From positions 1,886,001 to 1,950,000 of the forward strand of contig NZ_JAIPME010000002.1 in assembly GCF_019957155.1 (NCBI RefSeq): 64,000 nucleotides of DNA. The letters run 5' to 3'. The position numbers and the translations under genes were made by a program. This stretch comes from Anaerococcus murdochii (GTDB lineage Bacteria > Bacillota > Clostridia > Tissierellales > Peptoniphilaceae). Positions within the stretch are counted from its first letter, which is position 1. Each line of letters begins with the position of its first letter. The notes below the pieces were generated by a model. The model saw only the letters and a program-made list of their open reading frames with translations, had not been told where the DNA came from and searched no databases. Shown piece by piece: positions 1-64,000 of this stretch.

Positions 1-1412
1 CCAACCCCATGTCCTGTGCCGTGGAAGAAGTCCTTACCAGCCTTCCAAAGTGGATACTTGGCAATCATATCTAATCTAGAACCTTTTGTCCTATTTTTAA
101 ATTTGGCTAAAAATAGAGATAAAAATGATTTTAAAACTAGGGTGTAATCAGTCTTTTCATCTTCTCTTAGACTTCCTAAGGCAATTGTTCTAGTAATATC
201 TGTAGTTCCTTCTTTGTAATGTCCACCTGAATCAACAAGGATTAAGCCTTCATCTCTTATAGTTTTAGAACCAGTTTTGGATGGTGCATAGTGAACTATA
301 GCTGCATTTTCCTTATAACCTGCTATAGTTTCAAATGAATCTTCTATAAAACTTTCATTCTCAGCTCTTAAGTCATGAAGTTTATTTGATGCTACAAGCT
401 CATTTAAAGATCCTGTTTTTGCCCCAACTTCAAGCCAGTTAAAGAATTTCACAAGGCTAACTCCGTCTAGGATATAAGCCTTTTTAATATTTTCTATCTC
501 TGTGTCTGTCTTTACAGATTTCATGAAAGTAGTTAGATTTGTACCCTGACTTATTTTGACATTTGCATTTATAGCATCATACACGGCAACATTTGTCCTC
601 GCAGGATCTAGGTAAATCCTGTTTTTACCTGGGATATTTTTTAATAGGGTGTAAATATAATCATAAGAATAGATTGTAATGTCATTTTCATCTAGATAAT
701 TACGTACACTTCCTTCAATCTTATCCTCATCAATGCATAGGTAAGCCTTATCTTGGGATATAAGCATATAAGAAAGAATTACAGGGTTAAAGTCAACGTC
801 ATTGCCACGAATATTTAGTAGATAACAAATATCTTCTGGTGCACCAATAAAGGTATAGTCACAACCTTTATCTAACATTTTTTCTCTTAAAATTCCTAGT
901 TTTTCTTTAAGACTTAAGCCACAATATTTTTCGTCGTGAATCCAAGCCTTGTCTTTTGGCAATTCTGGCCTATCTTTCCAAATTTGAGAAATATAATTAA
1001 GATCTGAAACTAAGATCCTTGCTCCCATATTTTCAGATAAATCTTTATAACCTGTTACAGAATAGCATTCGCCATCAAAGCCAATTTTCCCGAATTCTGC
1101 TATATTTTCATCTAAGTATTCTAAGATTGTAGGATAGCCCTCTACCCCCATCTTCATAAGCTCGAACTCAGAAGAAGCTAATTCCTTCTGGGCTTGGAGA
1201 AAATATCTAGAATCTGTCCAGAGTCTTGCCTCTTTTAATGTAATAACAGCTGTTCCTGCAGAACCAGTAAAACCTGAAATAAATTCTCTAGTTTTGTAAT
1301 GATCAGCCAAATACTCTGATTGATGAGGATCAGAACTTGCAACTATATAAGCATCAATTTTTCTATCTTTCATCAAAGATCTTAATTCTTCTAATCTTTT
1401 ATTTATATTCAT
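1..1412 (-). CDS. pepP: Xaa-Pro aminopeptidase (M24B), C-terminus beyond window
   Basis: Removes N-terminal residues preceding proline in peptides in the cytosol. The reading frame is open from ATG at 1412 to base 1, giving about 470 residues without the end. The first part is the creatinase-type N-terminal region (begins MNINKRLEELRSLM). The catalytic domain shows the metal-binding pattern VDSGGHYKEGTTDITR with Asp394 and Asp405, and the last visible residues HGTGHG hold the metal-binding His motif. It is the long, roughly 590-residue type of the family. The RBS AGGAGAT lies just upstream of the ATG. It is divergent from ychF. The family assignment is firm; the exact peptide specificity is inferred. 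Confidence 0.92.
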   Translation of the reverse strand, partial: MNINKRLEELRSLMKDRKIDAYIVASSDPHQSEYLADHYKTREFISGFTGSAGTAVITLKEARLWTDSRYFLQAQKELASSEFELMKMGVEGYPTILEYLDENIAEFGKIGFDGECYSVTGYKDLSENMGARILVSDLNYISQIWKDRPELPKDKAWIHDEKYCGLSLKEKLGILREKMLDKGCDYTFIGAPEDICYLLNIRGNDVDFNPVILSYMLISQDKAYLCIDEDKIEGSVRNYLDENDITIYSYDYIYTLLKNIPGKNRIYLDPARTNVAVYDAINANVKISQGTNLTTFMKSVKTDTEIENIKKAYILDGVSLVKFFNWLEVGAKTGSLNELVASNKLHDLRAENESFIEDSFETIAGYKENAAIVHYAPSKTGSKTIRDEGLILVDSGGHYKEGTTDITRTIALGSLREDEKTDYTLVLKSFLSLFLAKFKNRTKGSRLDMIAKYPLWKAGKDFFHGTGHGV

Positions 1413-1473
1413 CCTTATCTCCTAATCATTAAATTGGGCAAATTTTCCTTGCCATATGTCTTAATAATATTTT

Positions 1474-1503
1474 ATCATAGTTTAATATTATTTCTATATA
1501 CAA
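1474..1503 (-). promoter_or_regulatory. Candidate promoter of the Xaa-Pro aminopeptidase gene
   Basis: On the minus strand TTGTAT (1498-1503) and TATGAT (1474-1479) are separated by 18 bp, about 60 bases upstream of the ATG. It is a plausible sigma-A promoter, not a perfect one, in an AT-rich region where chance matches are common. Confidence 0.35.
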
Positions 1504-1542
1504 TTATACCAGACTTAAGTCTTATTATAAGCATGAATTTGA

Positions 1543-1570
1543 TTGATTTTTTCTTTAAATCCATTATAAT
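1543..1570 (+). promoter_or_regulatory. Candidate promoter of ychF-tdk
   Basis: TTGATT (1543-1548) and a perfect TATAAT (1565-1570) are separated by 16 bp, 40 bases upstream of the ychF ATG. Good position and a perfect -10 box; the -35 box has one or two mismatches. Confidence 0.5.
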
Positions 1571-1609
1571 ATAAGCGTTATAAAAATTAAAAAAGAGAGA
1601 GTGAATAAG

Positions 1610-2707
1610 ATGAAACTAGGAATTGTCGGCCTACCTAATGTTGGCAAATCAACATTATTTAACGCCATAACAAAAGCAGGTGCCCTTGTGGCAAACTATC
1701 CATTTGCTACTATTGACCCTAATGTGGGTCTAGTTAATGTGCCTGATGAGAGATTAAATGTTCTATCTGAAATGAGTAAATCTAAAAAGATTGTTCCAGC
1801 TGTTGTTGAATTTTACGATATAGCTGGTCTTGTAAAGGGTGCTAGCAAGGGTGAAGGACTTGGAAATAAGTTCTTATCAAATATTAGAGAAACTGATGCT
1901 ATCGTTGAAGTTTTAAGGTGTTTTGATGACCCAAATGTAACCCACGTTGACGGTTCTGTTGATCCATTAAGGGATATTGAAACAATAAATTTAGAACTTA
2001 TCTTATCTGACCTTGAACTTGTTGATAAGGTTTTGGAAAAGAAAAGAAAAGTTGCTAGAGCTGATAAAAGTGCTAGAGCAGAAGTTGAAGTTTTAGAAAA
2101 AATAGTAGCTGTCCTTGAAGAAGGCAAGTCTGCAAGGATTCTTGACCTAAATGAAGAAGAAAAAAAACTCTTAAGGTCTTACCAACTTTTGTCAACCAAA
2201 CCTATCATTTATGTATGTAATGTTAACGAAGAAGACGCCGCAGATGATGGTGCTAGCAACAAATACGTAGAAATCGTAAAAAATTTTGCCAAAAACGAAG
2301 GTGCAGAAGTTTCTGTAGTATCTGCCAAAATTGAACAAGAAATATCAGAGCTTGAAACCGAAGAAGAACGAGCAGAGTTCTTAGAAATGATTGGATTGAC
2401 TGAATCTGGCACAGATAGGGTAATAAAGGATTCTTACAAGACTTTAAACCTTATTTCCTACCTAACAACTGGTGAAGTTGAGACTCGTGCTTGGACAATT
2501 ACTAAGGGAACTCGTGCCCAAGATGCTGCAGGTAAAATCCACTCAGACATAGCTCGTGGTTTTATCATGGCAGATATTGTTTCCTATGATGATTTAGTGG
2601 CAGCAGGAAGTGAGGCCAAGGCTAAGGAAGCTGGCAAACTCCGCATGGAAGGCAAGGACTACATCATGCAAGATGGCGATGTAGTGGAATTTAAGTTTAA
2701 TGTATAA
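1610..2707 (+). CDS. ychF: Redox-regulated/ribosome-binding ATPase YchF (Obg-like)
   Basis: A conserved P-loop ATPase of the TRAFAC/Obg class that binds ribosomes. The P loop is GLPNVGKST at residues 7-15, then NYPFATIDPNVG, the DxxG segment DIAGLVKGA, and NVNE in place of the NKxD that would specify guanine, typical of this ATP-preferring family. The C-terminal third carries the TGS domain (TTGEVETRAWTITKGTRAQDAAGKIH). Length 365 residues is normal. I chose ATG at 1610, which gives the family N-terminus MKLGIVGLPNVGKS after an AGAGAG RBS; an in-frame GTG at 1601 would add MNK. The stop overlaps the tdk start, so the two are probably cotranscribed. Confidence 0.97.
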   Translation: MKLGIVGLPNVGKSTLFNAITKAGALVANYPFATIDPNVGLVNVPDERLNVLSEMSKSKKIVPAVVEFYDIAGLVKGASKGEGLGNKFLSNIRETDAIVEVLRCFDDPNVTHVDGSVDPLRDIETINLELILSDLELVDKVLEKKRKVARADKSARAEVEVLEKIVAVLEEGKSARILDLNEEEKKLLRSYQLLSTKPIIYVCNVNEEDAADDGASNKYVEIVKNFAKNEGAEVSVVSAKIEQEISELETEEERAEFLEMIGLTESGTDRVIKDSYKTLNLISYLTTGEVETRAWTITKGTRAQDAAGKIHSDIARGFIMADIVSYDDLVAAGSEAKAKEAGKLRMEGKDYIMQDGDVVEFKFNV

Positions 2708-3326
2708 AAAAATGATTAAAAAGCAGGGCAAACTTATAGTTCACACAGGGTCAATGTTTTCTGGCAAAACTACTTCCCTATGGAGAGAACTTTACAGAAT
2801 GACCATTGCAAATTATAAAACTGTTGCCTTTAAACCAGCTGTTGATAACAGAGATAGCGATAAAAAAATTGTCTCTCACGACAACCTATCCCTTGATGCA
2901 ATTAAGATTGAAAACCTCAATGAAATAATAGACTATGTTAAGAAAAATGAAATTGATGCCATCGGCATCGATGAACTCCAATTTTTCCCTAATGAACCTA
3001 GCGAAGTTGTGGATATTTTCAATAAACTTATGGCTAAAAACATCACTATTGTTGTATCAGGGCTTGATATGGATTATAAAACAAAACCATTTGAGATAAT
3101 AAAGGAAATAATGCCTCTGGCAGATGAGCTGATTAAGCACCACGCCATCTGTGCTTCATGTGGTGAGGATGCTTGGGCATCCTACAGGAAATCCACTGAT
3201 GATTCCAGGATTCAAATAGGATCTGAAGATGTATATGAACCTTTGTGCAGATCTTGTTATAATGAAAAAATGAGTGAAAGAGAAAAAACTAAAAACCAAA
3301 TTCAACTTGATTTGGACAAGCAATAA
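2700..3326 (+). CDS. tdk: Thymidine kinase (type II)
   Basis: Phosphorylates thymidine in the nucleotide salvage pathway. The P loop GSMFSGKTT is at residues 17-25, followed by KPAVDNRDS, the Walker B-like IGIDELQFF and SGLDMDYKTKPF. Two zinc CxxC pairs (CASC and CRSC) form the lasso-domain zinc site. The 208 residues fit the family. The start overlaps the last 8 bases of ychF, so translation is probably coupled; ATG at 2712 is an alternative start and neither has a strong RBS. The last 25 residues are polar and typical of a disordered tail. Confidence 0.96.
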   Translation: MYKKMIKKQGKLIVHTGSMFSGKTTSLWRELYRMTIANYKTVAFKPAVDNRDSDKKIVSHDNLSLDAIKIENLNEIIDYVKKNEIDAIGIDELQFFPNEPSEVVDIFNKLMAKNITIVVSGLDMDYKTKPFEIIKEIMPLADELIKHHAICASCGEDAWASYRKSTDDSRIQIGSEDVYEPLCRSCYNEKMSEREKTKNQIQLDLDKQ

Positions 3327-3356
3327 AAAATCTACCCTTGATGGGTAGATTTTTTT
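3325..3356. terminator. Bidirectional terminator between tdk and map
   Basis: A perfect hairpin with arms AAAAATCTACCC and GGGTAGATTTTT and a TTGA-type loop is flanked by A and T runs on the two sides. It can end both tdk (plus) and the convergent map gene (minus). Confidence 0.85.
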
Positions 3357-3357
3357 C

Positions 3358-4164
3358 TTAAAATTTATAGTTCTTAATAAATTCTAAATCTTCTTCTGTT
3401 AATTTATATAAACTTTGATTTGTAATTATTTCTGGGCCATCATCATGGATAATGAGTTGGTGTTCAAATTGACTAACTTTTGAGCCGTCAACAGTTCTTG
3501 CTGTCCATCCATTATCATCAAGCTTCATATGCCAATCTCCAAGGGCAATCATTGGCTCAATAGTAAAGACCATACCAGCTTCTATCCTTGGTCCCCTACC
3601 AGCCTTGCCGTAATGTGGAACTTGTGGGTCTTCGTGCATTTCCTTACCAATTCCGTGTCCGATAAAGTCACGAATTACAGAAAATCCATTTTCACCTTCT
3701 ACATATTCCTGAATTGCAGCACCAATATCACCAATCCTATTGCCAGGAATTGCAACTTTAACAGCCCTATTTAAGGCTTCTAGGTTTACGTCAACCAGTC
3801 TTTGGTCTTCTTCGCTCATCTTGCCTATGGTGTAGGTCCAGCATGAATCAGCAAGGCCACCGTCAAGGTTAACTACATTATCTATTGATAAAATATCCCC
3901 TTCCCTAAGAGGTCTATCGTTTGGATAGCCGTGGCAAATCTCATCATTAACTGATGTGCATAAGGTAAATGGAAATCCTTGGTAGCCAAGCTGAGCAGGT
4001 ATTGCCTTTTTATGATTAACGATAAATTTATTAGCAAATTTATCAAGGTCATTAGTTGTTAGGTCTGGTCTGATTACTTCTTTTAAGGCAAGATGGGTTT
4101 GACATAAAACCTCAGCTGCCTTTCTCATTTTTTCAAAATATGTTTCGTTGTAAATTCTAATCAA
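3358..4164 (-). CDS. map: Type I methionine aminopeptidase
   Basis: Removes the initiator methionine from nascent proteins. The five metal ligands of the pita-bread fold are visible: Asp95 (SIDNVV), Asp106 (LADSCW), His170 (FIGHGIG), Glu203 (FTIEPM) and Glu234 (QFEHQL). The 268 residues match a type I enzyme without an N-terminal zinc extension. The start is TTG at 4164, with AGGAGAG 9 bases upstream; a GTG inside that region is closed by a stop, and no upstream ATG is available. It stands alone, in convergent orientation to tdk. Confidence 0.95.
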   Translation of the reverse strand: MIRIYNETYFEKMRKAAEVLCQTHLALKEVIRPDLTTNDLDKFANKFIVNHKKAIPAQLGYQGFPFTLCTSVNDEICHGYPNDRPLREGDILSIDNVVNLDGGLADSCWTYTIGKMSEEDQRLVDVNLEALNRAVKVAIPGNRIGDIGAAIQEYVEGENGFSVIRDFIGHGIGKEMHEDPQVPHYGKAGRGPRIEAGMVFTIEPMIALGDWHMKLDDNGWTARTVDGSKVSQFEHQLIIHDDGPEIITNQSLYKLTEEDLEFIKNYKF

Positions 4165-4179
4165 TATTTCACTCTCCTA

Positions 4180-4202
4180 AAAAGGACGCCTTGGCGCCCT
4201 TT
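4180..4202 (-). terminator. Terminator of the nitroreductase gene
   Basis: On the minus strand AAAGGGCGCC-AAG-GCGTCCTTT forms a stem with one mismatch, followed by a T run, immediately after the nitroreductase stop. Confidence 0.75.
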
Positions 4203-4205
4203 ATC

Positions 4206-5003
4206 TTATAGTTGTTTGCTTGCTATATAGACGTATTTGTCATCATTAATTTCTGGTTTTATATCCCATTTTGATCCCATAGAGATAGATTCACCAAGCT
4301 TATCAAGGTAGTACATGATAATACCTGCGTCAAGTAAATTTACTTCTCCCTTGTAATCTTCGATATAAAGTTTAATTAAATCATCAACTAGAACAAATCT
4401 CCAAGGTTGAGCGTTGTAAGCTGATGGTGCAAATCTTGCATAGGCAAAAATTTCATCTAGACCTCTTTGTTCAAGGTCTTCATTCGTAGCTTTTTTACCA
4501 ATTTGGTCTATAAATACAAATTCACCTATACCCTTCCTGTCATCGAATTGGTGTTCTCTAACAGTTTCATCTACAGGATAACCTATAGCAAGAAGAAGTC
4601 TAACTTGTCCTTTATCATAATCAAAAGCAGCTTTTTTTACAGAATCTTCCACATCTGCTACTGTTATCCAGCAATTGCCAATTCCCATCTTGTCTAATTC
4701 TGTAATTATTTCTTCAACACCATAAGCGCCCTTAACAATACTTGCAGGATCATCATTTAGGATATTTAAGGCAAGGTAAGCTGGAGCCTTAATCATAACT
4801 CCTTTGTAACCGGCCTTTCCTTCTAGGGCCTTGAAAACTTTTTCTCCATCAGTTTGAACTATAAAAGCTAGGTCATCCTTACCTAATTTTATAATTTCTG
4901 AATCAATTATCTTATCGAGTTTTTCTAGATCTGCTTTTTTAAGATCCATATCTTTGAAATCTCTTGTTGAAGTTCTAGATTTTAAAAATTGTGTTGTAAG
5001 CAT
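4206..5003 (-). CDS. Nitroreductase-family protein (TM1586-type)
   Basis: A flavoprotein of the nitroreductase fold; the substrate is unknown. It begins MLTTQFLKSRTSTRDFKD, with the family's RxSxRxF-like motif at residues 8-15. The middle has GIGNCWITVADV and later ARFAPSAYNAQPWRFVLVDD, the second half-site typical of the tandem-like TM1586 subgroup. I chose ATG at 5003 because a GGGGG RBS lies 5 bases upstream; ATG at 5015 (adding MGEN) overlaps that RBS. It is a single gene with its own terminator, divergent from the helicase gene at 5100. Confidence 0.85.
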   Translation of the reverse strand: MLTTQFLKSRTSTRDFKDMDLKKADLEKLDKIIDSEIIKLGKDDLAFIVQTDGEKVFKALEGKAGYKGVMIKAPAYLALNILNDDPASIVKGAYGVEEIITELDKMGIGNCWITVADVEDSVKKAAFDYDKGQVRLLLAIGYPVDETVREHQFDDRKGIGEFVFIDQIGKKATNEDLEQRGLDEIFAYARFAPSAYNAQPWRFVLVDDLIKLYIEDYKGEVNLLDAGIIMYYLDKLGESISMGSKWDIKPEINDDKYVYIASKQL

Positions 5004-5099
5004 ATTTTCCCCCATATTTTTATTCTACTTCTATTATTATACTATTCCTATCTACTATTTTATCATATTTTTCAAAAAAATATATGGTATCATGATAAT

Positions 5100-6896
5100 A
5101 TGATATTAACAGATGTACAAAATAAGGCAGCAAACTTCGTAGATGGACCATCCCTAGTCCTTGCAGTGCCAGGTGCTGGCAAAACTACAATGCTCCTTGA
5201 AAGAATCAATAATTTAAGTAAATCTATCCCACAAAATAAGATTTTAACCTTAACCTTTTCGAGGACTCAGGCAATCGATATGAAAAATCGCTTTGGATCT
5301 GATGATACAAACATAATGACTATCCACGCTTTTTGCTACCTAATTATAAGAAATTATTTAAAAAAATTTCATAGAGAATTAAGACTACTTGAATCAACGG
5401 ATGCCTATAATAAATACGACCTAGTAAGACGTATCTACCAGGATATTAATGATAAAAAAGTTTCAAGAGAAGATGTTTTGACATTTTTTACAGAAACATC
5501 CTACATGAAAAATGCAATGCTTGATGAATCTTATCTTCAAAAAGTTAGGATTAAAAATATAGAAAAAGTCTATGAAGTCTATGAAGATTTTAAAAAATCA
5601 AATAACTACATAGACTTTGATGATATGCAGACTATTGCCCTTAAACTCCTTGATGAAAATCCGAGACTTTTAAAATCGATCCAACACAAGTACCAATACT
5701 TTCAATTAGACGAAGGTCAGGACACCTCCCTCTTGCAATTTGAAATTTTAAATCGAATCGTAAGCCTAAATAATAATTTAATGGTGGTTGCTGATGACGA
5801 CCAATCAATCTATTCTTTTAGGGCAGCGAATCCAGATTATCTCTTAAATTTTAAGAATTATTATCCGGGTGCCGAAATTTTTATTATGAATGAAAATCAT
5901 AGGTCAAGCAAAAATATAGCAAGGCTTGCTGGAGAATTTATTAAATATAATAATTTTCGTTATAAAAAAAATCTTATCAGTAAAAAAGAAGAAGGAGAAA
6001 GAGTTCTTATAAAAACTCTAAAAGATGCTTATGATCAGTATGATTTTATCAAGAAGAATATAGATCTCTCAAAGTCAAATTCGATTTTATTTCGAAATAA
6101 TATTTCTGCCATCAACCTAGTGACTTTCCTGCTTGAAGACGGGATTGACTTTACTATTAACGATGATTTTTTGGATTTTTTCAAATCTCAAATCATCGAT
6201 GATTTCTTCGATATAATCAAGTTTTCAGATGATTTTACGAATGTAGAGGCCTTTGAAAATATTTATTACAAGATAAGGACCTTTCTCAAAAAAACTGAAG
6301 TAGAAAAACTTAGAACGAAACCTATAAACCAAGATATTTTTGATTTTTTCTACGAAATTTTAGATTATGACAGGAAAAAATCTCTTTATGATATAGAGAA
6401 AAAACTTATTCATATACGTAAACTTCCTCTATCAAGGAAAATTTCCTACATTTACAAATACCTTGGTTACAAGGAGTACTCATCTCTGAAGGCAAATAAA
6501 TTTGCTGAAGAAGTTATCAATAAGGATCTCTTTGTTGAGAGTTTAGTAAATTTCACCAAAGATATTAACTCTATGGTAGAATTTGATGACAAAATACTAA
6601 AGCTTAAGAAAAAAATAAGGTTAATGCCACAATCTAACCTTGTTCTTCAAACTATACACAGATCAAAGGGGCTAGAATACGACAGTGTATTTATTGTTGA
6701 TATGAACAAAAACGAGTTTCCAATCATCGATTATGAACAAAATCCTGAAAAAAGCTTAGAAGAAGAACGAAGGGTCTTTTATGTTGGCATGACTAGAGCT
6801 AAAGAAAAACTATTTATCCTTTCTACCAAAAAGAGAAATAGCAAAAAAACTTTACCTTCAGAATTTTATACAACTGTAAAATATTTAAATAAATAA
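5100..6896 (+). CDS. UvrD/PcrA-like superfamily 1 DNA helicase
   Basis: An ATP-dependent DNA helicase or translocase. Motifs in order: Walker A AVPGAGKTT (residues 22-30), Ia LTFSRTQA, TIHAFC, motif II LDEGQD (DExx with a G where A is usual), motif III VADDDQSIYSFRAA, motif IV NENHRSS, motif V TIHRSKGLEYDSVFIV and motif VI RRVFYVGMTRAKEKL. About 598 residues, shorter than PcrA (about 720), so the 2B and C-terminal regions are reduced. I chose ATG at 5100; a longer frame begins at 4989 but its extra 37 residues are low-complexity and lie over the divergent nitroreductase start. The RBS is weak. Function beyond the family (repair or recombination) is not shown. Confidence 0.9.
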   Translation: MILTDVQNKAANFVDGPSLVLAVPGAGKTTMLLERINNLSKSIPQNKILTLTFSRTQAIDMKNRFGSDDTNIMTIHAFCYLIIRNYLKKFHRELRLLESTDAYNKYDLVRRIYQDINDKKVSREDVLTFFTETSYMKNAMLDESYLQKVRIKNIEKVYEVYEDFKKSNNYIDFDDMQTIALKLLDENPRLLKSIQHKYQYFQLDEGQDTSLLQFEILNRIVSLNNNLMVVADDDQSIYSFRAANPDYLLNFKNYYPGAEIFIMNENHRSSKNIARLAGEFIKYNNFRYKKNLISKKEEGERVLIKTLKDAYDQYDFIKKNIDLSKSNSILFRNNISAINLVTFLLEDGIDFTINDDFLDFFKSQIIDDFFDIIKFSDDFTNVEAFENIYYKIRTFLKKTEVEKLRTKPINQDIFDFFYEILDYDRKKSLYDIEKKLIHIRKLPLSRKISYIYKYLGYKEYSSLKANKFAEEVINKDLFVESLVNFTKDINSMVEFDDKILKLKKKIRLMPQSNLVLQTIHRSKGLEYDSVFIVDMNKNEFPIIDYEQNPEKSLEEERRVFYVGMTRAKEKLFILSTKKRNSKKTLPSEFYTTVKYLNK

Positions 6897-6933
6897 AAAA
6901 TCGTCCTCAGAATTTATCTTCGGACGATTTTTC
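6896..6933. terminator. Bidirectional terminator between the helicase gene and folC
   Basis: A hairpin with arms TCGTCC and GGACGA plus flanking AAAAAA and TTTTT runs sits between the two convergent genes. Confidence 0.8.
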
Positions 6934-6952
6934 TATGATGTATTTTAATATT

Positions 6953-8227
6953 TTATTTTTCTATAAATGATAATATTTTACCCACAAGATAAAGAGACCC
7001 ACACCAAAGAACCAAATCTTTTTCTCCTGCTTGTTTTAAAGAATATTCATAAGCTTTTTTGTTATCTTCAATAATTACAATGTCTGAAGCAAAATCACTA
7101 GCTTCTTTTTTTATTTCTTTTGTATCAAGAGCTCTTGGATTTTCATCTATAAAAGTTATGATTAGCTTGTCAGAAAGACTTGCAATCTCTTTTATTATAT
7201 CCTTATGGTCCTTATCTTTTAAGATTGAAAAACCAACAATTAACTTGTCGTAGTCAAAATTTTTAAGACTTTCTAAAAGTGCATCTATTGATTCCTTGTT
7301 ATGAGACCCATCTAGGAGGACTCTTGGATTTGTGCTTACTAAATCAAGCCTTCCAGGATTATAAGTTTCCTTTATCCCATCTTTTATATCTTCTTCACTA
7401 AGATTAAAGTCATCTTTAAAATAATCTAAAACCATAAGGGCTAGGCTAGCGTTGTAAATTTGGTGTTTTCCTCGGAGACTTGTTTGTATATCCTTGTAAG
7501 ATTTAAAATCAAAAATATTTCCCTTATTAGAAATTTCTTTTATTTTTATCTCATTTTTATTAAAGGTAAATAATTCTGAATCCTCTACCTTAGCTTTTTC
7601 TTTTATAACTTCAAAAGCTTTCTCGCTGGTTTGTGGATAAACAAAAACAGGACGATTCTTTTTTATAATACCTGCCTTATTTGCAGCAATTTCTTCAATA
7701 GTTGATCCTAAAACATTCATATGGTCCATAGAAATTGAGCAAATTACAGATGCAATAGGACTTTTGATAATGTTAGTAGAATCAAGACTACCACCAAGAC
7801 CTACTTCAATCACTGCTACATCTACCTTTTGCTCATAAAAATATAGATAAACCATAGCTGTAAGAAATTCAAAATAAGTAATATGGTAACCTTCTTTATC
7901 ACATTTTTCAGCTACAGGGCGGATCCTATCCATAAGGTCACAAAAATCTTCATCGCTTATATCGACCCCATTGATTGAAATTTCTTCATTTATCTTAACC
8001 ATGTAAGGAGAAGTAAAAATTCCGCACTTAAGATTTTTTGAAAGAACATTAGCAAGCATCTTTGCTGTAGAACCTTTGCCATTTGTCCCTGCAACATGAT
8101 TTACTTTTATCTTATCCTGAGGGTTGCCAAAGGCTTCCATTACTCTTATAATATTTCTAAGGGTATGGTCTTCCCCTGAAGATCCTCTCCCATATAAATA
8201 ATCTAAATAATCATCAAAATTTTTCAT
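6953..8227 (-). CDS. folC: Folylpolyglutamate/dihydrofolate synthase
   Basis: Adds glutamate to folates, and in most bacteria also makes dihydrofolate. It shows the Mur-ligase-type ATP loop VAGTNGKGSTAKM (from about residue 44), the family signature GIFTSPYMVKINEEI, the Omega-loop region EVGLGGSLDSTN, ISMDHMNVLG, and a C-terminal domain with LLDGSHNKES. Length 424 residues is normal. The RBS is GGAGGAAAT directly before the ATG. It stands alone, so whether it is mono- or bifunctional cannot be decided from context. Confidence 0.95.
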   Translation of the reverse strand: MKNFDDYLDYLYGRGSSGEDHTLRNIIRVMEAFGNPQDKIKVNHVAGTNGKGSTAKMLANVLSKNLKCGIFTSPYMVKINEEISINGVDISDEDFCDLMDRIRPVAEKCDKEGYHITYFEFLTAMVYLYFYEQKVDVAVIEVGLGGSLDSTNIIKSPIASVICSISMDHMNVLGSTIEEIAANKAGIIKKNRPVFVYPQTSEKAFEVIKEKAKVEDSELFTFNKNEIKIKEISNKGNIFDFKSYKDIQTSLRGKHQIYNASLALMVLDYFKDDFNLSEEDIKDGIKETYNPGRLDLVSTNPRVLLDGSHNKESIDALLESLKNFDYDKLIVGFSILKDKDHKDIIKEIASLSDKLIITFIDENPRALDTKEIKKEASDFASDIVIIEDNKKAYEYSLKQAGEKDLVLWCGSLYLVGKILSFIEK

Positions 8228-8289
8228 ATTTCCTCCAGAAACTTTATAAGATTATTTTACCATATGTTATAATAAAGACAGGAGATTTT

Positions 8290-8997
8290 ATGAAAAGAAT
8301 ACAAATAATAGACACTTTTAGAGGCTTTACAATAATTTCGATGGTCCTCTTTCACTTATTTTACAATATAAACTTCTATTGGACCTTGGATTTTTATAAC
8401 GGAACGGTTTTTAATAGGATTTGGCAACTCTCAATTGCCATCTCATTTTTTACCATATCTGGAATTACATCTAGTTTCTTAAGTCCAAGGAAGAATATCA
8501 AAAGAGGTCTAATAACAAGTTTAATCGGTTTTACAATAACCATAATAACCTATCTTTTTGCTAAAGAACAGTTAATAATATGGGGAGTTTTAAATGGTCT
8601 GGGTCTATCAATGATAATCGCTGGTTTGATACAAAATTCAATTAGCCCTAAACTTTGGCCAGTATTGATTCTTGCCTTTGCCTTTTCTTATAAGATTCCT
8701 GCTGGAATTTTATATGGTAATAGTTTTTTTAATGGTCTTTACAATATGAATTTATTCCCTCTTGGCTTTCCATCATTTGACTTTTATTCAAATGACTACT
8801 TTCCATTAATTCCTTGGCTTTTTGCATTTTTAGGAGGCCTTTCATTAGGAAAATTTTTGCAGACTAAAAATTTTTACGATTTTGATATAAAAGAAAATTT
8901 GCTAGGAAAAATCGGTAGATATTCAATGCCAATATATCTCACCCACCAAATAATCCTCTATCCCTTGGTTAGCCTAATCTATAAGTTAACTTTGTGA
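8290..8997 (+). CDS. DUF1624/HGSNAT-like membrane acyltransferase-type protein
   Basis: An integral membrane protein with about seven hydrophobic segments over 235 residues. The N-terminus RIQIIDTFRGFTIISMVLFH matches the heparan-alpha-glucosaminide N-acetyltransferase catalytic-domain family (DUF1624), which includes the conserved D-x-x-R-G at the first helix and a His near its end (FHLFYN). Other features are WGVLNGLGL and the C-terminal GRYSMPIYLTHQ, similar to acyltransferase-3 proteins. The role in bacteria is unknown; acylation of a cell-envelope sugar is a reasonable guess. The RBS is AGGAGA, 5 bases before the ATG. Confidence 0.75.
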   Translation: MKRIQIIDTFRGFTIISMVLFHLFYNINFYWTLDFYNGTVFNRIWQLSIAISFFTISGITSSFLSPRKNIKRGLITSLIGFTITIITYLFAKEQLIIWGVLNGLGLSMIIAGLIQNSISPKLWPVLILAFAFSYKIPAGILYGNSFFNGLYNMNLFPLGFPSFDFYSNDYFPLIPWLFAFLGGLSLGKFLQTKNFYDFDIKENLLGKIGRYSMPIYLTHQIILYPLVSLIYKLTL

Positions 8998-9003
8998 TGT
9001 AAG

Positions 9004-9031
9004 TTGATTTTTATCCATATAGGCTTACAAT
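9004..9031 (+). promoter_or_regulatory. Candidate promoter of the 43-residue membrane protein gene
   Basis: TTGATT (9004-9009) and TACAAT (9026-9031) are spaced 16 bp, about 50 bases ahead of the small ORF at 9080. A TATAAT at 9036-9041 overlaps but lacks a well-placed -35 box. Confidence 0.4.
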
Positions 9032-9079
9032 AATATATAATTAAATACAATAACAGAAAATTTATGTGGAGGAAAATTT

Positions 9080-9211
9080 ATGGACCGTATAAAAAAATAT
9101 AAAGAAGACTACCCAGCATCTTATTTTATACTTGCATCTATCATAACCCTCGTTCTAGTTTATAAGTTTGGTTATGCAATAGGAAAATTTGTAGCGAATC
9201 TCGGATTCTAG
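9080..9211 (+). CDS. Small single-span membrane protein, 43 residues
   Basis: A short gene that a length cut-off would miss. ATG at 9080 is preceded by a very strong RBS (GTGGAGG, 7 bases upstream), and a bidirectional terminator follows. The product begins MDRIKKYKEDYPASYF and then has one hydrophobic segment (about residues 14-33, ILASIITLVLVYKFGYAIG), ending FVANLGF. The basic and acidic N-terminus suggests it faces the cytoplasm. I do not recognise the family. The combination of promoter-like sequence, RBS, clean transmembrane segment and terminator makes real translation likely; function is unknown. Confidence 0.65.
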   Translation: MDRIKKYKEDYPASYFILASIITLVLVYKFGYAIGKFVANLGF

Positions 9212-9249
9212 CTATTTCTTTAAAAGAATAACTGTGATATACAAATAAA

Positions 9250-9286
9250 AATGCCCTTAGAATCTATATTCTAAGAGCGTTTTTTT
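9250..9286. terminator. Bidirectional terminator
   Basis: Arms GCCCTTAGAAT and ATTCTAAGAGC (one mismatch) are flanked by AAAAA and TTTTTTT. It separates the small plus-strand gene from the convergent DUF4230 gene. Confidence 0.8.
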
Positions 9287-9881
9287 AGTTAAATTCAATT
9301 GTGTATTCTTCTAATAATGGGTTTATCTTTAGGATTTCTATTATAGCTTCCTTGGTTTTCTCGTCAGCTTCTTCTAAAAATCCCTTTTCTTCAAGTTCTT
9401 TTTCGACCTTTTTCATTTCGTCTTTCCTAAAGTCAGAAAAATCCTTAACTTCTAGTTGATTGAATATTGAGTGTTTCTCATCAAAAATTGTTAATGAATC
9501 TTCGTTAATTACGTGATTTAAAATTTCTGCATGTGGAATTTGGATATTGATTTTTTTATCAGCCTCATTTAGACTAACCTTAGCTTCTTCGAGATTAATC
9601 CCAGCATTTACCTCGCCGTCATAAGAAATTATAAATTTCTTCTGGGTAAAAGGTAATTTCATTCCATAAAACTCTTGTTGGTTTTCAAAAGATCCTACAT
9701 TTGTGTATTTATACTTAAGTGTTGTCAATTCCTTAACCGAAAGAATTTGATTTTTTATAATATCTGATGAAACCTTTGTCTCTGTTTTTAATAAGCCACC
9801 TTTCATACCAATAAAATATGATCCGAAAATTATTACTATAAGAGCCAAAAGTCCAAAAAACATTTTTTTAGCTTTTTTCAT
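9285..9881 (-). CDS. DUF4230 membrane-anchored protein
   Basis: A protein of 198 residues with an N-terminal signal anchor (KKMFFGLLALIVIIFGSYFIG, residues 6-26) and an extracytoplasmic domain. The pattern of KELTTLKYKYTNVGSFENQ followed by ISYDGEVNAGINLEEAKVSL is typical of DUF4230, a family of unknown function found in many Firmicutes and Bacteroidetes. The C-terminus is rich in charged helices (KVEKELEEKGF). The gene lies downstream of trmB in the same direction with a short gap; no functional link is evident. Confidence 0.75.
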   Translation of the reverse strand: MKKAKKMFFGLLALIVIIFGSYFIGMKGGLLKTETKVSSDIIKNQILSVKELTTLKYKYTNVGSFENQQEFYGMKLPFTQKKFIISYDGEVNAGINLEEAKVSLNEADKKINIQIPHAEILNHVINEDSLTIFDEKHSIFNQLEVKDFSDFRKDEMKKVEKELEEKGFLEEADEKTKEAIIEILKINPLLEEYTIEFN

Positions 9882-9935
9882 TTTTTCTCCTTGAATTTGT
9901 ATTTACTTAAACTTTACTTTATTTTTCTTAATATT

Positions 9936-10562
9936 CTATTTAAATTTTGCTATTAAATGAAAAATCGGCATATTTCTATTTCTAAATTTTCTCTCGTACT
10001 CAGTTACAATAGAATTTTCCTCAGCAAGGTCTCTGTCAACTTCAATTATTTCCATACCAAAGTCTTCCATGTAGGCTAGGCTGGCATCAAAAAAGTCTTC
10101 ATTATCGGTCTTAAGCTCAATTTCTGCCCCCCTTTTACAAATAACTTGGTATAATTTCAGAAAGTTTTCATGAGAAAGTCGTCTTTTGTTGTGGCGTTTT
10201 TTAGGCCATGGGGTTGAGAAATTCAAATAAATCTTTGATATTTCACCGTCTTCAAACATATCGAGAAGTTCTTCTGCCTTGCCAACAATTCCGTAAACAT
10301 TTGAAAGCTCTTCTTCTTCAATTTTTTCACAAGCACTTACAAAGGCGTTTGTATTCATTTCAAGTGCAAGGTAATTTATATCAGGATTTTTCTCTGCTTT
10401 ATTTACTATAAAATCTCCTTTACCTGCTCCAATTTCAAGTTCTATTTCATTATTATTTCTAAATATATCATGCCAATTTCCCTTATAATTTTTTGCTTCA
10501 AAAATTATGTAATCACTTTCTTGCATTTTTGGTATGGCATGCGGTTTGTGTCTTAGTCTCAT
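9936..10562 (-). CDS. trmB: tRNA (guanine-N7)-methyltransferase
   Basis: Forms m7G46 in the tRNA variable loop using S-adenosylmethionine. It shows the SAM site ELEIGAGKGDF, the acidic pair region ALEMNTNAF, and the family motif region FSTPWPKKRHNKRRL (usually DPWPKKRH; here the D is a T). The C-terminus has YERKF. I chose ATG at 10562 (MRLRHKPHAI, the family start), which has AAGGAGA at ideal spacing; a longer frame from 10592 would add ten residues across the upstream terminator. Confidence 0.93.
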   Translation of the reverse strand: MRLRHKPHAIPKMQESDYIIFEAKNYKGNWHDIFRNNNEIELEIGAGKGDFIVNKAEKNPDINYLALEMNTNAFVSACEKIEEEELSNVYGIVGKAEELLDMFEDGEISKIYLNFSTPWPKKRHNKRRLSHENFLKLYQVICKRGAEIELKTDNEDFFDASLAYMEDFGMEIIEVDRDLAEENSIVTEYERKFRNRNMPIFHLIAKFK

Positions 10563-10572
10563 ATATCTCCTT

Positions 10573-10601
10573 ACAAAAAAAGAAAGCCGCATAAGCGACT
10601 A
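10573..10601 (-). terminator. Terminator between degV and trmB
   Basis: On the minus strand AGTCGC-TTAT-GCGGCT (one T-G pair) is followed by TTCTTTTTTT, directly after the DegV stop and before the trmB RBS. Confidence 0.65.
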
Positions 10602-10604
10602 TCC

Positions 10605-11492
10605 TTATTCATCTTTTTCTTTTCCCCAGAAGCCAGCGCCAACAAGTCCTGGTCCTACGTGACTTCCTACAGTCGTTCCTATTTCATATATTTTAATTTC
10701 ACCTGAATAATCATCAAGTTCGTCTAAAAGTCTTTCTCTAAGATCTTCAGCATCTTCTGGAGCATAGGCATGGACAATGTAGATTTCGTTTTTGTATGGG
10801 AAATCTCTTATCAAACGATCAGATATTTTATTAACCAAGGCCTTCATAGCTTTTTTCTTAGTCCTTATCTTGTCTCTAACAACTATCTCACCTTTTGTAT
10901 TAGTATCCATTATTGGACAAATATTCAAAAGATTGCCGAAAGAGCCTGCAGCCTTAGATACCCTGCCGCCTCTTACAAGGTATGTTAAATCAGAAGTAAA
11001 GAAAATAGAATTTACCTTATACCTATTTTCCATTCCCCAATTATATACTTCCTCAATTGAAAATCCTTCTTTTCGCATCTCATTTAATCCAAGAACAAAA
11101 AGTCCTTCACATGAAGTAGCTGTCAAACTATCTAGAATATAAATCTTTCTATCTGGATATTTTTCTTCAAGTTTTTCTTGGGCCATATAGGCTTGCTGGA
11201 CCCCTCCAGTAAGGCCTGACGATAGGGTAACGTGAAGTATATCCTTGTCTTCTTCAAGTAATTTCTCAAAAAATTCTATATACTTTATATAGGTTATTTG
11301 ACTCGTCCTTGCAATAGCACCGTCATTTAATTTTTGATAAAAGTCATTTAATTTTACCGTAAGACCTAAATCATCAATATAATCAACATCATCTATTTGA
11401 AAAGGAAATCCTTTCCATTTTATATTTTCTTTTTCGAGCACTTCTCTTGGGATATCAACAGTAGAGCTTGCGCTCAGTATAAAATCACTCAT
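10605..11492 (-). CDS. DegV-family fatty-acid-binding protein (FakB-like)
   Basis: DegV/FakB proteins bind a fatty acid and present it to the kinase FakA for incorporation of exogenous fatty acids into phospholipid. The 295 residues fit. Family signatures are the early Ser-rich segment (LSASSTVDIP), TSQ (ARTSQITYI), the ligand-contacting LHVTLSSGLTGG, and the C-terminal HAYAPEDAEDL and VGSHVGPGLVG. RBS AGAGG lies 6 bases before the ATG. No fakA is visible in the window. Confidence 0.9.
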   Translation of the reverse strand: MSDFILSASSTVDIPREVLEKENIKWKGFPFQIDDVDYIDDLGLTVKLNDFYQKLNDGAIARTSQITYIKYIEFFEKLLEEDKDILHVTLSSGLTGGVQQAYMAQEKLEEKYPDRKIYILDSLTATSCEGLFVLGLNEMRKEGFSIEEVYNWGMENRYKVNSIFFTSDLTYLVRGGRVSKAAGSFGNLLNICPIMDTNTKGEIVVRDKIRTKKKAMKALVNKISDRLIRDFPYKNEIYIVHAYAPEDAEDLRERLLDELDDYSGEIKIYEIGTTVGSHVGPGLVGAGFWGKEKDE

Positions 11493-11543
11493 ATTAACCT
11501 CTCAAAAAATCTAATAAGTATCATACTTTTTATTAATTTTAAT

Positions 11544-12887
11544 TCAATTTAAAGCGCGTTTCTTATCAATTATTAGTGCAATTCCTAAAGCAAGCAAGCT
11601 TGGTAAAATCCATGCAAAACCTATATCATAACCCGGAAGAATCTCACTTGATATATCAATAACTTTTGCCACATAACTTGACTTACTGATAAAGTCAGGA
11701 CTTGCCTTCAAAAAGTCTAAAAAAGCAAATAATGCGGTAATTCCTAGGCTCACTTGATATACAAATTTTCTCTTTCCTATAAATATTGAAATTATAGAAA
11801 GACCTATCAATACTATTGATATTGGATAAATAAACATAAGCACTGGCAAAGACAAGGCTATTATTTGTTTAAGGCCCAAATTAGCTATCAATAGCGAAAC
11901 AAAGGAAAATATTATACAATATGACTTGTACGAAAGTCTATTTTTAAACATCTCTTCAAACATCTCAGAGCATGCGGATACAAGACCAATTGCTGTTTTT
12001 AAACATGCCACAAATACAATTATCGAAAGTAGAATGTGGCCAAGATTTCCTAGATAGTGTTCAGAAATATTTGATAAAATAACAGCCCCATTTTCGTACT
12101 GATCTAATATGTTTGCAGAAGCTCCACCCATATAGGAAAGACCTGCATATATTAGTGACATCGCAAAAAGACAAACAATACCTGACTTTAATGTCTCAAG
12201 AGCCATTGATTTTTTATCTGTTACTCCAAACTCTTTTATATTTGATATAATAATAATCGCAAAGGCTAAACCAGCTGGAGCATCTAAAGTATTATAACCA
12301 TCAACAATACCCACTGGTATAGGGTTCTTTGAATACTTAAGGTCTGGGGATGATATTCCTACTGGACCCATAGGTCTAAAAATAGTTAAAACTAATAAAA
12401 ATGACAACAGAATTAAAAATAATGGTGTCATAAATTTTCCAATAGTATCAATAAGTTTTGCTTTTTTGATTGAAAAATACAAAACTAAGGCAAAAAATAC
12501 CAAGGAAAAAATCAAGAGTCCAAATGAATTGTAAAAACTCTCATTACCTTCAAAAACAACCTCGTATGTAGTCGTAGCTGTCCTTGGAATAGCAAATCCA
12601 GGGCCTATTGTTAGGTATAAAAGTGTTGTAAAAAAGTAGGCAAACTTTCTTCCTGCAACCTTTGATAAATCAAATAGACTCTCACTATCACTTGCTGCAG
12701 TTGCAACTACTGCAAGGATTGGCAAGCTAACAGCCGATAGCAAAAATCCTATAGTTACTAACGAAATATTGGCTCCTGATCTTTGGCCTAATTCTAGTGG
12801 GAAAATCAAGTTTCCAGCACCAAAAAATAAACCAAATAACAAGGAGCCAATTAATAAGTTTTCTGATAAAGTTAATTTTTTTCTCAT
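11544..12887 (-). CDS. brnQ: Branched-chain amino acid:cation symporter (LIVCS)
   Basis: A transporter of 447 residues with about twelve transmembrane segments for uptake of Leu, Ile and Val driven by Na+ or H+. Family hallmarks are GLFFGAGNLIFP at residues 19-30, GPGFAIPRTATTTYEV and DGYNTLDAPAGLAFA. A second branched-chain amino-acid system (livKHMGF) lies 7 kb away, consistent with a peptide- and amino-acid-fermenting lifestyle. No T-box was found in front of this gene. Confidence 0.93.
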   Translation of the reverse strand: MRKKLTLSENLLIGSLLFGLFFGAGNLIFPLELGQRSGANISLVTIGFLLSAVSLPILAVVATAASDSESLFDLSKVAGRKFAYFFTTLLYLTIGPGFAIPRTATTTYEVVFEGNESFYNSFGLLIFSLVFFALVLYFSIKKAKLIDTIGKFMTPLFLILLSFLLVLTIFRPMGPVGISSPDLKYSKNPIPVGIVDGYNTLDAPAGLAFAIIIISNIKEFGVTDKKSMALETLKSGIVCLFAMSLIYAGLSYMGGASANILDQYENGAVILSNISEHYLGNLGHILLSIIVFVACLKTAIGLVSACSEMFEEMFKNRLSYKSYCIIFSFVSLLIANLGLKQIIALSLPVLMFIYPISIVLIGLSIISIFIGKRKFVYQVSLGITALFAFLDFLKASPDFISKSSYVAKVIDISSEILPGYDIGFAWILPSLLALGIALIIDKKRALN

Positions 12888-12943
12888 ATCTAACCCCTAA
12901 AGTTTTTAATATGATACACCTTTATCAGTCATTTTGCAATGTT

Positions 12944-13294
12944 TTATAAGGCTTCAACGTATTTCCTAACGTCAGGACCAACAAGAATTTGTCCATCATC
13001 TAAAAATAGAATTGGCCTTTTTACAAGCATTCCATCAGTGGCAAGCTTTTCGTATTTCTCATCAAGGCTCATTTCATCAAGCTTATCTTTGAGATTTTCA
13101 TTCCTATAAATCATACCAGAAGTATTAAAAAATCTCCTTATATCATAATCTGTAGCCTCGTGCCATTTTTTGATTTCTTCCTTGGTCGGATTTTCTTCCT
13201 TAATGTCTCTTACTTCGTATTTTAAGCCTTTTTCATCCATTGTCTTTAAGACACTTTTGCAAGTTGAGCACTTGCTATAACAAATTATTTTCAT
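12944..13294 (-). CDS. ArsC/Spx-family thioredoxin-fold protein
   Basis: A protein of 116 residues with a CSTC motif at residues 9-12 (CYSKCSTCKSVL), followed by LKYEVRDIKEENPTKEEI and KRPILFLDDGQILVG, the cis-proline-containing strand typical of ArsC, Spx and YffB proteins. Spx proper has CxxC and an RPI region as here, but this protein is shorter than Spx (about 131), so it is more like the YffB/ArsC-like group. A redox-linked role is likely; the partner is unknown. Confidence 0.85.
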   Translation of the reverse strand: MKIICYSKCSTCKSVLKTMDEKGLKYEVRDIKEENPTKEEIKKWHEATDYDIRRFFNTSGMIYRNENLKDKLDEMSLDEKYEKLATDGMLVKRPILFLDDGQILVGPDVRKYVEAL

Positions 13295-13340
13295 ATTTCC
13301 TCCTATGATTCAATCTTTTTTATAATTACCCCAAGTTAGC

Positions 13341-13625
13341 TTATAATAATCTCTGTATATTTTCTTCTAGGATTTCAACCTGATAATTCTCCTCTATCCT
13401 TTTTATGACTTTTTCTAAAAGAGATTTTGAAAAGTCATTGTCGTTTGAAACAGATACAAAAGCAAGACTTGCCATATTTACAAATTCATGGTCACTAACT
13501 TCAGATGCAGATATAGACAAATTATTCCTAGCATAGTCTAAAATACTTTTTACAGTTCTCCTCTTATCCTTAAGCGAGAAACTATCATAAATTTTTATTC
13601 TTACTTCTAATAAATATAAATAAAT
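13341..13625 (-). CDS. DUF503 (YlxP-like) protein with apparent AUU start
   Basis: An uninterrupted frame of 94 codons reads YLYLLEVRIKIYDSFSLKDK, then RRTVKSILDYARNN, and ends LEENIQRLL. The LLEV...SLKDKRR...KSIL pattern is DUF503/YlxP, a small protein often found beside rbfA. No ATG, GTG or TTG exists in frame at the N-terminus. The only codon at normal spacing from the strong AAGGAGG (13632-13638 region, inside the end of the upstream lysyltransferase gene) is ATT at 13625. Initiation at this AUU, or a mutated start codon, is the simplest reading. The next in-frame standard start is a TTG near residue 35, which would delete the conserved core. The gene is tightly coupled to the upstream gene. 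Confidence 0.75.
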   Translation of the reverse strand: MYLYLLEVRIKIYDSFSLKDKRRTVKSILDYARNNLSISASEVSDHEFVNMASLAFVSVSNDNDFSKSLLEKVIKRIEENYQVEILEENIQRLL

Positions 13626-13626
13626 T

Positions 13627-15405
13627 TTAATCCTCCTTAATTTTTCCCTTATCTGCTGCGATTATAGCAAGTATAGATGTAATTATAAAATTCCCTTTTG
13701 CGAAACAAGTGTATCTGCTTTCCCATTTTGTAGCATATTTTGATTTATAATTACGAAGCCCCTTAAAAGGATAAAGACTATCTGCGTATTTAAATATGAA
13801 AGATGCTATTCTTTCAGAAAGATAAGCTGATTTATAAATTCCTACATTTGAAAGAGGAGCCATGCCAAGATTAAAATACTTAAAGCCATTATCTTGAGCA
13901 TAAATAAACAAGTTTAAAAATAAATAATCCATCATGGAATTAACATTCATATCCGTATCATAACGCATAAGGTCTATTGTCATGATATTTGCATCGTAAT
14001 TTGGCATTAGACTAGTGAAGGCTGTTATTTCTTCATTTTGATCAAGAACCAGCGCAAGACTCGAATTATTCAAATAATCCCTGTCAAAAAATCCCATTGT
14101 AAAGCCCTTTTCTTCACGTCCTTTTAGCCACTTATCTGAAATTATCTCTAATCTATCTAAAGTTTTTTCATCATAAGGAGGATTTACAATCTTAAACTCA
14201 TATCCATCCTTTTCAAACCTATTTAAAATATTTCTAAGACTTGACTTTTTCCTTCCAGCTAAGCTAAATTCATCCAGATCTAAGAAGGCATTTTCACCAA
14301 ACTTCATAAAGTCATATCCATAATCATGGAGCATAAGAGTAAAATCTCTTCTAACTTCATAAAAAATTGGATTTAATGATAAGACTTGGCATTTATTTAT
14401 AAAATCATTTAGGCCTTCCTCAAGATATTCACTTTTTCCAATTGGCTCTCCCATTACAATTATCTTATTATTTACAATTTGGTAGGTAAAGGCTAAGACT
14501 TTTCTATTTTCTTTTTCATAATAATAGATGTATTTATCACCCAAAAGGCCAAGACCTGCTGAAGTTGATGAATTCTCATTATTAGCTGATAAAAATTCCT
14601 TATATGCATCCAAATCTGGTTCGACTAAGAAATCGTCATGACCTTTCATAAACTTTAGCAAAATCCTTAAAACCAATCCCATAGCTAAAAAGGTAAGGGT
14701 AAAGAATATAGATTTATAAGCAATAGGAAAATTTGTCAGTGGCCTTGCGGCAAATGTGTTTTTAAAATACATAATGACCCAAAAACCGCCAAGGACCAAA
14801 TCAATCAAGATTTCTTCAAAACTGTATATAAAACTTTTTTTGACTATGACATCCCTAGTATAGTATGCAGTCAATCCGATTATCCCGAGTGGTATCAGAG
14901 CAATTAAGGTCTCTCCTACTAGATACAAATATATTCCTGTAAACCCTAACAAAGGATAAAGGATTTTTAGAGATTTTTCCTGCCTAGAAAATGAAAACCT
15001 AGAAACAACTATAAATAAAAATCCTATCATAAGCTCGACGAAGGACCTTATAAGTCCGACTGTTACAAAAGAAAATTCGTTAAAAGGAAAATACTCTAAA
15101 TATTCGCTAAAATCGGCACTTAATATAAAAGCAAGTCCATAAAATCCAATAAAGGCTGAGTTTATCTTTTGTATAGCTTCCTTGAAAAGTCTGGCTGCAG
15201 TTTCTCCGTAGGTGTCTTTTATTTTTATAAATACATCTTTAAAGTTTAAAAATACCTTAATGAAAAATCCTGAAAGAGCAAAACCAATTATAAGTCTTAA
15301 ATAAATATTTAATGTAGACTTGGCCAAATAATATAACGAAAATATTATTAATATCAAAATCAAAATATTAATTAAACTTTGCCTGTATTCTTTAATTTTT
15401 TTCAT
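13627..15405 (-). CDS. MprF-like phosphatidylglycerol lysyltransferase-domain protein
   Basis: A protein of 592 residues. The N-terminal half has about eight transmembrane segments and the C-terminal half is a DUF2156 (GNAT-like) domain with GLLGDKYIYYY, VMGEPIG, LGMAPLSNVG and LRNYKSKYA, as in the synthase part of MprF. Such enzymes transfer aminoacyl groups from tRNA to phosphatidylglycerol, reducing the negative charge of the membrane. It is shorter than full MprF (about 840), with a reduced flippase part. The start ATG overlaps the stop of the upstream alpha/beta hydrolase gene (ATGA), as in VirJ/LpiA-like hydrolase-MprF pairs. Lipid substrate is inferred. Confidence 0.82.
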   Translation of the reverse strand: MKKIKEYRQSLINILILILIIFSLYYLAKSTLNIYLRLIIGFALSGFFIKVFLNFKDVFIKIKDTYGETAARLFKEAIQKINSAFIGFYGLAFILSADFSEYLEYFPFNEFSFVTVGLIRSFVELMIGFLFIVVSRFSFSRQEKSLKILYPLLGFTGIYLYLVGETLIALIPLGIIGLTAYYTRDVIVKKSFIYSFEEILIDLVLGGFWVIMYFKNTFAARPLTNFPIAYKSIFFTLTFLAMGLVLRILLKFMKGHDDFLVEPDLDAYKEFLSANNENSSTSAGLGLLGDKYIYYYEKENRKVLAFTYQIVNNKIIVMGEPIGKSEYLEEGLNDFINKCQVLSLNPIFYEVRRDFTLMLHDYGYDFMKFGENAFLDLDEFSLAGRKKSSLRNILNRFEKDGYEFKIVNPPYDEKTLDRLEIISDKWLKGREEKGFTMGFFDRDYLNNSSLALVLDQNEEITAFTSLMPNYDANIMTIDLMRYDTDMNVNSMMDYLFLNLFIYAQDNGFKYFNLGMAPLSNVGIYKSAYLSERIASFIFKYADSLYPFKGLRNYKSKYATKWESRYTCFAKGNFIITSILAIIAADKGKIKED

Positions 15406-16103
15406 ATTTTTCCTTTCATAAAATCATAAACCAATTTATTAAAAATTTCTGGAGCAGTTCTTGCCAACCTGTGTCCTTGGTTTTTAAGAATAACTAGTTT
15501 TGACCCATCGACATTTTTGGCAATCTTTTTTATATGGGAAATCCTAATTAAATCTCGAGAACCAGCTATAATTAATGTATCATTTTCAATATTTCTTAGG
15601 TCATCTATATCAATTTTTAAGTCGGATAATAAAAGTCTTGCCACCCTCTTATTTCTCCTAAAAAATGGTAAAATTGTCCAAAATATATTTTCTAAAACCA
15701 TAAGGACCTTAGCAGGAAAAGTAATCCCCTTAAACCTTGCATTTGGTGCATTAAGAATCATCTTATTTACGTAATTCGGATAGAGTTTATGAAATATCAA
15801 ACATAAATTTGCCCCATCAGAAAAACCCAATAAACTAGCTTTTTTTATGCCAAGTTTATCATATACTTCCTTAAGGTCATTGGCTAAGAGTTCAAAATTC
15901 AACTTGCTTTTTTCATTAGTCGAAAATCCATGGTCTCTAAAATCAATCAGTATTAGATGAAAATACCTTGATAAATAACCTATCTGGTATTCAAAATAAG
16001 TCATATCACCATCATTTCCATGGAGAAGAAACAAATCATCACCCTGACCATATTCCTTATAATATATCCTTGTCTTATCCCTTAGAATTATCTCGTTTTC
16101 CAT
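15402..16103 (-). CDS. Alpha/beta hydrolase coupled to the MprF-like gene
   Basis: A protein of 233 residues with the alpha/beta hydrolase fold: oxyanion HGNDG at residues 29-33, DFRDHGFS, nucleophile elbow GFSDG with Ser95, an acidic residue in IAGSRDLI and a catalytic His in NQGHRLART. No signal peptide, so cytosolic. Its stop overlaps the start of the lysyltransferase gene by four bases. Known MprF/LpiA operons often carry a hydrolase that removes the aminoacyl group from lipid, but those are usually exported; a lipid-related substrate here is only a guess. Confidence 0.82.
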   Translation of the reverse strand: MENEIILRDKTRIYYKEYGQGDDLFLLHGNDGDMTYFEYQIGYLSRYFHLILIDFRDHGFSTNEKSKLNFELLANDLKEVYDKLGIKKASLLGFSDGANLCLIFHKLYPNYVNKMILNAPNARFKGITFPAKVLMVLENIFWTILPFFRRNKRVARLLLSDLKIDIDDLRNIENDTLIIAGSRDLIRISHIKKIAKNVDGSKLVILKNQGHRLARTAPEIFNKLVYDFMKGKI

Positions 16104-16199
16104 AAGAACTCCTCACCTATATTATATCCTATTATTTAGTAAAGTAATAAATAAATGAATATATTTTAAAAAATTGTATGATAAAATTAGGAGGAATAT

Positions 16200-17567
16200 A
16201 TGAGTTCTAAAATTACACATAATAACAATAATAAAATTCAATTCGCCTTTAAAAACCAAATTGAAAACAAATATTTTAAGGCTAATAAAGGTGAAATTTT
16301 TGCAAATGACGGAGTAATCTTACTTGGTCTTGGAGATGAAGATAAGCTTAATAAAGAAATTTTTAAGGAAGCTATCTGCACACTTGGTAAATTTCTTAAG
16401 GATAAAGACCTTAATGAAATTTCTATAAATGAAAATCCAACAAAGCTTGATGATAGAACATTTGCCTTAAGTCTAGTTGAAGCATTAGTAGTTTCTGCTT
16501 ATGACTTTAACTTTTATAAGTCAGATAAAAAGGAAAATAAATTTGTTAATGTAAATTTTGACGAAAAATTAAACAGCTATGACAAAGAAATTGAAGAACT
16601 TATCAAGGTTCTAGACGGACAATTTTTGGCAAGAGACTTGGTAAACTTAAGGTCTAATGATATTTACCCAGAAAGTCTAGCCCAAAAAGCTAAGGAAAAT
16701 CTTTCAGAACTTGGTGTAGATGTCAAAGTTTATGACAAAGATCAGATCCTTGATATGGGTCTTACAGCCTTTTATGAAGTAGCAAAAGGTTCGGATAAGG
16801 AACCTAAATTTATTGTTATGGAATACCTAAAAGGAGAACCTGGAAAAGCTCCTCTTGCTCTTGTTGGCAAAGGCCTAACCTATGACGCTGGTGGATATTC
16901 TATAAAAACATCAAAGGGAATGAAGACTATGCACACCGATATGGGTGGGGCAGGATCTGTGATTGGCGCCATGAATGCAATAGCCCTTAATGAACTAAAA
17001 GTCAATGTGGTTGCTATTGTTGCATCCTGTGAAAACCTAATTTCGGGAAGAGCCTATAAACCTGGTGATATTATAAAGGCCCGCAATGGCATGACAATTG
17101 ACGTTGATAATACTGATGCTGAAGGAAGAATTACCCTCGCTGATGCTGTAAACTACGCAGCTACAGAATATAAACCAGCTATGATTGTTGATCTAGCAAC
17201 CCTAACAGGCGCAGCCCTAGGTGCCCTTGGAGAAACATACACAGCCTCTATTACCAATGATGAAGATGCCTTCAGAAAAATCCTTAAGGCGAGCAAGAAA
17301 ATGGATGAAAAAATTTGGCTTTTACCAAACGATCCATTCTATAAAACTTATAACGAATCAGATGATGCTGATGTTAAAAACTCTGGTGGACCACTTGCTG
17401 GTTCAATAACTGCTGGTCAATTTATAGAAAACTTTGTGGAAGGTTATCCTTGGGTACACTTAGATATAGCAGGAACCGCTCATTTATCTGCACCACAAGG
17501 TATAAATGGCAAGGGTGCAACAGGTGTCCACGTAAAAACCCTTTATGAACTAGCCAAAGAATTTTAA
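16200..17567 (+). CDS. pepA: Leucyl aminopeptidase (M17)
   Basis: A cytosolic dizinc aminopeptidase of 455 residues. Metal-binding and active-site motifs: VGKGLTYDAGGYSIKTSKGM, HTDMGGAGSVIG and the signature NTDAEGRITLADAV, followed by DLATLTGA. The first 150 residues are the divergent N-terminal domain. RBS AGGAGG is 6 bases before the ATG. Its terminator is interrupted by the IS3 element downstream. It fits with the other peptidases in the window (PepP, Map) in a peptide-using organism. Confidence 0.95.
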   Translation: MSSKITHNNNNKIQFAFKNQIENKYFKANKGEIFANDGVILLGLGDEDKLNKEIFKEAICTLGKFLKDKDLNEISINENPTKLDDRTFALSLVEALVVSAYDFNFYKSDKKENKFVNVNFDEKLNSYDKEIEELIKVLDGQFLARDLVNLRSNDIYPESLAQKAKENLSELGVDVKVYDKDQILDMGLTAFYEVAKGSDKEPKFIVMEYLKGEPGKAPLALVGKGLTYDAGGYSIKTSKGMKTMHTDMGGAGSVIGAMNAIALNELKVNVVAIVASCENLISGRAYKPGDIIKARNGMTIDVDNTDAEGRITLADAVNYAATEYKPAMIVDLATLTGAALGALGETYTASITNDEDAFRKILKASKKMDEKIWLLPNDPFYKTYNESDDADVKNSGGPLAGSITAGQFIENFVEGYPWVHLDIAGTAHLSAPQGINGKGATGVHVKTLYELAKEF

Positions 17568-17602
17568 TAAATAAAAAATAAGCCCTCCTTACTTTTATAA
17601 GG

Positions 17603-17625
17603 TGACCCCACAAAGTTGGACCTAA
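17603..17625. repeat. IS3 terminal inverted repeat, orfB side
   Basis: Begins TGACCCCACAAAGTTGG and pairs with 19174-19196 with three mismatches. Confidence 0.88.
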
Positions 17626-17690
17626 TACCAGAGTTAGAACTAAACTAGCTCTGGTATTTCTTTGTTCTTTCCTACCCCTAGGGGTAGGAA
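17624..17690. other. Two stable hairpins inside the IS end
   Basis: First, AATACCAGAG (17624-17633) pairs perfectly with CTCTGGTATT (17649-17658). Second, 17669-17690 is a perfect 22-bp palindrome with arms TTCCTACCCCT and AGGGGTAGGAA. Both lie between the orfB stop and the inverted repeat. They could terminate the transposase transcript or block transcription crossing the element. Confidence 0.7.
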
Positions 17691-17694
17691 ATTT

Positions 17695-18624
17695 TTATGC
17701 TGCATTCTTCTTTCTGTATTCTATTGGTGATAAGTATCCTAATTTTTCTTTTATTCTTTCTTCGTTGTAATATTCTATGAAATCTTCTATTGTCTGTTTT
17801 AAGTGTTCGTATGAATAGAATTTTCTTCCGTAATATATTTCTTGTTTTAATATTCCAAAGAAGTTTTCCATTGGTGAGTTGTCTAAGCAGTTGCCTTTTC
17901 TTGACATAGATTGGGTGATGCCGTTTGTTTCAAGTCTTGATGTATATTTCTTTGTTTGATATGCCCAGCCTTGATCTGAGTGGAATATTCTTTCTTCTTT
18001 ACTTTTTTTAGTTACCTTTATTGCTTTGTCTAAGGCTTTCAAGATTGGTTCTATTGTTGGTTGTTTTGATATTTCATAGCTTAGTATTTCACTGTTGTAC
18101 ATGTCTAGGTATGGGTTTAGATAGAGTTTCTTTATTTGGTAGGTTCCTGTTTTATCTTTTTCTAAATACTTAAATTCTGTTGTGTCTGTTGTTATTTTTA
18201 TGTATGGTTTTTCTACTTTGAAGTTTCTTTTTATTTTGTTGTCTGATATTTTTCCTACTTGTCCTTTGTAGGATGAGTATTTTCTAGATTTTCGTGAATA
18301 ACTTTTTACTTGAAGTTTTAACTTTTGAACTAATCTTTGTACTTTCTTTTTGTTTATTATTAGTCCTGATCTTTTTAACATGGCTGTTATTCTTCTGTAG
18401 CCATAGTTTGGATTGTCTTTTCTTATGTTTAGTATTTTCTTTTCTATCTCTATATCTTTATTTGGTTTATTTAATCGTTTTTGCTAATACATGTATGTTG
18501 ATTTGGCAATATTAAAGTATTTTAACAAGTCTTTTAGTTTGTATTTACTTCTTAAGACTTCAATTGTTTCAGCAATTGTCTTATTTCTGTATCTGTCATT
18601 TGAGATAATTCTATCTTTTTTTTT
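17695..18624 (-). pseudogene. IS3 orfB (DDE transposase), interrupted by amber codon
   Basis: The -1 frame opens at the A9 run and reads DRIISNDRYRNKTIAETI, then LKDLLKYFNIAKSTYMY, where a TAG (18484-18486) replaces the Trp usual in STYxYW; the frame continues QKRLNKPNKDIEIEKK. The catalytic DDE triad is intact downstream: TTDTTEF, HSDQGWAY and NCLDNSPMENFFG. The largest intact part starts at ATG 18381 and lacks the N-terminal HTH-21 region. Loss of one base pair (TGG to TAG) explains it. Suppression or a downstream restart could still give a partial protein, but a full OrfAB fusion is unlikely. Confidence 0.85.
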
Positions 18625-19145
18625 ATTGCATCATTTTCTAGTTGGAGCCAATAGTTTTTTTCTTCTAATTTCTTTATTTTTTCTTTTAGTTGTGCTTCAT
18701 TTAAGGAATTATCTTCTTCGTTGGTTAATTGTGCTGATGATTCTATTTTAGTATCTTTTGATTTTTTTGGGGATTTTGACATTTTTGAAGGTCTTCCTCT
18801 CTTTTTAGATTTCAGTCCTTCTATGCCTTTTTCTCTAAAGTCTATTACCCATCTTGCTATCATTAATGGATTGTTTATCTTTAATTCATTTGCTAGGCTT
18901 TGATAGGACATTTCTCCTGTTAAGTACAAGTTTACTACATTTAACTTAAATTCCAAAGTATATTGTGTATTTTCTCTTTTTACTTTTAGTCCTTCATAGC
19001 CTTGTGATTTGTATGCATTTACCCATCTTCTTATTACACTTTTATCCGGTATACAATATTTTTCTGATAAATTTGTATATGAGTTTTTAGACTCCAAATA
19101 TTCTTTTACTACTTTCATTTTGAATTCTGTACTATATTTTGCCAT
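18552..19145 (-). CDS. IS3 orfA (helix-turn-helix transposase subunit)
   Basis: A protein of 197 residues with two related helix-turn-helix units: STEFKMKVVKEYLESKNSY...SVIRRWVNAY and TLEFKLNVVNLYLTGEMSY...LMIARWVIDF. A coiled-coil/leucine-zipper segment follows near the end (LKEKIKKLEEKNYWLQLEN), as in IS3 and IS150 OrfA proteins. A Lys-rich linker (SKKRGRPSKMSK) separates the two. An A9 slippery run in the codons for IKKK would send ribosomes into orfB. Confidence 0.88.
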   Translation of the reverse strand: MAKYSTEFKMKVVKEYLESKNSYTNLSEKYCIPDKSVIRRWVNAYKSQGYEGLKVKRENTQYTLEFKLNVVNLYLTGEMSYQSLANELKINNPLMIARWVIDFREKGIEGLKSKKRGRPSKMSKSPKKSKDTKIESSAQLTNEEDNSLNEAQLKEKIKKLEEKNYWLQLENDAIKKKIELSQMTDTEIRQLLKQLKS

Positions 19146-19173
19146 TTAAAAACTGACCTCCTTTAGTTAGTTT

Positions 19174-19196
19174 TTAGGTCTAACTTTTGGGGGTCA
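19174..19196. repeat. IS3 terminal inverted repeat, orfA side
   Basis: On the minus strand it begins TGACCCCCAAAAGTTAG and matches 17603-17625 at 20 of 23 positions. Confidence 0.88.
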
Positions 19197-19204
19197 GTTC
19201 ATTA

Positions 19205-19224
19205 GTAAAGAGAGGCTTATTTTT
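19205..19224. terminator. Right arm of a terminator split by the IS
   Basis: The arm GTAAAGAGAGGCTTATTTTT (19205-19224) is complementary, with one gap and one or two mismatches, to 17573-17592 on the pepA side (AAAAAATAAGCCCTCCTTAC). Together they would form a bidirectional terminator for the convergent pepA and livF genes. They are now 1.6 kb apart. Confidence 0.65.
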
Positions 19225-19936
19225 ATATTCCAAGATAAGCTGCTTTGACATCTGGATCTGTCTTAAGGTCGCTTGCTCTTCCTTCTTTTACAATTTTTCC
19301 TGTTTCTAGAACATAGGCCCTATCGGCTATATCTAAGGCTAGGTTAGCATTTTGCTCAACTAGCAAAATTGTCCTACCTTCTTCTTTCAAAATCCTTATT
19401 GTATCAAAAATTTTATCTACAAACAAAGGTGATAGTCCCATAGAAGGTTCATCTAAGAGAAGGACCTTTGGATTTGTTAAAAGTGCCCTTCCCATGGCAA
19501 GCATTTGCTGTTCACCACCCGATAGAGTACCAGCCTTTTGCTTTTTTCTTTCTTTTAAAACTGGGAAAAGTTGATAAATTTTATCAAGTTGGGCTTCTAA
19601 TTCCTCTGGGCTCCAGCCAACAGAAATCGAGCCTAATCTTAGGTTATCTTCTACAGACAGGTCCTTAAAAACCCTCCTGCCTTCTGGAACTTGAGCAAGA
19701 CCTGCCCTCGTAATTTTATATGACTTTTCTTTTTTGATTGACTTATCATTAAAGAAAATATCCCCTTCTTTTATAGGAAGTAGGCCGGAAATTGTTTGAA
19801 GAGTGGTTGTCTTACCTGCTCCATTAGCTCCAATTAAGGAGACTACTTCACCTTCTTCTACTCTTAAGCTAATTCCTTTTAAGGCCTTGATATTACCGTA
19901 GGATACAACTAAATTTTCTATTCTTAAAATACTCAT
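19223..19936 (-). CDS. livF: Branched-chain amino-acid ABC transporter ATPase LivF
   Basis: An ABC ATPase of 237 residues: Walker A GANGAGKTT (residues 34-42), Q-loop region, signature LSGGEQQ, Walker B VLLLDEPSMGLSP and the H-loop replaced by the LivF-type LLVEQN. It couples ATP hydrolysis to uptake of Ile, Leu and Val. Fifth gene of livKHMGF; 8 bases separate it from livG. Its terminator is the one disrupted by the IS element. Confidence 0.95.
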   Translation of the reverse strand: MSILRIENLVVSYGNIKALKGISLRVEEGEVVSLIGANGAGKTTTLQTISGLLPIKEGDIFFNDKSIKKEKSYKITRAGLAQVPEGRRVFKDLSVEDNLRLGSISVGWSPEELEAQLDKIYQLFPVLKERKKQKAGTLSGGEQQMLAMGRALLTNPKVLLLDEPSMGLSPLFVDKIFDTIRILKEEGRTILLVEQNANLALDIADRAYVLETGKIVKEGRASDLKTDPDVKAAYLGI

Positions 19937-19944
19937 TTTTTCTC

Positions 19945-20727
19945 CTAACTACCCAAATAGGCCTTAACTACTTCTTTATTAGAAATTACATCATGTGGAT
20001 CACCCTCAGCGAGAATTTCTCCATAATTTAAAACTATAAGTCTTTCTGTAATTCCTAAAACAAGGTTCATATCGTGTTCGATTAGAAGGATTGAAACCCC
20101 TGTTTTTTCCCTAATTAACCTTATTGAATCCATTAGGTCTTGAGTCTCAGATTCATTCATGCCTGCGGCTGGCTCATCTAAAAGCAAAACTTTTGGTCGA
20201 GTCGCCATAGCTCTTGCAATTTCCAATTTTCTTTGTGCTCCATATGGCAAAGATCCTGCAAAGGTCCTAAAATATTTTTCTAAATCAAATAATTCTAGAA
20301 TTTCCTTCGCTTTTTCTGTTGCTTCATTTTCTTCCTTCCAATAATTTGGAAGTCTGAACATCCCAGTTAGCATGCCATAATTCATATACTGGTTCATGGC
20401 AAGTTTTACATTGTCAAGGACTGTTAGGTTATCAAAAAGTCTTATATTTTGAAAAGTCCTCGCAACACCTAGTTTTGATAGCTTATCTGGCCTAGTCCCA
20501 TTAACATTTTCTCCATCAAGAATTATCTCACCACTTGTTGGTGTATATACTCCTGAAAGCATATTAAATAAGGTGGTTTTTCCAGCCCCATTTGGTCCTA
20601 TAAGTCCAAGAAGTTCTCCATTTTTAAGTTTAAAAGTAACATTTTCAACAGCCTTAAGTCCCCCAAAAGAGATGCTTAAATTATTTATTTCAAGAACATT
20701 TTCACTTATTACTTCTTTACTGTTCAC
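19945..20727 (-). CDS. livG: Branched-chain amino-acid ABC transporter ATPase LivG
   Basis: An ABC ATPase with Walker A GPNGAGKTT, TFQNIRLF, signature-like LPYGAQRKLEIARA (LivG has a degenerate LSxGxQ), Walker B VLLLDEPAAGMN and the H-loop LLIEHDMNLV. I chose GTG at 20727 (VNSKEVIS), 9 bases after GGAG; ATG at 20736 directly abuts the same RBS and is the alternative. The start lies inside the end of livM, so translation is coupled. Confidence 0.95.
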   Translation of the reverse strand: MNSKEVISENVLEINNLSISFGGLKAVENVTFKLKNGELLGLIGPNGAGKTTLFNMLSGVYTPTSGEIILDGENVNGTRPDKLSKLGVARTFQNIRLFDNLTVLDNVKLAMNQYMNYGMLTGMFRLPNYWKEENEATEKAKEILELFDLEKYFRTFAGSLPYGAQRKLEIARAMATRPKVLLLDEPAAGMNESETQDLMDSIRLIREKTGVSILLIEHDMNLVLGITERLIVLNYGEILAEGDPHDVISNKEVVKAYLGS

Positions 20728-21694
20728 CTTCCACATCTCCTTTCTTGTACTTATCTAGCTTCAAAAACCTTCTAATAGAAAATTCCTTCCTACCAAGCAA
20801 GCCTTGAGGTCTGAAAATCATTACAACAACAAGGATAATAGCATAGATTACCATTCTCCATTCAGCTAGTGGTTTTAAAAGCTCAGGTATAATTGTAAGT
20901 CCAATTGATGAGAAAATCGCTCCTGTAATTGAACCCATACCACCAAGAACAACCATTACTAAATAGTCAAAAGACTTGTTGTAGTTAAATATATTTGCAG
21001 CGAGAACGCCTATATTTTGAGCGTAAAGTGCACCAGCTATACCTGCGAAGATTGCAGATAAGGTAAAGGCTTGAGTTTTATATTTGGTAATATTTATACC
21101 ACAAGCTTCTGCTGCAAGTTCATTATCTCTTATAGATAAAACTGTTCTTCCGTGACGGCTTTCAGCCCAGGTGAAAATCATTGTTATAACAAAAACTGCC
21201 ATAAAGAAAAATTTCCAAAAATCATTTGTTGTTGGAATTCCCGCAAGGCCTTGGGCACCACCTGTGAAATCTAAATTTTCTATTAAAACTCTAATAATTT
21301 CGCCAAAGGCAAGTGTAACTATTGCAAGGTAGTCTCCAGTTAGCCTTAAAACTGGTAAACCGATGAGAATACCAAATATAGCTGCAACAAAGCCACCAAC
21401 TATCAAACTAAGAATGAAGGCCGGAAAACCTGTTACAATCCCAGTTTTTAGAAAAAGACCTGCAGAATAGGCTCCAATTGCCATAAAACCAGCATGTCCT
21501 AGGTTGATTTGTCCAAGAACACCAACAGTAAGATTAAGGCTAGTTGCCATTATCATATTTATGCAAATTAAATTTAAAATTCCTTGCCAGTATCTATTTA
21601 AGATATTTGCAGAAATAAGAACTTGGACAATAACATAAAATAATATAACTAATCCGGTTGTGATAAGATAAGACTTCTTTTTGTTTTTTGACAT
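20717..21694 (-). CDS. livM: Branched-chain amino-acid ABC transporter permease LivM
   Basis: A permease of 325 residues with about nine hydrophobic segments. Family motifs are NLTVGVLGQINLGHAGFMAIGAY near residues 53-75, RLTGDYLAIVTLAFGEIIR and the cytoplasmic EAA-type loop AAEACGINITKYKTQAF. It ends with a short charged tail. Separated from livH by one base. Confidence 0.95.
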   Translation of the reverse strand: MSKNKKKSYLITTGLVILFYVIVQVLISANILNRYWQGILNLICINMIMATSLNLTVGVLGQINLGHAGFMAIGAYSAGLFLKTGIVTGFPAFILSLIVGGFVAAIFGILIGLPVLRLTGDYLAIVTLAFGEIIRVLIENLDFTGGAQGLAGIPTTNDFWKFFFMAVFVITMIFTWAESRHGRTVLSIRDNELAAEACGINITKYKTQAFTLSAIFAGIAGALYAQNIGVLAANIFNYNKSFDYLVMVVLGGMGSITGAIFSSIGLTIIPELLKPLAEWRMVIYAIILVVVMIFRPQGLLGRKEFSIRRFLKLDKYKKGDVEGEQ

Positions 21695-21695
21695 A

Positions 21696-22583
21696 TCACA
21701 CCTTTTCTTTCTCTAATTTTCCAAACAAACCATTTGGTTGGACAAGTAAAACAACTATTAAAACTACAAATACTATGGCATCTGCATAAGCACTTGATAA
21801 ATAGGCCCTGGTTAAAACTTCGATAATACCAAGGATTAAACCACCAACGACAGCGCCTGGAATTGATCCAATTCCACCTAAAACTGCCGCTGTAAAGGCC
21901 TTTATACCTAGCATAGAACCCATGAATGGTTGGATTTGTGGATAGCTTGCAACATATAAAACTGATGCCACTCCTGCCAAAGCAGATCCTATGGCGAAAG
22001 TCAAAGTCATTACTTGATTTACATTTATACCAACTAGTTCAGCTGCCCCGTAATCTTCACTAACAGCAAGCATGGCCTTGCCCTGCTTGGTTTTATTTAC
22101 AAATAAGCTAAGTATATAAGTCAAAACAATTGTTGTAACTATAGTGATGATTGTAGCAAATGAAAGGTGAACTCCCCCAAAATTTATAGAAATTTGTGGG
22201 AATATTGCTGGTATAGGTTTAGCGCTTGAAGTGAATATTTTTACAAAAAAGTTCTGTAAAAATAAGGATACGCCTATTGTTGTGATAAGTAAGGAAATTC
22301 TTGAAGAATTTCTTAGGGGTTTATAGGCCACTCTTTCGATTACCACTCCTAAGATTGTACAAACTAAAATCGCCGGAATAATAGCTAGCCATAATGGAAG
22401 GCCAGCCTTAAATAAAGGTAATTGGATTGCTAAAAATACAGTATAGCCGCCCACCATGATAATATCACCGTGGGCGAAGTTTATTAGTTTTGCAATTCCA
22501 TAAACCATTGTATATCCAAGAGCTACAAGGGCATAAATACTGCCCAGCTGAAGCCCGTTAAACAATTGGGTTACAAAATCCAT
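21696..22583 (-). CDS. livH: Branched-chain amino-acid ABC transporter permease LivH
   Basis: A permease of 295 residues with about eight hydrophobic segments. It begins with the family N-terminus QLFNGLQLGSIYALVALGYTMVYG, then INFAHGDIIMVGGY, and has the coupling loop AAELVGINVNQVMTLTFAIG and AAVLGGIGSIPGAVVGG. It forms the membrane channel with LivM. Confidence 0.95.
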   Translation of the reverse strand: MDFVTQLFNGLQLGSIYALVALGYTMVYGIAKLINFAHGDIIMVGGYTVFLAIQLPLFKAGLPLWLAIIPAILVCTILGVVIERVAYKPLRNSSRISLLITTIGVSLFLQNFFVKIFTSSAKPIPAIFPQISINFGGVHLSFATIITIVTTIVLTYILSLFVNKTKQGKAMLAVSEDYGAAELVGINVNQVMTLTFAIGSALAGVASVLYVASYPQIQPFMGSMLGIKAFTAAVLGGIGSIPGAVVGGLILGIIEVLTRAYLSSAYADAIVFVVLIVVLLVQPNGLFGKLEKEKV

Positions 22584-22602
22584 TTTAATCTCCTTTTATA
22601 AA

Positions 22603-23793
22603 TTACTTGTTGGATTCAACCCCAGCATCGCTATCAAACTTATATTCTCCATTTACTATCTTTATCATTTTTGCTGTTTTTATAGGGTTGTGATTTTCAT
22701 CATATGTGAATGATCCAGTTATACCTTCAAATTTTATATTCTTTAGGGCTTCGATTACCTTATCCCATTCTGTTGTACCAGCTTCTTCTGCTGCTTGTTT
22801 ATATAGATAAACTGTATCGTAACCTTCTGCTGCAAATGTAGATGGTTTTTCACCATATTTTTCTTCATAAGCTTTTATAAAGTTTTGAACTTTTTCACTT
22901 GGATCTTCTAGGGTAAATTGATTTGCAAAGTATGAACCTTCGATTGCTTTAAAGTTTGATTGATCCATTACAGATAAAACTGTATCCCAACCGTCAGCAC
23001 CAACTAAAGTTGCCTCTATTCCAGCTTCCCTTACTTGTGGGACTATTAGAGCTACTTTTTCATAATAATCTGGGATAAATAATACATCTGGTTCCTCTTT
23101 TCTAACTTTTGTAAGCTGAGCTTTAAAGTCTGTATCACTATCTCCATATGATTCATCAGCAACAACTTCCATGCCTAATTCTTGAGCTTTCTTACAAAAT
23201 ACATCAGCAACACCCATAGAAAAGTCTGAAGATTGGTTTCTTAGGATTGCTACTTTTTTAGCCTTAATGTTATTTTTAGAAAAGTTTGCAAGAACTTCAC
23301 CTTGGAAAGGATCTGTAAAGCAAGTTCTAAAGGCGTTTTTCTTGCCTTCTGTAATGTTTGCTTGAGTTCCTGTTGGTGTGATGAATACGACTTCATCATT
23401 TGCTGCTGATTCTGCTATAGCAAGTGATGGTTTTGATGGTACACCACCAAATATTGCTTCTACTTCATCTTGCATAAGGTTGTTATAGTTTGTAACAGCA
23501 TCGGTTATTTCACCCTTGTCATCATATTCAGACCATTCAATTTGTCTACCTAGGACCCCGCCATTAGCATTTACTTCTTCGATTGCAAGTTTGATTCCAT
23601 TATTGGTTGTTGTACCATAGATTGACAAAGGACCAGTAAGAGGTGCTGAGTTTCCTAATTTAAGAACCTCACTCGCTTCTTTCTTTGAACCTTCATCTGC
23701 TTTTTTGCCTTCATTTCCGCCATTATTTGAGCAAGCTGTTAAAAACATACCTGCTAGTAACATTCCAACTGCAAATTTTTTCTTTAATTTCAT
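22603..23793 (-). CDS. livK: Branched-chain amino-acid-binding lipoprotein LivK
   Basis: A lipoprotein of 396 residues: signal peptide with lipobox LTACS (Cys near residue 21), a Gly/Lys/Glu-rich linker, then the periplasmic-binding-protein type I fold (LKLGNSAPLTGPLSIYG; GGVPSKPSLAIAESAA; LVGADGWD). It captures the amino acid outside the membrane and delivers it to LivHM. First gene of the operon and directly behind the T-box leader; RBS AGGAGG. Ligand (Ile, Leu or Val) is inferred from operon and T-box. Confidence 0.95.
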   Translation of the reverse strand: MKLKKKFAVGMLLAGMFLTACSNNGGNEGKKADEGSKKEASEVLKLGNSAPLTGPLSIYGTTTNNGIKLAIEEVNANGGVLGRQIEWSEYDDKGEITDAVTNYNNLMQDEVEAIFGGVPSKPSLAIAESAANDEVVFITPTGTQANITEGKKNAFRTCFTDPFQGEVLANFSKNNIKAKKVAILRNQSSDFSMGVADVFCKKAQELGMEVVADESYGDSDTDFKAQLTKVRKEEPDVLFIPDYYEKVALIVPQVREAGIEATLVGADGWDTVLSVMDQSNFKAIEGSYFANQFTLEDPSEKVQNFIKAYEEKYGEKPSTFAAEGYDTVYLYKQAAEEAGTTEWDKVIEALKNIKFEGITGSFTYDENHNPIKTAKMIKIVNGEYKFDSDAGVESNK

Positions 23794-23821
23794 AATTTCC
23801 TCCTTAATTTTTGGGAATAAA

Positions 23822-24093
23822 AAAACCTCCGTCTCCTTACTCCACTTGGGTAAAGAGACGAAGGGTAATTACATAATTTTTACCTTCCGCGGTACCACTC
23901 TTCTTCATCTAATGATGCACTTAATTCATTTAATGAATAGCTCTGTAACGGGAGCTCCCGTCAACCACTTACATTTCAGTGGGAAGCTTGATGGTGATTT
24001 TCGTTAAAATATCTCAGTATCTTCCACCAGCCGATACCTCTCTAAATAGATTCTCTTAACTACTCTTCCATGTCATAGCTTTTATTTATCGTT
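23822..24093 (-). ncRNA. T-box leader, isoleucine specifier (AUC)
   Basis: A tRNA-sensing riboswitch controlling livKHMGF by transcription antitermination. The T-box bulge segment AGTGGTACCGCGG is at 23887-23899 on the minus strand. Stem I has AGAG near its base and GGTGGAAG distally; its basal helix pairs GCTATGACATGG with CCATCAAGC. By alignment with the well-studied glyQS layout (CGAAA-codon-A), the specifier codon is ATC at 23996-23998 (CGAAA-ATC-A), that is isoleucine. The terminator (arms CGTCTC...TTAC and GTAA...GAGACG then T7) is at about 23822-23862. Uncharged tRNA-Ile is expected to open the operon. Confidence 0.93.
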
Positions 24094-24099
24094 AGGAAG

Positions 24100-24128
24100 A
24101 ATATACACCAGCTAATTTATCTTGTCAA
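24100..24128 (-). promoter_or_regulatory. Promoter of the T-box/liv operon
   Basis: TTGACA (24123-24128) and TATATT (24100-24105) are separated by exactly 17 bp, placing transcription start near 24093, just ahead of stem I of the T-box. Confidence 0.85.
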
Positions 24129-24136
24129 ATATTTTT

Positions 24137-24170
24137 TTGATAATTATTAATAAAACTTGATTATTATCAA
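24137..24170. promoter_or_regulatory. Inverted repeat upstream of the liv promoter
   Basis: Arms TTGATAATTATTAA (24137-24150) and TTGATTATTATCAA (24157-24170) are inverted copies with about 11 of 14 matches, lying 9 bp upstream of the -35 box. They could bind a regulator; AT-richness makes chance possible. Confidence 0.35.
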
Positions 24171-24216
24171 TATTTTCCTTGCAAATAGCCACTTTTCTTT
24201 ACTAACAAAAATAAAA

Positions 24217-24244
24217 AACCACACACTTATGTAAGCATGCGGTT
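24217..24244 (-). terminator. Terminator of mgtE
   Basis: On the minus strand a stem with AACC/GGTT outer and CTT/AAG inner pairing with internal mismatches is followed by GGTTTTTTATTTTTG, 20 bases after the mgtE stop. Confidence 0.65.
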
Positions 24245-24263
24245 AAAATTTGTAATTTAATTT

Positions 24264-25589
24264 TTATAATCCTAGTAATAATGATGCTACTTCAAAATAA
24301 ATTAAAAGTACACCAGTATCTACAATTGTAGTTATAAGTGGACCTGCCATTACAGTTGGATCTATGTTTAGTTTATCAGCTAAAAGTGGTAATAGACCAC
24401 CTATGATATTTGATAGAACTATTGTTAAAAATAAGGTCAATGATACTGTGAGATTTACAGCAAGACTCACATTGTCCACAACAAGAATCCTCAAAAAGTT
24501 GATCGCAACAAGAACTAAGGAAACAAGTGTACCTACTCTCATTTCTTTAAAAATAACTTTTAAAAAGTCTTTAGCTGAGAGGTTGCCTGAGAATAATTGA
24601 GTCATAATTGTTGTTGATGACTGACTTCCAGCATTACCACCAGAGTCCATTAGCATAGGTATATAAGCTGTTAGGGCAACTGCTTGTGCAAGTAGACTTT
24701 CATACCTTTGGATAATAAAACCTGTCATTGTTGCGGTTATAAGACAAATTACTAGCCAGGTTGTCCTGTTTTTCGCAATAGTAAATGACGATTCATCGAT
24801 GTATGATTCGCCCTGATCAGAAATACCTGTGATATTTGCAAAGTCTTCTTGTAACTCTTCATGAACTACGTCGATTACGTCTTCTGCTGGTACGATACCG
24901 ATAAGCCTGCCTTCTGAATCGATAACTGGTACCTCTCCTAGGTCATATTTTATAGATAGCTTTGCTACTACCTCTTGGTCATCAGTTGGACCTACAGCTG
25001 CTGTAATTTGTTGGGTAATTGATTCTATGGTTGCTTTTTTGTTTCTGATTAAGTCTGCTATAAATACAAAACCAGTAAGAACTAAAGACTCATCAGTAAC
25101 CCAGATTTGTTCAAGTTTTTCCGCATCCAAATCAGATTCCATAACTTTTTTCATAGCCTCTGCAGGAGTTTCTGTTGACTTCACTGATAGGAAGTTTACT
25201 GTCATGATAGAACCAACAGATTCTTCTGGATAGCCTAAAAGTTCGTTGATTATTTCCCTTCTGTCGCTATCAATATGGCTTGTCATTAACTTCTTAACCA
25301 TATTTGCAGGAAGTTCTTGCAAGGTATCTACAAGTTCGTCTTCGTCTAGTTCCTTGACAAGGTCTTTGATATTTTCTTCTGATAGGATTTTCAAAACCCT
25401 ATCCTTATTTTCTGGTTTTAGCTCTGTAAAGGTATCAGCAAGTAAATCCTTATTTAATAGCTTAATCCAAATAGCTACAGATTTTTCTGGCAATACCTCA
25501 AGTCTATCGGCTATATCAACCGGGTTCATCTTGTTGATTTCTACTTGGAGTTGTTTTAGATTATCAACGTTATAATTTCTTTCTGCCAT
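24264..25589 (-). CDS. mgtE: Magnesium transporter MgtE
   Basis: A Mg2+ channel of 441 residues. The N-terminal superhelical domain (DRLEVLPEKSVAIWIKLL, repeated L-x-x-L helices) is followed by two CBS domains (from ESVGSIMTVNFLSV to about residue 255) and five transmembrane segments with the pore signature LMDSGGNAGSQSSTTIM. MgtE is gated by intracellular Mg2+ through the N and CBS domains. RBS AGGAG is 6 bases ahead of the ATG. A 190-nt leader with its own small ORF precedes it; I see no M-box consensus in that leader. Confidence 0.96.
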   Translation of the reverse strand: MAERNYNVDNLKQLQVEINKMNPVDIADRLEVLPEKSVAIWIKLLNKDLLADTFTELKPENKDRVLKILSEENIKDLVKELDEDELVDTLQELPANMVKKLMTSHIDSDRREIINELLGYPEESVGSIMTVNFLSVKSTETPAEAMKKVMESDLDAEKLEQIWVTDESLVLTGFVFIADLIRNKKATIESITQQITAAVGPTDDQEVVAKLSIKYDLGEVPVIDSEGRLIGIVPAEDVIDVVHEELQEDFANITGISDQGESYIDESSFTIAKNRTTWLVICLITATMTGFIIQRYESLLAQAVALTAYIPMLMDSGGNAGSQSSTTIMTQLFSGNLSAKDFLKVIFKEMRVGTLVSLVLVAINFLRILVVDNVSLAVNLTVSLTLFLTIVLSNIIGGLLPLLADKLNIDPTVMAGPLITTIVDTGVLLIYFEVASLLLGL

Positions 25590-25781
25590 TCATTTCTCCT
25601 ATTTAGTTAAAATATTCTTTAGAATATTTTTTGTATAATGGCAAATAGAAATCCGCCACTATACTAGTTTCTTATTTTCTTACGCCTTCGATAGGGCGAC
25701 GCCTTATCCATTTCTCCTCCTTAATTTCAAAAGTTTTTCTAAATAAAAATATTTTTATGTAAGATTTACATAAAACTTCCT
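25590..25781 (-). promoter_or_regulatory. Long structured 5' leader of mgtE
   Basis: Between the predicted start (about 25780) and mgtE lie, in order on the minus strand: a perfect 10-bp inverted repeat TTTTATGTAA/TTACATAAAA (25753-25775); a strong RBS AAGGAGG; a 15-codon ORF; a hairpin beginning right after its stop (arms TATAGTGGC 25655-25663 and GCCATTATA 25634-25642, one G-U pair); and a second hairpin AAAATATTC-TAAA-GAATATTTT just before the mgtE RBS. GGCG/CGCC segments inside the ORF could pair alternatively with the GGCG of the first hairpin. It does not resemble the known M-box. Confidence 0.65.
25664..25711 (-). CDS. Putative mgtE leader peptide, 15 residues
   Basis: ATG at 25711 follows AAGGAGG at 4-base spacing, one of the best ribosome binding sites in the region. 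It encodes MDKASPYRRRKKIRN and then TAG. The composition (an early Asp and Pro, then RRRKK) recalls the enterobacterial mgtA leader peptide MgtL, which has acidic and Pro residues followed by PRRRLK and whose translation responds to Mg2+. There is no sequence homology that I can claim. Its place between promoter and mgtE fits a leader-peptide role; function is inference. Confidence 0.6.
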   Translation of the reverse strand: MDKASPYRRRKKIRN

Positions 25782-25786
25782 TCATC

Positions 25787-25815
25787 ATTATACATTTTTT
25801 GCAAGTTTTCTGCAA
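25787..25815 (-). promoter_or_regulatory. Promoter of mgtE
   Basis: TTGCAG (25810-25815) and TATAAT (25787-25792) are spaced 17 bp. The -35 box touches the stop codon of the HAD-family gene, giving mgtE its own promoter and a leader of about 190 nt. Confidence 0.8.
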
Positions 25816-26511
25816 TCATCCAAAGATTTTTGCTAGACAATCCTCAACTTCATTTAGGGAACTTATTTCTAAATCAATTGGCAAATCTAAGTGGTTCTTC
25901 TTGCTATGTGGATTAAACCAAATTGTTTTTATTTTTGCATTAACCCCACCTAGCATGTCTGATGTCAAAGAATCACCTATTATTACATAATCATCAAGGG
26001 TCCTCGATCCAATTTTTTCAAATACATATTCAAAAAATCTCTCGTCTGGTTTTTCAAAACCAATTAGCTCCGAAATAAATGACTCCTTAAGTATTTTGTT
26101 CAAATCAGATCCCTCAAGCTTTCCACTCTGGGCTGTTAGGGACCCATTTGTGACTGCATATTGGTCATATTTACTTGCTAATTTTTTTACAGCTTCCTTG
26201 CCGTAGGGATTAAAAACATAGGTCTTTCCAAGTTCAATTTGATAATTGTGGTTGAAGTCTTCAACTATATCGGTTTGTATCCCATATTTCTCAAAAAAAT
26301 CCCTAAACCTACCCAATAGTACCTCATCCCTAGTAACCTCATTTCGCTCAAGCCTTTCCCAATAAATATTGTTTATATTTTTGTAGGTCTTAAGCATATC
26401 TTCGGTCGGCTTATCTAAGTTAAATATCTCAAAACACTTATATATAGCTGCTGTTTCTGCCAAATCAAAATTTAAAAGTGTCCCATCTATATCCCATAAA
26501 ATTTTCTTCAT
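25816..26511 (-). CDS. HAD-superfamily phosphatase (YjjG-like)
   Basis: A protein of 231 residues. HAD motif I is DIDGTLLNF (Asp7, Asp9), motif II TNGS, motif III Lys in FEKPDER and motif IV IIGDSLTSDMLGG. The cap is helical. Overall pattern resembles YjjG-type pyrimidine nucleotidases that remove non-canonical nucleotides; the substrate is inferred. The RBS is a GGGG stretch ahead of the ATG. Confidence 0.85.
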   Translation of the reverse strand: MKKILWDIDGTLLNFDLAETAAIYKCFEIFNLDKPTEDMLKTYKNINNIYWERLERNEVTRDEVLLGRFRDFFEKYGIQTDIVEDFNHNYQIELGKTYVFNPYGKEAVKKLASKYDQYAVTNGSLTAQSGKLEGSDLNKILKESFISELIGFEKPDERFFEYVFEKIGSRTLDDYVIIGDSLTSDMLGGVNAKIKTIWFNPHSKKNHLDLPIDLEISSLNEVEDCLAKIFG

Positions 26512-26616
26512 ATCATATCCCCTTTATATAAATATTTTACTACTCTATAAATATTATAAAACTATTTACTTTAATGACTATTAGTGTTATCCTTAACATA
26601 AGAATGTGAGGTATTT

Positions 26617-27678
26617 ATGAAAAAAGTTATGAAAATTTTAGGTTATTTAATACTCTTATTGATAATTGCCTTTTTATGCCTTTTAGCCTATTTAATGGCA
26701 ACTGAATATAAGCCAAAAGACATAGAAGAAGTAGCTATAGCCGGCTCATCACAGGATAAAATCAAAATGAACGAGACCTATAAGGCCCTAAGCTGGAATA
26801 TTGGCTACGGCGGACTAGATAAGGATACAGATTTCTTTATGGATGGCGGCAAGATGGTAAATCCTATATCAAAAGACCACGTCGAAAATGCCCTAGCAGG
26901 TATTGCAAAAGAAGTAAAAAATATTAACCCTGATCTATTATTATTACAAGAAGTAGATTCTGATTCGCAGAGGACCTATCATATAAATGAAGTTGGATAT
27001 TTTGACAAAGAATTTTACGGAGCATCAACCTTCGCCTATAATTACAAAGTGAACTTCGTACCATTTCCTATTCCACCAATGGGTAAGGTAAATTCTGGAA
27101 TCTACACCAATTCTAAATTTGCCATAGAATCATCTTACAGGTACCAACAACCAATCCCACACAAGTGGCCAGTAAGGCTAGCAAATCTCAAAAGAGGCTT
27201 CAACGCCTCCTACCTACCTATAGAAGGTTCTGATAAGTACCTAGTATTAGTAAATGTCCACCTTGATGCCTATGAATCTGGCTCAAGCGGCAGACTTGCC
27301 CAAACAAAACAAATAATCGCCTTTATGACAGAAGAGTACAACAAGGGAAATTATTTAATAGTCGGTGGCGATTTTAACCAAGAATTAAGAAAAGATTATG
27401 TAGCAAATGTCCCAGAAGGTATTTGGAATCCATCACCATTTCCATACGATTACCTAACAGACAAAATCAAACCAGTTTTTGATGAATCTACCCACTCATC
27501 AAGACTAAATCACAAGCCATATGACCCAAATGACTCTTATGAGTGTATTATAGACGGATTTTTAGTAACAGATAATGTAGAAATAAAATCCGTTAAAGGC
27601 CAGACATTGGGCTTCGTAAACAGCGACCACAACCCAGTTTTATTGGAATTTAGTCTAAAAGAAAGTAAAGATAGATAA
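26617..27678 (+). CDS. Membrane-anchored endonuclease/exonuclease/phosphatase-family protein
   Basis: A protein of 353 residues with an N-terminal anchor (ILGYLILLLIIAFLCLLAYL, about residues 6-25) and an EEP catalytic domain outside the membrane. Catalytic motifs are SWNIGYGG, LLLQEVDS (Glu), VNVHLDAY (His), VGGDFNQ (Asp and Asn) and NSDHNPV (Asp-His). It probably hydrolyses phosphodiesters such as sugar-phosphate, lipid or nucleic-acid substrates; which one is not shown. A strong terminator follows. Confidence 0.86.
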   Translation: MKKVMKILGYLILLLIIAFLCLLAYLMATEYKPKDIEEVAIAGSSQDKIKMNETYKALSWNIGYGGLDKDTDFFMDGGKMVNPISKDHVENALAGIAKEVKNINPDLLLLQEVDSDSQRTYHINEVGYFDKEFYGASTFAYNYKVNFVPFPIPPMGKVNSGIYTNSKFAIESSYRYQQPIPHKWPVRLANLKRGFNASYLPIEGSDKYLVLVNVHLDAYESGSSGRLAQTKQIIAFMTEEYNKGNYLIVGGDFNQELRKDYVANVPEGIWNPSPFPYDYLTDKIKPVFDESTHSSRLNHKPYDPNDSYECIIDGFLVTDNVEIKSVKGQTLGFVNSDHNPVLLEFSLKESKDR

Positions 27679-27681
27679 ATA

Positions 27682-27737
27682 AAAATCGTCCAAGATATTT
27701 AACTCAAGATTTGAGTCAAAGTCTGCGACGATTTTTT
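27682..27737. terminator. Bidirectional terminator
   Basis: Outer arms AAAATCGTC and GACGATTTT plus an inner ACTCAA/TTGAGT stem lie between the convergent EEP and GNAT genes. Confidence 0.8.
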
Positions 27738-27749
27738 ATTTTTATGATT

Positions 27750-28238
27750 TCATTTTAAATCTAATTTATACATTTCTTTGCCGATTTTTTCAAAACCATG
27801 ACTTTTAAATAAGCTTTGTGAAACTTGGTTAAAGTCATAAATTTCTGCCTTTAAATATGCCAGGTCTTTTTCCTTAGCCAAGGTTATCAATCTATCCAAA
27901 ACCTTTCTCCCTATTTTCATTCCCCTATATTCTTTTGAAACTACAATAGCTACCATATTGTCATCAAATATTGCACAGTCTCCTATTAGTTTATTTTTAT
28001 AGGCAATATAAAATAAATCACCATTTCTATCAAGGTAGCCATACATATTCTTAAGCTGATCTATATCATAAGGAGTGTTTGCATTATCAACCATTTTTAC
28101 AGTTTCCACATCTTCATACCAAGGAAGGGTTAATTTATAGGAGGGAAAGTATTTTACTAGATTTATATCATCAACAAAATCTTTTGATTTATATTCGCTA
28201 AATTCCAAAATATTTACTGTTGATTCTTCTTCCATCAT
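27750..28238 (-). CDS. GNAT-family N-acetyltransferase
   Basis: A protein of 162 residues with the acetyl-CoA site VVSKEYRGMKIGRKVLDRL (Q/RxxGxG/A-type loop) around residues 100-118 and the C-terminal NQVSQSLFKSHGFEKIGKEMY. The substrate is unknown. The start overlaps the stop of the upstream gene (ATGATGG), so it is translationally coupled with the 139-residue protein. Confidence 0.8.
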   Translation of the reverse strand: MMEEESTVNILEFSEYKSKDFVDDINLVKYFPSYKLTLPWYEDVETVKMVDNANTPYDIDQLKNMYGYLDRNGDLFYIAYKNKLIGDCAIFDDNMVAIVVSKEYRGMKIGRKVLDRLITLAKEKDLAYLKAEIYDFNQVSQSLFKSHGFEKIGKEMYKLDLK

Positions 28239-28654
28239 TCGATCCTATTCCAATTATTTTCCATAAGTTCGGTTAGGTTTTTGTAATTATTTTTAAAAAG
28301 CCTACCATTAAGCTCCACTTCGTATTGATAGACCTTGCCTAGGTGGTTGATTTTTAGTATTTTTTTGTTTCCTTCCACTAGCTCAAAATCTTCTATCTCA
28401 TTCCAGGCCATAAAGAGAAAATCTTTTTTATCTGAGTTTGAAATCTCTGATTCATAGACTCCTTTTGGGTCAAAGTATAAAATGAAGGTCCTTGATGAAT
28501 CCATTGTATAGTAAAGGCCGCCGATTAAAAGCCATTTGCTAATATCCTTAGCAGGGCTGTTATGCTTAAATACTATTAAATAAGACTTATCATCTCCAAA
28601 TTTTTCCCTTACTTTTTTGTCCATATCATCGCTGGTGTTAAATAATAATCCCAT
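28235..28654 (-). CDS. Uncharacterised protein, 139 residues
   Basis: A soluble protein, not recognised. It has alternating beta strands (SYLIVFKHN, WLLIGGLYYTMD, RTFILYFDPKGVYES, EIEDFELVEGNKKILKINHLGKVYQYEVEL) and a final helix (LTELMENNW), a layout like a PH-type domain. Lies between the XRE regulator (9 bases upstream) and GNAT gene (4-base overlap), so all are likely one operon. Confidence 0.7.
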   Translation of the reverse strand: MGLLFNTSDDMDKKVREKFGDDKSYLIVFKHNSPAKDISKWLLIGGLYYTMDSSRTFILYFDPKGVYESEISNSDKKDFLFMAWNEIEDFELVEGNKKILKINHLGKVYQYEVELNGRLFKNNYKNLTELMENNWNRIE

Positions 28655-28662
28655 AATATCTC

Positions 28663-28866
28663 CTATTTAAATATAAATACTTCCTTAATATCCTTATCAA
28701 AAACTTTACAAATCTTATAGGCCGTCTCTAGGGTTGGGCTTATGGTGTTACTTTCATATGCCATTATTGACCTACGTTTAAGACCTACCATTTTCGCCAA
28801 GGCATTTTGAGAAAGCCCCATTTCCTTCCTAAATTCTCTAATCCTATTTTCTATTACTACATCCAA
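28663..28866 (-). CDS. XRE-family helix-turn-helix regulator, 67 residues
   Basis: A minimal Cro/CI-type regulator: RIREFRKEMGLSQNALAKMVGLKRRSIMAYESNTISPTLETAYKI is the classic HTH_3 domain, ending FDKDIKEVFIFK as in the YozG group. Such proteins usually repress their own operon. It lies 22 bases after the 117-residue membrane protein gene and before two small genes. Confidence 0.88.
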   Translation of the reverse strand: MDVVIENRIREFRKEMGLSQNALAKMVGLKRRSIMAYESNTISPTLETAYKICKVFDKDIKEVFIFK

Positions 28867-28888
28867 ACAAAAACCACTCCTTTTTTAT

Positions 28889-29242
28889 TTATAAATCTTT
28901 AACATATTTTATCCTTGCGATTAAGGTATAAATTACAAAAATACACAAAGTTACATAGAGCTTGAATACCTTAATATCCAATACTTCAGTTGGATCATAG
29001 CCAAGAGTTTTAGATTGGATAGCTCCCAATACCAAAATAATTATTATTGACACTAAAGCACTTAATAAAAATGTCTTCACAGTGTAGTATTTTTGTACTT
29101 TGCCACCTTCATTTTTAAAATAATAAAACGAAATATAGAAAAATACTCCCAAGCCTATAATTATTGGCAAATAATTTGGAACTTCTAGAAAAAACATTGT
29201 AACTAACAAAATAAAATAAGAGACTATCGCAAAACTTATCAT
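28889..29242 (-). CDS. Small membrane protein, 117 residues, paired with XRE regulator
   Basis: Four hydrophobic segments (residues about 3-20, 24-40, 58-77 and 92-110) with a positively charged loop GGKVQKYYTVK. Genes like this are commonly found next to YozG-type XRE regulators; function is unknown. First gene of the operon, RBS AGGAGG, and preceded by tandem repeats in the promoter region. Confidence 0.75.
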   Translation of the reverse strand: MISFAIVSYFILLVTMFFLEVPNYLPIIIGLGVFFYISFYYFKNEGGKVQKYYTVKTFLLSALVSIIIILVLGAIQSKTLGYDPTEVLDIKVFKLYVTLCIFVIYTLIARIKYVKDL

Positions 29243-29260
29243 AAATTCCTCCTTAAATTT

Positions 29261-29300
29261 TGTTACATTTATAGTACTATTTATGTTACATTTATAGTAC
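29261..29300. repeat. Tandem 17-bp repeats in promoter of the XRE/membrane operon
   Basis: TGTTACATTTATAGTAC occurs at 29261-29277 and again at 29284-29300, an exact 23-bp period, just upstream of the 117-residue membrane protein gene. On the minus strand each copy contains ACTATAAAT, which could serve as a -10 box, and a weak GTACTA/TGTAAC dyad. Likely operator for the XRE protein. Confidence 0.65.
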
Positions 29301-29340
29301 CACGAATACTAATATTAGGCAAGGTTTTTCAAAAAAATAT

Positions 29341-29370
29341 AGCCTTTAAACATCTCAATGTTTAAAGACT
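29341..29370 (-). terminator. Terminator of the HEPN/PD-(D/E)XK-like gene
   Basis: AGTCTTTAAACAT and ATGTTTAAAGGCT form a 13-bp stem with a TGAG loop, followed by ATATTTTTTT on the minus strand. Confidence 0.75.
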
Positions 29371-29379
29371 ATTTTCTTA

Positions 29380-30288
29380 TCATATAAATATATCCATAAC
29401 TGTATCTGGCATATCTATAAGTCTATTTAGGTCAAGAACTATCAAGTCATCATATTTTTCAGCTATTTGCCAACATTCCTTGGTTAATCTTGCCTCATCT
29501 ATTACTAAAACTAATTTAGCCTTTTCTTGGTCAAGGGCCTTCCTATATTTTTCTATACTTGCTAAGATTCGCATAAATTCACCAAGACTTAAGTATGTCT
29601 TATAGCTAATATCCTTAATCTCGACTATATATTTTAGCCCATCTTTTTCTGCCAATATATCCAGATAATAAAATTTCTTAGTTTCCTTATCGACAATTTT
29701 CGGCTCAACCTGAGTTTTAAAACCATTTTTCCTGAGATTGGCATCTATTAGTTTTGCTTTGTTATATTCGCTTTGAATTGAAATATTGTTTAAAGCTCGA
29801 ATTAAGTTTTTCGGTCTTATCTTAATTATGGCCTTTTTTTCGCCCTTATGTTCGTTAAAACCGACAAACATATCTCCAACTACAGTGAAATCCCCGTGGG
29901 CAACCGCATTTCTAATACACCTTAATAAATCTTCGGTCTTTGTCTTATTTTTTTGCCTAACTATAATTATCTTTTGACAAGAAGTGCAGACTTCTCCCTG
30001 GTAATAATCCCAATATTCATCAAAAATTTCTCCACCAGGCCTTATGAATAAAACATCTTTATAGCTCATTCCTAGAGAGTCTAGTACGTAATCAAAGGTC
30101 AAATTTTCGAAGGCCTTGCTCCTAATAAGATCATCGCTAAAGGACTGGACAGAATCTATATTTGGTATATACCACAGAAGCATTTGAATGGCATCCATCA
30201 CATCCTTATCCCAATCTTTTGGCCTTGGCATATGGTAGATCTGATATTTTTTCGTATTTCTATCTGGGCAACATTTGTCAAACTTCAT
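29380..30288 (-). CDS. Uncharacterised protein with HEPN-like and PD-(D/E)XK-like motifs
   Basis: A protein of 302 residues that I do not recognise by name. The middle helix has LLRCIRNAVAHGDF with R126-N127-x3-H131, the RNxxxH motif of HEPN ribonucleases. The C-terminal half has YYLDILAEKDGLKYIVEIKD: Asp210, Glu223-x-Lys225, the core of a PD-(D/E)XK nuclease, followed by helices and LVLVIDEARL. Early cysteines (Cys6, Cys7) and a CxxC (101-104) may bind metal. It sits downstream of a thioesterase gene (7-base gap). Two possible nuclease sites in one polypeptide suggest a defence or stress-RNase role, which is inference. Confidence 0.6.
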   Translation of the reverse strand: MKFDKCCPDRNTKKYQIYHMPRPKDWDKDVMDAIQMLLWYIPNIDSVQSFSDDLIRSKAFENLTFDYVLDSLGMSYKDVLFIRPGGEIFDEYWDYYQGEVCTSCQKIIIVRQKNKTKTEDLLRCIRNAVAHGDFTVVGDMFVGFNEHKGEKKAIIKIRPKNLIRALNNISIQSEYNKAKLIDANLRKNGFKTQVEPKIVDKETKKFYYLDILAEKDGLKYIVEIKDISYKTYLSLGEFMRILASIEKYRKALDQEKAKLVLVIDEARLTKECWQIAEKYDDLIVLDLNRLIDMPDTVMDIFI

Positions 30289-30294
30289 AATAAC

Positions 30295-30771
30295 CTACAT
30301 ATTATCCTTCACTGCTACAGCCACCATCTTGGCTTTGGCTCTGACTTCTCCCTTGCAAGTTAGAACCATATTTACAACAGCCTTTCTCTCTCCTAATTCC
30401 TCAAGACTTGCCACAACTTCAATTTCCTCATCCATTGGAGTAGGCTTTTTGAAATCCACTTCTAGGTGGGCTGTGATAAATCTTTCGATAATAGTATCTT
30501 TAGAAAGTTCAAGTCCCTTGGCTTGGTGTTTGAAAAATGCCGCACTTGCTGTGCCATGGCAGTCAAAAATCATGGCTATCATTCCACCAAACAAATTATT
30601 TGGTACCCCACCTGTAAAAGCCTTGCCAGGCCTTACCCTTGTTATTACCTCTTTTCCGTCATCACTTGGGTAGGATTTTAGGTGTAAACCTTCTTCATTT
30701 TTGGGACCACATCCCCAACAATATTGAAATCTTTGGCCATAAGTATCTTGAATAGCAATTTTTTCTCTCAT
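30295..30771 (-). CDS. PaaI/hotdog-fold thioesterase
   Basis: A protein of 158 residues with the acyl-CoA thioesterase pattern QYCWGCGPKNEEGLHLKSYP at the N-terminus, GGVPNNLFGGMIAMIFDCHGTASA around the catalytic helix and LEVDFKKPTPMDEEIEV. It is likely to hydrolyse an acyl-CoA; the acyl group is unknown. RBS AAGGAAAG ahead of the ATG. Confidence 0.82.
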   Translation of the reverse strand: MREKIAIQDTYGQRFQYCWGCGPKNEEGLHLKSYPSDDGKEVITRVRPGKAFTGGVPNNLFGGMIAMIFDCHGTASAAFFKHQAKGLELSKDTIIERFITAHLEVDFKKPTPMDEEIEVVASLEELGERKAVVNMVLTCKGEVRAKAKMVAVAVKDNM

Positions 30772-30829
30772 TTTCTTTCCTTTCGCTATTAAATTTCAAA
30801 TCAAAATTTTGATCTATTAAGTATTTTTA

Positions 30830-31942
30830 TTAATCATCTATTTTTTTAATTACAATTTTGGTTTCTTCTAGAGGCAGTGGGAGATTTTCGTAAGAAAAAT
30901 ATTCTATATTTACAACCTCAGCCATTGTTTCCCTGCCGTGATTTCCAACAGGTACAAGGACCCTATCTCCAACCTTAATTGTTTCGTCATCTGTCCTGTA
31001 ATAATAGCTTTTACTATCTGGACTAAATTCAACCGATAAGTAGATATAATCAGACTCACTTCTAATTATTTTCCCGTAAATATTTGGGTCTAAAATATCT
31101 GGTATAGAGGAGTCCAACAGAATTTCTGTGAGATTTCCAATAAATATAGGGAAAAAATACGGTAGATTTCTCCTATCGTAGGTCCCTTCTATTCTTATTT
31201 CTCCCTTTTTTTCATAAGTAATTAATAACTGATAAAAATTTTTATCATCAGGGTCATAAATTAATTCATCTTTGAAATCCTCAATATAGTAAAAAACCTC
31301 AAAATTTTCCAAAAATCCTAAGAAATCTTTGAATTTATCAGTTAATTTATATGAATATTCCACTAGAGTCCCGTCTTGAAGACCTCTTTTAATATTAATA
31401 GAATCCTTATCTAGTTCTAATTCTTCCCTAATCCCCTTATAGGAAACTTCTTCATCAGTCTCTTTATTTTCTTTTATAGTCCTTTGATAATTTAGGACAA
31501 TTTTTTCTATATTATCGTAGTTTTTCTTACCATCAAAGACAAACAAATCGTAATTCATTAGAAATTGTCTAACAAGCCTTGAGATCTCTTTATCTTCCAA
31601 TAAATTAAATCTATAGGAAAGTGGATCAGCCTTATCTTTTTCATAAAATTCTAGGATAAAATGTGGTCCCTCTAAACTTAGAGAAAGGTCGATATTTTTC
31701 CTAAAATAATCGTTAATTATACTTATAATATTGCTTGTCCTGTATGAATCAATCTTGTATTCATATTCATCTTTCAAAATAAATTCTAAATTTCTATAAT
31801 CATAGGAGAATGACTTTAAGGAGATACTTCCATCTATATCAACGCTTAAGACTTGCATATCTTCTGTATCGGTATTAGTAGCTAAGTCCGATCCTCTTAT
31901 ATCAGTTTTTATTATCATTTTATCGAATATATTATAATACAA
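30830..31942 (-). CDS. Uncharacterised protein, 370 residues
   Basis: A soluble acidic protein that I do not recognise. The N-terminal part is rich in beta strands with a helical insertion (TSNIISIINDYFRKNIDL). The last 70 residues (SYYYRTDDETIKVGDRVLVPVGNH...AEVVNIEYFSYENLPLP) look like a small SH3/OB-like barrel similar in pattern to the N-terminal 3'BD of PriA (VGDRVLVPxG...AxVV). The start is TTG at 31942, 6 bases after AAGGAG; ATG at residue 9 is an alternative. Single gene. Confidence 0.65.
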   Translation of the reverse strand: MYYNIFDKMIIKTDIRGSDLATNTDTEDMQVLSVDIDGSISLKSFSYDYRNLEFILKDEYEYKIDSYRTSNIISIINDYFRKNIDLSLSLEGPHFILEFYEKDKADPLSYRFNLLEDKEISRLVRQFLMNYDLFVFDGKKNYDNIEKIVLNYQRTIKENKETDEEVSYKGIREELELDKDSINIKRGLQDGTLVEYSYKLTDKFKDFLGFLENFEVFYYIEDFKDELIYDPDDKNFYQLLITYEKKGEIRIEGTYDRRNLPYFFPIFIGNLTEILLDSSIPDILDPNIYGKIIRSESDYIYLSVEFSPDSKSYYYRTDDETIKVGDRVLVPVGNHGRETMAEVVNIEYFSYENLPLPLEETKIVIKKIDD

Positions 31943-32002
31943 AGCCTGCTCCTTTTAAGTTTTTATACCCAATAAAACCGAGTTAATAACTATTATAAGA
32001 AA

Positions 32003-32030
32003 GAAAAATCGCCCATTGTTTGGGCGATTT
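32003..32030 (-). terminator. Terminator of the DUF697 GTPase gene
   Basis: AAATCGCCC and GGGCGATTT form a 9-bp stem with AAACAAT loop, followed by TTTTTC on the minus strand. Confidence 0.8.
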
Positions 32031-32106
32031 AGATTTGTTTATATTTTTGTTAGGATCTTAATTTATAATATTTCTTTCATTTGTAAATTGCCTAGTCAAT
32101 TAAAAA

Positions 32107-33291
32107 TTAATCCTCTTGTTCTTTATTTTGAGACCTGTCTAGGATTTTCATAAGATTTTCCCTACCATTTTTGAGATTTTCTTTAAAAATATTTGCTATG
32201 GTTTCCTTGCCTTCTTTGCTTGATAGGTCTTCTATATTCATCTCTCCCTTATAGACAAGTTCCATAAAGGCGATGTAGGCACTACCTAAAGCTGCTGTAA
32301 TGACACCTGCTGTGCCCGCTGAGATTGCTCCTCCAGCAATGGATCCTGCAGCTGGAAGAAGTTTTAAAATATTTGCCACAAATGCCCTACCAAGTAAGGT
32401 TGCCCCACCAGAGCCAATTGTCGATGACAAGAGAGCTGTAATTACAGACTTGTTTACGTCAAAACCAAATATAACTGTAATTGAAGCTATCATTCCCACC
32501 TGGGTTGGGATTAAGAGTGCTGCATCTGCGAAGGGAATTGGTGCTGCCCCTTGGCCTGTAGCTGCAAGTGCTGCTGTGGCTACGACCTTAGAGGCTCGGC
32601 GCTTTTTTTCGGATAAACTCGCTATCTGCACATGTTGAAGAGTATCAAGAAGTTCCTCCGGCAAAGCCTCGCCCATCACTTCAATCAACCTTTCAAGTCC
32701 AAAAGATTTCACTACTCCAACATCTTCTATCTCAAAGTCCTTGGCAAGGACAGGGATAACTTGAATAATATCTAAATTTTCATCCAAAATCATCTGCCTC
32801 ATCTTCTCTGCATTTTTCTTTGAAATTGACTGGGTAAGTACCACAATTATAGGTACTTGTGTGACCTGATTTTCCCTTGATAGTTCCCTAAGCCATTGTA
32901 TTTCCTCAGGCTCAATCCTGTTTGATGCTGTATTTATGCAGTACCAAATACAATGGATGGCCTTATTTATATCCTTAGTGGCAAGTCCCTTGTTAATTGT
33001 ATCAAAAACTTCTTTTTTTACGTCTTCTTGGACATCCTTGCCAAGTTCAAAACCCCTAGTGTCATAAATTGCAAGGGGAATATCTTTTTTAGTAATCTTT
33101 CTCATGTGGTTTGTAACAGGTCTACCCATGCCTGTTTCAGCAAGTTCGTCCTTAAAAACAGCGTTAATTAAGGTAGATTTACCTACACCAGTTTTACCTG
33201 CAACAATTATATTCAAAGTGGAAAGATTTTGAATTTTCTCATTGATTGCATCAATAGTATCTTGAGCAACCTTACCTAGGTCATTTAGCAT
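32107..33291 (-). CDS. GTPase with DUF697 (YcjF-like) membrane domain
   Basis: A protein of 394 residues. The G domain has P loop GKTGVGKST at residues 32-40, switch/G3 IYDTRGFELG and G4-like VLTQS. Between residues 215 and 340 a glycine/alanine-rich hydrophobic region (AALAATGQGAAPIPFADAALLIP...GSIAGGAISAGTAG) is typical of DUF697. The C-terminal helices are charged. The role is unknown in bacteria; membrane association is likely. Confidence 0.85.
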   Translation of the reverse strand: MLNDLGKVAQDTIDAINEKIQNLSTLNIIVAGKTGVGKSTLINAVFKDELAETGMGRPVTNHMRKITKKDIPLAIYDTRGFELGKDVQEDVKKEVFDTINKGLATKDINKAIHCIWYCINTASNRIEPEEIQWLRELSRENQVTQVPIIVVLTQSISKKNAEKMRQMILDENLDIIQVIPVLAKDFEIEDVGVVKSFGLERLIEVMGEALPEELLDTLQHVQIASLSEKKRRASKVVATAALAATGQGAAPIPFADAALLIPTQVGMIASITVIFGFDVNKSVITALLSSTIGSGGATLLGRAFVANILKLLPAAGSIAGGAISAGTAGVITAALGSAYIAFMELVYKGEMNIEDLSSKEGKETIANIFKENLKNGRENLMKILDRSQNKEQED

Positions 33292-33431
33292 ATAAACTCC
33301 TTAGTTTTCATTTTTATAAATGAATTATAGGAATATTGTACTTTTTAGCCAATTTTTAACAATATAAGTCAAAATCAAAAATACCTGCAAAACTAAACTT
33401 CACAGGTATTATGAATCTTATTTTATTATTT

Positions 33432-34109
33432 TTAAATTTCTGGCCAAGTTTCTTGCTTGTAGCACATATCCCAAAACATATACTCAAATAAGCCTGTTTT
33501 AACTACTATTTCTTCAAGGACCTTTAATTCTCTTTCAGGTTTGCCTTCGGCAAGCTTATTAATAAGATCCATGGCGTTTTCATTTAGGTCTGTAAATTCA
33601 TCTGATGAATACATTCCTATCCACGACCCATAATTTTCGCCCTCCAAGGCCCCCGGAATTTTGGCAAGCTCAAGGCCTATATAATTATAGCACCATGAAC
33701 AAGCAAGTAGGGCTGCCGCTACGTTTTCTACCCCACCTGCCTGAGCTTTATTTAGCATATAAGAAGTATAGGCGGTATTGATTGCGGATTGATCAGTCGC
33801 TTCAAGGTCTTCTTCTGGAATGCCGAAAGTCTTAGCATAGGACCTGTGTAGGTCCATTTCCACAAATAAAACCCCATCAAGGCCCTTGGCAAAAGAATTC
33901 ATTGTTCCAAGGTCTGTAGCCTTTGATGTTCCTATCGCAAATAATCTCGCATATTCAATTAGATAGACATAATCTTGCATTAGCCAATGTTTAAATTTTT
34001 CAAGGTCTAAAGTCCCATCTCCCATGCCTTGAACAAATGGATGTTTGAAGCACGCCTCCCAAATCCCCTTGATTTTTGGATAAATCCTATCAGTAAATTT
34101 TTCTGACAT
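33432..34109 (-). CDS. tenA: Thiaminase II / aminopyrimidine aminohydrolase TenA
   Basis: Salvages the pyrimidine part of degraded thiamin. About 225 residues, with HPFVQGMGDGTLDLEKFKHWLMQDYVYL, the active-site Cys segment LLACSWCYNYIGLELAKI and ENAMDLINKLAEG. I chose ATG at 34109 (MSEKFTDR), whose RBS is the 3' arm of the hairpin at 34117-34136; a longer frame from 34130 would begin within the hairpin. It is controlled by the TPP riboswitch upstream. Confidence 0.93.
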   Translation of the reverse strand: MSEKFTDRIYPKIKGIWEACFKHPFVQGMGDGTLDLEKFKHWLMQDYVYLIEYARLFAIGTSKATDLGTMNSFAKGLDGVLFVEMDLHRSYAKTFGIPEEDLEATDQSAINTAYTSYMLNKAQAGGVENVAAALLACSWCYNYIGLELAKIPGALEGENYGSWIGMYSSDEFTDLNENAMDLINKLAEGKPERELKVLEEIVVKTGLFEYMFWDMCYKQETWPEI

Positions 34110-34136
34110 AAAAAACCTCCTTGTATTCACAAGGAG
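34110..34136 (-). promoter_or_regulatory. Terminator/RBS-sequestering hairpin of tenA
   Basis: CTCCTTGT (34129-34136) pairs perfectly with ACAAGGAG (34117-34124), followed by G and T6 and then directly by the tenA ATG. The 3' arm is the Shine-Dalgarno sequence, so the same hairpin could both terminate transcription and hide the RBS. Confidence 0.75.
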
Positions 34137-34144
34137 TTAAATTC

Positions 34145-34226
34145 GCTATTTTCACATCCCTCCGCTAGTCCTAACTAGATCAGGTTAAAGAGTTCGATTT
34201 CTCGTCTCAGCCTAAGCACCCCTCGT
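34145..34226 (-). ncRNA. TPP riboswitch (THI element)
   Basis: The minus strand shows ACGAGGGGTGC, GCTGAGA, then AACTCTTTAACCTGATCTAG and GCGGAGGGATGTG, the conserved THI-box segments in correct order. Binding of thiamin pyrophosphate should favour the tenA expression-platform hairpin and turn the gene off. Confidence 0.95.
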
Positions 34227-34254
34227 GTTAGTCCTATTATATCTAATAGGATAA

Positions 34255-34686
34255 TTATTGGCAAATTTTTATAAATTCTTCAACATCAATAGCTTTTATT
34301 CCTTCTTTCTTTAATTCCTTTACAAAAATTCCATCACCTTCGATTAATTTTCCTGAAAATGACCCATCATATATTGTATCCACTCCACAAGAAGGACTCC
34401 TTGATTGTAAAACTACAAGTTCTGCCCCAGATTTTTTCACAAGATTCAAAGCTATTTCTGCTCCCTTTCTAAACGCAACATCAACTGAACTTCCATCTTT
34501 TGTTAAGACAACTCCATTTACGACTTCAGCCGGCCTTCTTGGTGTAGGAAGACCTCCCATAACCTCAGGGCATATGGGAACCACATCATGTTTTTCTAGA
34601 ATTTTCTCTAATATATATGAGTAATTATTCCCACCATTATATTTACAATTTTCTCCTAATAAACATGCGCTCACAGCAATTTTCAT
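34255..34686 (-). CDS. DUF523 protein (YbbK-like)
   Basis: A cytosolic protein of 143 residues with the family's cysteine pattern: SACLLGENCKYNG at the N-terminus, CPEVMGGLPTPR in the middle and SPSCG near residue 100. Members are often annotated only as DUF523; the conserved Cys residues suggest metal or redox chemistry. Function unknown. Confidence 0.88.
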   Translation of the reverse strand: MKIAVSACLLGENCKYNGGNNYSYILEKILEKHDVVPICPEVMGGLPTPRRPAEVVNGVVLTKDGSSVDVAFRKGAEIALNLVKKSGAELVVLQSRSPSCGVDTIYDGSFSGKLIEGDGIFVKELKKEGIKAIDVEEFIKICQ

Positions 34687-34842
34687 AAATTTACCTCATT
34701 CTCTCATTCGTTTTGTAAGCATTTTCTCCACTTAAAATATATCTTACCACAAAAATAATGAAAAAAAATAAAAAAAAAGTTTTAATTATTAATTTTGATG
34801 GTATGATAGACTTATTAATTTATTAATGAAAGAGGAATTATT

Positions 34843-36231
34843 ATGAAAGAACATAAAGGATTTACGGGCCAGCTTGGTTTTATATTAGCAGCGGCTGGTT
34901 CTGCAGTCGGTGTAGGTAACCTTTGGCGTTTCCCATATCTTGCGGCCAAAAATGGAGGCGGAGTCTTCCTTATCATATATTTGCTTATGGTTTTTACAGT
35001 AGGTTTTGCCCTCCTAACAACAGACCTTGCTATTGGTCGTAAAACAGGAAAAAGTGCAATCTATGCCTACCAATCAATGAGGTCAAAATGGGAATTTTTG
35101 GGAATTTTCACATTTTTTGTACCAGTAATTATCATGACCTACTACGCAGTAATTGGCGGTTGGATACTTAATTACATAAAATATTTTTTAACCGGCCAGT
35201 TAACACTAGCGGCTGATGATGCTTGCTTTTCAAATTTCATTTCATCAAGCTCATCAGTTTATTGGTCATTAGCCTTCATGGTTCTAACAGCTGTGATTGT
35301 TTTTGGTGGTGTTGAAAAAGGAATCGAAAGAGTTTCTAAAATTATAATGCCAATTCTTTTGATAATGGTATTAGGAATTGCGATTTTCTCTCTAACCCTA
35401 AAATCAACTACAGATACAGGCGACCTTAGAACTGGTCTTGAAGGACTCGCTGTGTATTTAAAACCAGATTTTACAGGCATGACCTTAAAAAGATTTTTAC
35501 AAATCTCTCTTGATGCTATGAGCCAGCTATTTTTCTCACTTTCAGTATCTATGGGAATCATGATTACCTATGGATCTTATGTAAAAAAAGAAGTTGACCT
35601 AGCAAAGTCTGTTTCTGTAATTGAAATCATGGATACATCAGTTGCCATGCTTGCTGGTGTTATGATTATTCCTGCTGTATACGTATTTTTAGGCGTTGAA
35701 GGTATGTCCGCAGGACCAGGACTTATGTTTATTTCCCTACCTAAGGTATTTTTCCAGATGGGAACTGCTGGCAGAATCATAGGCTTAGTATTTTTCATAC
35801 TCGCGGCCTTTGCAGCCCTTACATCTTGCATATCAGTGCTTGAGTCAATCGTTGCAAACACAACAGAAATCTTAAATACAAGAAGAAAGTCAACTACTCT
35901 TGTACTTTCTGTTGTTTATCTAATAGCCACAGCTGTAATTGCCCTTGGCTATAGCAAATTTTATGTAGAAATATCCCTACCAAACGGATCAACAGGCCAG
36001 CTTCTTGACATAATGGACTATATTTCAAATAGTTTCATGATGCCTCTAATCGCATTCCTATCTTCAATATTTATTGGTTGGGTAATGAAGCCAGAATGGA
36101 TTATTGATGAAGTCGAATATGGCGGAAAGAAATTTACTAGAAAAGGTCTTTATGTAATAATGACCAAGTACTTTTTGCCAGTCATCATGTTTATCCTATT
36201 TTTAATATCAACAGGTATTTTTACCTACTAA
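34843..36231 (+). CDS. Neurotransmitter:sodium symporter (NSS) family transporter
   Basis: A transporter of 462 residues with about eleven hydrophobic segments of the LeuT fold. TM1 has GSAVGVGNLWRFPYLAAKNGGG at about residues 19-40, the unwound segment that binds Na+ and substrate. Other signatures are the TM6 region FSLSVSMGIMITYGSY and SCISVLESIVANTTE. Likely a Na+-coupled amino-acid importer; the substrate cannot be read from sequence. Followed by a strong terminator. Confidence 0.92.
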   Translation: MKEHKGFTGQLGFILAAAGSAVGVGNLWRFPYLAAKNGGGVFLIIYLLMVFTVGFALLTTDLAIGRKTGKSAIYAYQSMRSKWEFLGIFTFFVPVIIMTYYAVIGGWILNYIKYFLTGQLTLAADDACFSNFISSSSSVYWSLAFMVLTAVIVFGGVEKGIERVSKIIMPILLIMVLGIAIFSLTLKSTTDTGDLRTGLEGLAVYLKPDFTGMTLKRFLQISLDAMSQLFFSLSVSMGIMITYGSYVKKEVDLAKSVSVIEIMDTSVAMLAGVMIIPAVYVFLGVEGMSAGPGLMFISLPKVFFQMGTAGRIIGLVFFILAAFAALTSCISVLESIVANTTEILNTRRKSTTLVLSVVYLIATAVIALGYSKFYVEISLPNGSTGQLLDIMDYISNSFMMPLIAFLSSIFIGWVMKPEWIIDEVEYGGKKFTRKGLYVIMTKYFLPVIMFILFLISTGIFTY

Positions 36232-36260
36232 AAAAATCGCTCCAACTGGGGCGATTTTTT
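36231..36260. terminator. Bidirectional terminator
   Basis: AAAAAATCGCTCC and GGGGCGATTTTTT (one mismatch) around an AACT loop, between the convergent NSS gene and the next gene. Confidence 0.85.
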
Positions 36261-36681
36261 ATTTTAAATTCTCAATGATTTTAAGTACTTGTGGGAAATC
36301 TTCTTTCTTATATTTTTGCTTATAAATTGTTGAATCTGCATAAATTTCAAGCTTATAATTTTCCTTATCGACCTTAATATTTTTTATATTAGAAAAAGCA
36401 ATTTTCCTAATAGTTGATTTTCCTAGTAAAACATAAAATCCATCTTCCCCAATTCCTTGACAATAAATTGTTGTGCAAAGGTAAAACAAAGCAAAAATTG
36501 CTGCAATACCTGACTCTATTTCCCCTCCTATTTTATAAGCTAAGACTGAGTACAAAATCCCAGCAGCGACCAATATAATTTTATAAATAGAACTTATATC
36601 TATTCTGATTTCCTTTCCCTTACTTTCTCTTAGGTTATAAATAGCAAAGGCTAAGAACATTAAAATTATTAAGTACTCCAT
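36259..36681 (-). CDS. Uncharacterised membrane protein, 140 residues (DUF5673-like)
   Basis: An N-terminal transmembrane segment, a short cytoplasmic stretch, two more hydrophobic segments (YKIILVAAGILYSVLAYKIG and ESGIAAIFALFYLCTTIYC) and a C-terminal soluble domain (IRKIAFSNIKNIKVDKENYKLEIYADS) of the beta type seen in DUF5673 and PH-like membrane proteins. Function unknown. Confidence 0.65.
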   Translation of the reverse strand: MEYLIILMFLAFAIYNLRESKGKEIRIDISSIYKIILVAAGILYSVLAYKIGGEIESGIAAIFALFYLCTTIYCQGIGEDGFYVLLGKSTIRKIAFSNIKNIKVDKENYKLEIYADSTIYKQKYKKEDFPQVLKIIENLK

Positions 36682-36779
36682 AAATCCTCCAAAAATGAGT
36701 CAATCTCCTAATAATATTTTACCAGATTTTAAATATGAAACTAATGGGTAAATTATTAATATAAAGAAAAGAGGATATT

Positions 36780-37835
36780 ATGAATTTATTAGAAAATTTA
36801 AAGATACTTGATTTTACTACCCTACTTCCGGGCCCATACGCAACTTGGATGCTCGCAGAAATGGGAGCTCATGTTTTAAAAATTTCTGCACCAGGCAGAA
36901 AGGACTTAGTTTTGGATTCCAAACCAAAAACACAAAATGGCCTTTCAGCCAATAGAGCATGGCTAAACAACAAGAAAAAAGAAATTTTCATAAACCTTAA
37001 AGAAGAAGCAGGCAAGAAAGAAATTGAAAGACTCATCAAAGAAGAAGGCTATAATTGCATAATTGAACAATTTAGGCCTGGAGTTATGGCTAAATTTGGC
37101 CTTGCTTATGAAGACGTAAAAGAAATTCAAGATGATATAATCTACTTAAGTCTTACAGGCTACGGTCAAGATGGTCCATACAAGGACAAGGCAGGCCACG
37201 ATATAAATTACCTCGCCCTTTCAGGTCTTATGAGCTATTCTGGCAGGAAAGAAACTGGACCTGTTCTCTATGGCATGCAAATTGCTGACATTGCCTCTGC
37301 CCAAAATTCTGTTATAGGAATCCTTGCTGCCCTAAATAAGAGAAACTCAACAGGCAAGGGAACTTACATTGATGTTTCAATTTTGGATAGCGTAATTCCT
37401 TTTAATGCCATGGCTGGTGCTGGTGCTATGATGGATGGAATAAACCCAGAAAGAGAAAAAGATTTCTTAAACGGTGGATCTCTCTATGATTTTTACCAAA
37501 CCAAGGATAATAAATACCTAAGCTTTGGAGCGCTTGAAGAGAAGTTTTTTGAGAGATTTTGTAAAATTATCGGCAAGGAAGAATGGATAGAAGCTGGTTG
37601 TGTATGCCCTGACTTTAAGGAAAAGAAGGAAGTCTTAAGGAAAATTTTTAAGGAAAAAACTAGGGATGAATGGACCCAAATCTTTAAAGACGCAGATTGC
37701 TGTGTAGAACCAGTCCTAGACCTTAAGGAGGCCTTGATTGACAATAAAAACTCAATAATTAGAAATTCGATCAAATCCATAGAAATAGCTGGCGAAGAGA
37801 TTAAAGTTTACGCTAATCCTATAAAATTTAAATAA
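36780..37835 (+). CDS. CaiB/BaiF-family (class III) CoA-transferase
   Basis: A protein of 351 residues. N-terminus NLKILDFTTLLPGPYATWMLAEMGAHVLKI is the family signature, followed by NLKEEAGKKEIERLIKE, GYGQDGPYKDKAGHDINY and GMQIADIASAQNSV, where Asp in ADIASA is the expected nucleophile. Members move CoA between carboxylic acids or racemise 2-methylacyl-CoAs. Substrate unknown. RBS AGAGGATATT before the ATG. Confidence 0.88.
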   Translation: MNLLENLKILDFTTLLPGPYATWMLAEMGAHVLKISAPGRKDLVLDSKPKTQNGLSANRAWLNNKKKEIFINLKEEAGKKEIERLIKEEGYNCIIEQFRPGVMAKFGLAYEDVKEIQDDIIYLSLTGYGQDGPYKDKAGHDINYLALSGLMSYSGRKETGPVLYGMQIADIASAQNSVIGILAALNKRNSTGKGTYIDVSILDSVIPFNAMAGAGAMMDGINPEREKDFLNGGSLYDFYQTKDNKYLSFGALEEKFFERFCKIIGKEEWIEAGCVCPDFKEKKEVLRKIFKEKTRDEWTQIFKDADCCVEPVLDLKEALIDNKNSIIRNSIKSIEIAGEEIKVYANPIKFK

Positions 37836-37881
37836 ACTAAGTACAATTAATTTTTGCATAATGAGCTATTTTAAAAATTGC

Positions 37882-37890
37882 TGGTATAAT
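37882..37890 (+). promoter_or_regulatory. Extended -10 promoter of the DEAD-box helicase gene
   Basis: TGG-TATAAT (37885-37890) forms an extended -10 element; no good -35 is found at 17 bp. Transcription would start near 37897, directly ahead of the terminator hairpin. Confidence 0.5.
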
Positions 37891-37904
37891 AATAAAAGTA
37901 TTTG

Positions 37905-37933
37905 GCAGTTGTCTGATGACGACTGCTTTTTTT
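37905..37933 (+). terminator. Intrinsic terminator in the leader of the DEAD-box helicase gene
   Basis: GCAGTTGTC-TGAT-GACGACTGC forms a 9-bp stem with one U-G pair, followed by T7 (37927-37933). It lies between the only visible promoter and the helicase ATG at 37957. It may end the CaiB transcript too, but helicase transcripts must cross it. Confidence 0.75.
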
Positions 37934-37956
37934 GTTGAAAGAGTAAAGGAATATTA

Positions 37957-39567
37957 ATGGAATTTAAAGAATTATATATATCAGAAGAAATATTAAAAGC
38001 AATAGCAGATATGGGATTTAAGTCCCCATCACCAATCCAAGAAGAAACCATCCCTCCACTCCTAGAAGGAAGAGATCTGATCGGTCAGGCTCAAACAGGC
38101 ACAGGCAAAACTGCTGCTTTTGCTATACCAATTATTGAAAAAATCGATGCAAATGGAATCACCCAGGCCCTTGTTCTTTGCCCTACAAGGGAACTTTGTA
38201 TCCAAGTAGCAAAAGAAATAGGAAATCTTGCAAAATATAAAACAGGCATAAAGATCCTTTCTGTCTATGGCGGAACACAGATTGTAAAGCAAATAAAAAC
38301 CTTAAAAAAAGGTATAGAAATAGTTGTCGGCACACCAGGCAGGCTTATGGACCTTATGAGAAGAAAGGTATTAAAGTTAGATGATCTCAAGATAGTAGTC
38401 CTTGATGAAGCTGATGAGATGTTTGACATGGGCTTTAGGGATGACATGAAATTTATCCTTGATGCCACAAACGAAGATAGACAAACCTGCTTTTTCTCGG
38501 CAACTATGGGTAAGGAAATTACTGAATTTTCTAAAATTTATCAGACAAATCCTGTTACAGTAAAGATTAAGGCAGAAGAACTTACCGTAAATAAAATTGA
38601 CCAACATTTTATAAAATTAAAGGAAGCCGATAAAGAAGAAACCCTTAGAAGACTTTTAGAAATCAATAAGCCAAGGCTTGCTATTATTTTCTGCAATACC
38701 AAAAGAAAAGTTGACAGACTTGTAGAATCCCTTAGCAAGAAAGCCTACCTCGTTGATGGACTTCACGGTGATCTCAAACAGTCTCAAAGAGATATTGTTA
38801 TGAAAAAATTTAGAAATAATGCCATAAATATTCTTGTGGCAACGGATGTGGCAGCAAGAGGACTTGATGTAGATGATGTTGATATGGTAATTAATTATGA
38901 CCTACCTCAGCTTGATGAATATTACGTTCATAGGATAGGAAGGACTGCTCGTGCTGGTAGGAGCGGTCTTTCCTATTCCCTTATTTCTGGTAGAGATAAT
39001 GAAAGGCTTAAGGCTATCGAGAAATACACCAAGGCTACAATAAAACAAGCGCAAATCCCAAGCCTAGTCCAAATAGATAGAAACCAAGAGATAGCTGTGG
39101 TTGAAGATATTATTGAGAAACTTGAAAATTATACTAGCCTTGAGAAAGAAAAATCAATCCTCATTAGGTTGATGGAAAAAGGCTACGATCCCTTTGTTAT
39201 TTCCCAAGTCCTCTTGTCAGATAGGCTAAATAAAGACAATCTAGACCACCATGAAAAAATAGCTGGCGTTGACACACCAAAGGAAAAACCCAAATCCTCT
39301 AAGAAAAAATCTAACAAATATAAAGACGAAAACATGACAACCCTCTTTTTAAACAGGGGTAAGATGGATAATTTCACCAAGGATAAGATAATAAAAGCAT
39401 TAAACAGGCTCGCCCATGTTCCAAATAAAAAAATCGGTCAAATCAGGATTCAAAAATCCTATAGCTTTGTAGATGTAGAAAAAAGCGTAGTCTACGATTG
39501 TATAAGAGGTCTTGATAATAAAAAGATTAATGGCAAAAAGGTAAAAATAGAAGAATCCAAAAACTAA
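37957..39567 (+). CDS. DEAD-box RNA helicase with C-terminal RNA-binding domain
   Basis: An ATP-dependent RNA helicase of 536 residues. Motifs: Q motif (GFKSPSPIQEETIP), Walker A AQTGTGKTA, PTRELCIQVA, GTPGRL, DEAD (VLDEADEMFD), SAT (FFSATM), ATDVAARGLDVDDV and HRIGRTARAGR. After a linker (SSKKKSNKYKDE), a DbpA-type RNA-binding domain follows (TLFLNRGKMDNFTKDKIIKAL...IRIQKSYSFVDVE). CshA/DeaD/DbpA-type proteins act in ribosome assembly, mRNA decay and cold adaptation. The C-terminal domain points to rRNA-related work. Leader contains a terminator. Confidence 0.93.
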   Translation: MEFKELYISEEILKAIADMGFKSPSPIQEETIPPLLEGRDLIGQAQTGTGKTAAFAIPIIEKIDANGITQALVLCPTRELCIQVAKEIGNLAKYKTGIKILSVYGGTQIVKQIKTLKKGIEIVVGTPGRLMDLMRRKVLKLDDLKIVVLDEADEMFDMGFRDDMKFILDATNEDRQTCFFSATMGKEITEFSKIYQTNPVTVKIKAEELTVNKIDQHFIKLKEADKEETLRRLLEINKPRLAIIFCNTKRKVDRLVESLSKKAYLVDGLHGDLKQSQRDIVMKKFRNNAINILVATDVAARGLDVDDVDMVINYDLPQLDEYYVHRIGRTARAGRSGLSYSLISGRDNERLKAIEKYTKATIKQAQIPSLVQIDRNQEIAVVEDIIEKLENYTSLEKEKSILIRLMEKGYDPFVISQVLLSDRLNKDNLDHHEKIAGVDTPKEKPKSSKKKSNKYKDENMTTLFLNRGKMDNFTKDKIIKALNRLAHVPNKKIGQIRIQKSYSFVDVEKSVVYDCIRGLDNKKINGKKVKIEESKN

Positions 39568-39576
39568 AAAAAATAA

Positions 39577-39623
39577 AAAAAATGATGAGCCAGGAGAAAT
39601 TCTCACCAGCTCATCATTTTTTA
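39577..39623. terminator. Bidirectional terminator
   Basis: AATGATGAGC and GCTCATCATT outer arms with inner GGAGAA/TTCTC pairing, flanked by A and T runs, between the helicase and glutaredoxin-like genes. Confidence 0.82.
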
Positions 39624-39941
39624 TTCGCTTTTTAAAACTTCTTCTCTCTTAGCCTTGTTTTCCTTAGCTTTTTCAAGGAAATTTTCTTTTGCGTAGGCAA
39701 TGATATCGTCTGATTCATACATGGCCTTACCATCTATAACCATACAAGGAACTTGGACCTTGCCGCCTACTGCAATTAGCTTATCCTGGTTTTCATAGCC
39801 AGAATTCACATCTTCGGTATTGTATGACGGAAATTTTATTATGTCATTTTCCTTAAAGAAATTTAAAACTTTAAGGCAAAATGGACAATCTGGTTTAAAA
39901 TAAAGTTCAAAATCCCATTCTCTTTTAATTTCTTTTCTCAT
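39621..39941 (-). CDS. Glutaredoxin-like protein
   Basis: A protein of 106 residues with FKPDCPFCLKVLNFF; the redox CPFC motif is at residues 19-22, the cis-Pro region KVQVPCMVIDGK, and YESDDIIAYAKENF, as in glutaredoxin/GST N-terminal domains. Charged C-terminal helix. Likely thiol-disulfide exchange. RBS AAGGA. Confidence 0.85.
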   Translation of the reverse strand: MRKEIKREWDFELYFKPDCPFCLKVLNFFKENDIIKFPSYNTEDVNSGYENQDKLIAVGGKVQVPCMVIDGKAMYESDDIIAYAKENFLEKAKENKAKREEVLKSE

Positions 39942-40025
39942 AAAAAATCCTTTCTTTCCATTCTTCTATATTCCTACCCTATTCTTCTTATAAAAAAACT
40001 TTCGTTTAAAATTATTTCATTATAA

Positions 40026-40055
40026 AAGCAAACTAAGGAAAACCTCAGTCTGCTC
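40026..40055 (-). terminator. Terminator of the 103-residue protein gene
   Basis: AGCAGACTGAGG and CCTTAGTTTGCT form a 12-bp stem with G-U pairs and a TTTT loop, then TTTTAT on the minus strand. Confidence 0.7.
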
Positions 40056-40060
40056 GCTTA

Positions 40061-40372
40061 TCATTTTATATTGTGTTTTTCCATTTTCTCTTTAAAAATA
40101 TCTGTGATGATTTTTCTTAACTCTTCACGCTCTTTTTCAGGAAGGTCTCCTGGCCTTTTGGCTACTTCAAAGAGTTCTGGATAATCATTTGCAATTCTTT
40201 CAATTGTTTTTGTTGTAGAATGGCTTCTAACAAAAAATGGAATTTTTTTAATCCATTCTTCTGGCACTAGGTCTAAGATCTTTTGGCCAGCTTCCTTATC
40301 AGTAATTTCTGCAGTTGAAAGTCCTTTTTTAATAGCATCTTGTTCTTTATCTGTAAAATCAAATAATTTCAT
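40061..40372 (-). CDS. Uncharacterised protein, 103 residues
   Basis: A small soluble helical protein beginning MKLFDFTDKEQDAIKKGL with VPEEWIKKIPFFVRSHSTTKTIERIANDYPE in the middle. The arrangement VPxxx-KIPFFVRS...TIERIA faintly recalls the PCP_red-type helix bundle, but I do not claim membership. A terminator follows and a clear start is present; no partner is evident. Confidence 0.6.
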   Translation of the reverse strand: MKLFDFTDKEQDAIKKGLSTAEITDKEAGQKILDLVPEEWIKKIPFFVRSHSTTKTIERIANDYPELFEVAKRPGDLPEKEREELRKIITDIFKEKMEKHNIK

Positions 40373-40537
40373 ATATACTCCTTGATTAGTTTATTTAGTT
40401 TTGTCAGTAGGCAAAATATATTAATAAGTTTGTAATTCACCGCTACGAAATATTTTTACCCACTTATTCACAAATCAATCTTACACTTAGAAATTTTGGT
40501 ATTTTTTTGACAAATTAATAATAAATAAAAAGACTAT

Positions 40538-41296
40538 TCAATCTTCTAATATTTTTGACAAAAGATAAGGATCTTTGCCTTGGGTCTTCTTGCCATATTC
40601 AATAGCAGAAACAGGACATTTTGAAATGCATGCTGAACAATGGGTACAGTTGCCATTCCATACAGGCCTAGCTTTCTTATAAGTAATATTATTTAATACG
40701 CAAACTTTCTCGCAAAGTCCACATGAAATACATTTATCGGTCGCATAAAATTTCTTGTCCTTGGCTATAAATTTAAAAAATATAGGATTAATGACTGCTG
40801 ATTGAAATTTACCGACTATACCAACTTTCTTTTCAGGAAAATTTTCCATATTTTTTATGTAACTTACAATATTTCCTATCTCATTTTTAGCCCCTGCGAT
40901 TATTTTCTTATTTGTTTCAGGACTATCAAGATCAAAAAGCATAATATAATTTTCAGGCATTTTGACCCCATAAAGCCCCTTAAAATTAAGGTCTAGCTTA
41001 TGTAAATCTTCTTTTATGTAATAATAGGCATTGCCACAAGAATCTCCATAATCCATCACCACATAAAAATCCCTGCTCCCCTTAAAATCACAAGTTAACA
41101 AATATTTTGATAAAAATAAAGGGACTCTCCAAGAATAGGTCGGACAAACTAGGACAAATGGACTATCAGATTCAAAAACACCAGATCTACCTTCTTTTAT
41201 ATAGGAAAATAAGTCCACAACTTCATCCCCAAGCTCATCACCAAGAGATTTAGCCAAAAATTCACTATTACCTGTAGCAGAAAAATATAAAATCAT
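40538..41296 (-). CDS. EFR1-family ferredoxin (flavodoxin plus 2[4Fe-4S])
   Basis: A protein of 252 residues. The N-terminal flavodoxin-like domain begins LYFSATGNSEFLAKSLGDELGDE and has CPTYSWRVPLF. The C-terminal ferredoxin has two clusters: CISCGLCEKVC and CTHCSACISKCP. EFR1 proteins act as electron carriers in anaerobes. Electron donor and acceptor are unknown. 9 bases separate it from the downstream end of the next cluster. Confidence 0.9.
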   Translation of the reverse strand: MILYFSATGNSEFLAKSLGDELGDEVVDLFSYIKEGRSGVFESDSPFVLVCPTYSWRVPLFLSKYLLTCDFKGSRDFYVVMDYGDSCGNAYYYIKEDLHKLDLNFKGLYGVKMPENYIMLFDLDSPETNKKIIAGAKNEIGNIVSYIKNMENFPEKKVGIVGKFQSAVINPIFFKFIAKDKKFYATDKCISCGLCEKVCVLNNITYKKARPVWNGNCTHCSACISKCPVSAIEYGKKTQGKDPYLLSKILED

Positions 41297-41305
41297 TTCT
41301 TCTCC

Positions 41306-41743
41306 TTAACTAATATCTATTTTAAAAGATTCCCTTAAAGGATTAAGAACTTTTAAAACATCACCTAATTCGACTTCACTAAGGTTTGTCAGATAAACTT
41401 CTCTCCCATAATGGGCACTGCAATAATTATCCCCAATTTCAAGCCTAATGAATGGACTATAATAATCCATACCATCGTCATTTTTTACTTTATAAGACTC
41501 CTTAAAATCTTTTATCATTTCCCTATTTAAGATGCCTTCAAAATATATTTGATTTTTTTCTTTAGCGATTTTAAGGTCATTATAATAAGTAGAAAGTTTT
41601 TCTAAAATATCAGTCTGATTTCGATCAATACTTGCTTTGACTCTTAATCCTGGCTTTAAGAAAATTTCTAATATGTCAAGCCACCATTTGTGATTTGCCT
41701 TCACTATTTCATAATCGATTAAGAATATATCTAGGTTTACCAT
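41306..41743 (-). CDS. Uncharacterised protein, about 145 residues
   Basis: I place the start at ATG 41743 (MVNLDIFLIDYEIVKANH), four bases after the stop of the preceding gene. An upstream in-frame TTG (41833) or ATG (41773) would overlap that gene by up to 86 bases. The protein has KWWLDILEIFLKPG, a helical section and beta strands near the end (SPFIRLEIGDNYCSAHYGREVYLTNLSE). Not recognised. It belongs to a run of small coupled genes. Confidence 0.55.
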   Translation of the reverse strand: MVNLDIFLIDYEIVKANHKWWLDILEIFLKPGLRVKASIDRNQTDILEKLSTYYNDLKIAKEKNQIYFEGILNREMIKDFKESYKVKNDDGMDYYSPFIRLEIGDNYCSAHYGREVYLTNLSEVELGDVLKVLNPLRESFKIDIS

Positions 41744-41747
41744 TTTT

Positions 41748-42416
41748 CTATGCAAGCCACCAAGTTCCGTCATGTCTTTGGTAGAGGTTACCAATCCTTT
41801 CTTCGATAATATTTGAATCCAAGTCTTTAACAATTAACTTATCATAATAAGAATAGTCTTCTCCTGCACTATCCTTTTCATCATCCCAGCCTTCTTCTAT
41901 CCAACGATTGATATAGACCTTACCATCGTCTATCAAAAGTACCGATTCGCTTCCAGCAAGTTTTATTGTTTTCCTGTAAGGATAGTAAATTTCTAAGTTC
42001 TCAGAATCTTGGCTTATTAGGTGGAGGTCAGATCCGATAAGCTCGAGATTATAGGTGGATAGGTCTTTTATCTTGTAGTCGATAATTTTTTCTAAAATTT
42101 CACCTGGATAATACTTATAAATATTTGCAAGACCCTCATTAAAGTCTACTTGCAAAATATAAAAAATCCCGTCAATAAATATCGGCCTTCCATAGCTTAC
42201 ATTTTCTTTTTGTTCAAATAGAAGTGAAACTTTTCTTGTTTGATAGTCATAAAATCTTATCACAGATCCCTTATAGGATCCGTCGTATTTAATTATGTCT
42301 TCTATCTCAAAAAAATCATCCATATCGGATAGAGCGTATCCAAAACGTGCTTGGCCTGGTATTTCATCAACATATTGACCTTTAATTTCTGAAAATTCTT
42401 TAATAAATTTATTCAT
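41748..42416 (-). CDS. Uncharacterised beta-rich protein, 222 residues
   Basis: Repeated strand pairs (GSVIRFYDYQTRKVSLLFEQ, IFIDGIFYILQVDFNEG, LELIGSDLHLISQD, ESVLLIDDGKVYINRW) suggest a beta-propeller-like fold. It ends RHDGTWWLA. The start overlaps the upstream 122-residue gene by 4 bases (ATGA type). Not recognised. Confidence 0.65.
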   Translation of the reverse strand: MNKFIKEFSEIKGQYVDEIPGQARFGYALSDMDDFFEIEDIIKYDGSYKGSVIRFYDYQTRKVSLLFEQKENVSYGRPIFIDGIFYILQVDFNEGLANIYKYYPGEILEKIIDYKIKDLSTYNLELIGSDLHLISQDSENLEIYYPYRKTIKLAGSESVLLIDDGKVYINRWIEEGWDDEKDSAGEDYSYYDKLIVKDLDSNIIEERIGNLYQRHDGTWWLA

Positions 42417-42781
42417 ATTTCACCTTCTATTGTCCACTTTAATTTTATTGGATAAATTTCTATTACAAAATGATTGACAGCTAGGCCAGTATCTGGGAAA
42501 GATTCTGCAAGGTCAATTGTTAGTTCTCCTAGCTTTACTTTTCTAAAATCATCCTTATTTCCAATAATAATATACTGGGCTCCCAAATATTCAATATAGC
42601 CCCCACTTGGCTCTCCTGGCATGGCTTCAAAAGGCTTTTCTATATCAACTCCTATCTTATCTAAGTAATCTGCCAAGTCTGGATAGGCCTTCCTAATCTC
42701 TTTTATATAATTTTTGCAATAAGCGCAATCACATAAGTCATCATAATCTTTATAAAATTGTCTGGTTTTTTCTATATTCAT
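42413..42781 (-). CDS. Uncharacterised protein with CxxC, 122 residues
   Basis: A soluble protein with CDCAYCKNYIKEIRKAYPDLADYLDKIG at the N-terminus and MPGEPSGGYIEYLGAQYIIIG then beta strands. The CAYCKNY-type zinc or redox motif followed by a conserved Gly-rich Tyr segment is recurrent in Firmicutes hypothetical proteins. The ATG follows immediately after the TAA of the small ORF at 42782. Confidence 0.65.
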   Translation of the reverse strand: MNIEKTRQFYKDYDDLCDCAYCKNYIKEIRKAYPDLADYLDKIGVDIEKPFEAMPGEPSGGYIEYLGAQYIIIGNKDDFRKVKLGELTIDLAESFPDTGLAVNHFVIEIYPIKLKWTIEGEI

Positions 42782-42862
42782 TTATCTTATCCCAAAGGCC
42801 TGTTCTTGGTCATCATCTAAGAAAAGTCCCGATTCGCTCTCCCTTACTGTAAGATATTTCAT
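42782..42862 (-). CDS. Very small ORF, 26 residues, coupled on both sides
   Basis: Begins MKYLTVRESESGLFLDDD and ends AFGIR. Its ATG overlaps the TGA of the preceding gene (ATGA), and its TAA abuts the next ATG (TAAATG), with AGGA upstream. This double coupling argues for translation. It may be a fossil N- or C-terminal piece or a link that couples translation through the operon. Not recognised. Confidence 0.5.
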   Translation of the reverse strand: MKYLTVRESESGLFLDDDQEQAFGIR

Positions 42863-43287
42863 ATCTTGTTCCTATAATTTAGATTTTTAATAAAAATATA
42901 ATTATAAATGAAAATTATGCCAGCAAGTAATAGAGCAAAGCCAAGTCCTGTGTAGAAAAAGGCAATGAAAAATTCAGGTATTTTACCACTTGCACGAAGT
43001 CCTATACCCATAGACATCATAAAGACCATAATCAAGTAAGATTTGGCATCAAAAAAATTCCAAAATGGCCTTTTATCTTCATAGGCTAAAATTCTTTTTG
43101 TGTGTTTTTCGCTCATCTTATAAAACATAGTTCCAAAAATTATGAAAATCAAAATAGTAAGGGCATACAAATACCAATTTTTATCAATCAAACCAAAAGA
43201 TAAAGTCCCAAGTCTTGCCACATTAAAGCCCGCAATTAACCACACTATGCCTGCAATTAATAATAAAGTTCTCTTTTTAACTTTCAA
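42859..43287 (-). CDS. Uncharacterised membrane protein, 142 residues
   Basis: Start TTG at 43287 with AAAGGAG 7 bases upstream gives LKVKKRTLLLIAGIVWLIAG; the longer frame to 43443 overlaps the upstream gene. Four hydrophobic segments (about 8-24, 36-53, 84-101 and 110-132). The pattern KKRTLLLIAGIVWLIAGFN recurs in Firmicutes hypotheticals. Function unknown. Confidence 0.65.
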   Translation of the reverse strand: MKVKKRTLLLIAGIVWLIAGFNVARLGTLSFGLIDKNWYLYALTILIFIIFGTMFYKMSEKHTKRILAYEDKRPFWNFFDAKSYLIMVFMMSMGIGLRASGKIPEFFIAFFYTGLGFALLLAGIIFIYNYIFIKNLNYRNKI

Positions 43288-43321
43288 AATATACTCCTTT
43301 ATAATTTTTCCCAAAAAACCT

Positions 43322-43639
43322 CTAAATCTTCCTATTAAAGCTAGCTCCCAAAAAAGATCCAACAAGGGATATAACCCCATAGGCAAAAACATAAACAAAA
43401 GCACTTTCGTTATAAAAAATAAATATCGATGGGATAAAAACAAGCATCACAAAAATTGGATAAAGCCAAGAAAATGAATTTTTCACGCCATAAGCTAAGG
43501 ATGTTAAAAAACAACCTAAAGGCATCAAGATTAACAAGATTATCATAGCAGATCCAGTATCTATCATAAGGGTTGGCAATAGATAAAACATTCCAATATT
43601 TATCAATAAGTAGGGCAACATTTTTTTTATTTTTTCCAT
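43322..43639 (-). CDS. Uncharacterised membrane protein, 105 residues
   Basis: Begins MEKIKKMLPYLLINIG and has about four hydrophobic segments across its length with few charged residues. RBS GGAGG is 7 bases before ATG 43639. First gene of the coupled run that ends near 41306. Not recognised. Confidence 0.62.
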   Translation of the reverse strand: MEKIKKMLPYLLINIGMFYLLPTLMIDTGSAMIILLILMPLGCFLTSLAYGVKNSFSWLYPIFVMLVFIPSIFIFYNESAFVYVFAYGVISLVGSFLGASFNRKI

Positions 43640-43740
43640 AACCTGACCTCCTAAATATATATAAATTATACCCTATCAAAAAAGTAGGTATAGCTTTTTC
43701 TTTCAAAATATATTATAATCAAGTCAAGAAGGAGCTGGGT

Positions 43741-44748
43741 ATGGAAGAAAAAAGAAAACTCAAATTAATTATCGGTGCCTTTATATTTTTGCTGGTTATA
43801 GGTGTCCTTGGCTATATGGTCTTACTAAAAGTAGACTTTGTTGATGCCCTCTACATGACTGTAATAACCATATCTACAGTTGGTTTTGGCGAAGTAGGCA
43901 CAACTAGCGATGCATCAGAACTTTTTTCTATTTTTATGATTTTTTTAGGTGTAGGTATAGTTGGTTACACCTTTACGTCTGTTGTGGCGATGTTTGTAGA
44001 AGGAAAACTTGGCGACTTATGGAAGGGAAGTAAGATGGATAAAAAAATTTCGGCTCTAAATGATCATTACATAATTTGTGGTTCAGGAGAGCTTGCAGAA
44101 GTCATTATAGATAAATTTATAAAAGAAAAGTTAGACTTTGTTGTTATTACAAATAATCGTGAAGATTTAGACGATTATAGTCATCATGATATTTTAGTTA
44201 TTGAAGGACAATCCACAGAAGAAAATGTCCTCGACCACGCTGGAATCATGAAAGCCAAGGGTCTGATTTCTACCCTTGATACAGAAGTCGATAATATTGT
44301 TACAGTCCTAACCGCAAGGAATATGAATAAGGAAATATATATTATATCAAACGCTATAACAAAGTCAGGCAGTGATAAGCTAATGAAAGTTGGGGCTAAT
44401 AAGACATTATCAGCCACAGAAATTAGCGGCAAAAGAATGGCATCTCTCGTGATCAAACCAAATATTATTTCGTTCTTAGATGTAGTCACAAAAGTCGGTG
44501 ATGTTGAGCTTGACCTTGAGGAAGTTATAGTCAGGAGTGGTTCCTACCTAGAAAATAAAAACCTAATAGAAGCACAAATCCCAAACAAAACTGGCCTAAT
44601 AGTCCTAGCTATCAAAAAATTTGAAGATGGAAAAATGATTTTCAACCCTCACGGGTCCTACACTTTTAAAATAGGTGACGTTTTAATAGTCCTGGGACAA
44701 GAAGAACAAGTTGATAAATTAAGAAATTTGGGAGATGAAAGTAAATAA
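43741..44748 (+). CDS. Potassium channel protein with RCK domains
   Basis: A protein of 335 residues: a transmembrane helix, pore helix and K+ selectivity filter TVGFGE (46-51), a second helix, then an RCK_N/TrkA_N Rossmann domain (HYIICGSGELAEVIID from about residue 108) and an RCK_C domain (YLENKNLIEAQIPNK... IGDVLIVLG). It is a two-helix MthK-like channel. Ligand (Ca2+ or nucleotide) is not inferable. RBS AAGGAG. Confidence 0.92.
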   Translation: MEEKRKLKLIIGAFIFLLVIGVLGYMVLLKVDFVDALYMTVITISTVGFGEVGTTSDASELFSIFMIFLGVGIVGYTFTSVVAMFVEGKLGDLWKGSKMDKKISALNDHYIICGSGELAEVIIDKFIKEKLDFVVITNNREDLDDYSHHDILVIEGQSTEENVLDHAGIMKAKGLISTLDTEVDNIVTVLTARNMNKEIYIISNAITKSGSDKLMKVGANKTLSATEISGKRMASLVIKPNIISFLDVVTKVGDVELDLEEVIVRSGSYLENKNLIEAQIPNKTGLIVLAIKKFEDGKMIFNPHGSYTFKIGDVLIVLGQEEQVDKLRNLGDESK

Positions 44749-44757
44749 AAAAGTCAA

Positions 44758-44828
44758 AAGAAAAAGCCAAGTCAAAATCTTAGGAGAATTTAATTCCCAT
44801 TTGAATTTGAACTTGGCTTTTTCTTTTA
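44758..44828. terminator. Bidirectional terminator between K+ channel gene and metal operon
   Basis: Outer arms AAAAAGCCAAGT and ACTTGGCTTTTT enclose a longer loop with further partial pairing; A and T runs flank it. Confidence 0.75.
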
Positions 44829-44832
44829 ATTT

Positions 44833-45237
44833 TTACTTATTTTCGTTAGTATAAATTCTTTTCCCTTTTGGAGATATTGTTGGATAAGCTAGAAACTTAT
44901 TTAAAGCTGCAAACATCTCTTCACTTGTCACATGTTCTAGCAAATCCGATTGGTCATGGACAATTTCTCCACTAAGCCCAAGTGCATCCACAAGGAAACA
45001 TTCCCAAATCCTGTGTTTAGAAAGAATCTCCTTGGCTTCCCTATCTCCCAAATCGCTTAGGTGAATCTTGTTTTTTTCTTGAATTACTAGGCCATCATCC
45101 ACTAGCTTTTTGATCATTTCGCTAACAGATGGTCTACTTATAGAAAAATAATCAGATATATTTTTATTGCTAGTATAGCCCTTATCTTTTGAAAGCCTGT
45201 ATATAGCTTGAATGTAGTCTTGTCTGATAGAGTTCAT
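44833..45237 (-). CDS. DtxR/MntR-family metal-dependent regulator (TroR-like)
   Basis: A repressor of 134 residues: winged helix SNKNISDYFSISRPSVSEMIKKLVDDGLVIQEKNKIHLSDLG followed by a dimerisation domain with the metal-binding residues HRIWECFLVDALG, EIVHDQSDLLEHVTSEEM. There is no SH3 domain, so it is the short MntR/TroR type. It is the last gene of the metal ABC operon and probably binds the TTAGG-type palindrome at 48937-48954 to repress it when Mn2+ or another metal is high. Confidence 0.9.
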   Translation of the reverse strand: MNSIRQDYIQAIYRLSKDKGYTSNKNISDYFSISRPSVSEMIKKLVDDGLVIQEKNKIHLSDLGDREAKEILSKHRIWECFLVDALGLSGEIVHDQSDLLEHVTSEEMFAALNKFLAYPTISPKGKRIYTNENK

Positions 45238-45245
45238 CGCTTACC

Positions 45246-46379
45246 TCATAGTCCGTAATCTTTTATTAAACTTACATATAAGATTCTACCCTTTTCAGTT
45301 AGTTTATAAATACCTCCATCAACCTCAATCTTATTTTCAGAAATAAGGATTTGACTATATTTTTCAATATCTTCTTTTTTCCATGATAAGTGCCTATAAA
45401 TTGTTGATAAGCCTAACTCTTCGCTAGCATCTTCTTGGGCTTGGTGGTTGCCAACGTGCATCAAAAATACGTCTTTTTTAAATTCCCTATGATTTTTCTT
45501 TCGAGTTAAGATTTTCATCAAAAATCCATTTTTATTAAATAAAAATGTAATTAGGAAACTTATGCCAGCCATAGTTGCAGACATACCTGACATTGACAAA
45601 TTATAGTACATAGCTAAGACAAATCCAAGTATAGAATTTATTATAGCATATATAACTGAAATTATTATCATAGTTCTGAGATTTTTGCTTATAAGATATG
45701 CACTCGCTGCCGGAGCAATCAAAAAGGAGATTACTAAAATTGCCCCTACTGCCTCAAAGGCAACCACTGTCGTAAATGATGTTAAGGTCATTAGACCATA
45801 AAATAATAGCACTTCTGAAAATCCTGCAATCTTTGCAAATTCCGGATCAAAAGTAGTTAGTTTTAGTTCTTTAAAAAATACGACTATAAAACTTAAATTT
45901 ATAAGCCCAATCACAGACATTTGCAAGAGGGATTTTGGTATTTCGTAGCCTAAGAAATTCATAGTATTTAAAGGCGCCATAATTACTTCACCCATTAAGA
46001 CAACATCCACATCTAGGTGGACATTTCTCGCATATTTTGTAATGAGTATAACTGCCAGAGCAAAAAACATTGGAAAAACAATTCCAACTGCATCATCATT
46101 TTTTACAAGTTTGGTTTTGGATAAAGATTCTATGGATAACACAGTTATTATCCCAAATATCGCCGCTCCAAATACCAAGTAGACCGAAGTGATATCCTTA
46201 ACTATGAAATAGGCTAATACAATTCCCAAAAGGATTGAGTGGCTAATTGCATCTGCTAGCATTGAAAGTCTTCTTAAAACTAGGAAAACTCCAATTAAAG
46301 AACAAGCTATAGCTGTGACGAGAAGAACCAACAAGGTTTGATAATTAGATACAAAAGAATACCTTAAAAAATCAAGCAT
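45246..46379 (-). CDS. Metal ABC transporter permease with C-terminal winged-helix-like domain
   Basis: About 377 residues, more than 90 longer than a plain permease of this family. The first 285 residues have eight or nine hydrophobic segments of the ABC-3 family (RRLSMLADAISHSILLGIV, GAILVISFLIAPAASAYL). The tail has a basic linker (TRKKNHREFKKD), then a sequence looking like a winged helix (STIYRHLSWKKEDIEKYSQ, ISENKIEVDGGIYKLTEKGR). I chose ATG at 46379 with GGGAGG upstream; the longer frame begins at 46394. It overlaps the preceding permease by 8 bases. Confidence 0.88.
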   Translation of the reverse strand: MLDFLRYSFVSNYQTLLVLLVTAIACSLIGVFLVLRRLSMLADAISHSILLGIVLAYFIVKDITSVYLVFGAAIFGIITVLSIESLSKTKLVKNDDAVGIVFPMFFALAVILITKYARNVHLDVDVVLMGEVIMAPLNTMNFLGYEIPKSLLQMSVIGLINLSFIVVFFKELKLTTFDPEFAKIAGFSEVLLFYGLMTLTSFTTVVAFEAVGAILVISFLIAPAASAYLISKNLRTMIIISVIYAIINSILGFVLAMYYNLSMSGMSATMAGISFLITFLFNKNGFLMKILTRKKNHREFKKDVFLMHVGNHQAQEDASEELGLSTIYRHLSWKKEDIEKYSQILISENKIEVDGGIYKLTEKGRILYVSLIKDYGL

Positions 46380-47241
46380 ATTTTTTCCTCCCAAGCTGTT
46401 TTCTAATCCCCCTAGGTCCGATTAACATGGAGATAAGGGAAATAAAGCTCATTATCAAAATAATTGTAGATCCCGTACTCATCCCGTCATAAGCTGTGGA
46501 TATATAGGTGCCGATAAAAGCTGATACCCCACCGCAAAGCCCTGCAATTATTAGCATTACATTGAATTTATCAGTCCATTGAAGGGCTGTAATTGCTGGC
46601 ACTATGAGCATGGATGAAATCAAAATCGCCCCAACAAGCTTAAGGCCAGTTGTGATTAAAAGCATGGTTGCAAGGAGTATTACTGTGTTCATTATGCTAG
46701 GTTTTATGCCGATTGTTTTTGCATAGACTTCATCAAATACATAGACCTTTATTTCTTTATAAAAAGTTAATAAAAGCAATATTGAAAAAATTGATACAAT
46801 AAAAATTATCTTAACATCATTTTTCATAATATATGAGGCCTGACCGAAAATATAGTTTTTTAGGCCAGATTGAGAAACACATGCATAAGTAGGATTACCT
46901 TGGATATAGGATTTTAAAACCATACCTAGTCCAAAAAAGCTCGATAATACGATAGCTAATGTCGCATCGAGGTCTATTTTTGAGTTATTTGCTATCATAT
47001 CTATCAGGAAAAATGAAATAGCTCCAGCAATAGCCGCTCCAAGCAAAAGAACAAGGGGAGATTTTTCCATTGATAGCATAAAGGCGATAACAATTCCAGG
47101 ATAAGTAGAGTGACCAATGGCATCTCCTATCAAGGACTTACCCTTTAAAACGCTTATAGATCCAATTATACCAGTAGCCATAGCAAGAATTACCGTACCA
47201 AGAGCCACTATTATGAAAGAATAATTTCTAAAAATATCCAT
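46372..47241 (-). CDS. Metal ABC transporter permease
   Basis: A permease of 289 residues with eight or nine hydrophobic segments of the ABC-3 family (GSISVLKGKSLIGDAIGHSTYPGIV, LKLVGAILISSMLIVPAITALQW). It begins MDIFRNYSFIIVALG after GAGG. Partner of the next permease and the ATPase, as in TroC/TroD of T. pallidum. Confidence 0.92.
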   Translation of the reverse strand: MDIFRNYSFIIVALGTVILAMATGIIGSISVLKGKSLIGDAIGHSTYPGIVIAFMLSMEKSPLVLLLGAAIAGAISFFLIDMIANNSKIDLDATLAIVLSSFFGLGMVLKSYIQGNPTYACVSQSGLKNYIFGQASYIMKNDVKIIFIVSIFSILLLLTFYKEIKVYVFDEVYAKTIGIKPSIMNTVILLATMLLITTGLKLVGAILISSMLIVPAITALQWTDKFNVMLIIAGLCGGVSAFIGTYISTAYDGMSTGSTIILIMSFISLISMLIGPRGIRKQLGRKKYA

Positions 47242-47245
47242 AAAC

Positions 47246-47956
47246 TTACCTCACAAAAGCCTTGTCTACATTTTCTTTTGTGAAAGCCTCGCTAACAGGA
47301 CCTTGGGCAATGACTTTTTTATTTAAAATCACTATATGGTCAAAATATTTTTCTATAGTATTAAGGTCATGGTGGACAACTATGGAAGTTTTTCCCTTAT
47401 TTTGAGAATCCTTCATAAAATCAAAAATAATTTTTTCTGTCACCTTATCCACACCTGCGAGAGGCTCGTCCATAAAATATATTTCTGCATCTTGGCAAAT
47501 GGCCCTTGCTATAAAAACTCTTTGCCTTTGGCCACCTGAGAGTTCTGAAATTTGCCTATCTTCAAAGTCTTCCATGCCAATTTTTTTTAAGGCTTTTCTA
47601 GCAAGACCGTAGTCTTCCTTAGTCGGTCTTTTGAGCCAACCAAGGTGAACATACCTGCCCATTAGAACAACGTCTAATACTGTAGTTGGGAAATCCCAAT
47701 TTACTGAAGCAGTTTGTGGTATATAGGCAATTTTTTTCTTAACCTCTTCAAAGGACTTGCCCATGATAGTAACAGATCCTGATAATTTTTTCTGTAAATT
47801 AAGGATTCCCTTGATCAAGGTTGATTTGCCCGCCCCATTAGGGCCGATAATCGCAGTTATTGAATTGTTTATTATATCTATATCATTATCCCAGAGGACC
47901 GGCTTATCAGCATAAGCTATTGTCATATCCTCTACTTTTATGATTACATCCTTCAA
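47246..47956 (-). CDS. Metal ABC transporter ATPase
   Basis: An ATPase of 236 residues: Walker A GPNGAGKSTL, Q loop YIPQTASVNWDFPTTV (the QxxxVDWxFPxxV signature of Mn/Zn/Fe transporters), signature LSGGQRQR, Walker B IYFMDEPLAGVD and VVHHDLNT. The start is TTG at 47956 with AGGTGG upstream. Four bases separate it from the permease gene. Confidence 0.94.
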   Translation of the reverse strand: MKDVIIKVEDMTIAYADKPVLWDNDIDIINNSITAIIGPNGAGKSTLIKGILNLQKKLSGSVTIMGKSFEEVKKKIAYIPQTASVNWDFPTTVLDVVLMGRYVHLGWLKRPTKEDYGLARKALKKIGMEDFEDRQISELSGGQRQRVFIARAICQDAEIYFMDEPLAGVDKVTEKIIFDFMKDSQNKGKTSIVVHHDLNTIEKYFDHIVILNKKVIAQGPVSEAFTKENVDKAFVR

Positions 47957-47964
47957 AATTCCAC

Positions 47965-48906
47965 CTATTTCAAGTTTTCTACTATTAAATCAACATTATG
48001 CTTGTACATGTCAATATATGTGTCGCCAGCTTGGCCTACTGGTGCAAGAGAATCTGAGAAAAGTTCTTTGCCCTCACCTGACACAACTTTTACATCAAAG
48101 CCCTTAGCCTTTACAGCTTCCTTTAATTTTTCCATCCTCATTGGGTCAGTTGTTGACTCTGCAAAAATCGCCTTGATTTTGTTTTCAACAATAAAGTTTA
48201 CAGTATCTTCAATATCCTTATTTGCAACTTCGCTGTCTGTAGACACACCTTGTGGAGCCTTTACAGGAATGTTGTAAGCTCTTGAAAAATAATTAAAAGC
48301 ATCGTGAGGAGTAATCAAATATCTGCTAGCTTCTGGAATTGAGTTTATTTTTTCCTTATTTTCCTTATCAAGTTCATCAAGCTTTGCAAGATAATCTTCT
48401 AGATTTTTCTCTATATTTTCTTTTTCTTCAGGAAGAAGTTTTTCTAAATCTTCAGCAGCATTTTTTGTGGCTTCCTTGTAAAGTTTTATAGAAAACCAAA
48501 AGTGTGGGTCAACAACAACCTTTCCACCCTCTTCCATTTCACCAATATCTTCTTTTTTGAAAGTTCTAGAAACTGCAGAACCCCTCTTCTCTAAAACATC
48601 AACCATCTTGCCCTCAAAGTGAAGACCGTGGTATAAAAGAAGATCAGCCTTTTTAATCTTTTCCAAATCTTGTGGTTTTGCAGTATAAAGGTGTGGGTCT
48701 TCGCCAGCAGGAATAATTAATTCCTTGTCAACCTTATCCCCAACCAAGTTATCAACCATGTCATACAAAAAAGAAGTTGTAACTGTAACCACCTTCTTGC
48801 CACCATCTTGATTAGCACCTTCTGATTCTGTATTCTTTTCGTTTTTTGAACAGGAACTAGCAATGATAAGCATTGCAAGGACCATTAATATTTTTTTAAT
48901 TTTCAT
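47965..48906 (-). CDS. Metal-binding lipoprotein of ABC transporter (TroA/ZnuA/PsaA type)
   Basis: A protein of 313 residues: lipobox IIASSCSK, then a cluster A-I fold. Metal-ligand candidates are the His in GEDPHLYTAKP, VVDPHFWFS, TPHDAFNYFS and the acidic D/E in ESTTDPMRM and GDTYIDMYKHN. No long His-rich loop, which argues more for Mn2+ or Fe2+ than for Zn2+, but this is uncertain. First gene of the operon. Confidence 0.92.
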   Translation of the reverse strand: MKIKKILMVLAMLIIASSCSKNEKNTESEGANQDGGKKVVTVTTSFLYDMVDNLVGDKVDKELIIPAGEDPHLYTAKPQDLEKIKKADLLLYHGLHFEGKMVDVLEKRGSAVSRTFKKEDIGEMEEGGKVVVDPHFWFSIKLYKEATKNAAEDLEKLLPEEKENIEKNLEDYLAKLDELDKENKEKINSIPEASRYLITPHDAFNYFSRAYNIPVKAPQGVSTDSEVANKDIEDTVNFIVENKIKAIFAESTTDPMRMEKLKEAVKAKGFDVKVVSGEGKELFSDSLAPVGQAGDTYIDMYKHNVDLIVENLK

Positions 48907-48936
48907 ATTTCCTCCAATAAATTAATTCTAATTAAA

Positions 48937-48954
48937 AGTTAGGCATACCTAACT
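48937..48954. promoter_or_regulatory. DtxR/MntR-type operator
   Basis: AGTTAGGCATACCTAACT is an almost perfect 18-bp palindrome (8 of 9 pairs), centred just downstream of the predicted transcription start. TTAGGyATrCCTAA is the kind of box bound by DtxR-family Mn or Fe regulators. The regulator gene itself is the last gene of the operon. Confidence 0.75.
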
Positions 48955-48960
48955 ATTTAT

Positions 48961-48989
48961 AGTATAGCCCCAGCTTTTATTTTTGTCAA
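48961..48989 (-). promoter_or_regulatory. Promoter of metal ABC operon
   Basis: TTGACA (48984-48989) and TATACT (48961-48966) are separated by 17 bp, directly upstream of the palindrome and the RBS GGAGG of the lipoprotein gene. Confidence 0.85.
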
Positions 48990-48997
48990 TTATTTTT

Positions 48998-49012
48998 TGA
49001 TAATAATTATCA
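48998..49012. promoter_or_regulatory. Fur-type 7-1-7 box
   Basis: TGATAAT-A-ATTATCA is a perfect 15-bp palindrome identical to the Bacillus Fur 7-1-7 consensus, 9 bp upstream of the -35 box. PerR and Zur boxes are related, so another Fur-family member is possible. Confidence 0.6.
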
Positions 49013-49076
49013 TTTGATTGTAGTTGTAAGAAAAAATTCACATTATCTAGGAATTCAATTTTAAAACCTATGAAAA

Positions 49077-49112
49077 AGAGTCTTAAAAGACCTAATAATC
49101 TTAAAAGACTCT
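49077..49112 (-). terminator. Terminator after the decayed hydrolase gene
   Basis: AGAGTCTT and AAGACTCT arms with additional inner AAGA/TCTT pairing, followed by TTTTTC on the minus strand. Confidence 0.65.
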
Positions 49113-49178
49113 GCTATTATTGAAAAAACAAATATTAAATTTTATCATCGCTTCAACTTACGATTAAATTTAATAAAT

Positions 49179-50226
49179 TTATTTAAGATACTTATTATAT
49201 TTTAAATAAATTTTATGGATTAAATCTGAAAACTCTTCAGACTTTGACTCCATAAGTCCATGACTGGTATTCTCCATAAGATACAATTATTTTTCTGGCG
49301 CCTCTAGCTCATCAAAATATTCTCTCGCTAGTTTGTAATTAGCCTGATAATCCATATCACCATTAATATTTATATATGGAACTTGATAAGTGTACTTTCC
49401 TTTTATGGAAAAATCCTTAAATTCATCTGACCTATAAAAATCAAAATATACTTTAATGTCTCTGCCAAAATAAGCAGCCCAATCTTTTATTGAGTAATTC
49501 GGATTGAATAAAAGAGTTGTAAAAAGATTATAATCTGAACCATCTTTCATCATATCGTATCCATATTTATTTAAAATTATATTTTTTATTTTGATATTTT
49601 TCAAGTTGATTTCTTCAGGATTGTAAGTTTCTAATAGGTTCATATCTCCATGGTTATTTGCCGCCCATTTTATCACCTCTTCTTTAAAGGCCTTTTCATT
49701 TTCTACAATATCAACTATTTGGCCAGTGCCAATATATAAATTATAATAATTAGGATAGGCTTGGACGAGATTTGCCCCATATAATGACCCCCAAGAATGA
49801 CCCAGAATACTTATTTTATCAACTCCCAGATATTTTCTTAGAAATTCAGTCATTTCTTTGCCATTTTCCATAAAGTCTCTCTCGTTAGCTTTATATTATT
49901 TTGATTTTTATCATAACTTTTTCCACAATTTCTCTGATCCCAAGTCACAACTGTGAAAATATCCGCCCATTTTCTTGTGAAAGCATAATCAATTTCACTA
50001 GTAGCTGAGCCAGGCCCTCCGTGCAAATAAAGTAAAACTGGATTATTTATATCTTCACCATAAATGTTTATCCACTACTTTGTTCCGTTAATTTCAACAT
50101 ACATCGACTCATTTATTCCACCCTTTGGCCTTGATTTATTAAAACACTTCCCCAAAATTGTAGTCCCAAAATCAAAAATATTGATATAAGCAAAATAGAC
50201 AAAATTATTTTCAAAAATTTTTTCAT
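49179..50226 (-). pseudogene. Decayed alpha/beta hydrolase (proline iminopeptidase-like)
   Basis: Pieces of one gene can be read in order. N-terminus MKKFLKIILSILLISIF (membrane anchor), then in another frame NESMYVEINGTK, a TAG at 50075-50077, WINIYGEDINNPVLLYLHGGPG (oxyanion motif), TVVTWDQRNCGKS, a single-base frameshift near 49870, then ILGHSWGSLYG (nucleophile Ser) to EAPEK, a TAA at 49287-49289, and the in-frame tail LYLMENTSHGLMESKSE ending YLK. The HGGPG, WDQR and GHSWG motifs identify a serine peptidase of the proline iminopeptidase type. At least two stops and two frameshifts make it non-functional. Confidence 0.85.
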
Positions 50227-50232
50227 AGTATT

Positions 50233-52017
50233 TTAAATTTCCCAAAACCTATACATTTCAAAACTAAGTATTACTAGAATCTGAGTCATAGCAAGAAGAC
50301 TATTTATAAAAAACTTATATTTTTCTTTCTCACTAGCCTTGTTATAATATTTTCTAAATCCATTAAAAACAAAATATGCCATTAAAAGAATTAGAGGTAA
50401 AAATATTGCACTTTGAACCATGTATGAAGCCCTGATTCCAATATTTCCAGTACCATAGCCATGGCTAAGTCTAAAAAAAAATAATTAGCAAATTAATAAA
50501 TGATATTGACATCAAAACAAAAATAAAATATGAATCCTTACGAATCTGCGCAAGATTCTTTAAATTTCTCTTATTTTTTATCTTCTCTTTAATCAAGCCC
50601 CTAGAATAACCTTCACCAAACCATATATGCCAGCAAGAATAAAAAACACCATAAATAAAATATTTGTAAGAGCCTTAGGTGTAGATATAAGAAAATCTGA
50701 AAATTGGATCTCAACTATCTCATTTTCTTCATACCACCAATTTTCCAAATCTTCTTCTCCATAGGAAGTTACTCCCAAAGCACTAATAAATTTTAGTGGT
50801 CCTGTCATTATCCCACGAGTATTTAAAAGAAGACCTTTAGGGAACATCCATTTTAATTTTAGTTAAGTCAGAATCTTTAAATTTATCAAAAATTAATTCA
50901 TACATATCGTAATTATAAATAGTTTCATGGGCTTGATTAGTCATAAGAACCATTACAACCCCACTAATAGGATCAAATTGCAACATAGCTGAGCAATCAA
51001 AAGTATTACCCCCATGGCCAATAGTTTTAAGGCCATACTCACTTGCAAAAAAACCATAGAAATTTTTAGGAATCTCTGTTGGTCCGTAAAAACTTGTAGG
51101 AGTGTAAATCTTTTTTAGAGTGCTTTGATTTTTAAAAAGTGGAGAAAAATTATTATCACCAGAAGTAAGAGCACGAGCTAATTTTGCCAAATCGCCTATT
51201 GTGCCCATTGCACTGCCAGCAGGATAAAGATGAATATAATATATTCCAGGTCCTTCAATTTTTTCTCCCTTTGTGTCATAACATTTAAGCTTAAGTCTTT
51301 GATTTTTAACCCACTCATTATCATCAAATACAGGACTTATTGAGCTATGGTCCATCTTTAGAGGTCTAAAAATATTTTCATGAACATAATCTACATAATC
51401 CATACCTGAAACTCTCTCGACTATAAAAGCTCCAAGAGCCGCTGCCCAATTCGAATATCCTGTATGTTGGACTGGCTCATAGATTTACCTGGGTTGATTA
51501 GTGCTAAGAGTATCATCAAGGCTTTTTATTTCCGAAGGATCTGTAGTTTGGATAAAATATGTATCTTGGAGACCCGCCTTATGATTCATTAGATCTAAAA
51601 TAGTAATTGGCTTGTCATAACTTAGATTATTGAGGAAATCATCTGGTAAATACTACCTTATATCCCTATTTAACTCAATTTTATCAGCTTCATAAAGCTA
51701 CATAATAGAAACCCAAACTAATAGTTTAGAAATTGATCCCCACTCGTAAACAGAATCAAAATCAGCCTTAAGTCCAGCTTCCTTATCCAAATATCCAAAA
51801 TAATTTGATTCCTGTCGTACACAATCACATTTAGACCATAAGTTGTATCCTTATTATTGCCTAAATAACTTTCTATCTCTTGTGGCAAATCTTCGTATTT
51901 TATTCCAGATGGTAAATATTTTTGTGCTTTACTCGCCAAACTAACTGGTCCAAAGATAATAATAAAAACTAAACTGAATATTAATGAATCTACAAACGAC
52001 TTTACTAGATTTTTCAT
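50233..52017 (-). pseudogene. Decayed class C beta-lactamase-like serine hydrolase with membrane tail
   Basis: From the N-terminus (MKNLVKSFVDSLIFSLVF, signal segment; YLPSGIKYEDLPQEIESYL) a frameshift follows VIVYDR, then GYLDKEAGLKADFDSVYEW and SISK (the SxxK nucleophile motif). Stops occur at LYEADK (TAG) and before YLPDDF (TAG) and IYEPVQHTGYSN (TAA, 51485-51487). The YSN motif, LGAFIVERVSG and the KTG-equivalent IGHGGN follow, then a C-terminal part with several transmembrane segments broken by a frameshift in a T run near 50485. It lies just upstream of the other decayed hydrolase, probably once an operon. Confidence 0.83.
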
Positions 52018-52121
52018 AAAAACACCCCATTTTTCTTATAATTTTATAATAGAAGCAGATTCTATTTTTTATGTAAGAATAATATTAGGAATGTATAAAG
52101 TTTTTAATTATAATAATTCTA

Positions 52122-52700
52122 CTAAGATTCCCCTTTTTCCGTTTCAAGTTTAATTAAAACTTCTGTATGGGGTAAATATTTTATATCAGCCAAAACATTA
52201 TCATAAGGTCCCCACTTTTCCTTTTCTCTATCGTATGTTTCTCCATTAATATCAAAGATTTTTATCTCGCCATTTTTTGTATATCCAATCAAATGATACT
52301 TTACAGAATATTCATTGTTATAATCTCCCTCAAAGCTTACATAATCTAGCTTTATGGATTTTGGATTGTCAAGATATTCCAAATCTAGTATTGGTGCTTT
52401 TAATAAAAGATAAATACCCAGAATAGAAAAGACAAGACAAATCCACCAAATAATACTTGCTCGATCCCTCTCCCTAAAAAAATAGGTCGCAAAAAGTGTT
52501 GTACAAATAATCAAACTAATAAAAACTCGTAAAATGGCGTCACATATTAATCCTATTAAGCCCTCTCGATAGTAGCCATCAGCATTTTTTAAGATAAGAT
52601 AAAAAGAAATTATCCCAATTACTCCAAGTATTATTAAGATAATTATAAAGATAATTATAAGGACAATCCTTCTTATTTCCAAATATTTCCTACGATTCAT
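52122..52700 (-). CDS. Uncharacterised membrane protein, 192 residues
   Basis: Three hydrophobic segments in the first half (about 10-35, 46-70 and 82-102) and a soluble C-terminal domain (IKLDYVSFEGDYNNEYSVKYHLIGYTKNGEIKIFDINGE) of beta type. RBS AGGAGA. Downstream of the CPBP protease gene in the same direction. Not recognised. Confidence 0.65.
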   Translation of the reverse strand: MNRRKYLEIRRIVLIIIFIIILIILGVIGIISFYLILKNADGYYREGLIGLICDAILRVFISLIICTTLFATYFFRERDRASIIWWICLVFSILGIYLLLKAPILDLEYLDNPKSIKLDYVSFEGDYNNEYSVKYHLIGYTKNGEIKIFDINGETYDREKEKWGPYDNVLADIKYLPHTEVLIKLETEKGES

Positions 52701-52732
52701 CTATATCTCCTGTATTATAAAATATTTTAGTT

Positions 52733-53446
52733 TTAATCCAAATCATCCTTCTTATCTAATTTCAATAAATATAAACAATAGAAAATAGCCACTATAATTG
52801 TAAGAATAATATAGATCCATTTTGTCACTTGGTTTTCTACACCAAATTTTGAAAAAGCATTTATTAGGCTATGGGCGATAATACAAGGAAATAGGCTGTT
52901 CCTTTTATAAAAAATAATAACCAAAATAAATCCCCAAGCAATGGCAAAAATTATTTGAACTAGGGTTTCTAGACTTGCTTGACCTGCAAAAAGATTAACA
53001 ATATGACCAAGACCGAAAGTTATGCCAACTATAACTATAGCTTTTTTAGGCCCACTTTTTTCTTGCAAAGCCTTGAAAAGAAATCCACGAAAAATAATTT
53101 CCTCAATATAAGCAATAAGTATCATAGATAACACTGCCCATAGCTGTGAAAGTCCAGTATAAGATAAGCTAAATCCACCCCATAGATTCCCCGTTGCAAG
53201 AATCCAGACTGGAAGAAAATATAGATATCTTTTTGAATTTTTTGGATACTTATCTAAACCATATTTCTCAACCAGCTTATATTTCTTGATAAAAGTTGTA
53301 ATTATAATAGATAACACAAGAAGAAATAAAAACATAAAGATACTAGCATCCCCAAATTTCCCCATAATTGGTGCAGCCAGCAAACAATAAATAAGGATCC
53401 AGAAAAGTGCAAAATTAAGCTCGTTTTTTTGATAAAGTTTATACAT
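52733..53446 (-). CDS. CPBP-family intramembrane metalloprotease
   Basis: A protein of 237 residues with about seven hydrophobic segments. Motif 1 is EEIIFRGFLFKAL, motif 2 FGLGHIVNLF and motif 3 AHSLINAF; Glu and His residues bind the metal. These Abi/CAAX-type proteases cleave peptides in the membrane and are often linked to bacteriocin immunity, but no bacteriocin gene is visible here. Confidence 0.88.
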   Translation of the reverse strand: MYKLYQKNELNFALFWILIYCLLAAPIMGKFGDASIFMFLFLLVLSIIITTFIKKYKLVEKYGLDKYPKNSKRYLYFLPVWILATGNLWGGFSLSYTGLSQLWAVLSMILIAYIEEIIFRGFLFKALQEKSGPKKAIVIVGITFGLGHIVNLFAGQASLETLVQIIFAIAWGFILVIIFYKRNSLFPCIIAHSLINAFSKFGVENQVTKWIYIILTIIVAIFYCLYLLKLDKKDDLD

Positions 53447-53582
53447 CGGCTTCCCCTAATTTTTTAAATATATGTTGAGTCTTAGTGTTATTTTCACTAT
53501 ACTTAGCAAAAATACTGGAGCTAGTTTGTATAAAAAATTTTACAAATTAAATAAAATTATTTATTGAATTTAAATATAAATA

Positions 53583-53627
53583 TTAAAAAAATACACCCCA
53601 AAATCAAATTTAGATTAGGAATGTATT
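53583..53627 (-). terminator. Terminator of the 300-residue membrane protein gene
   Basis: AATACATTCC and GGGGTGTATT form a 10-bp stem with two G-U pairs, followed by T7 on the minus strand. Confidence 0.7.
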
Positions 53628-53666
53628 GAAAACTATATTAAATTTAATATTCACATATTATTTTTA

Positions 53667-54569
53667 TTATTTTTCCTTTTCTATATTAATAAGGGCAAGA
53701 AATATAGTTAGGGCGAACAAGAATATGGCGAATATACCATAAATCGGTATAGCTTGTACTATGCCTAGTTTTATTAATCCACCTATACAGTAGGCATAGA
53801 TAGCAAACCAGAATATTATCAATGTCCAATCTTTATTCTTTGCCAACCTAATTTTTTCTCGATTTCTCATTAACTCGGCTAATAATTTTATAAAAATAAA
53901 TGTCCGTAAAAGACAAAATGCAATGCAGGAGAACCATTCATCACTTATTTTATCTAGGAAAAGGGCAAGATAAGAACAGATTCCTACAAAAATCACTCCA
54001 CCAGATCCGATTAAAAGTGACTTGCCTAGATTTATTTTTGACTTGTTATTTTTCTTTTCCCAACTTTTTAAGGTCATGTAGACTATGAATGGGACTTCAA
54101 ACATATAGCCCAGGAAATTGACCCAAATTACTGACATAAACATATGGTGGTTGATTGCTAGATTTATTTCTCGACCGTCCCAGACCCAGAATCCACCGTC
54201 TAACCTAATCGCAACAACGTCCAGCAGCAGATCCATGCTTACTATTAGCCAACCAGCGAATAGGGCTGTCATTAATTTATTAAAATGAAATTTTCTCGCA
54301 ATTCTTAGGGCACATACTGTTATCCCACCCCACATGAGTCCTCCAAAAAATGGAAATTGATAGGGCCTGAAGCCTATGCTTATGAAAAAATCGTCGCTGT
54401 AATGGTAAATATCAGTTAGCCTTACAGCCAAAAGTTCCAAGGAAAATCCTGCCAAGGCGCCTGATATCAAGAGTCCCAATTCCATATAATTTTTAGATTT
54501 ATAAATGTCTACAACCAGTAATATGACTATAAAATAACAAATCAGCTCAAAACTATTTATCCAATTCAT
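53667..54569 (-). CDS. Polytopic membrane protein, 300 residues
   Basis: About eight hydrophobic segments. The stretch PFFGGLMWGGITVCALRIA, then SMDLLLDVVAIRLDGGFWVWDG is reminiscent of the carotenoid-biosynthesis CruF/DUF422 type (Asp-rich helix followed by G-x-W-x-W), although no other carotenoid gene is present and I would not assign a reaction. RBS AAGGGAAG. Upstream gene is a DMT transporter in the same direction. Confidence 0.6.
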   Translation of the reverse strand: MNWINSFELICYFIVILLVVDIYKSKNYMELGLLISGALAGFSLELLAVRLTDIYHYSDDFFISIGFRPYQFPFFGGLMWGGITVCALRIARKFHFNKLMTALFAGWLIVSMDLLLDVVAIRLDGGFWVWDGREINLAINHHMFMSVIWVNFLGYMFEVPFIVYMTLKSWEKKNNKSKINLGKSLLIGSGGVIFVGICSYLALFLDKISDEWFSCIAFCLLRTFIFIKLLAELMRNREKIRLAKNKDWTLIIFWFAIYAYCIGGLIKLGIVQAIPIYGIFAIFLFALTIFLALINIEKEK

Positions 54570-54588
54570 TTTAACTTCCCTTATTTAA

Positions 54589-55656
54589 TTAATTATGGTC
54601 TAAAATATGTTCTTTGCTTAAAAGAAAATCTCTGTGCTCATGCCTATGTCTTCCATTCTTTATAAAGTGTTCGTGATCGTGAGCGTGGCTTATCTTATGG
54701 GTATGGATTCTTCCATTATGAAAATGTACTATTAAATGGTTATGGGTATGGTTGTGGTGTTTTGCCATGGTGTCTTTGACTACAAAAATTGTCCCAACAA
54801 TCATGAGGCTAAGTCCAATAAAATACATAGGGGTTAATTTTTCGCCATTGATCAGAAAGGACAATAAGGCTCCTATAAAAGGTGCCACTGCATAATAAGC
54901 ACTGGTTTTGGCAGCTCCCAAATCTCTTTGGGCTCTTATATAAAGAAAAATACTAAGTCCATAAGCCACAAAACCTAAAAGCATTACCAAAATAATATAT
55001 TTTATAGGCGGGAATTTCTCTCCAATAAAAAGACCAATTAGAAGAGAGCCTCCTCCCGAAAATATTCCCTTTAGTAAAACAATTTGATAGGTAGACTTAT
55101 CTGCAATTTTTCTAGTGCAGTTGTTTTCTAATCCCCAGGATGATGTAGCGAGAATTACAAAAATAGATCCAATAGAAAACTTAAAGCTATCAGCTCCTTC
55201 AAAGGATAATAAAATACATGATGAGCTAATAAAACCTATAGCTATCCAAAGTCTTGCTGAAACTTTTTCCTTAAATATAAATAAGGCTATAAGGGTTGTC
55301 GCTACAATTTCAAAATTGCCCAATAAAGATGCGTTTGATGCTGTCCCATACTCGATTCCTAGCATGAGAAATATCGGTGCCACAATGTCTAGGACTATCA
55401 TGCCTAGGCTGTAAGGCAAGTCTTCCCTTCCTAGTCTAGTATTTTTATTTTCGTCCTTATAGTGAAATAAATATATTATTCCAACCCCTAGGCCAGCACC
55501 TAGGTATAAGAATCCCGCCATGAATGTAGGCCCAACATTATCAAGTAGGACTTTTGAAAATGGTGTGCTTATGGCATAAAATATTGCTGCTAATAGGGCG
55601 AGTAAGATTGGCCATAGTTTACTTTCTCTATTTACAATATTATTTTTTTCTAGCAT
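54589..55656 (-). CDS. EamA/DMT transporter with His-rich C-terminal tail
   Basis: Ten hydrophobic segments in two EamA repeats (PFSKVLLDNVGPTFMAGFLYLGAG; LGAAKTSAYYAVAPFIGALLS). The roughly 60 residues after residue 295 contain about 18 His, as KHHNHTHNHLIVHFHNG, THKISHAHDHEHF and RHRHEHRD. Most DMT exporters lack such a tail. The His pattern would bind Zn2+, Ni2+ or Co2+, so a role in metal export or sensing is suggested, but the main substrate remains unknown. Confidence 0.85.
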   Translation of the reverse strand: MLEKNNIVNRESKLWPILLALLAAIFYAISTPFSKVLLDNVGPTFMAGFLYLGAGLGVGIIYLFHYKDENKNTRLGREDLPYSLGMIVLDIVAPIFLMLGIEYGTASNASLLGNFEIVATTLIALFIFKEKVSARLWIAIGFISSSCILLSFEGADSFKFSIGSIFVILATSSWGLENNCTRKIADKSTYQIVLLKGIFSGGGSLLIGLFIGEKFPPIKYIILVMLLGFVAYGLSIFLYIRAQRDLGAAKTSAYYAVAPFIGALLSFLINGEKLTPMYFIGLSLMIVGTIFVVKDTMAKHHNHTHNHLIVHFHNGRIHTHKISHAHDHEHFIKNGRHRHEHRDFLLSKEHILDHN

Positions 55657-55742
55657 GTAAATAATCCCCCATTTTCTTGAAAATATACTAGTATCACTAA
55701 ATATTTTACCTTTTTAGAAAAAATAGGGGATTTTTTATTTAC

Positions 55743-56054
55743 TTATTTATCAAAATGATTTTCGTAGTTTGAAATCAAGAGCCTAAGTCTTTGAACTTCG
55801 TCTTTTAAAAGATCCCTTCCTACATCTGTAATGATGTAGTGTTTACCTTTTTGGTCCGCTTCGACCCTTTTTATCAAATTATTTTCTAGAAATTGGGCAA
55901 GGAGAGCATAGAGTGTGCCAGGTGCTAGGGATACCCTGCCCTTAGTTATCTCCTCTACCCATGATGTGATTTCTGCCCCATTTCTCACTTCTCCCAGGGC
56001 TAAGAGAGTGAAATACATTGGTTCTGTTAAGGTTTGAAATTGATCTCTTGCCAT
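55743..56054 (-). CDS. PadR-family transcriptional regulator
   Basis: A winged-helix regulator of 103 residues: EPMYFTLLALGEVRNGAEITSWVEEITKGRVSLAPGTLYALLAQFLENNLIKRV, then YIITDVGRDLLKDEVQRLRLLI as the dimerisation helix. The start overlaps the stop of the DUF2812 gene by one base (TAATG). It probably represses the two-gene operon at the palindromes near 57314-57364. Confidence 0.92.
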   Translation of the reverse strand: MARDQFQTLTEPMYFTLLALGEVRNGAEITSWVEEITKGRVSLAPGTLYALLAQFLENNLIKRVEADQKGKHYIITDVGRDLLKDEVQRLRLLISNYENHFDK

Positions 56055-57298
56055 TATTTTGCCTCGAGTATCTTTTCTATATCTTTTGTGACTTTTTCAT
56101 CATAGATATTTCCATCAACTTCTAAAACTGTATTTCCATTTAAAATCAAATAGGAATCCTCATCAGCAAGGCTGTAAGTTTTATCATAAGTAAAATCTTT
56201 TGAAAGATCTTTTACAAATTCTGCCCTATATGGATGGTTTTTAGCATTTTTAAGAATTCTATCAAATAAATCTTCCGCAAGCCCTTCAGAATTTACAACA
56301 GTTTTTCTTATATCAAGGTCATGAGATTTTGCTCTAAAATCTTCACAGCTTTCCGCCAAGAAACTTGTAGATTCTTTCCTTACAGAAAAACCAGCTATTT
56401 CTTTTGTTTGTAAGTCATCTTTTAATGCAAGCTTACCAAGCATACCAAAATTAGATACGCTAAAAACTATAAACATTATTACTGGTATTAAGGCAAATAG
56501 AAATTTTTTCTGTCCTTTTTGTGCATCCATAAGTTTTACTTTTTTAATAAAATAAGAGATAAGAATAGCCATAAAAATTATAGGAATCACGGAAATAAGT
56601 ATTGTTAGCCCATAACCCATTCCTAGCTGATTTATTACTAATGCAATCCAAGACAAAATTACTAACACTATTGATAATACAGGTAGCAAAGCTTGTAACT
56701 TTCCTATTCCCAACCTAGAAAATTTCAAATTTTTTATTGATTGTACTTTCTTATTTCTCTTCTTAAAACTTATATAATCTCCCAAAGATAAGAGTGATAA
56801 TATGAGAAATAAACTAACAGCTGGTGCCATAAAAAATGGAAAATTAGAGTAATATATTTCACTTGATCTTAAACGAGCAATGCTGGATAGAGCCATAAAG
56901 CCAAAAACAAGAAGATTCAAGCTTATTGTAATTAATTCTCCCTTGATACCTTTATTTAAAATCTCAATTTCGTAAGAATCATCATTATAGAGTGAATTTG
57001 ATCCATTCTCATCAACCTGATATAGGTTCATATTAAAGCTTCTGTCAACAATATGCCAACCATATTCTTCTGCCATCTGGTCATAGTCTTTGAGTTCTTC
57101 CTTAGAAAACTTAACATACCAAGTCTCGTTAGGAGCAATTGTAAATTGATATTTTATATCTGCTGGATCACATTTTTTAAACTTATGAATAAAAGGCAAA
57201 ACAATTTTTTCTATTTGCCAACCTTCCCTAGCCATTTCTTCGTACCATTGTGCCATAGGTCCGAAATTAGTATAGGATAAAAATCTAAACTTAAGCAT
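56054..57298 (-). CDS. DUF2812 membrane protein, PadR partner
   Basis: A protein of 414 residues. The N-terminal DUF2812 domain (FRFLSYTNFGPMAQWYEEMAREGWQIEKI, KFKKCDPADIKYQF) is followed by about five transmembrane segments and an extracellular C-terminal domain. DUF2812 genes typically pair with PadR regulators. First gene of the operon; RBS AAGGAGG. Function unknown. Confidence 0.9.
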   Translation of the reverse strand: MLKFRFLSYTNFGPMAQWYEEMAREGWQIEKIVLPFIHKFKKCDPADIKYQFTIAPNETWYVKFSKEELKDYDQMAEEYGWHIVDRSFNMNLYQVDENGSNSLYNDDSYEIEILNKGIKGELITISLNLLVFGFMALSSIARLRSSEIYYSNFPFFMAPAVSLFLILSLLSLGDYISFKKRNKKVQSIKNLKFSRLGIGKLQALLPVLSIVLVILSWIALVINQLGMGYGLTILISVIPIIFMAILISYFIKKVKLMDAQKGQKKFLFALIPVIMFIVFSVSNFGMLGKLALKDDLQTKEIAGFSVRKESTSFLAESCEDFRAKSHDLDIRKTVVNSEGLAEDLFDRILKNAKNHPYRAEFVKDLSKDFTYDKTYSLADEDSYLILNGNTVLEVDGNIYDEKVTKDIEKILEAK

Positions 57299-57313
57299 CT
57301 TCTACCTCCTTTT

Positions 57314-57372
57314 AAATATCGATTCTCGATATTTGTTGATTTAATTATATATCGATAATCGATACTTGTCAA
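57314..57372 (-). promoter_or_regulatory. DUF2812/padR promoter with two palindromic operators
   Basis: A consensus promoter TTGACA (57367-57372), 17 bp, TATAAT (57344-57349). Between the two boxes lies the perfect 7-1-7 palindrome TATCGAT-A-ATCGATA (57350-57364), filling the spacer. A second perfect palindrome, AAATATCGA-TTC-TCGATATTT (57314-57334), lies just past the start. Both share the TATCGAt core, so one regulator (PadR) likely binds both. Confidence 0.8.
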
Positions 57373-57454
57373 TAAAATTTAAAAATTTCATTTAAAAAAC
57401 CACCTAATTTTGTCTTTATAAGCCTAATTAGGTGGTTAATCATATTAAAAAATT

Positions 57455-57847
57455 TTAATATTTTTTCTCATAGTGTCTACTGACAAAAAAGGTTATAAGA
57501 GGGAAAGATAAAATTCCTATTGCTAAAATAGTTGCTGGTAAATAAGCCTTTGTAGAAAAACAAATCACGGCTACTAGACCCATGATAAGCATGAGAATAG
57601 GAGTCATTGCTGCATTTACCTTATCTCTAATTTTCTCATTTCTCTCATCATTTACATTTATTCTATAGAATGGATCATCCTCCATCTTCTTGTTATGACC
57701 TAGGCTAACACTAGAAATAGTCACACTTATTGTAAAAATAAAAGGCAATATCTTATTTAAAATTTCATCATCCTTAAAAATAAATAAAGCCACCAAACTT
57801 ATAAAACCAATCACATATCCTATATACCAAATTTTCTTATTTTTCAT
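57455..57847 (-). CDS. Small membrane protein paired with XRE regulator
   Basis: About 130 residues starting MKNKKIWYIGYVIGF at ATG 57847, with GGAG 7 bases upstream; it begins inside the end of the XRE gene. Four hydrophobic segments (about 6-22, 31-47, 84-102 and 104-122) around a central loop with MEDDPFYRINVNDERNEKIRDK, the DUF2178-like pattern. Second member of a YozG-type regulator/membrane protein pair; function unknown. Confidence 0.75.
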   Translation of the reverse strand: MKNKKIWYIGYVIGFISLVALFIFKDDEILNKILPFIFTISVTISSVSLGHNKKMEDDPFYRINVNDERNEKIRDKVNAAMTPILMLIMGLVAVICFSTKAYLPATILAIGILSFPLITFFVSRHYEKKY

Positions 57848-58049
57848 CGTCATTCTCCTCCTCATATATAAAAATATCTTCAATTGTCATTTCAAAATAT
57901 CTTGCTATCTTAAACGCCAAAATAATTGACGGGTTGTACCTACCATTTTCTAGAGAGCCCACAGTTTGCCTTGATACTTCAAGAATTTTTGCCAGTTCTT
58001 CCTGGGTAATTCCTCTTTCCTTGCGAATTTCCTCCAACCTATTTTTCAA
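57837..58049 (-). CDS. XRE-family helix-turn-helix regulator, 70 residues
   Basis: LKNRLEEIRKERGITQEELAKILEVSRQTVGSLENGRYNPSIILAFKIARYF is a complete HTH_3 domain of the YozG type. I chose TTG at 58049, 8 bases after GGAGG; a TTG at 58064 would overlap the RBS. Translation is coupled to the membrane protein gene. Probably autoregulated through the palindrome upstream. Confidence 0.9.
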   Translation of the reverse strand: MKNRLEEIRKERGITQEELAKILEVSRQTVGSLENGRYNPSIILAFKIARYFEMTIEDIFIYEEENDDEK

Positions 58050-58062
58050 ATAATCCACCTCC

Positions 58063-58115
58063 AAATGTTAAGCTAGCTTTACATTTATTATAATAGGATT
58101 TTAAACTTATGTCAA
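58063..58115 (-). promoter_or_regulatory. XRE operon promoter with palindromic operator
   Basis: TTGACA (58110-58115), 17 bp, TATAAT (58087-58092). Directly after the -10 box lies a 24-bp palindrome with arms AAATGTTAAGCT and AGCTTTACATTT (58063-58086, one mismatched pair), covering the start site. Confidence 0.8.
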
Positions 58116-58177
58116 GTAAACTTTCCATTTTTATATAAAAAATAAATCCAGCTATTACCTTAAAAGTCACACCGGAT

Positions 58178-58441
58178 TTATAACTCAATTATTCTTCTTT
58201 TTCGCTGGCAAGACCACTGCCCGTTTTCAAGATCAAATTCTCCAACCCAAAGGATATCAAGTATTCCACAAAGAAGCCCACTGGAAATAGCCAATAAATA
58301 ATCAAACTTGTCTGCATTACTAGATAAGAGATCAAGCTTGCTATCCACATCAAAAATTATTTCATCAAAATAAAACTCTTCATTTTCCGAAAAATTTTCA
58401 TAGGGTGTGATTTTATATTCTATATCTAAATTATTATTCAT
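58178..58441 (-). CDS. Uncharacterised protein, 87 residues, possibly an N-terminal fragment
   Basis: The segment LDLLSSNADKFDYLLAISSGLLCGILDILWVGEFDLENG resembles the start of much longer mobile-element proteins (FDYxLAxSSGxLxGxxDxxxVG), here cut short with a basic end CQRKRRIIEL. It is read either as a short intact gene or as a truncated remnant. RBS GAGGA at long spacing. Confidence 0.45.
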   Translation of the reverse strand: MNNNLDIEYKITPYENFSENEEFYFDEIIFDVDSKLDLLSSNADKFDYLLAISSGLLCGILDILWVGEFDLENGQWSCQRKRRIIEL

Positions 58442-58712
58442 ATCGTATCAATTCCTCACTTGATTACTAAAAACTATATTTGTCTATATTATTTTATCAA
58501 TAAAAGTATACCTAAACAACTATCAAATAATCTTTCTCTATAAAATTATAAAAGCACCCAATCCTTTGAGTGCTTCTATAGATTCTATTCAATTTTAATT
58601 TATTAACATTCTAGAAAACTTTCATGGAGGATTTTCTTTGATTTTTCATAGCTTATCCCTTCATACTTTGTAATTTAGAAATCAATTAAATTATCAGTAC
58701 TAAAAGCGTCTA
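58442..58712. other. Intergenic stretch with a weak hairpin and possible coding trace
   Basis: A hairpin AAGCACTC/GGGTGCTT followed by TTAT on the minus strand lies near 58551-58577. Between it and the lipoprotein stop, one minus-strand frame reads GLIDAFSTDNLIDF, stop, ITKYEGISYEKSKKILHES, which looks like a small degraded coding trace. Nothing else seen. Confidence 0.35.
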
Positions 58713-60227
58713 TCAACCCACACCCATTATAAATTTCATTCTTTCATAAATTGCGTATGGATAAGCGCCTTTTTGTACCACCTTATCCCAATCAAGGATT
58801 TTTTCAGCGTTTGTAACTCCTTCTGGAACAATCAAAGAGCCGTCCTTTAAGCTAATTGAAGGTGAAAATTCCAAGACATCGTCCCTATACCTTATAGTAA
58901 TTTTCCCGTTTGGTCCAATATCACTTATATTTTGACAAATAAAAGTTGTTCCGCTACAAGCATTATTATCCAAGTATGGATTTTCAACTTCTTTTAGCTT
59001 TCCATCCTCGGTAATTTCTAATTCTTTAAGGGAAACAGAAGCATTTTTGTACTTAGGTATAACTAAATAACAATCTTGGCCATTTAGATATGGCATATCT
59101 CCACCTTCACTTTGTTTAATGGCGACCAGCATATCAGGCTCCTCAAAATCATAATAAAAAGCATCTAAGTAGGCTTGTAATTTACCTAAACTATCTTTTA
59201 GACTTTGATCATCAAAAGCTCCTCCAAGATAAAGAATAAAAGCTTTGTTATTTTCATCATTAGGGTCAATTCCTAGTTCTCTTGCTATCCTCAAATATTG
59301 ATCAGAAATTGGATTATCGTCAAATTTATCTAACCTTAGTTTTAAAGTTAAAGGTGCCTGTCCCATGTCCGCACTTTCAAAACCAGTGAAAACAAAATTA
59401 GGAATCCCCAATTCGTTAATATAAATTTGTCTATTTTTATAATCATAATTATCCCAAAGGTCATTAAGGATAAGGCCTGTTAAATTGCTAGGATTGCTTG
59501 TGTAAGATAAATCCGTGATATCCCTACAATAAATTTTAGTAAACAAGTCTCTATCTTCCCTCAAACTATTTTCCACAATTCCCAAAACTTGTTCCTTGTC
59601 CACACCAAAGTTTTTCATAACCTCATAATCATCAATAAAGTTTCCATCAGGAAGAGAAAAATTATATACAAGATAATTTGTAGACTCTCCATTCCAAATA
59701 TCGTAATTTTCAATCATCACACTTAGAATATTCTCATCTTGATAAACAGAAAAAGATGCACGGATTCCAATATCAGAGCCTTCCATATTATCCTTATTAT
59801 CTTCATATGTATTTTTGATTTTCCCTACCAAACTATCAATCTCTTTATTAGCTATCTTCACATCAGGAGAATCCAGAAGTATCCTAGGGATATGGATTCC
59901 AAAGCCGTAGCATTTTGCAGAATCAATATACTTTTCATCAAATAAGTCATTCCAAACCTCCCTATCCTCAACATAGGAAGACACAGATCCAATCTTCGCA
60001 CCTTTAAGAGGCTTCAAATTTTCTATTTGATTTGAACTTATCTTATTAGAATCATATTCCGCAATATTTGCCTTATCAGTCTTTTCTTTATTCCCTTTTT
60101 CTTTGCCAGGATTTTCATGGGCTACATTATCCTTCTCAACTTCAGGAAAATCTTTCTGACCTTGGCACCCAACAAGAAAAACCGCCGTAATTAATAAAAC
60201 AGCTAAGCATTTAAAAGATTTGTTCAT
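58713..60227 (-). CDS. Uncharacterised lipoprotein, 504 residues
   Basis: Starts at ATG 60227 (MNKSFKCLAVLLITAVFLVGCQ) with TTTGGAGGA upstream. Lipobox LVGC, then a charged linker (DFPEVEKDNVAHENPGKEKG). The large extracellular part has no motif I recognise; it is mixed alpha/beta with repeated strand segments (SVYQDENILSVMIENYDIWNG, YLVYNFSLPDGNF). It resembles DUF3298/DUF4163-type lipoproteins only loosely. Ends with YAIYERMKFIMGVG. Confidence 0.75.
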   Translation of the reverse strand: MNKSFKCLAVLLITAVFLVGCQGQKDFPEVEKDNVAHENPGKEKGNKEKTDKANIAEYDSNKISSNQIENLKPLKGAKIGSVSSYVEDREVWNDLFDEKYIDSAKCYGFGIHIPRILLDSPDVKIANKEIDSLVGKIKNTYEDNKDNMEGSDIGIRASFSVYQDENILSVMIENYDIWNGESTNYLVYNFSLPDGNFIDDYEVMKNFGVDKEQVLGIVENSLREDRDLFTKIYCRDITDLSYTSNPSNLTGLILNDLWDNYDYKNRQIYINELGIPNFVFTGFESADMGQAPLTLKLRLDKFDDNPISDQYLRIARELGIDPNDENNKAFILYLGGAFDDQSLKDSLGKLQAYLDAFYYDFEEPDMLVAIKQSEGGDMPYLNGQDCYLVIPKYKNASVSLKELEITEDGKLKEVENPYLDNNACSGTTFICQNISDIGPNGKITIRYRDDVLEFSPSISLKDGSLIVPEGVTNAEKILDWDKVVQKGAYPYAIYERMKFIMGVG

Positions 60228-60544
60228 AATATCCTCCAAATAAAAAATCAATTAGCTTTAAGTAGTCAACATTTTAATAAAAAACTCCAGAAGACATTTT
60301 CCTTAACTTATTTATACCCATTTAAGAATGAATAAGAATAAAAAATAAGATTTTCAGAATAAATTCAAACCTAAAAGTCTTATTAAATACTTATTTTATA
60401 TTATAAATATAAGCAATATCCTCTATATGAGAAAGTAATCACTAAGTTCATCAAGATAATCAATATTCATCCTGAAATCTGAACTATAAACTATCAATTT
60501 AATGATAACTCTCCATCCTATGATATAAGCTTCTAGCTCATCAT
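60228..60544. other. Gap without recognised gene
   Basis: 317 bases, AT-rich. Near 60430-60540 one minus-strand frame without a start codon reads DELEAYIIGWRVIIKLIVY...MNIDYLDELSDYF, possibly a remnant. No clear promoter or terminator motif seen. Confidence 0.3.
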
Positions 60545-62365
60545 TTATTGAAACAAGTCATCGTTCCAAACAAGTTTTACCAAATCAGTTAGAACTGCAA
60601 TTCGTTCAGTAATCTCATGCTTACCAAATGAAGCATACGATTTGAATCCAAGATTGTTATCTGCAATGAATTTCATAAATTTAGGGTTATTTTGATATGC
60701 CAAATCACCAAGAGATTCACTATAAATATTACCTTCGTTAGAACAATATTTCCTAAGCTTATAATCATACTTTGAATCATTCAAGCTGGCGTTTATACTC
60801 TTATGAAGAAGCAACAAAGCACCAACACTATTTCTCCATCGTCTGAAATCATCTGGATCAGAATACTCTTCCGTAAACCATTCATAATGGTCTGTAATTA
60901 TATGTTCAATCTCGAATGGATTCTTTGTTTTAGTGTTCATGTAATTACAATAATTTGATGCTACACCTATCTGTTCCTCTATATATCCAGTAATACGAGC
61001 AAGAATGTTTTTTATATATTTCTTAGTAAAGCTGTTCAATCTTAAATCAGTTAAAGATGTTTCAGGCTCGAAGGCAAGATTGATATAGTGCTGCTTTAAT
61101 TTTTGCTTCAATGTTTGTATATCCGTCATACGGATATCCTTACTAACAGAAAAAACATAATTCTTGATTGTACTATAATCAACAGATCTGTAATTTGTAA
61201 CTCTAGAAACAATTAACAAATCAATAAATCTAGCTACAAGATTTATCTTCTCAATTATAACTGCCCAAGAATCTTCATAGCATATTGGTGCCAATAAAAG
61301 TTGTAGCTGTAATGTGAAGTTGACTTGAGCATTGTAATATACGTACTTTGTTTCTTCAGCATAATTAGTTTCTGCATGACGAATATATTCGTAAACATCG
61401 GCGAATTTTGCAAATTTCTCTATGAACAGCTCAAAGTCGTGTGAATTCTTAAGTCCCAACTTATCACGTTCATCTCGAACCCATTTATGGAAGAAGCCAC
61501 CAATAATATCAAAATCCTTATTAATTGCACCAGCTTTTGTCTCACGGATGGTTTCCGCATAGTGAGCTCGAAGCCACGCTTTAATAAATGTCTCATCGCC
61601 CTTGTCATCATCCTTCTTCAATGTAAGAACTTTATCCTTCCATATATAATTCATTTCTTCACGGATTGAATCAGATTTAATTTCAGAAAGAATATAGCCC
61701 TTTAACATTTCCGTAGATGTAAGGCTCAAACCACGATCATTCATCGAAATAAATACTTTATATGCATCTTGCTCAGTTGTTGCTACAATTTCAATAAAAT
61801 ATACTTTTTCAGCAATCCAATCACAGAAATATAACAACATATCATCAGTGATATTAGCTGGGAAAACATCCTGAATGTCTTGATAACGTCCATAAAGATT
61901 TTTTACTGATTCTCCAGATCCAGTAATATCAAAATCAGTATTGTTAAAAATTGCGTTCATACAATCTTGACGGTCGTCAACATTAATGTTGAAAGATTTT
62001 GTTCCAAAGGATTCTGAGAAAATCATAGTTTCAATCATGTTATAAATCTGACCTATAGATTTTAATCTATTGTTAAGATACATTAATAACAATGTCAAAG
62101 AAGAGAATCTTTGTTGACCATCAATAATTGCATTTTCTCTACCAGCAAGAACAATGGAACCCATGAAATATACACCATAATCAGCAACAGCCTGTCTTGG
62201 GTCATCTGTTTTATAATATTCCAAAAATTCTGATGTGAGGTCATCAATCAATTCTTCTATGTGTTTACGCTGCCACATATATTCACGCTGGTAATAGTGA
62301 ATAGAATATTTCGTATTCTGCAATAATTGTTTTAAATTTTTAGGTGAACCTTCAATCTTCTTCAT
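60545..62365 (-). CDS. DUF262/DUF1524 protein (GmrSD-like)
   Basis: A protein of 606 residues. The N-terminal DUF262 (GmrS-like) domain has QREYMW (26-31) and DGQQR (82-86), the NTP-using ParB/sulfiredoxin-like site. The C-terminal DUF1524 domain has an HNH-like core: FEIEHIITDHYEW, RRWRNSVGALLLLHKSINASLNDSKYDYK. GmrSD proteins cut phage DNA carrying modified cytosines; related members such as BrxU and SspE act in other defence systems. RBS AGGAGGAAG. No methyltransferase or partner gene is nearby. Confidence 0.9.
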   Translation of the reverse strand: MKKIEGSPKNLKQLLQNTKYSIHYYQREYMWQRKHIEELIDDLTSEFLEYYKTDDPRQAVADYGVYFMGSIVLAGRENAIIDGQQRFSSLTLLLMYLNNRLKSIGQIYNMIETMIFSESFGTKSFNINVDDRQDCMNAIFNNTDFDITGSGESVKNLYGRYQDIQDVFPANITDDMLLYFCDWIAEKVYFIEIVATTEQDAYKVFISMNDRGLSLTSTEMLKGYILSEIKSDSIREEMNYIWKDKVLTLKKDDDKGDETFIKAWLRAHYAETIRETKAGAINKDFDIIGGFFHKWVRDERDKLGLKNSHDFELFIEKFAKFADVYEYIRHAETNYAEETKYVYYNAQVNFTLQLQLLLAPICYEDSWAVIIEKINLVARFIDLLIVSRVTNYRSVDYSTIKNYVFSVSKDIRMTDIQTLKQKLKQHYINLAFEPETSLTDLRLNSFTKKYIKNILARITGYIEEQIGVASNYCNYMNTKTKNPFEIEHIITDHYEWFTEEYSDPDDFRRWRNSVGALLLLHKSINASLNDSKYDYKLRKYCSNEGNIYSESLGDLAYQNNPKFMKFIADNNLGFKSYASFGKHEITERIAVLTDLVKLVWNDDLFQ

Positions 62366-62706
62366 TTATCTTCCTCCTCTAGAAGCAGTCCCGTTTTATT
62401 ATACCAAGCCAAATCAGCACAGGCTTTAAAAGATTTTGTAAAGATATTCTTATAAATGTTTATTAAATTTAAGTCCAATTTTATAATTTATAATCTGATT
62501 CTCCTTATTTGACGAATTATTCCAACTGAAAAATCATCATTCTTTTTCTAATCTAACAACGCTTTCCACGTGTTATACATAGGCTTTTTTCTGAATCTTT
62601 TTAATTTCATATCTTGTAGATATTTCATTATTTTGTTGGCAATTCTATTTACTTCACCATTGATTTTGATTAGGCTATTTTGAATACCTCATATCAATAT
62701 TTCTTA
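62366..62706. other. Gap with a possible rlmD/rumA 3'-end remnant
   Basis: At 62537-62572 the minus strand encodes HVESVVRLEKE and stop, the usual C-terminal end of 23S rRNA uracil-methyltransferase RlmD/RumA. Upstream in the same frame is EIKKIQKKAYV and a TAA, then unrelated sequence. No complete gene exists here. It may be an attachment-site remnant of an integrated element. Confidence 0.45.
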
Positions 62707-63279
62707 CTATTCTTTCAAATGAAGCTCTCCCCAACCCAAATAAAATAAATCATCTTCTTGGAGAGATAAATAAACCTTAAAAATTATATTTACCATTTTT
62801 TTATTTTGAATAACTTCAAATTTATAATTTCCATCTTTTAAATCTGGGTCATCTCTTATTTTATCCATAACATAGTATAAAGCTAAATTAACATCACAAG
62901 AATTTTTATTCTTTTTTAAATATTCTACAGTCAACTCTTTTACTTTATCAGAATAGTTTTCAATAAAAATTTTTTCAAAATCTTTGTAAGATTTTTCAAA
63001 TCTCCACGATATAATCTCATTCATACCTATTGAAAAACTAGATAAGTTAAGACTTGTAATGAGAATGTCATAGTCTGTATTCCAATCAGTAAGAATTTGT
63101 CTTCTATATTTAATTACTTCTAAAAGTTCTTCTTTATCGTCTTTTTTAATACAGCAATTTATTTTATCTATAATTTCGAATTCTCTTAAAAGATACTCTA
63201 TGTAATCATATTCTAAATAAAATGAACAACTTTCATAATAATAAAGCCAATTTTTCGGATAAATAACAGGATAAAACAT
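62707..63279 (-). CDS. Uncharacterised protein, 190 residues
   Basis: Start ATG 63279 (MFYPVIYPKNWLYYYES) with TAGGA 8 bases upstream; a longer frame to 63312 overlaps the gene ahead. Helical, acidic and Tyr-rich, with EYDYIEYLLREFEIIDKINCC, YEYLKKNKNSCDV-type segments and beta strands at the end (DDLFYLGWGELHL). Not recognised. Lies within the defence/mobile region. Confidence 0.55.
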   Translation of the reverse strand: MFYPVIYPKNWLYYYESCSFYLEYDYIEYLLREFEIIDKINCCIKKDDKEELLEVIKYRRQILTDWNTDYDILITSLNLSSFSIGMNEIISWRFEKSYKDFEKIFIENYSDKVKELTVEYLKKNKNSCDVNLALYYVMDKIRDDPDLKDGNYKFEVIQNKKMVNIIFKVYLSLQEDDLFYLGWGELHLKE

Positions 63280-63305
63280 ATCATTAATCCTATTTAATAA
63301 AATTG

Positions 63306-63719
63306 TTACCAATCAACAATCATATTAATTGTCAGATATTTAATATACTTATTTCCACTGAGATATACTTCCCACAAAGATCTTAGGTATGAATATTCTT
63401 TTATGTCCTCAATTATTTCCTCATAGTCTTGCATTATATCCTAGCTTCCTCTTATGTTTGAGGTTCTCTCTATTGCTTCTTTTAAAATTTCATAGTCTAT
63501 CTGGTCTTTTTTCAGCTTGTAGAGAGTGTATAGGTCGTAAAAGTCTCTCATTTGTGTTGTTATTATATTTCTTCTGATTATGGTTTCGTTTTTTTCAGCT
63601 AAAATTGTTTCTAATGGATATGCCATTATTTTTATATTTTCTTTACTAAAGATACATGGATAGATGTATTCTATTTCCCTTGGTATTTTTGCTTCTCCCG
63701 TTGTTAGGTCAAATTTCAT
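63306..63719 (-). pseudogene. C-terminal remnant of an AbiEii/AbiGii nucleotidyltransferase toxin
   Basis: The frame from 63719 reads KFDLTTGEAKIPREIEYIYP, IFSKENIKIMAYPLETILAEK and TQMRDFYDLYTL, the C-terminal half of AbiEii toxins. It stops at 63441 after NIRGS, and the rest continues in another frame (QDYEEIIEDIKEYSYLRSLWEVYLSG to MIVDW, stop at 63306). The catalytic N-terminal half (GSxxD) and the antitoxin abiEi are absent. Truncation plus frameshift; not functional. The second piece could be read as a 42-residue ORF from ATG 63434. Confidence 0.82.
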
Positions 63720-63758
63720 ACGACTTTTTACTCATTCCTATTTTTACTAATAGCAATC

Positions 63759-63788
63759 AAAAAAGCACCTACCATTTGATAGATGCCG
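63759..63788 (-). terminator. Terminator of the GyrI-like gene
   Basis: GCATCTATC-AAAT-GGTAGGTGC forms a 9-bp stem with G-U pairs followed by TTTTTT on the minus strand, just after the stop at 63803. Confidence 0.75.
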
Positions 63789-63802
63789 TTAAACAAATTT
63801 AA

Positions 63803-64000
63803 ATTACTCTTTTACTATAGGAACCCATAATTCCATTTTATAGTCTTCTGAATTAGGGTCTCCATCTCCATATACTTCAAAATCGGGACTTTCATCATGT
63901 CTATATCCTTCTTTAGGGAAGAAATATGAAATAATATACTTCCAACCTTCGTGAATGCACTTTGGTATAGGTCCTTGTAAGCTTACAATAGCATACTCTT
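63803..64000 (-). CDS. GyrI-like/AraC effector-binding-domain protein, N-terminus beyond window
   Basis: The last 65 residues are visible: EGWKYIISYFFPKEGYRHDE, DFEVYGDGDPNSEDY and KMELWVPIVKE. The ending Y-K-M-E-L-W-V-P-I is characteristic of the GyrI-like (AraC_E_bind) domain. It may be a stand-alone effector-binding protein or the end of an AraC or MerR regulator; the missing part decides. Confidence 0.85.

Follow-up and report, generated by a model that had tools for sequence, protein, structure and literature searches.

Upstream of mgtE in Anaerococcus murdochii, within a window of 64,000 nucleotides (the whole stretch of DNA that was analysed), lies a leader that probably acts as an attenuator of mgtE read by the ribosome, in the manner of the enterobacterial MgtQ and MgtL leaders; we put the probability of this reading at roughly 0.6. 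Sequence comparison supports the view that the leader carries a conserved leader ORF of mgtE, and its placement among putative leader-ORF attenuators is well supported. In the proposed mechanism the leader ORF would be translated from its own strong ribosome-binding site. Ribosomes halting or dropping off within the first 6-7 codons (MD...P) would cover arm 1 and leave arm 2 uncovered, and the free arm 2 could then pair with arm 3, leaving the mgtE start open (ON). Ribosomes reaching the stop codon would instead cover arm 2, so that arm 3 would be free to shut the mgtE start codon (OFF). The early halt is proposed to occur at low cytoplasmic Mg2+, on the reasoning that an acidic residue near the N terminus, with proline after it, would destabilise the ribosome, as in enterobacterial MgtL/MgtQ; both this signal and the direction of the response are what we infer. 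One logic would serve the Anaerococcus and Peptoniphilus leader types described below, a ribosome held or lost early giving ON and a finishing ribosome giving OFF.

The features of the region are collected in Table 1. The window MgtE is a full-length protein by its TIGR00400 and Pfam matches, and an MgtE search of its own genome gave one match. A HAD-family gene on the minus strand ends at 25816, after which come the promoter, a leader of ~190 nt and mgtE. Directly 3' of mgtE is a T-box leader (RF00230, 121 bits, 23851-24085, minus strand), which precedes a branched-chain amino acid type ABC transporter operon. A TPP riboswitch (RF00059, 34140-34233, minus strand), at 55 bits barely above the cut-off, precedes the ORF at 33432-34130.

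Table 1. The mgtE gene and elements of its leader, in window coordinates
Feature	Position	Strand	Description and basis
Promoter	25787..25815	-	-35 TTGCAG 25815-25810 (3/6), -10 TATAAT 25792-25787, spacer 17; sequence
5' leader hairpin	25753..25775	-	TTTTATGTAA/TTACATAAAA; fold
Leader-ORF ribosome-binding site	25716..25722	-	AAGGAGG; sequence; strong SD in 12/12 orthologs
Leader ORF	25664..25711	-	15 codons + TAG, ATG 25711 to TAG 25664, MDKASPYRRRKKIRN; sequence and conservation
Arm 1	25691..25698	-	codons 5-7, CGCCCTAT, possible partner of arm 2; sequence, fold
Arm 2 (A)	25651..25664	-	5' side of 14-bp hairpin, begins at stop codon; fold, duplex test
Arm 3 (B)	25633..25649	-	3' side of hairpin, partner arm 2 or arm 4; fold, duplex test
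AT-rich hairpin	25609..25630	-	AAAATATTC/GAATATTTT; fold
Arm 4 (C)	25578..25590	-	region of the mgtE start codon, partner of arm 3; fold, duplex test
mgtE	24264..25589	-	Mg2+ transporter/channel MgtE, 441 aa; TIGR00400 369 bits; Pfam MgtE_N, CBS, MgtE

The initial annotation had described a clear promoter, which is only half right. The -10 element is perfect, is kept in the close relatives L002-L005 and stands at a spacing of 17; however, the -35 element TTGCAG agrees with TTGACA at only 3/6 positions, and the TTGCAG/TATAAT site was not in the list produced by a consensus promoter scan of the window. The ribosome-binding site and the 15-codon ORF MDKASPYRRRKKIRN proved to be exactly as claimed. 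The stop codon does abut a hairpin, which has 14 bp (25664-25651 with 25646-25633) and whose first base is the last base of that codon. The leader (25790-25575) folds better than 200/200 shuffles (z -3.93), and the stretch from the leader stop to the mgtE SD has a z of -7.74, with 0/300 shuffles as good. The alternative pairing suggested between the ORF and this hairpin is available as CGCCCTAT (25698-25691) with ATAG-T-GGCG (25662-25654), but it is absent from the MFE fold of the window; the folds predicted for the ribosome-free RNAs of A. lactolyticus and A. degeneri do contain it. By eye, the stem of the 5' hairpin (25753-25775) is seemingly kept among close species while its sequence varies (TTCTATG/CATAGAA in L002, GCCTATA/TATAGGC in L004).

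The relevant partner for pairing is the start codon of mgtE, which the earlier description did not include. Arm 3 of the window leader, the 3' arm of the hairpin, pairs with the start codon (25590-25578) with a duplex energy of -13.8 kcal/mol (p 0.023, 300 shuffles). Across the 12 Anaerococcus leaders, the A:B pairing beats shuffles in 12/12 (p <= 0.013, 300 shuffles each), and the same B pairs with C in 10/12 (p <= 0.05), the values for L006 and L007 not being significant. The ORF of L010 runs on and was scored in the duplex test as ending at codon 12. C is the mgtE start codon in the window's clade and the SD in the other clade, so that the bases differ and the logic is the same.

Footprint folding, in which a ribosome is placed on the leader, gives mixed model evidence of switching. 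In the window, the predicted value for an unpaired mgtE AUG is 0.59 for the free RNA, 0.53 with the ribosome at codon 7 and 0.05 with it at the stop; for the L003 start codon the corresponding values are 0.30, 0.59 and 0.07. For the SD, the values in the same order are 0.14, 0.82 and 0.14 in L012, and 0.13, 0.47 and 0.13 in L011. Contrary folds were also obtained: in L004 and L005 a ribosome at codon 7 brings closure, in L006-L008 there is little change, and in L010 opening is seen when the ribosome stands at the late stop. Over 53 leaders that passed stricter selection rules, and with a statistic that ignores relatedness, SD opening is greater than in shuffles both for an early ribosome minus free RNA (0.085 vs 0.022, p 0.007) and for early minus late (0.055 vs -0.016, p 0.002). 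Individually, 22 of the 53 shift as predicted by >0.02 and 16 shift in the opposite direction by >0.02, and the unoccupied leaders are no more closed than shuffles (p 0.18, 53 leaders).

The second line of evidence is the distribution of the ORF. Among 31 Anaerococcus genomes, an mgtE ortholog of at least 71% identity is present in 12, only a diverged one (36-38%) in 18, and none in 1. Across 260 nt of leader plus 45 nt of gene, nine relatives agree letter for letter with named Anaerococcus records. Each of the 12 orthologs has upstream a small ORF with its own strong SD; the ORF begins 95 to 122 nt ahead of mgtE, and in 12/12 its second residue is D/E and its sixth P. Such an ORF was found in 0/18 diverged loci within 350 nt upstream, the best locus being counted in each genome. 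The peptides are MDKASPYRR, MDKAVPDPDFKT, MDNSSPSR, ME(N/K)GGPD, MDLSEPCPRRKLKK and MDKSGP(N/K/D)LRL. The small ORF that the initial annotation had suggested looking for in relatives is therefore present in 12/12 genus orthologs, and like ORFs recur across the class. The Pro-Tyr-Arg-Arg-Arg codons whose conservation it proposed to test fared less well: D/E2 and P6 are kept, neither Tyr7 nor the run of Arg is conserved throughout the genus, and the emphasis on Tyr-Arg-Arg-Arg was accordingly set aside.

At the next ortholog loci (L040-L065) a leader ORF is found in 20/26, including L056, where the start codon reads ATA; none is present in the 330 nt read upstream in L043, L055 and L057-L060. 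Peptoniphilus peptides include MDTSRPWK, MDSGDPS, MDASGPNK and MDSCDRS. Where mgtE lacks the leader ORF in L055, L057, L059 and L060 (Peptoniphilus nemausensis, P. rachelemmaiella, Aedoeadaptatus), a short terminator-like hairpin, AAAGGATTGAG..CTCGATCCTTTTTT, is seen near the mgtE start instead. In Peptoniphilus and its relatives the ORF appears to contain an antiterminator arm. In 18/18 Peptoniphilus-type leaders tested (p <= 0.038) the 5' arm of a downstream terminator has a pairing partner in a later part of the ORF; the leaders tested are the 20 ORF-bearing ones from L040-L065 other than L047 and L056. The search expression for the terminator arm was written after viewing these sequences and favours a match, and in L062 it is doubtful whether the paired arm belongs to a terminator. 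Both partners vary in concert (AGTCTA/TAGACA, TGCCTA/TAGGCA, ATAGTTATAG/CTATGACTA). This duplex-energy test was used because automatic terminator finding was unreliable, returning none in 7/20 leaders and wrong or doubtful hairpins in others. In footprint folds of L044, L040, L041 and L045, the predicted terminator is reduced when a ribosome occupies the first codons; L042 shows the opposite response and L065 no switch.

For a broader survey, 80 mgtE loci were taken from the class, one per genome, from the best matches listed among 391 class genomes with some of these passed over, and 20 family loci were added. The ORF was defined by a start codon, an SD of at least 5 nt, D/E at residue 2 and a length of 8-45 codons, a definition fixed before the 100 regions were read and after a trend had been noticed in L040-L110. 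It was found in 52/100 regions (48/80 class, 4/20 family), in a sample that leans to proteins resembling the window MgtE and in which some loci are mutually close relatives; 2 of the 4 family cases (L191, L192) repeat the Peptoniphilus type. Dinucleotide shuffles of the same regions (20 rounds) gave 4 to 10 (mean 5.65). When residue 2 was left free, D occurred in 48 regions, followed by L in 10, V in 8 and E in 6. The common class forms are MDxxPLP (MDSGPLP, MDSSPLPEGK, MDPGPLP, MDSDPLP) and MDAGSSSGTIPDR.

The same definition applied upstream of TrkH genes, as a control, gave 1/40 (shuffles 0-7, mean 2.15). Before CNNM/CorC genes it gave 6/40 (shuffles 0-5, mean 2.65), a numerically small excess, and 5 of the 6 begin MDDSP, MDDIP or MDDYP. 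CNNM/CorC leader ORFs with one of these starts occur in several class genomes (L219:1516-1620 on the plus strand, reading MDDSPLPERN, and L243, L245, L249, L263 and L265); the CNNM gene of the window genome itself (L260) has no such leader ORF by this definition. A pattern search for an SD followed by MDxxP(L/F)P in the 391 whole genomes gave 17 matches, against 2 for the reversed pattern. Nine lie directly before mgtE and 1 (L219) before a CNNM protein (Pfam E 1.5e-49); of the remainder, 3 begin long genes and 4 are short or unclear. With its matches mostly before mgtE or CNNM genes, the MDxxP(L/F)P start is therefore tied to Mg2+-type transporters.

By analogy, the nearest known architecture is that of MgtQ, an 8-codon ORF with Asp2 and Glu5 in the Salmonella mgtB leader, where, in the account available from PMC8092293, stems 1:2, 2:3 and 3:4 are formed and 3:4 closes the mgtB ribosome-binding site. 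The likeness to what PMC8092293 describes lies in the short ORF with strong SD and acidic residue 2, the position before an Mg2+ transporter gene, and the alternative stems. MgtQ differs in being enterobacterial, in lying in the mgtC-mgtB intergenic region and in serving a P-type ATPase rather than MgtE; its output, as given there, is closure of the RBS, whereas the putative outputs here are the start codon in the window, the SD in sister species and a terminator in Peptoniphilus (PMC8092293). Two traits of the MgtL/MgtQ type are found in the Anaerococcus leaders, namely a conserved short ORF with strong SD before an Mg2+ transporter gene (12/12 orthologs; TIGR00400) and complementarities for alternative stems (A:B 12/12, B:C 10/12), the function of these stems being predicted. 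MgtL proper is excluded, the downstream gene being mgtE, not mgtA. A reference cited for MgtL is Chadani et al. 2017.

The resemblance to MgtL that the initial annotation had drawn is real when set against the MgtL sequence as it appears in PMC8934632. MgtL, the leader peptide of mgtA, begins MEPDPTPLP (PMC8934632), and is reported in the available portions of PMC8934632 and PMC11282234 to destabilise the ribosome on Mg2+ starvation. The acidic residue 2, the early prolines and the arginines after them are shared with the class MDxxPLP form and with Anaerococcus MDLSEPCPRRKLKK and MDKASPYRRRKK; by the same accounts MgtL differs in having the mgtA upstream region as its target and Rho-dependent termination, whereas here the gene is mgtE and no Rho step is indicated. 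As far as these sources describe them, MgtL and MgtQ each have two acidic residues, compared with one in the window peptide, while the L004 peptide has D2, D7 and D9. Two further leader elements are less close. The uORF2 behind Mycobacterium tuberculosis M-boxes is conserved, in the text available from PMC12810186, and invariably has an early proline; it is likewise a small ORF in an Mg2+-related leader, but it is M-box-controlled, is said to be specific to mycobacteria and precedes other genes (PMC12810186). The mgtE motif SRC-65-1 is also an mgtE leader element, but in Thioalkalivibrio only and, in the description available from PMC11109978, a riboswitch candidate without a described ORF. 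In open-access full texts, the scope of our search, we found no description of a leader ORF for mgtE in Firmicutes.

That low Mg2+ would be the trigger is suggested by the downstream genes and by the likeness to MgtL/MgtQ, and the suggestion is weaker for the window peptide, with its one acidic residue, than for MDKAVPDPD or MDDSP. It is unlikely, yet deserves weighing, that the same attenuator answers another signal, the halt arising from a lack of charged tRNA-Pro or of help from EF-P or an ABC-F protein, or from general slowing. An early proline in 12/12 leaders would suit this, and there is precedent in MgtP and MgtM of the mgtCBR leader, which respond to charged tRNA-Pro and ATP in the account available from PMC8092293, and in the action of EttA on MgtL, as reported in the available part of PMC11282234. 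The conserved acidic residue 2, on the other hand, is not involved in sensing of this kind, and CNNM/CorC-type genes, whose common ground with MgtE is Mg2+ or cation balance, not proline, are preceded by the same start.

The M-box (RF00380, ykoK leader), an RNA aptamer without an ORF that serves as an mgtE leader in Firmicutes, is the usual explanation of Mg2+ control over mgtE there. No M-box and no other Rfam 15 family scores above the gathering cut-off in the window leader, as the initial annotation had it for the M-box; at E <= 10 only sub-threshold matches appear, the best being rli52 with 19.7 bits of 70. Under stricter filters RF00380 is found in 14/130 family genomes and in 0/31 of the Anaerococcus genomes among them; of the class genomes 90/391 have it. 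The Rfam scans thus rule out an M-box or other known RNA as the identity of the window leader. At the 80 class loci, 53 have a leader ORF (an MDxxP-like or related motif, widened after viewing the data), 15 an M-box within 450 nt upstream, 11 both and 23 neither. An M-box and a leader ORF occur together in Caloranaerobacter azorensis (L069) and Streptococcus henryi (L068). In L142, L143 and L181, ~340-380 nt before mgtE, a second ORF of the type M-x-C/R-x-C/Y-PETSRDANGS (e.g. MDTRCYPETSRDANGSTGITEVRFYLM) lies in the M-box region, and is probably the aptamer read as codons.

An undescribed riboswitch, the RNA itself sensing Mg2+ or another ligand with the ORF as by-product or tuner, seems to us distinctly improbable. 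Codon usage bears on this. Among class ORFs of the MDxxP kind (38, chosen for that start, 34 of them distinct), the 34 use 3 codons at P5, 4 at P7, 4 at S3, 4 at G4, and TTA, TTG and CTG at L6; this synonymous variety in the MDxxPLP type favours the peptide. The Anaerococcus ORFs encode P6 by CCC in 11 cases and by CCT in 1, and in most of them a GCC/GGC mini-hairpin extends over this codon; the RNA may therefore contribute in that genus. The riboswitch view also gains from the leader folding far better than shuffles, and from the MDA[D/G]SS-type leaders, 25/39 of the loci scanned, whose three conserved stems use the ORF's own codons. Inspection by eye shows that a conserved stretch further downstream could pair with codons 2-9 of this type (GRCAGTAGTAATGGCACA with TGTGTCTTACTCCTGYC), and GCGTCC with the region of the start codon, and in many the stop lies on the 3' arm of the third stem; this pairing accounts for the conserved residues, which we therefore rejected as proof of a peptide signal. 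These leaders (L073, L080, L090, L091, L098 and others) lie ~210-270 nt before mgtE, with an ORF usually of 28 codons and a third conserved pairing, GGCCGAAGC/GCTTCRGCC; the one tested (L080) had no Rfam match. Against a riboswitch, the stop codon sits at arm 2, no Rfam family matches the window leader or that of L080, and the fold is wholly different between groups while the peptide start is constant. A leader without regulation, AT-rich and stabilised by its hairpin, in which the ORF would have arisen by chance, is very improbable, although the shortness of this putatively translated ORF might speak for it, and we reject it on the counts given (12/12 vs 0/18, 52/100 vs 4-10 shuffled, TrkH 1/40) and on the double complementarity of one arm.

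The ribosome-read attenuator thus remains the preferred reading for the window. Tentatively, and at somewhat less than even odds, a ribosome at an MDxxP start may be a general Mg2+ sensor of Clostridia-like Firmicutes, wired variously to closure of the start codon, closure of the SD or an intrinsic terminator, before the unrelated MgtE and CNNM/CorC genes; such a sensor would be commoner than the M-box at the sampled mgtE loci, sometimes stacked behind one, and in relation to MgtL/MgtQ either convergent or very old. Should ribosome stability indeed be the means by which these ORFs sense Mg2+, a mechanism described for a few enterobacterial leaders would prove widespread, and the natural variety of starts (MDxxPLP, MDDSP, MDTSRPW, MDKSGP) would be a ready set for testing N-termini that read Mg2+.
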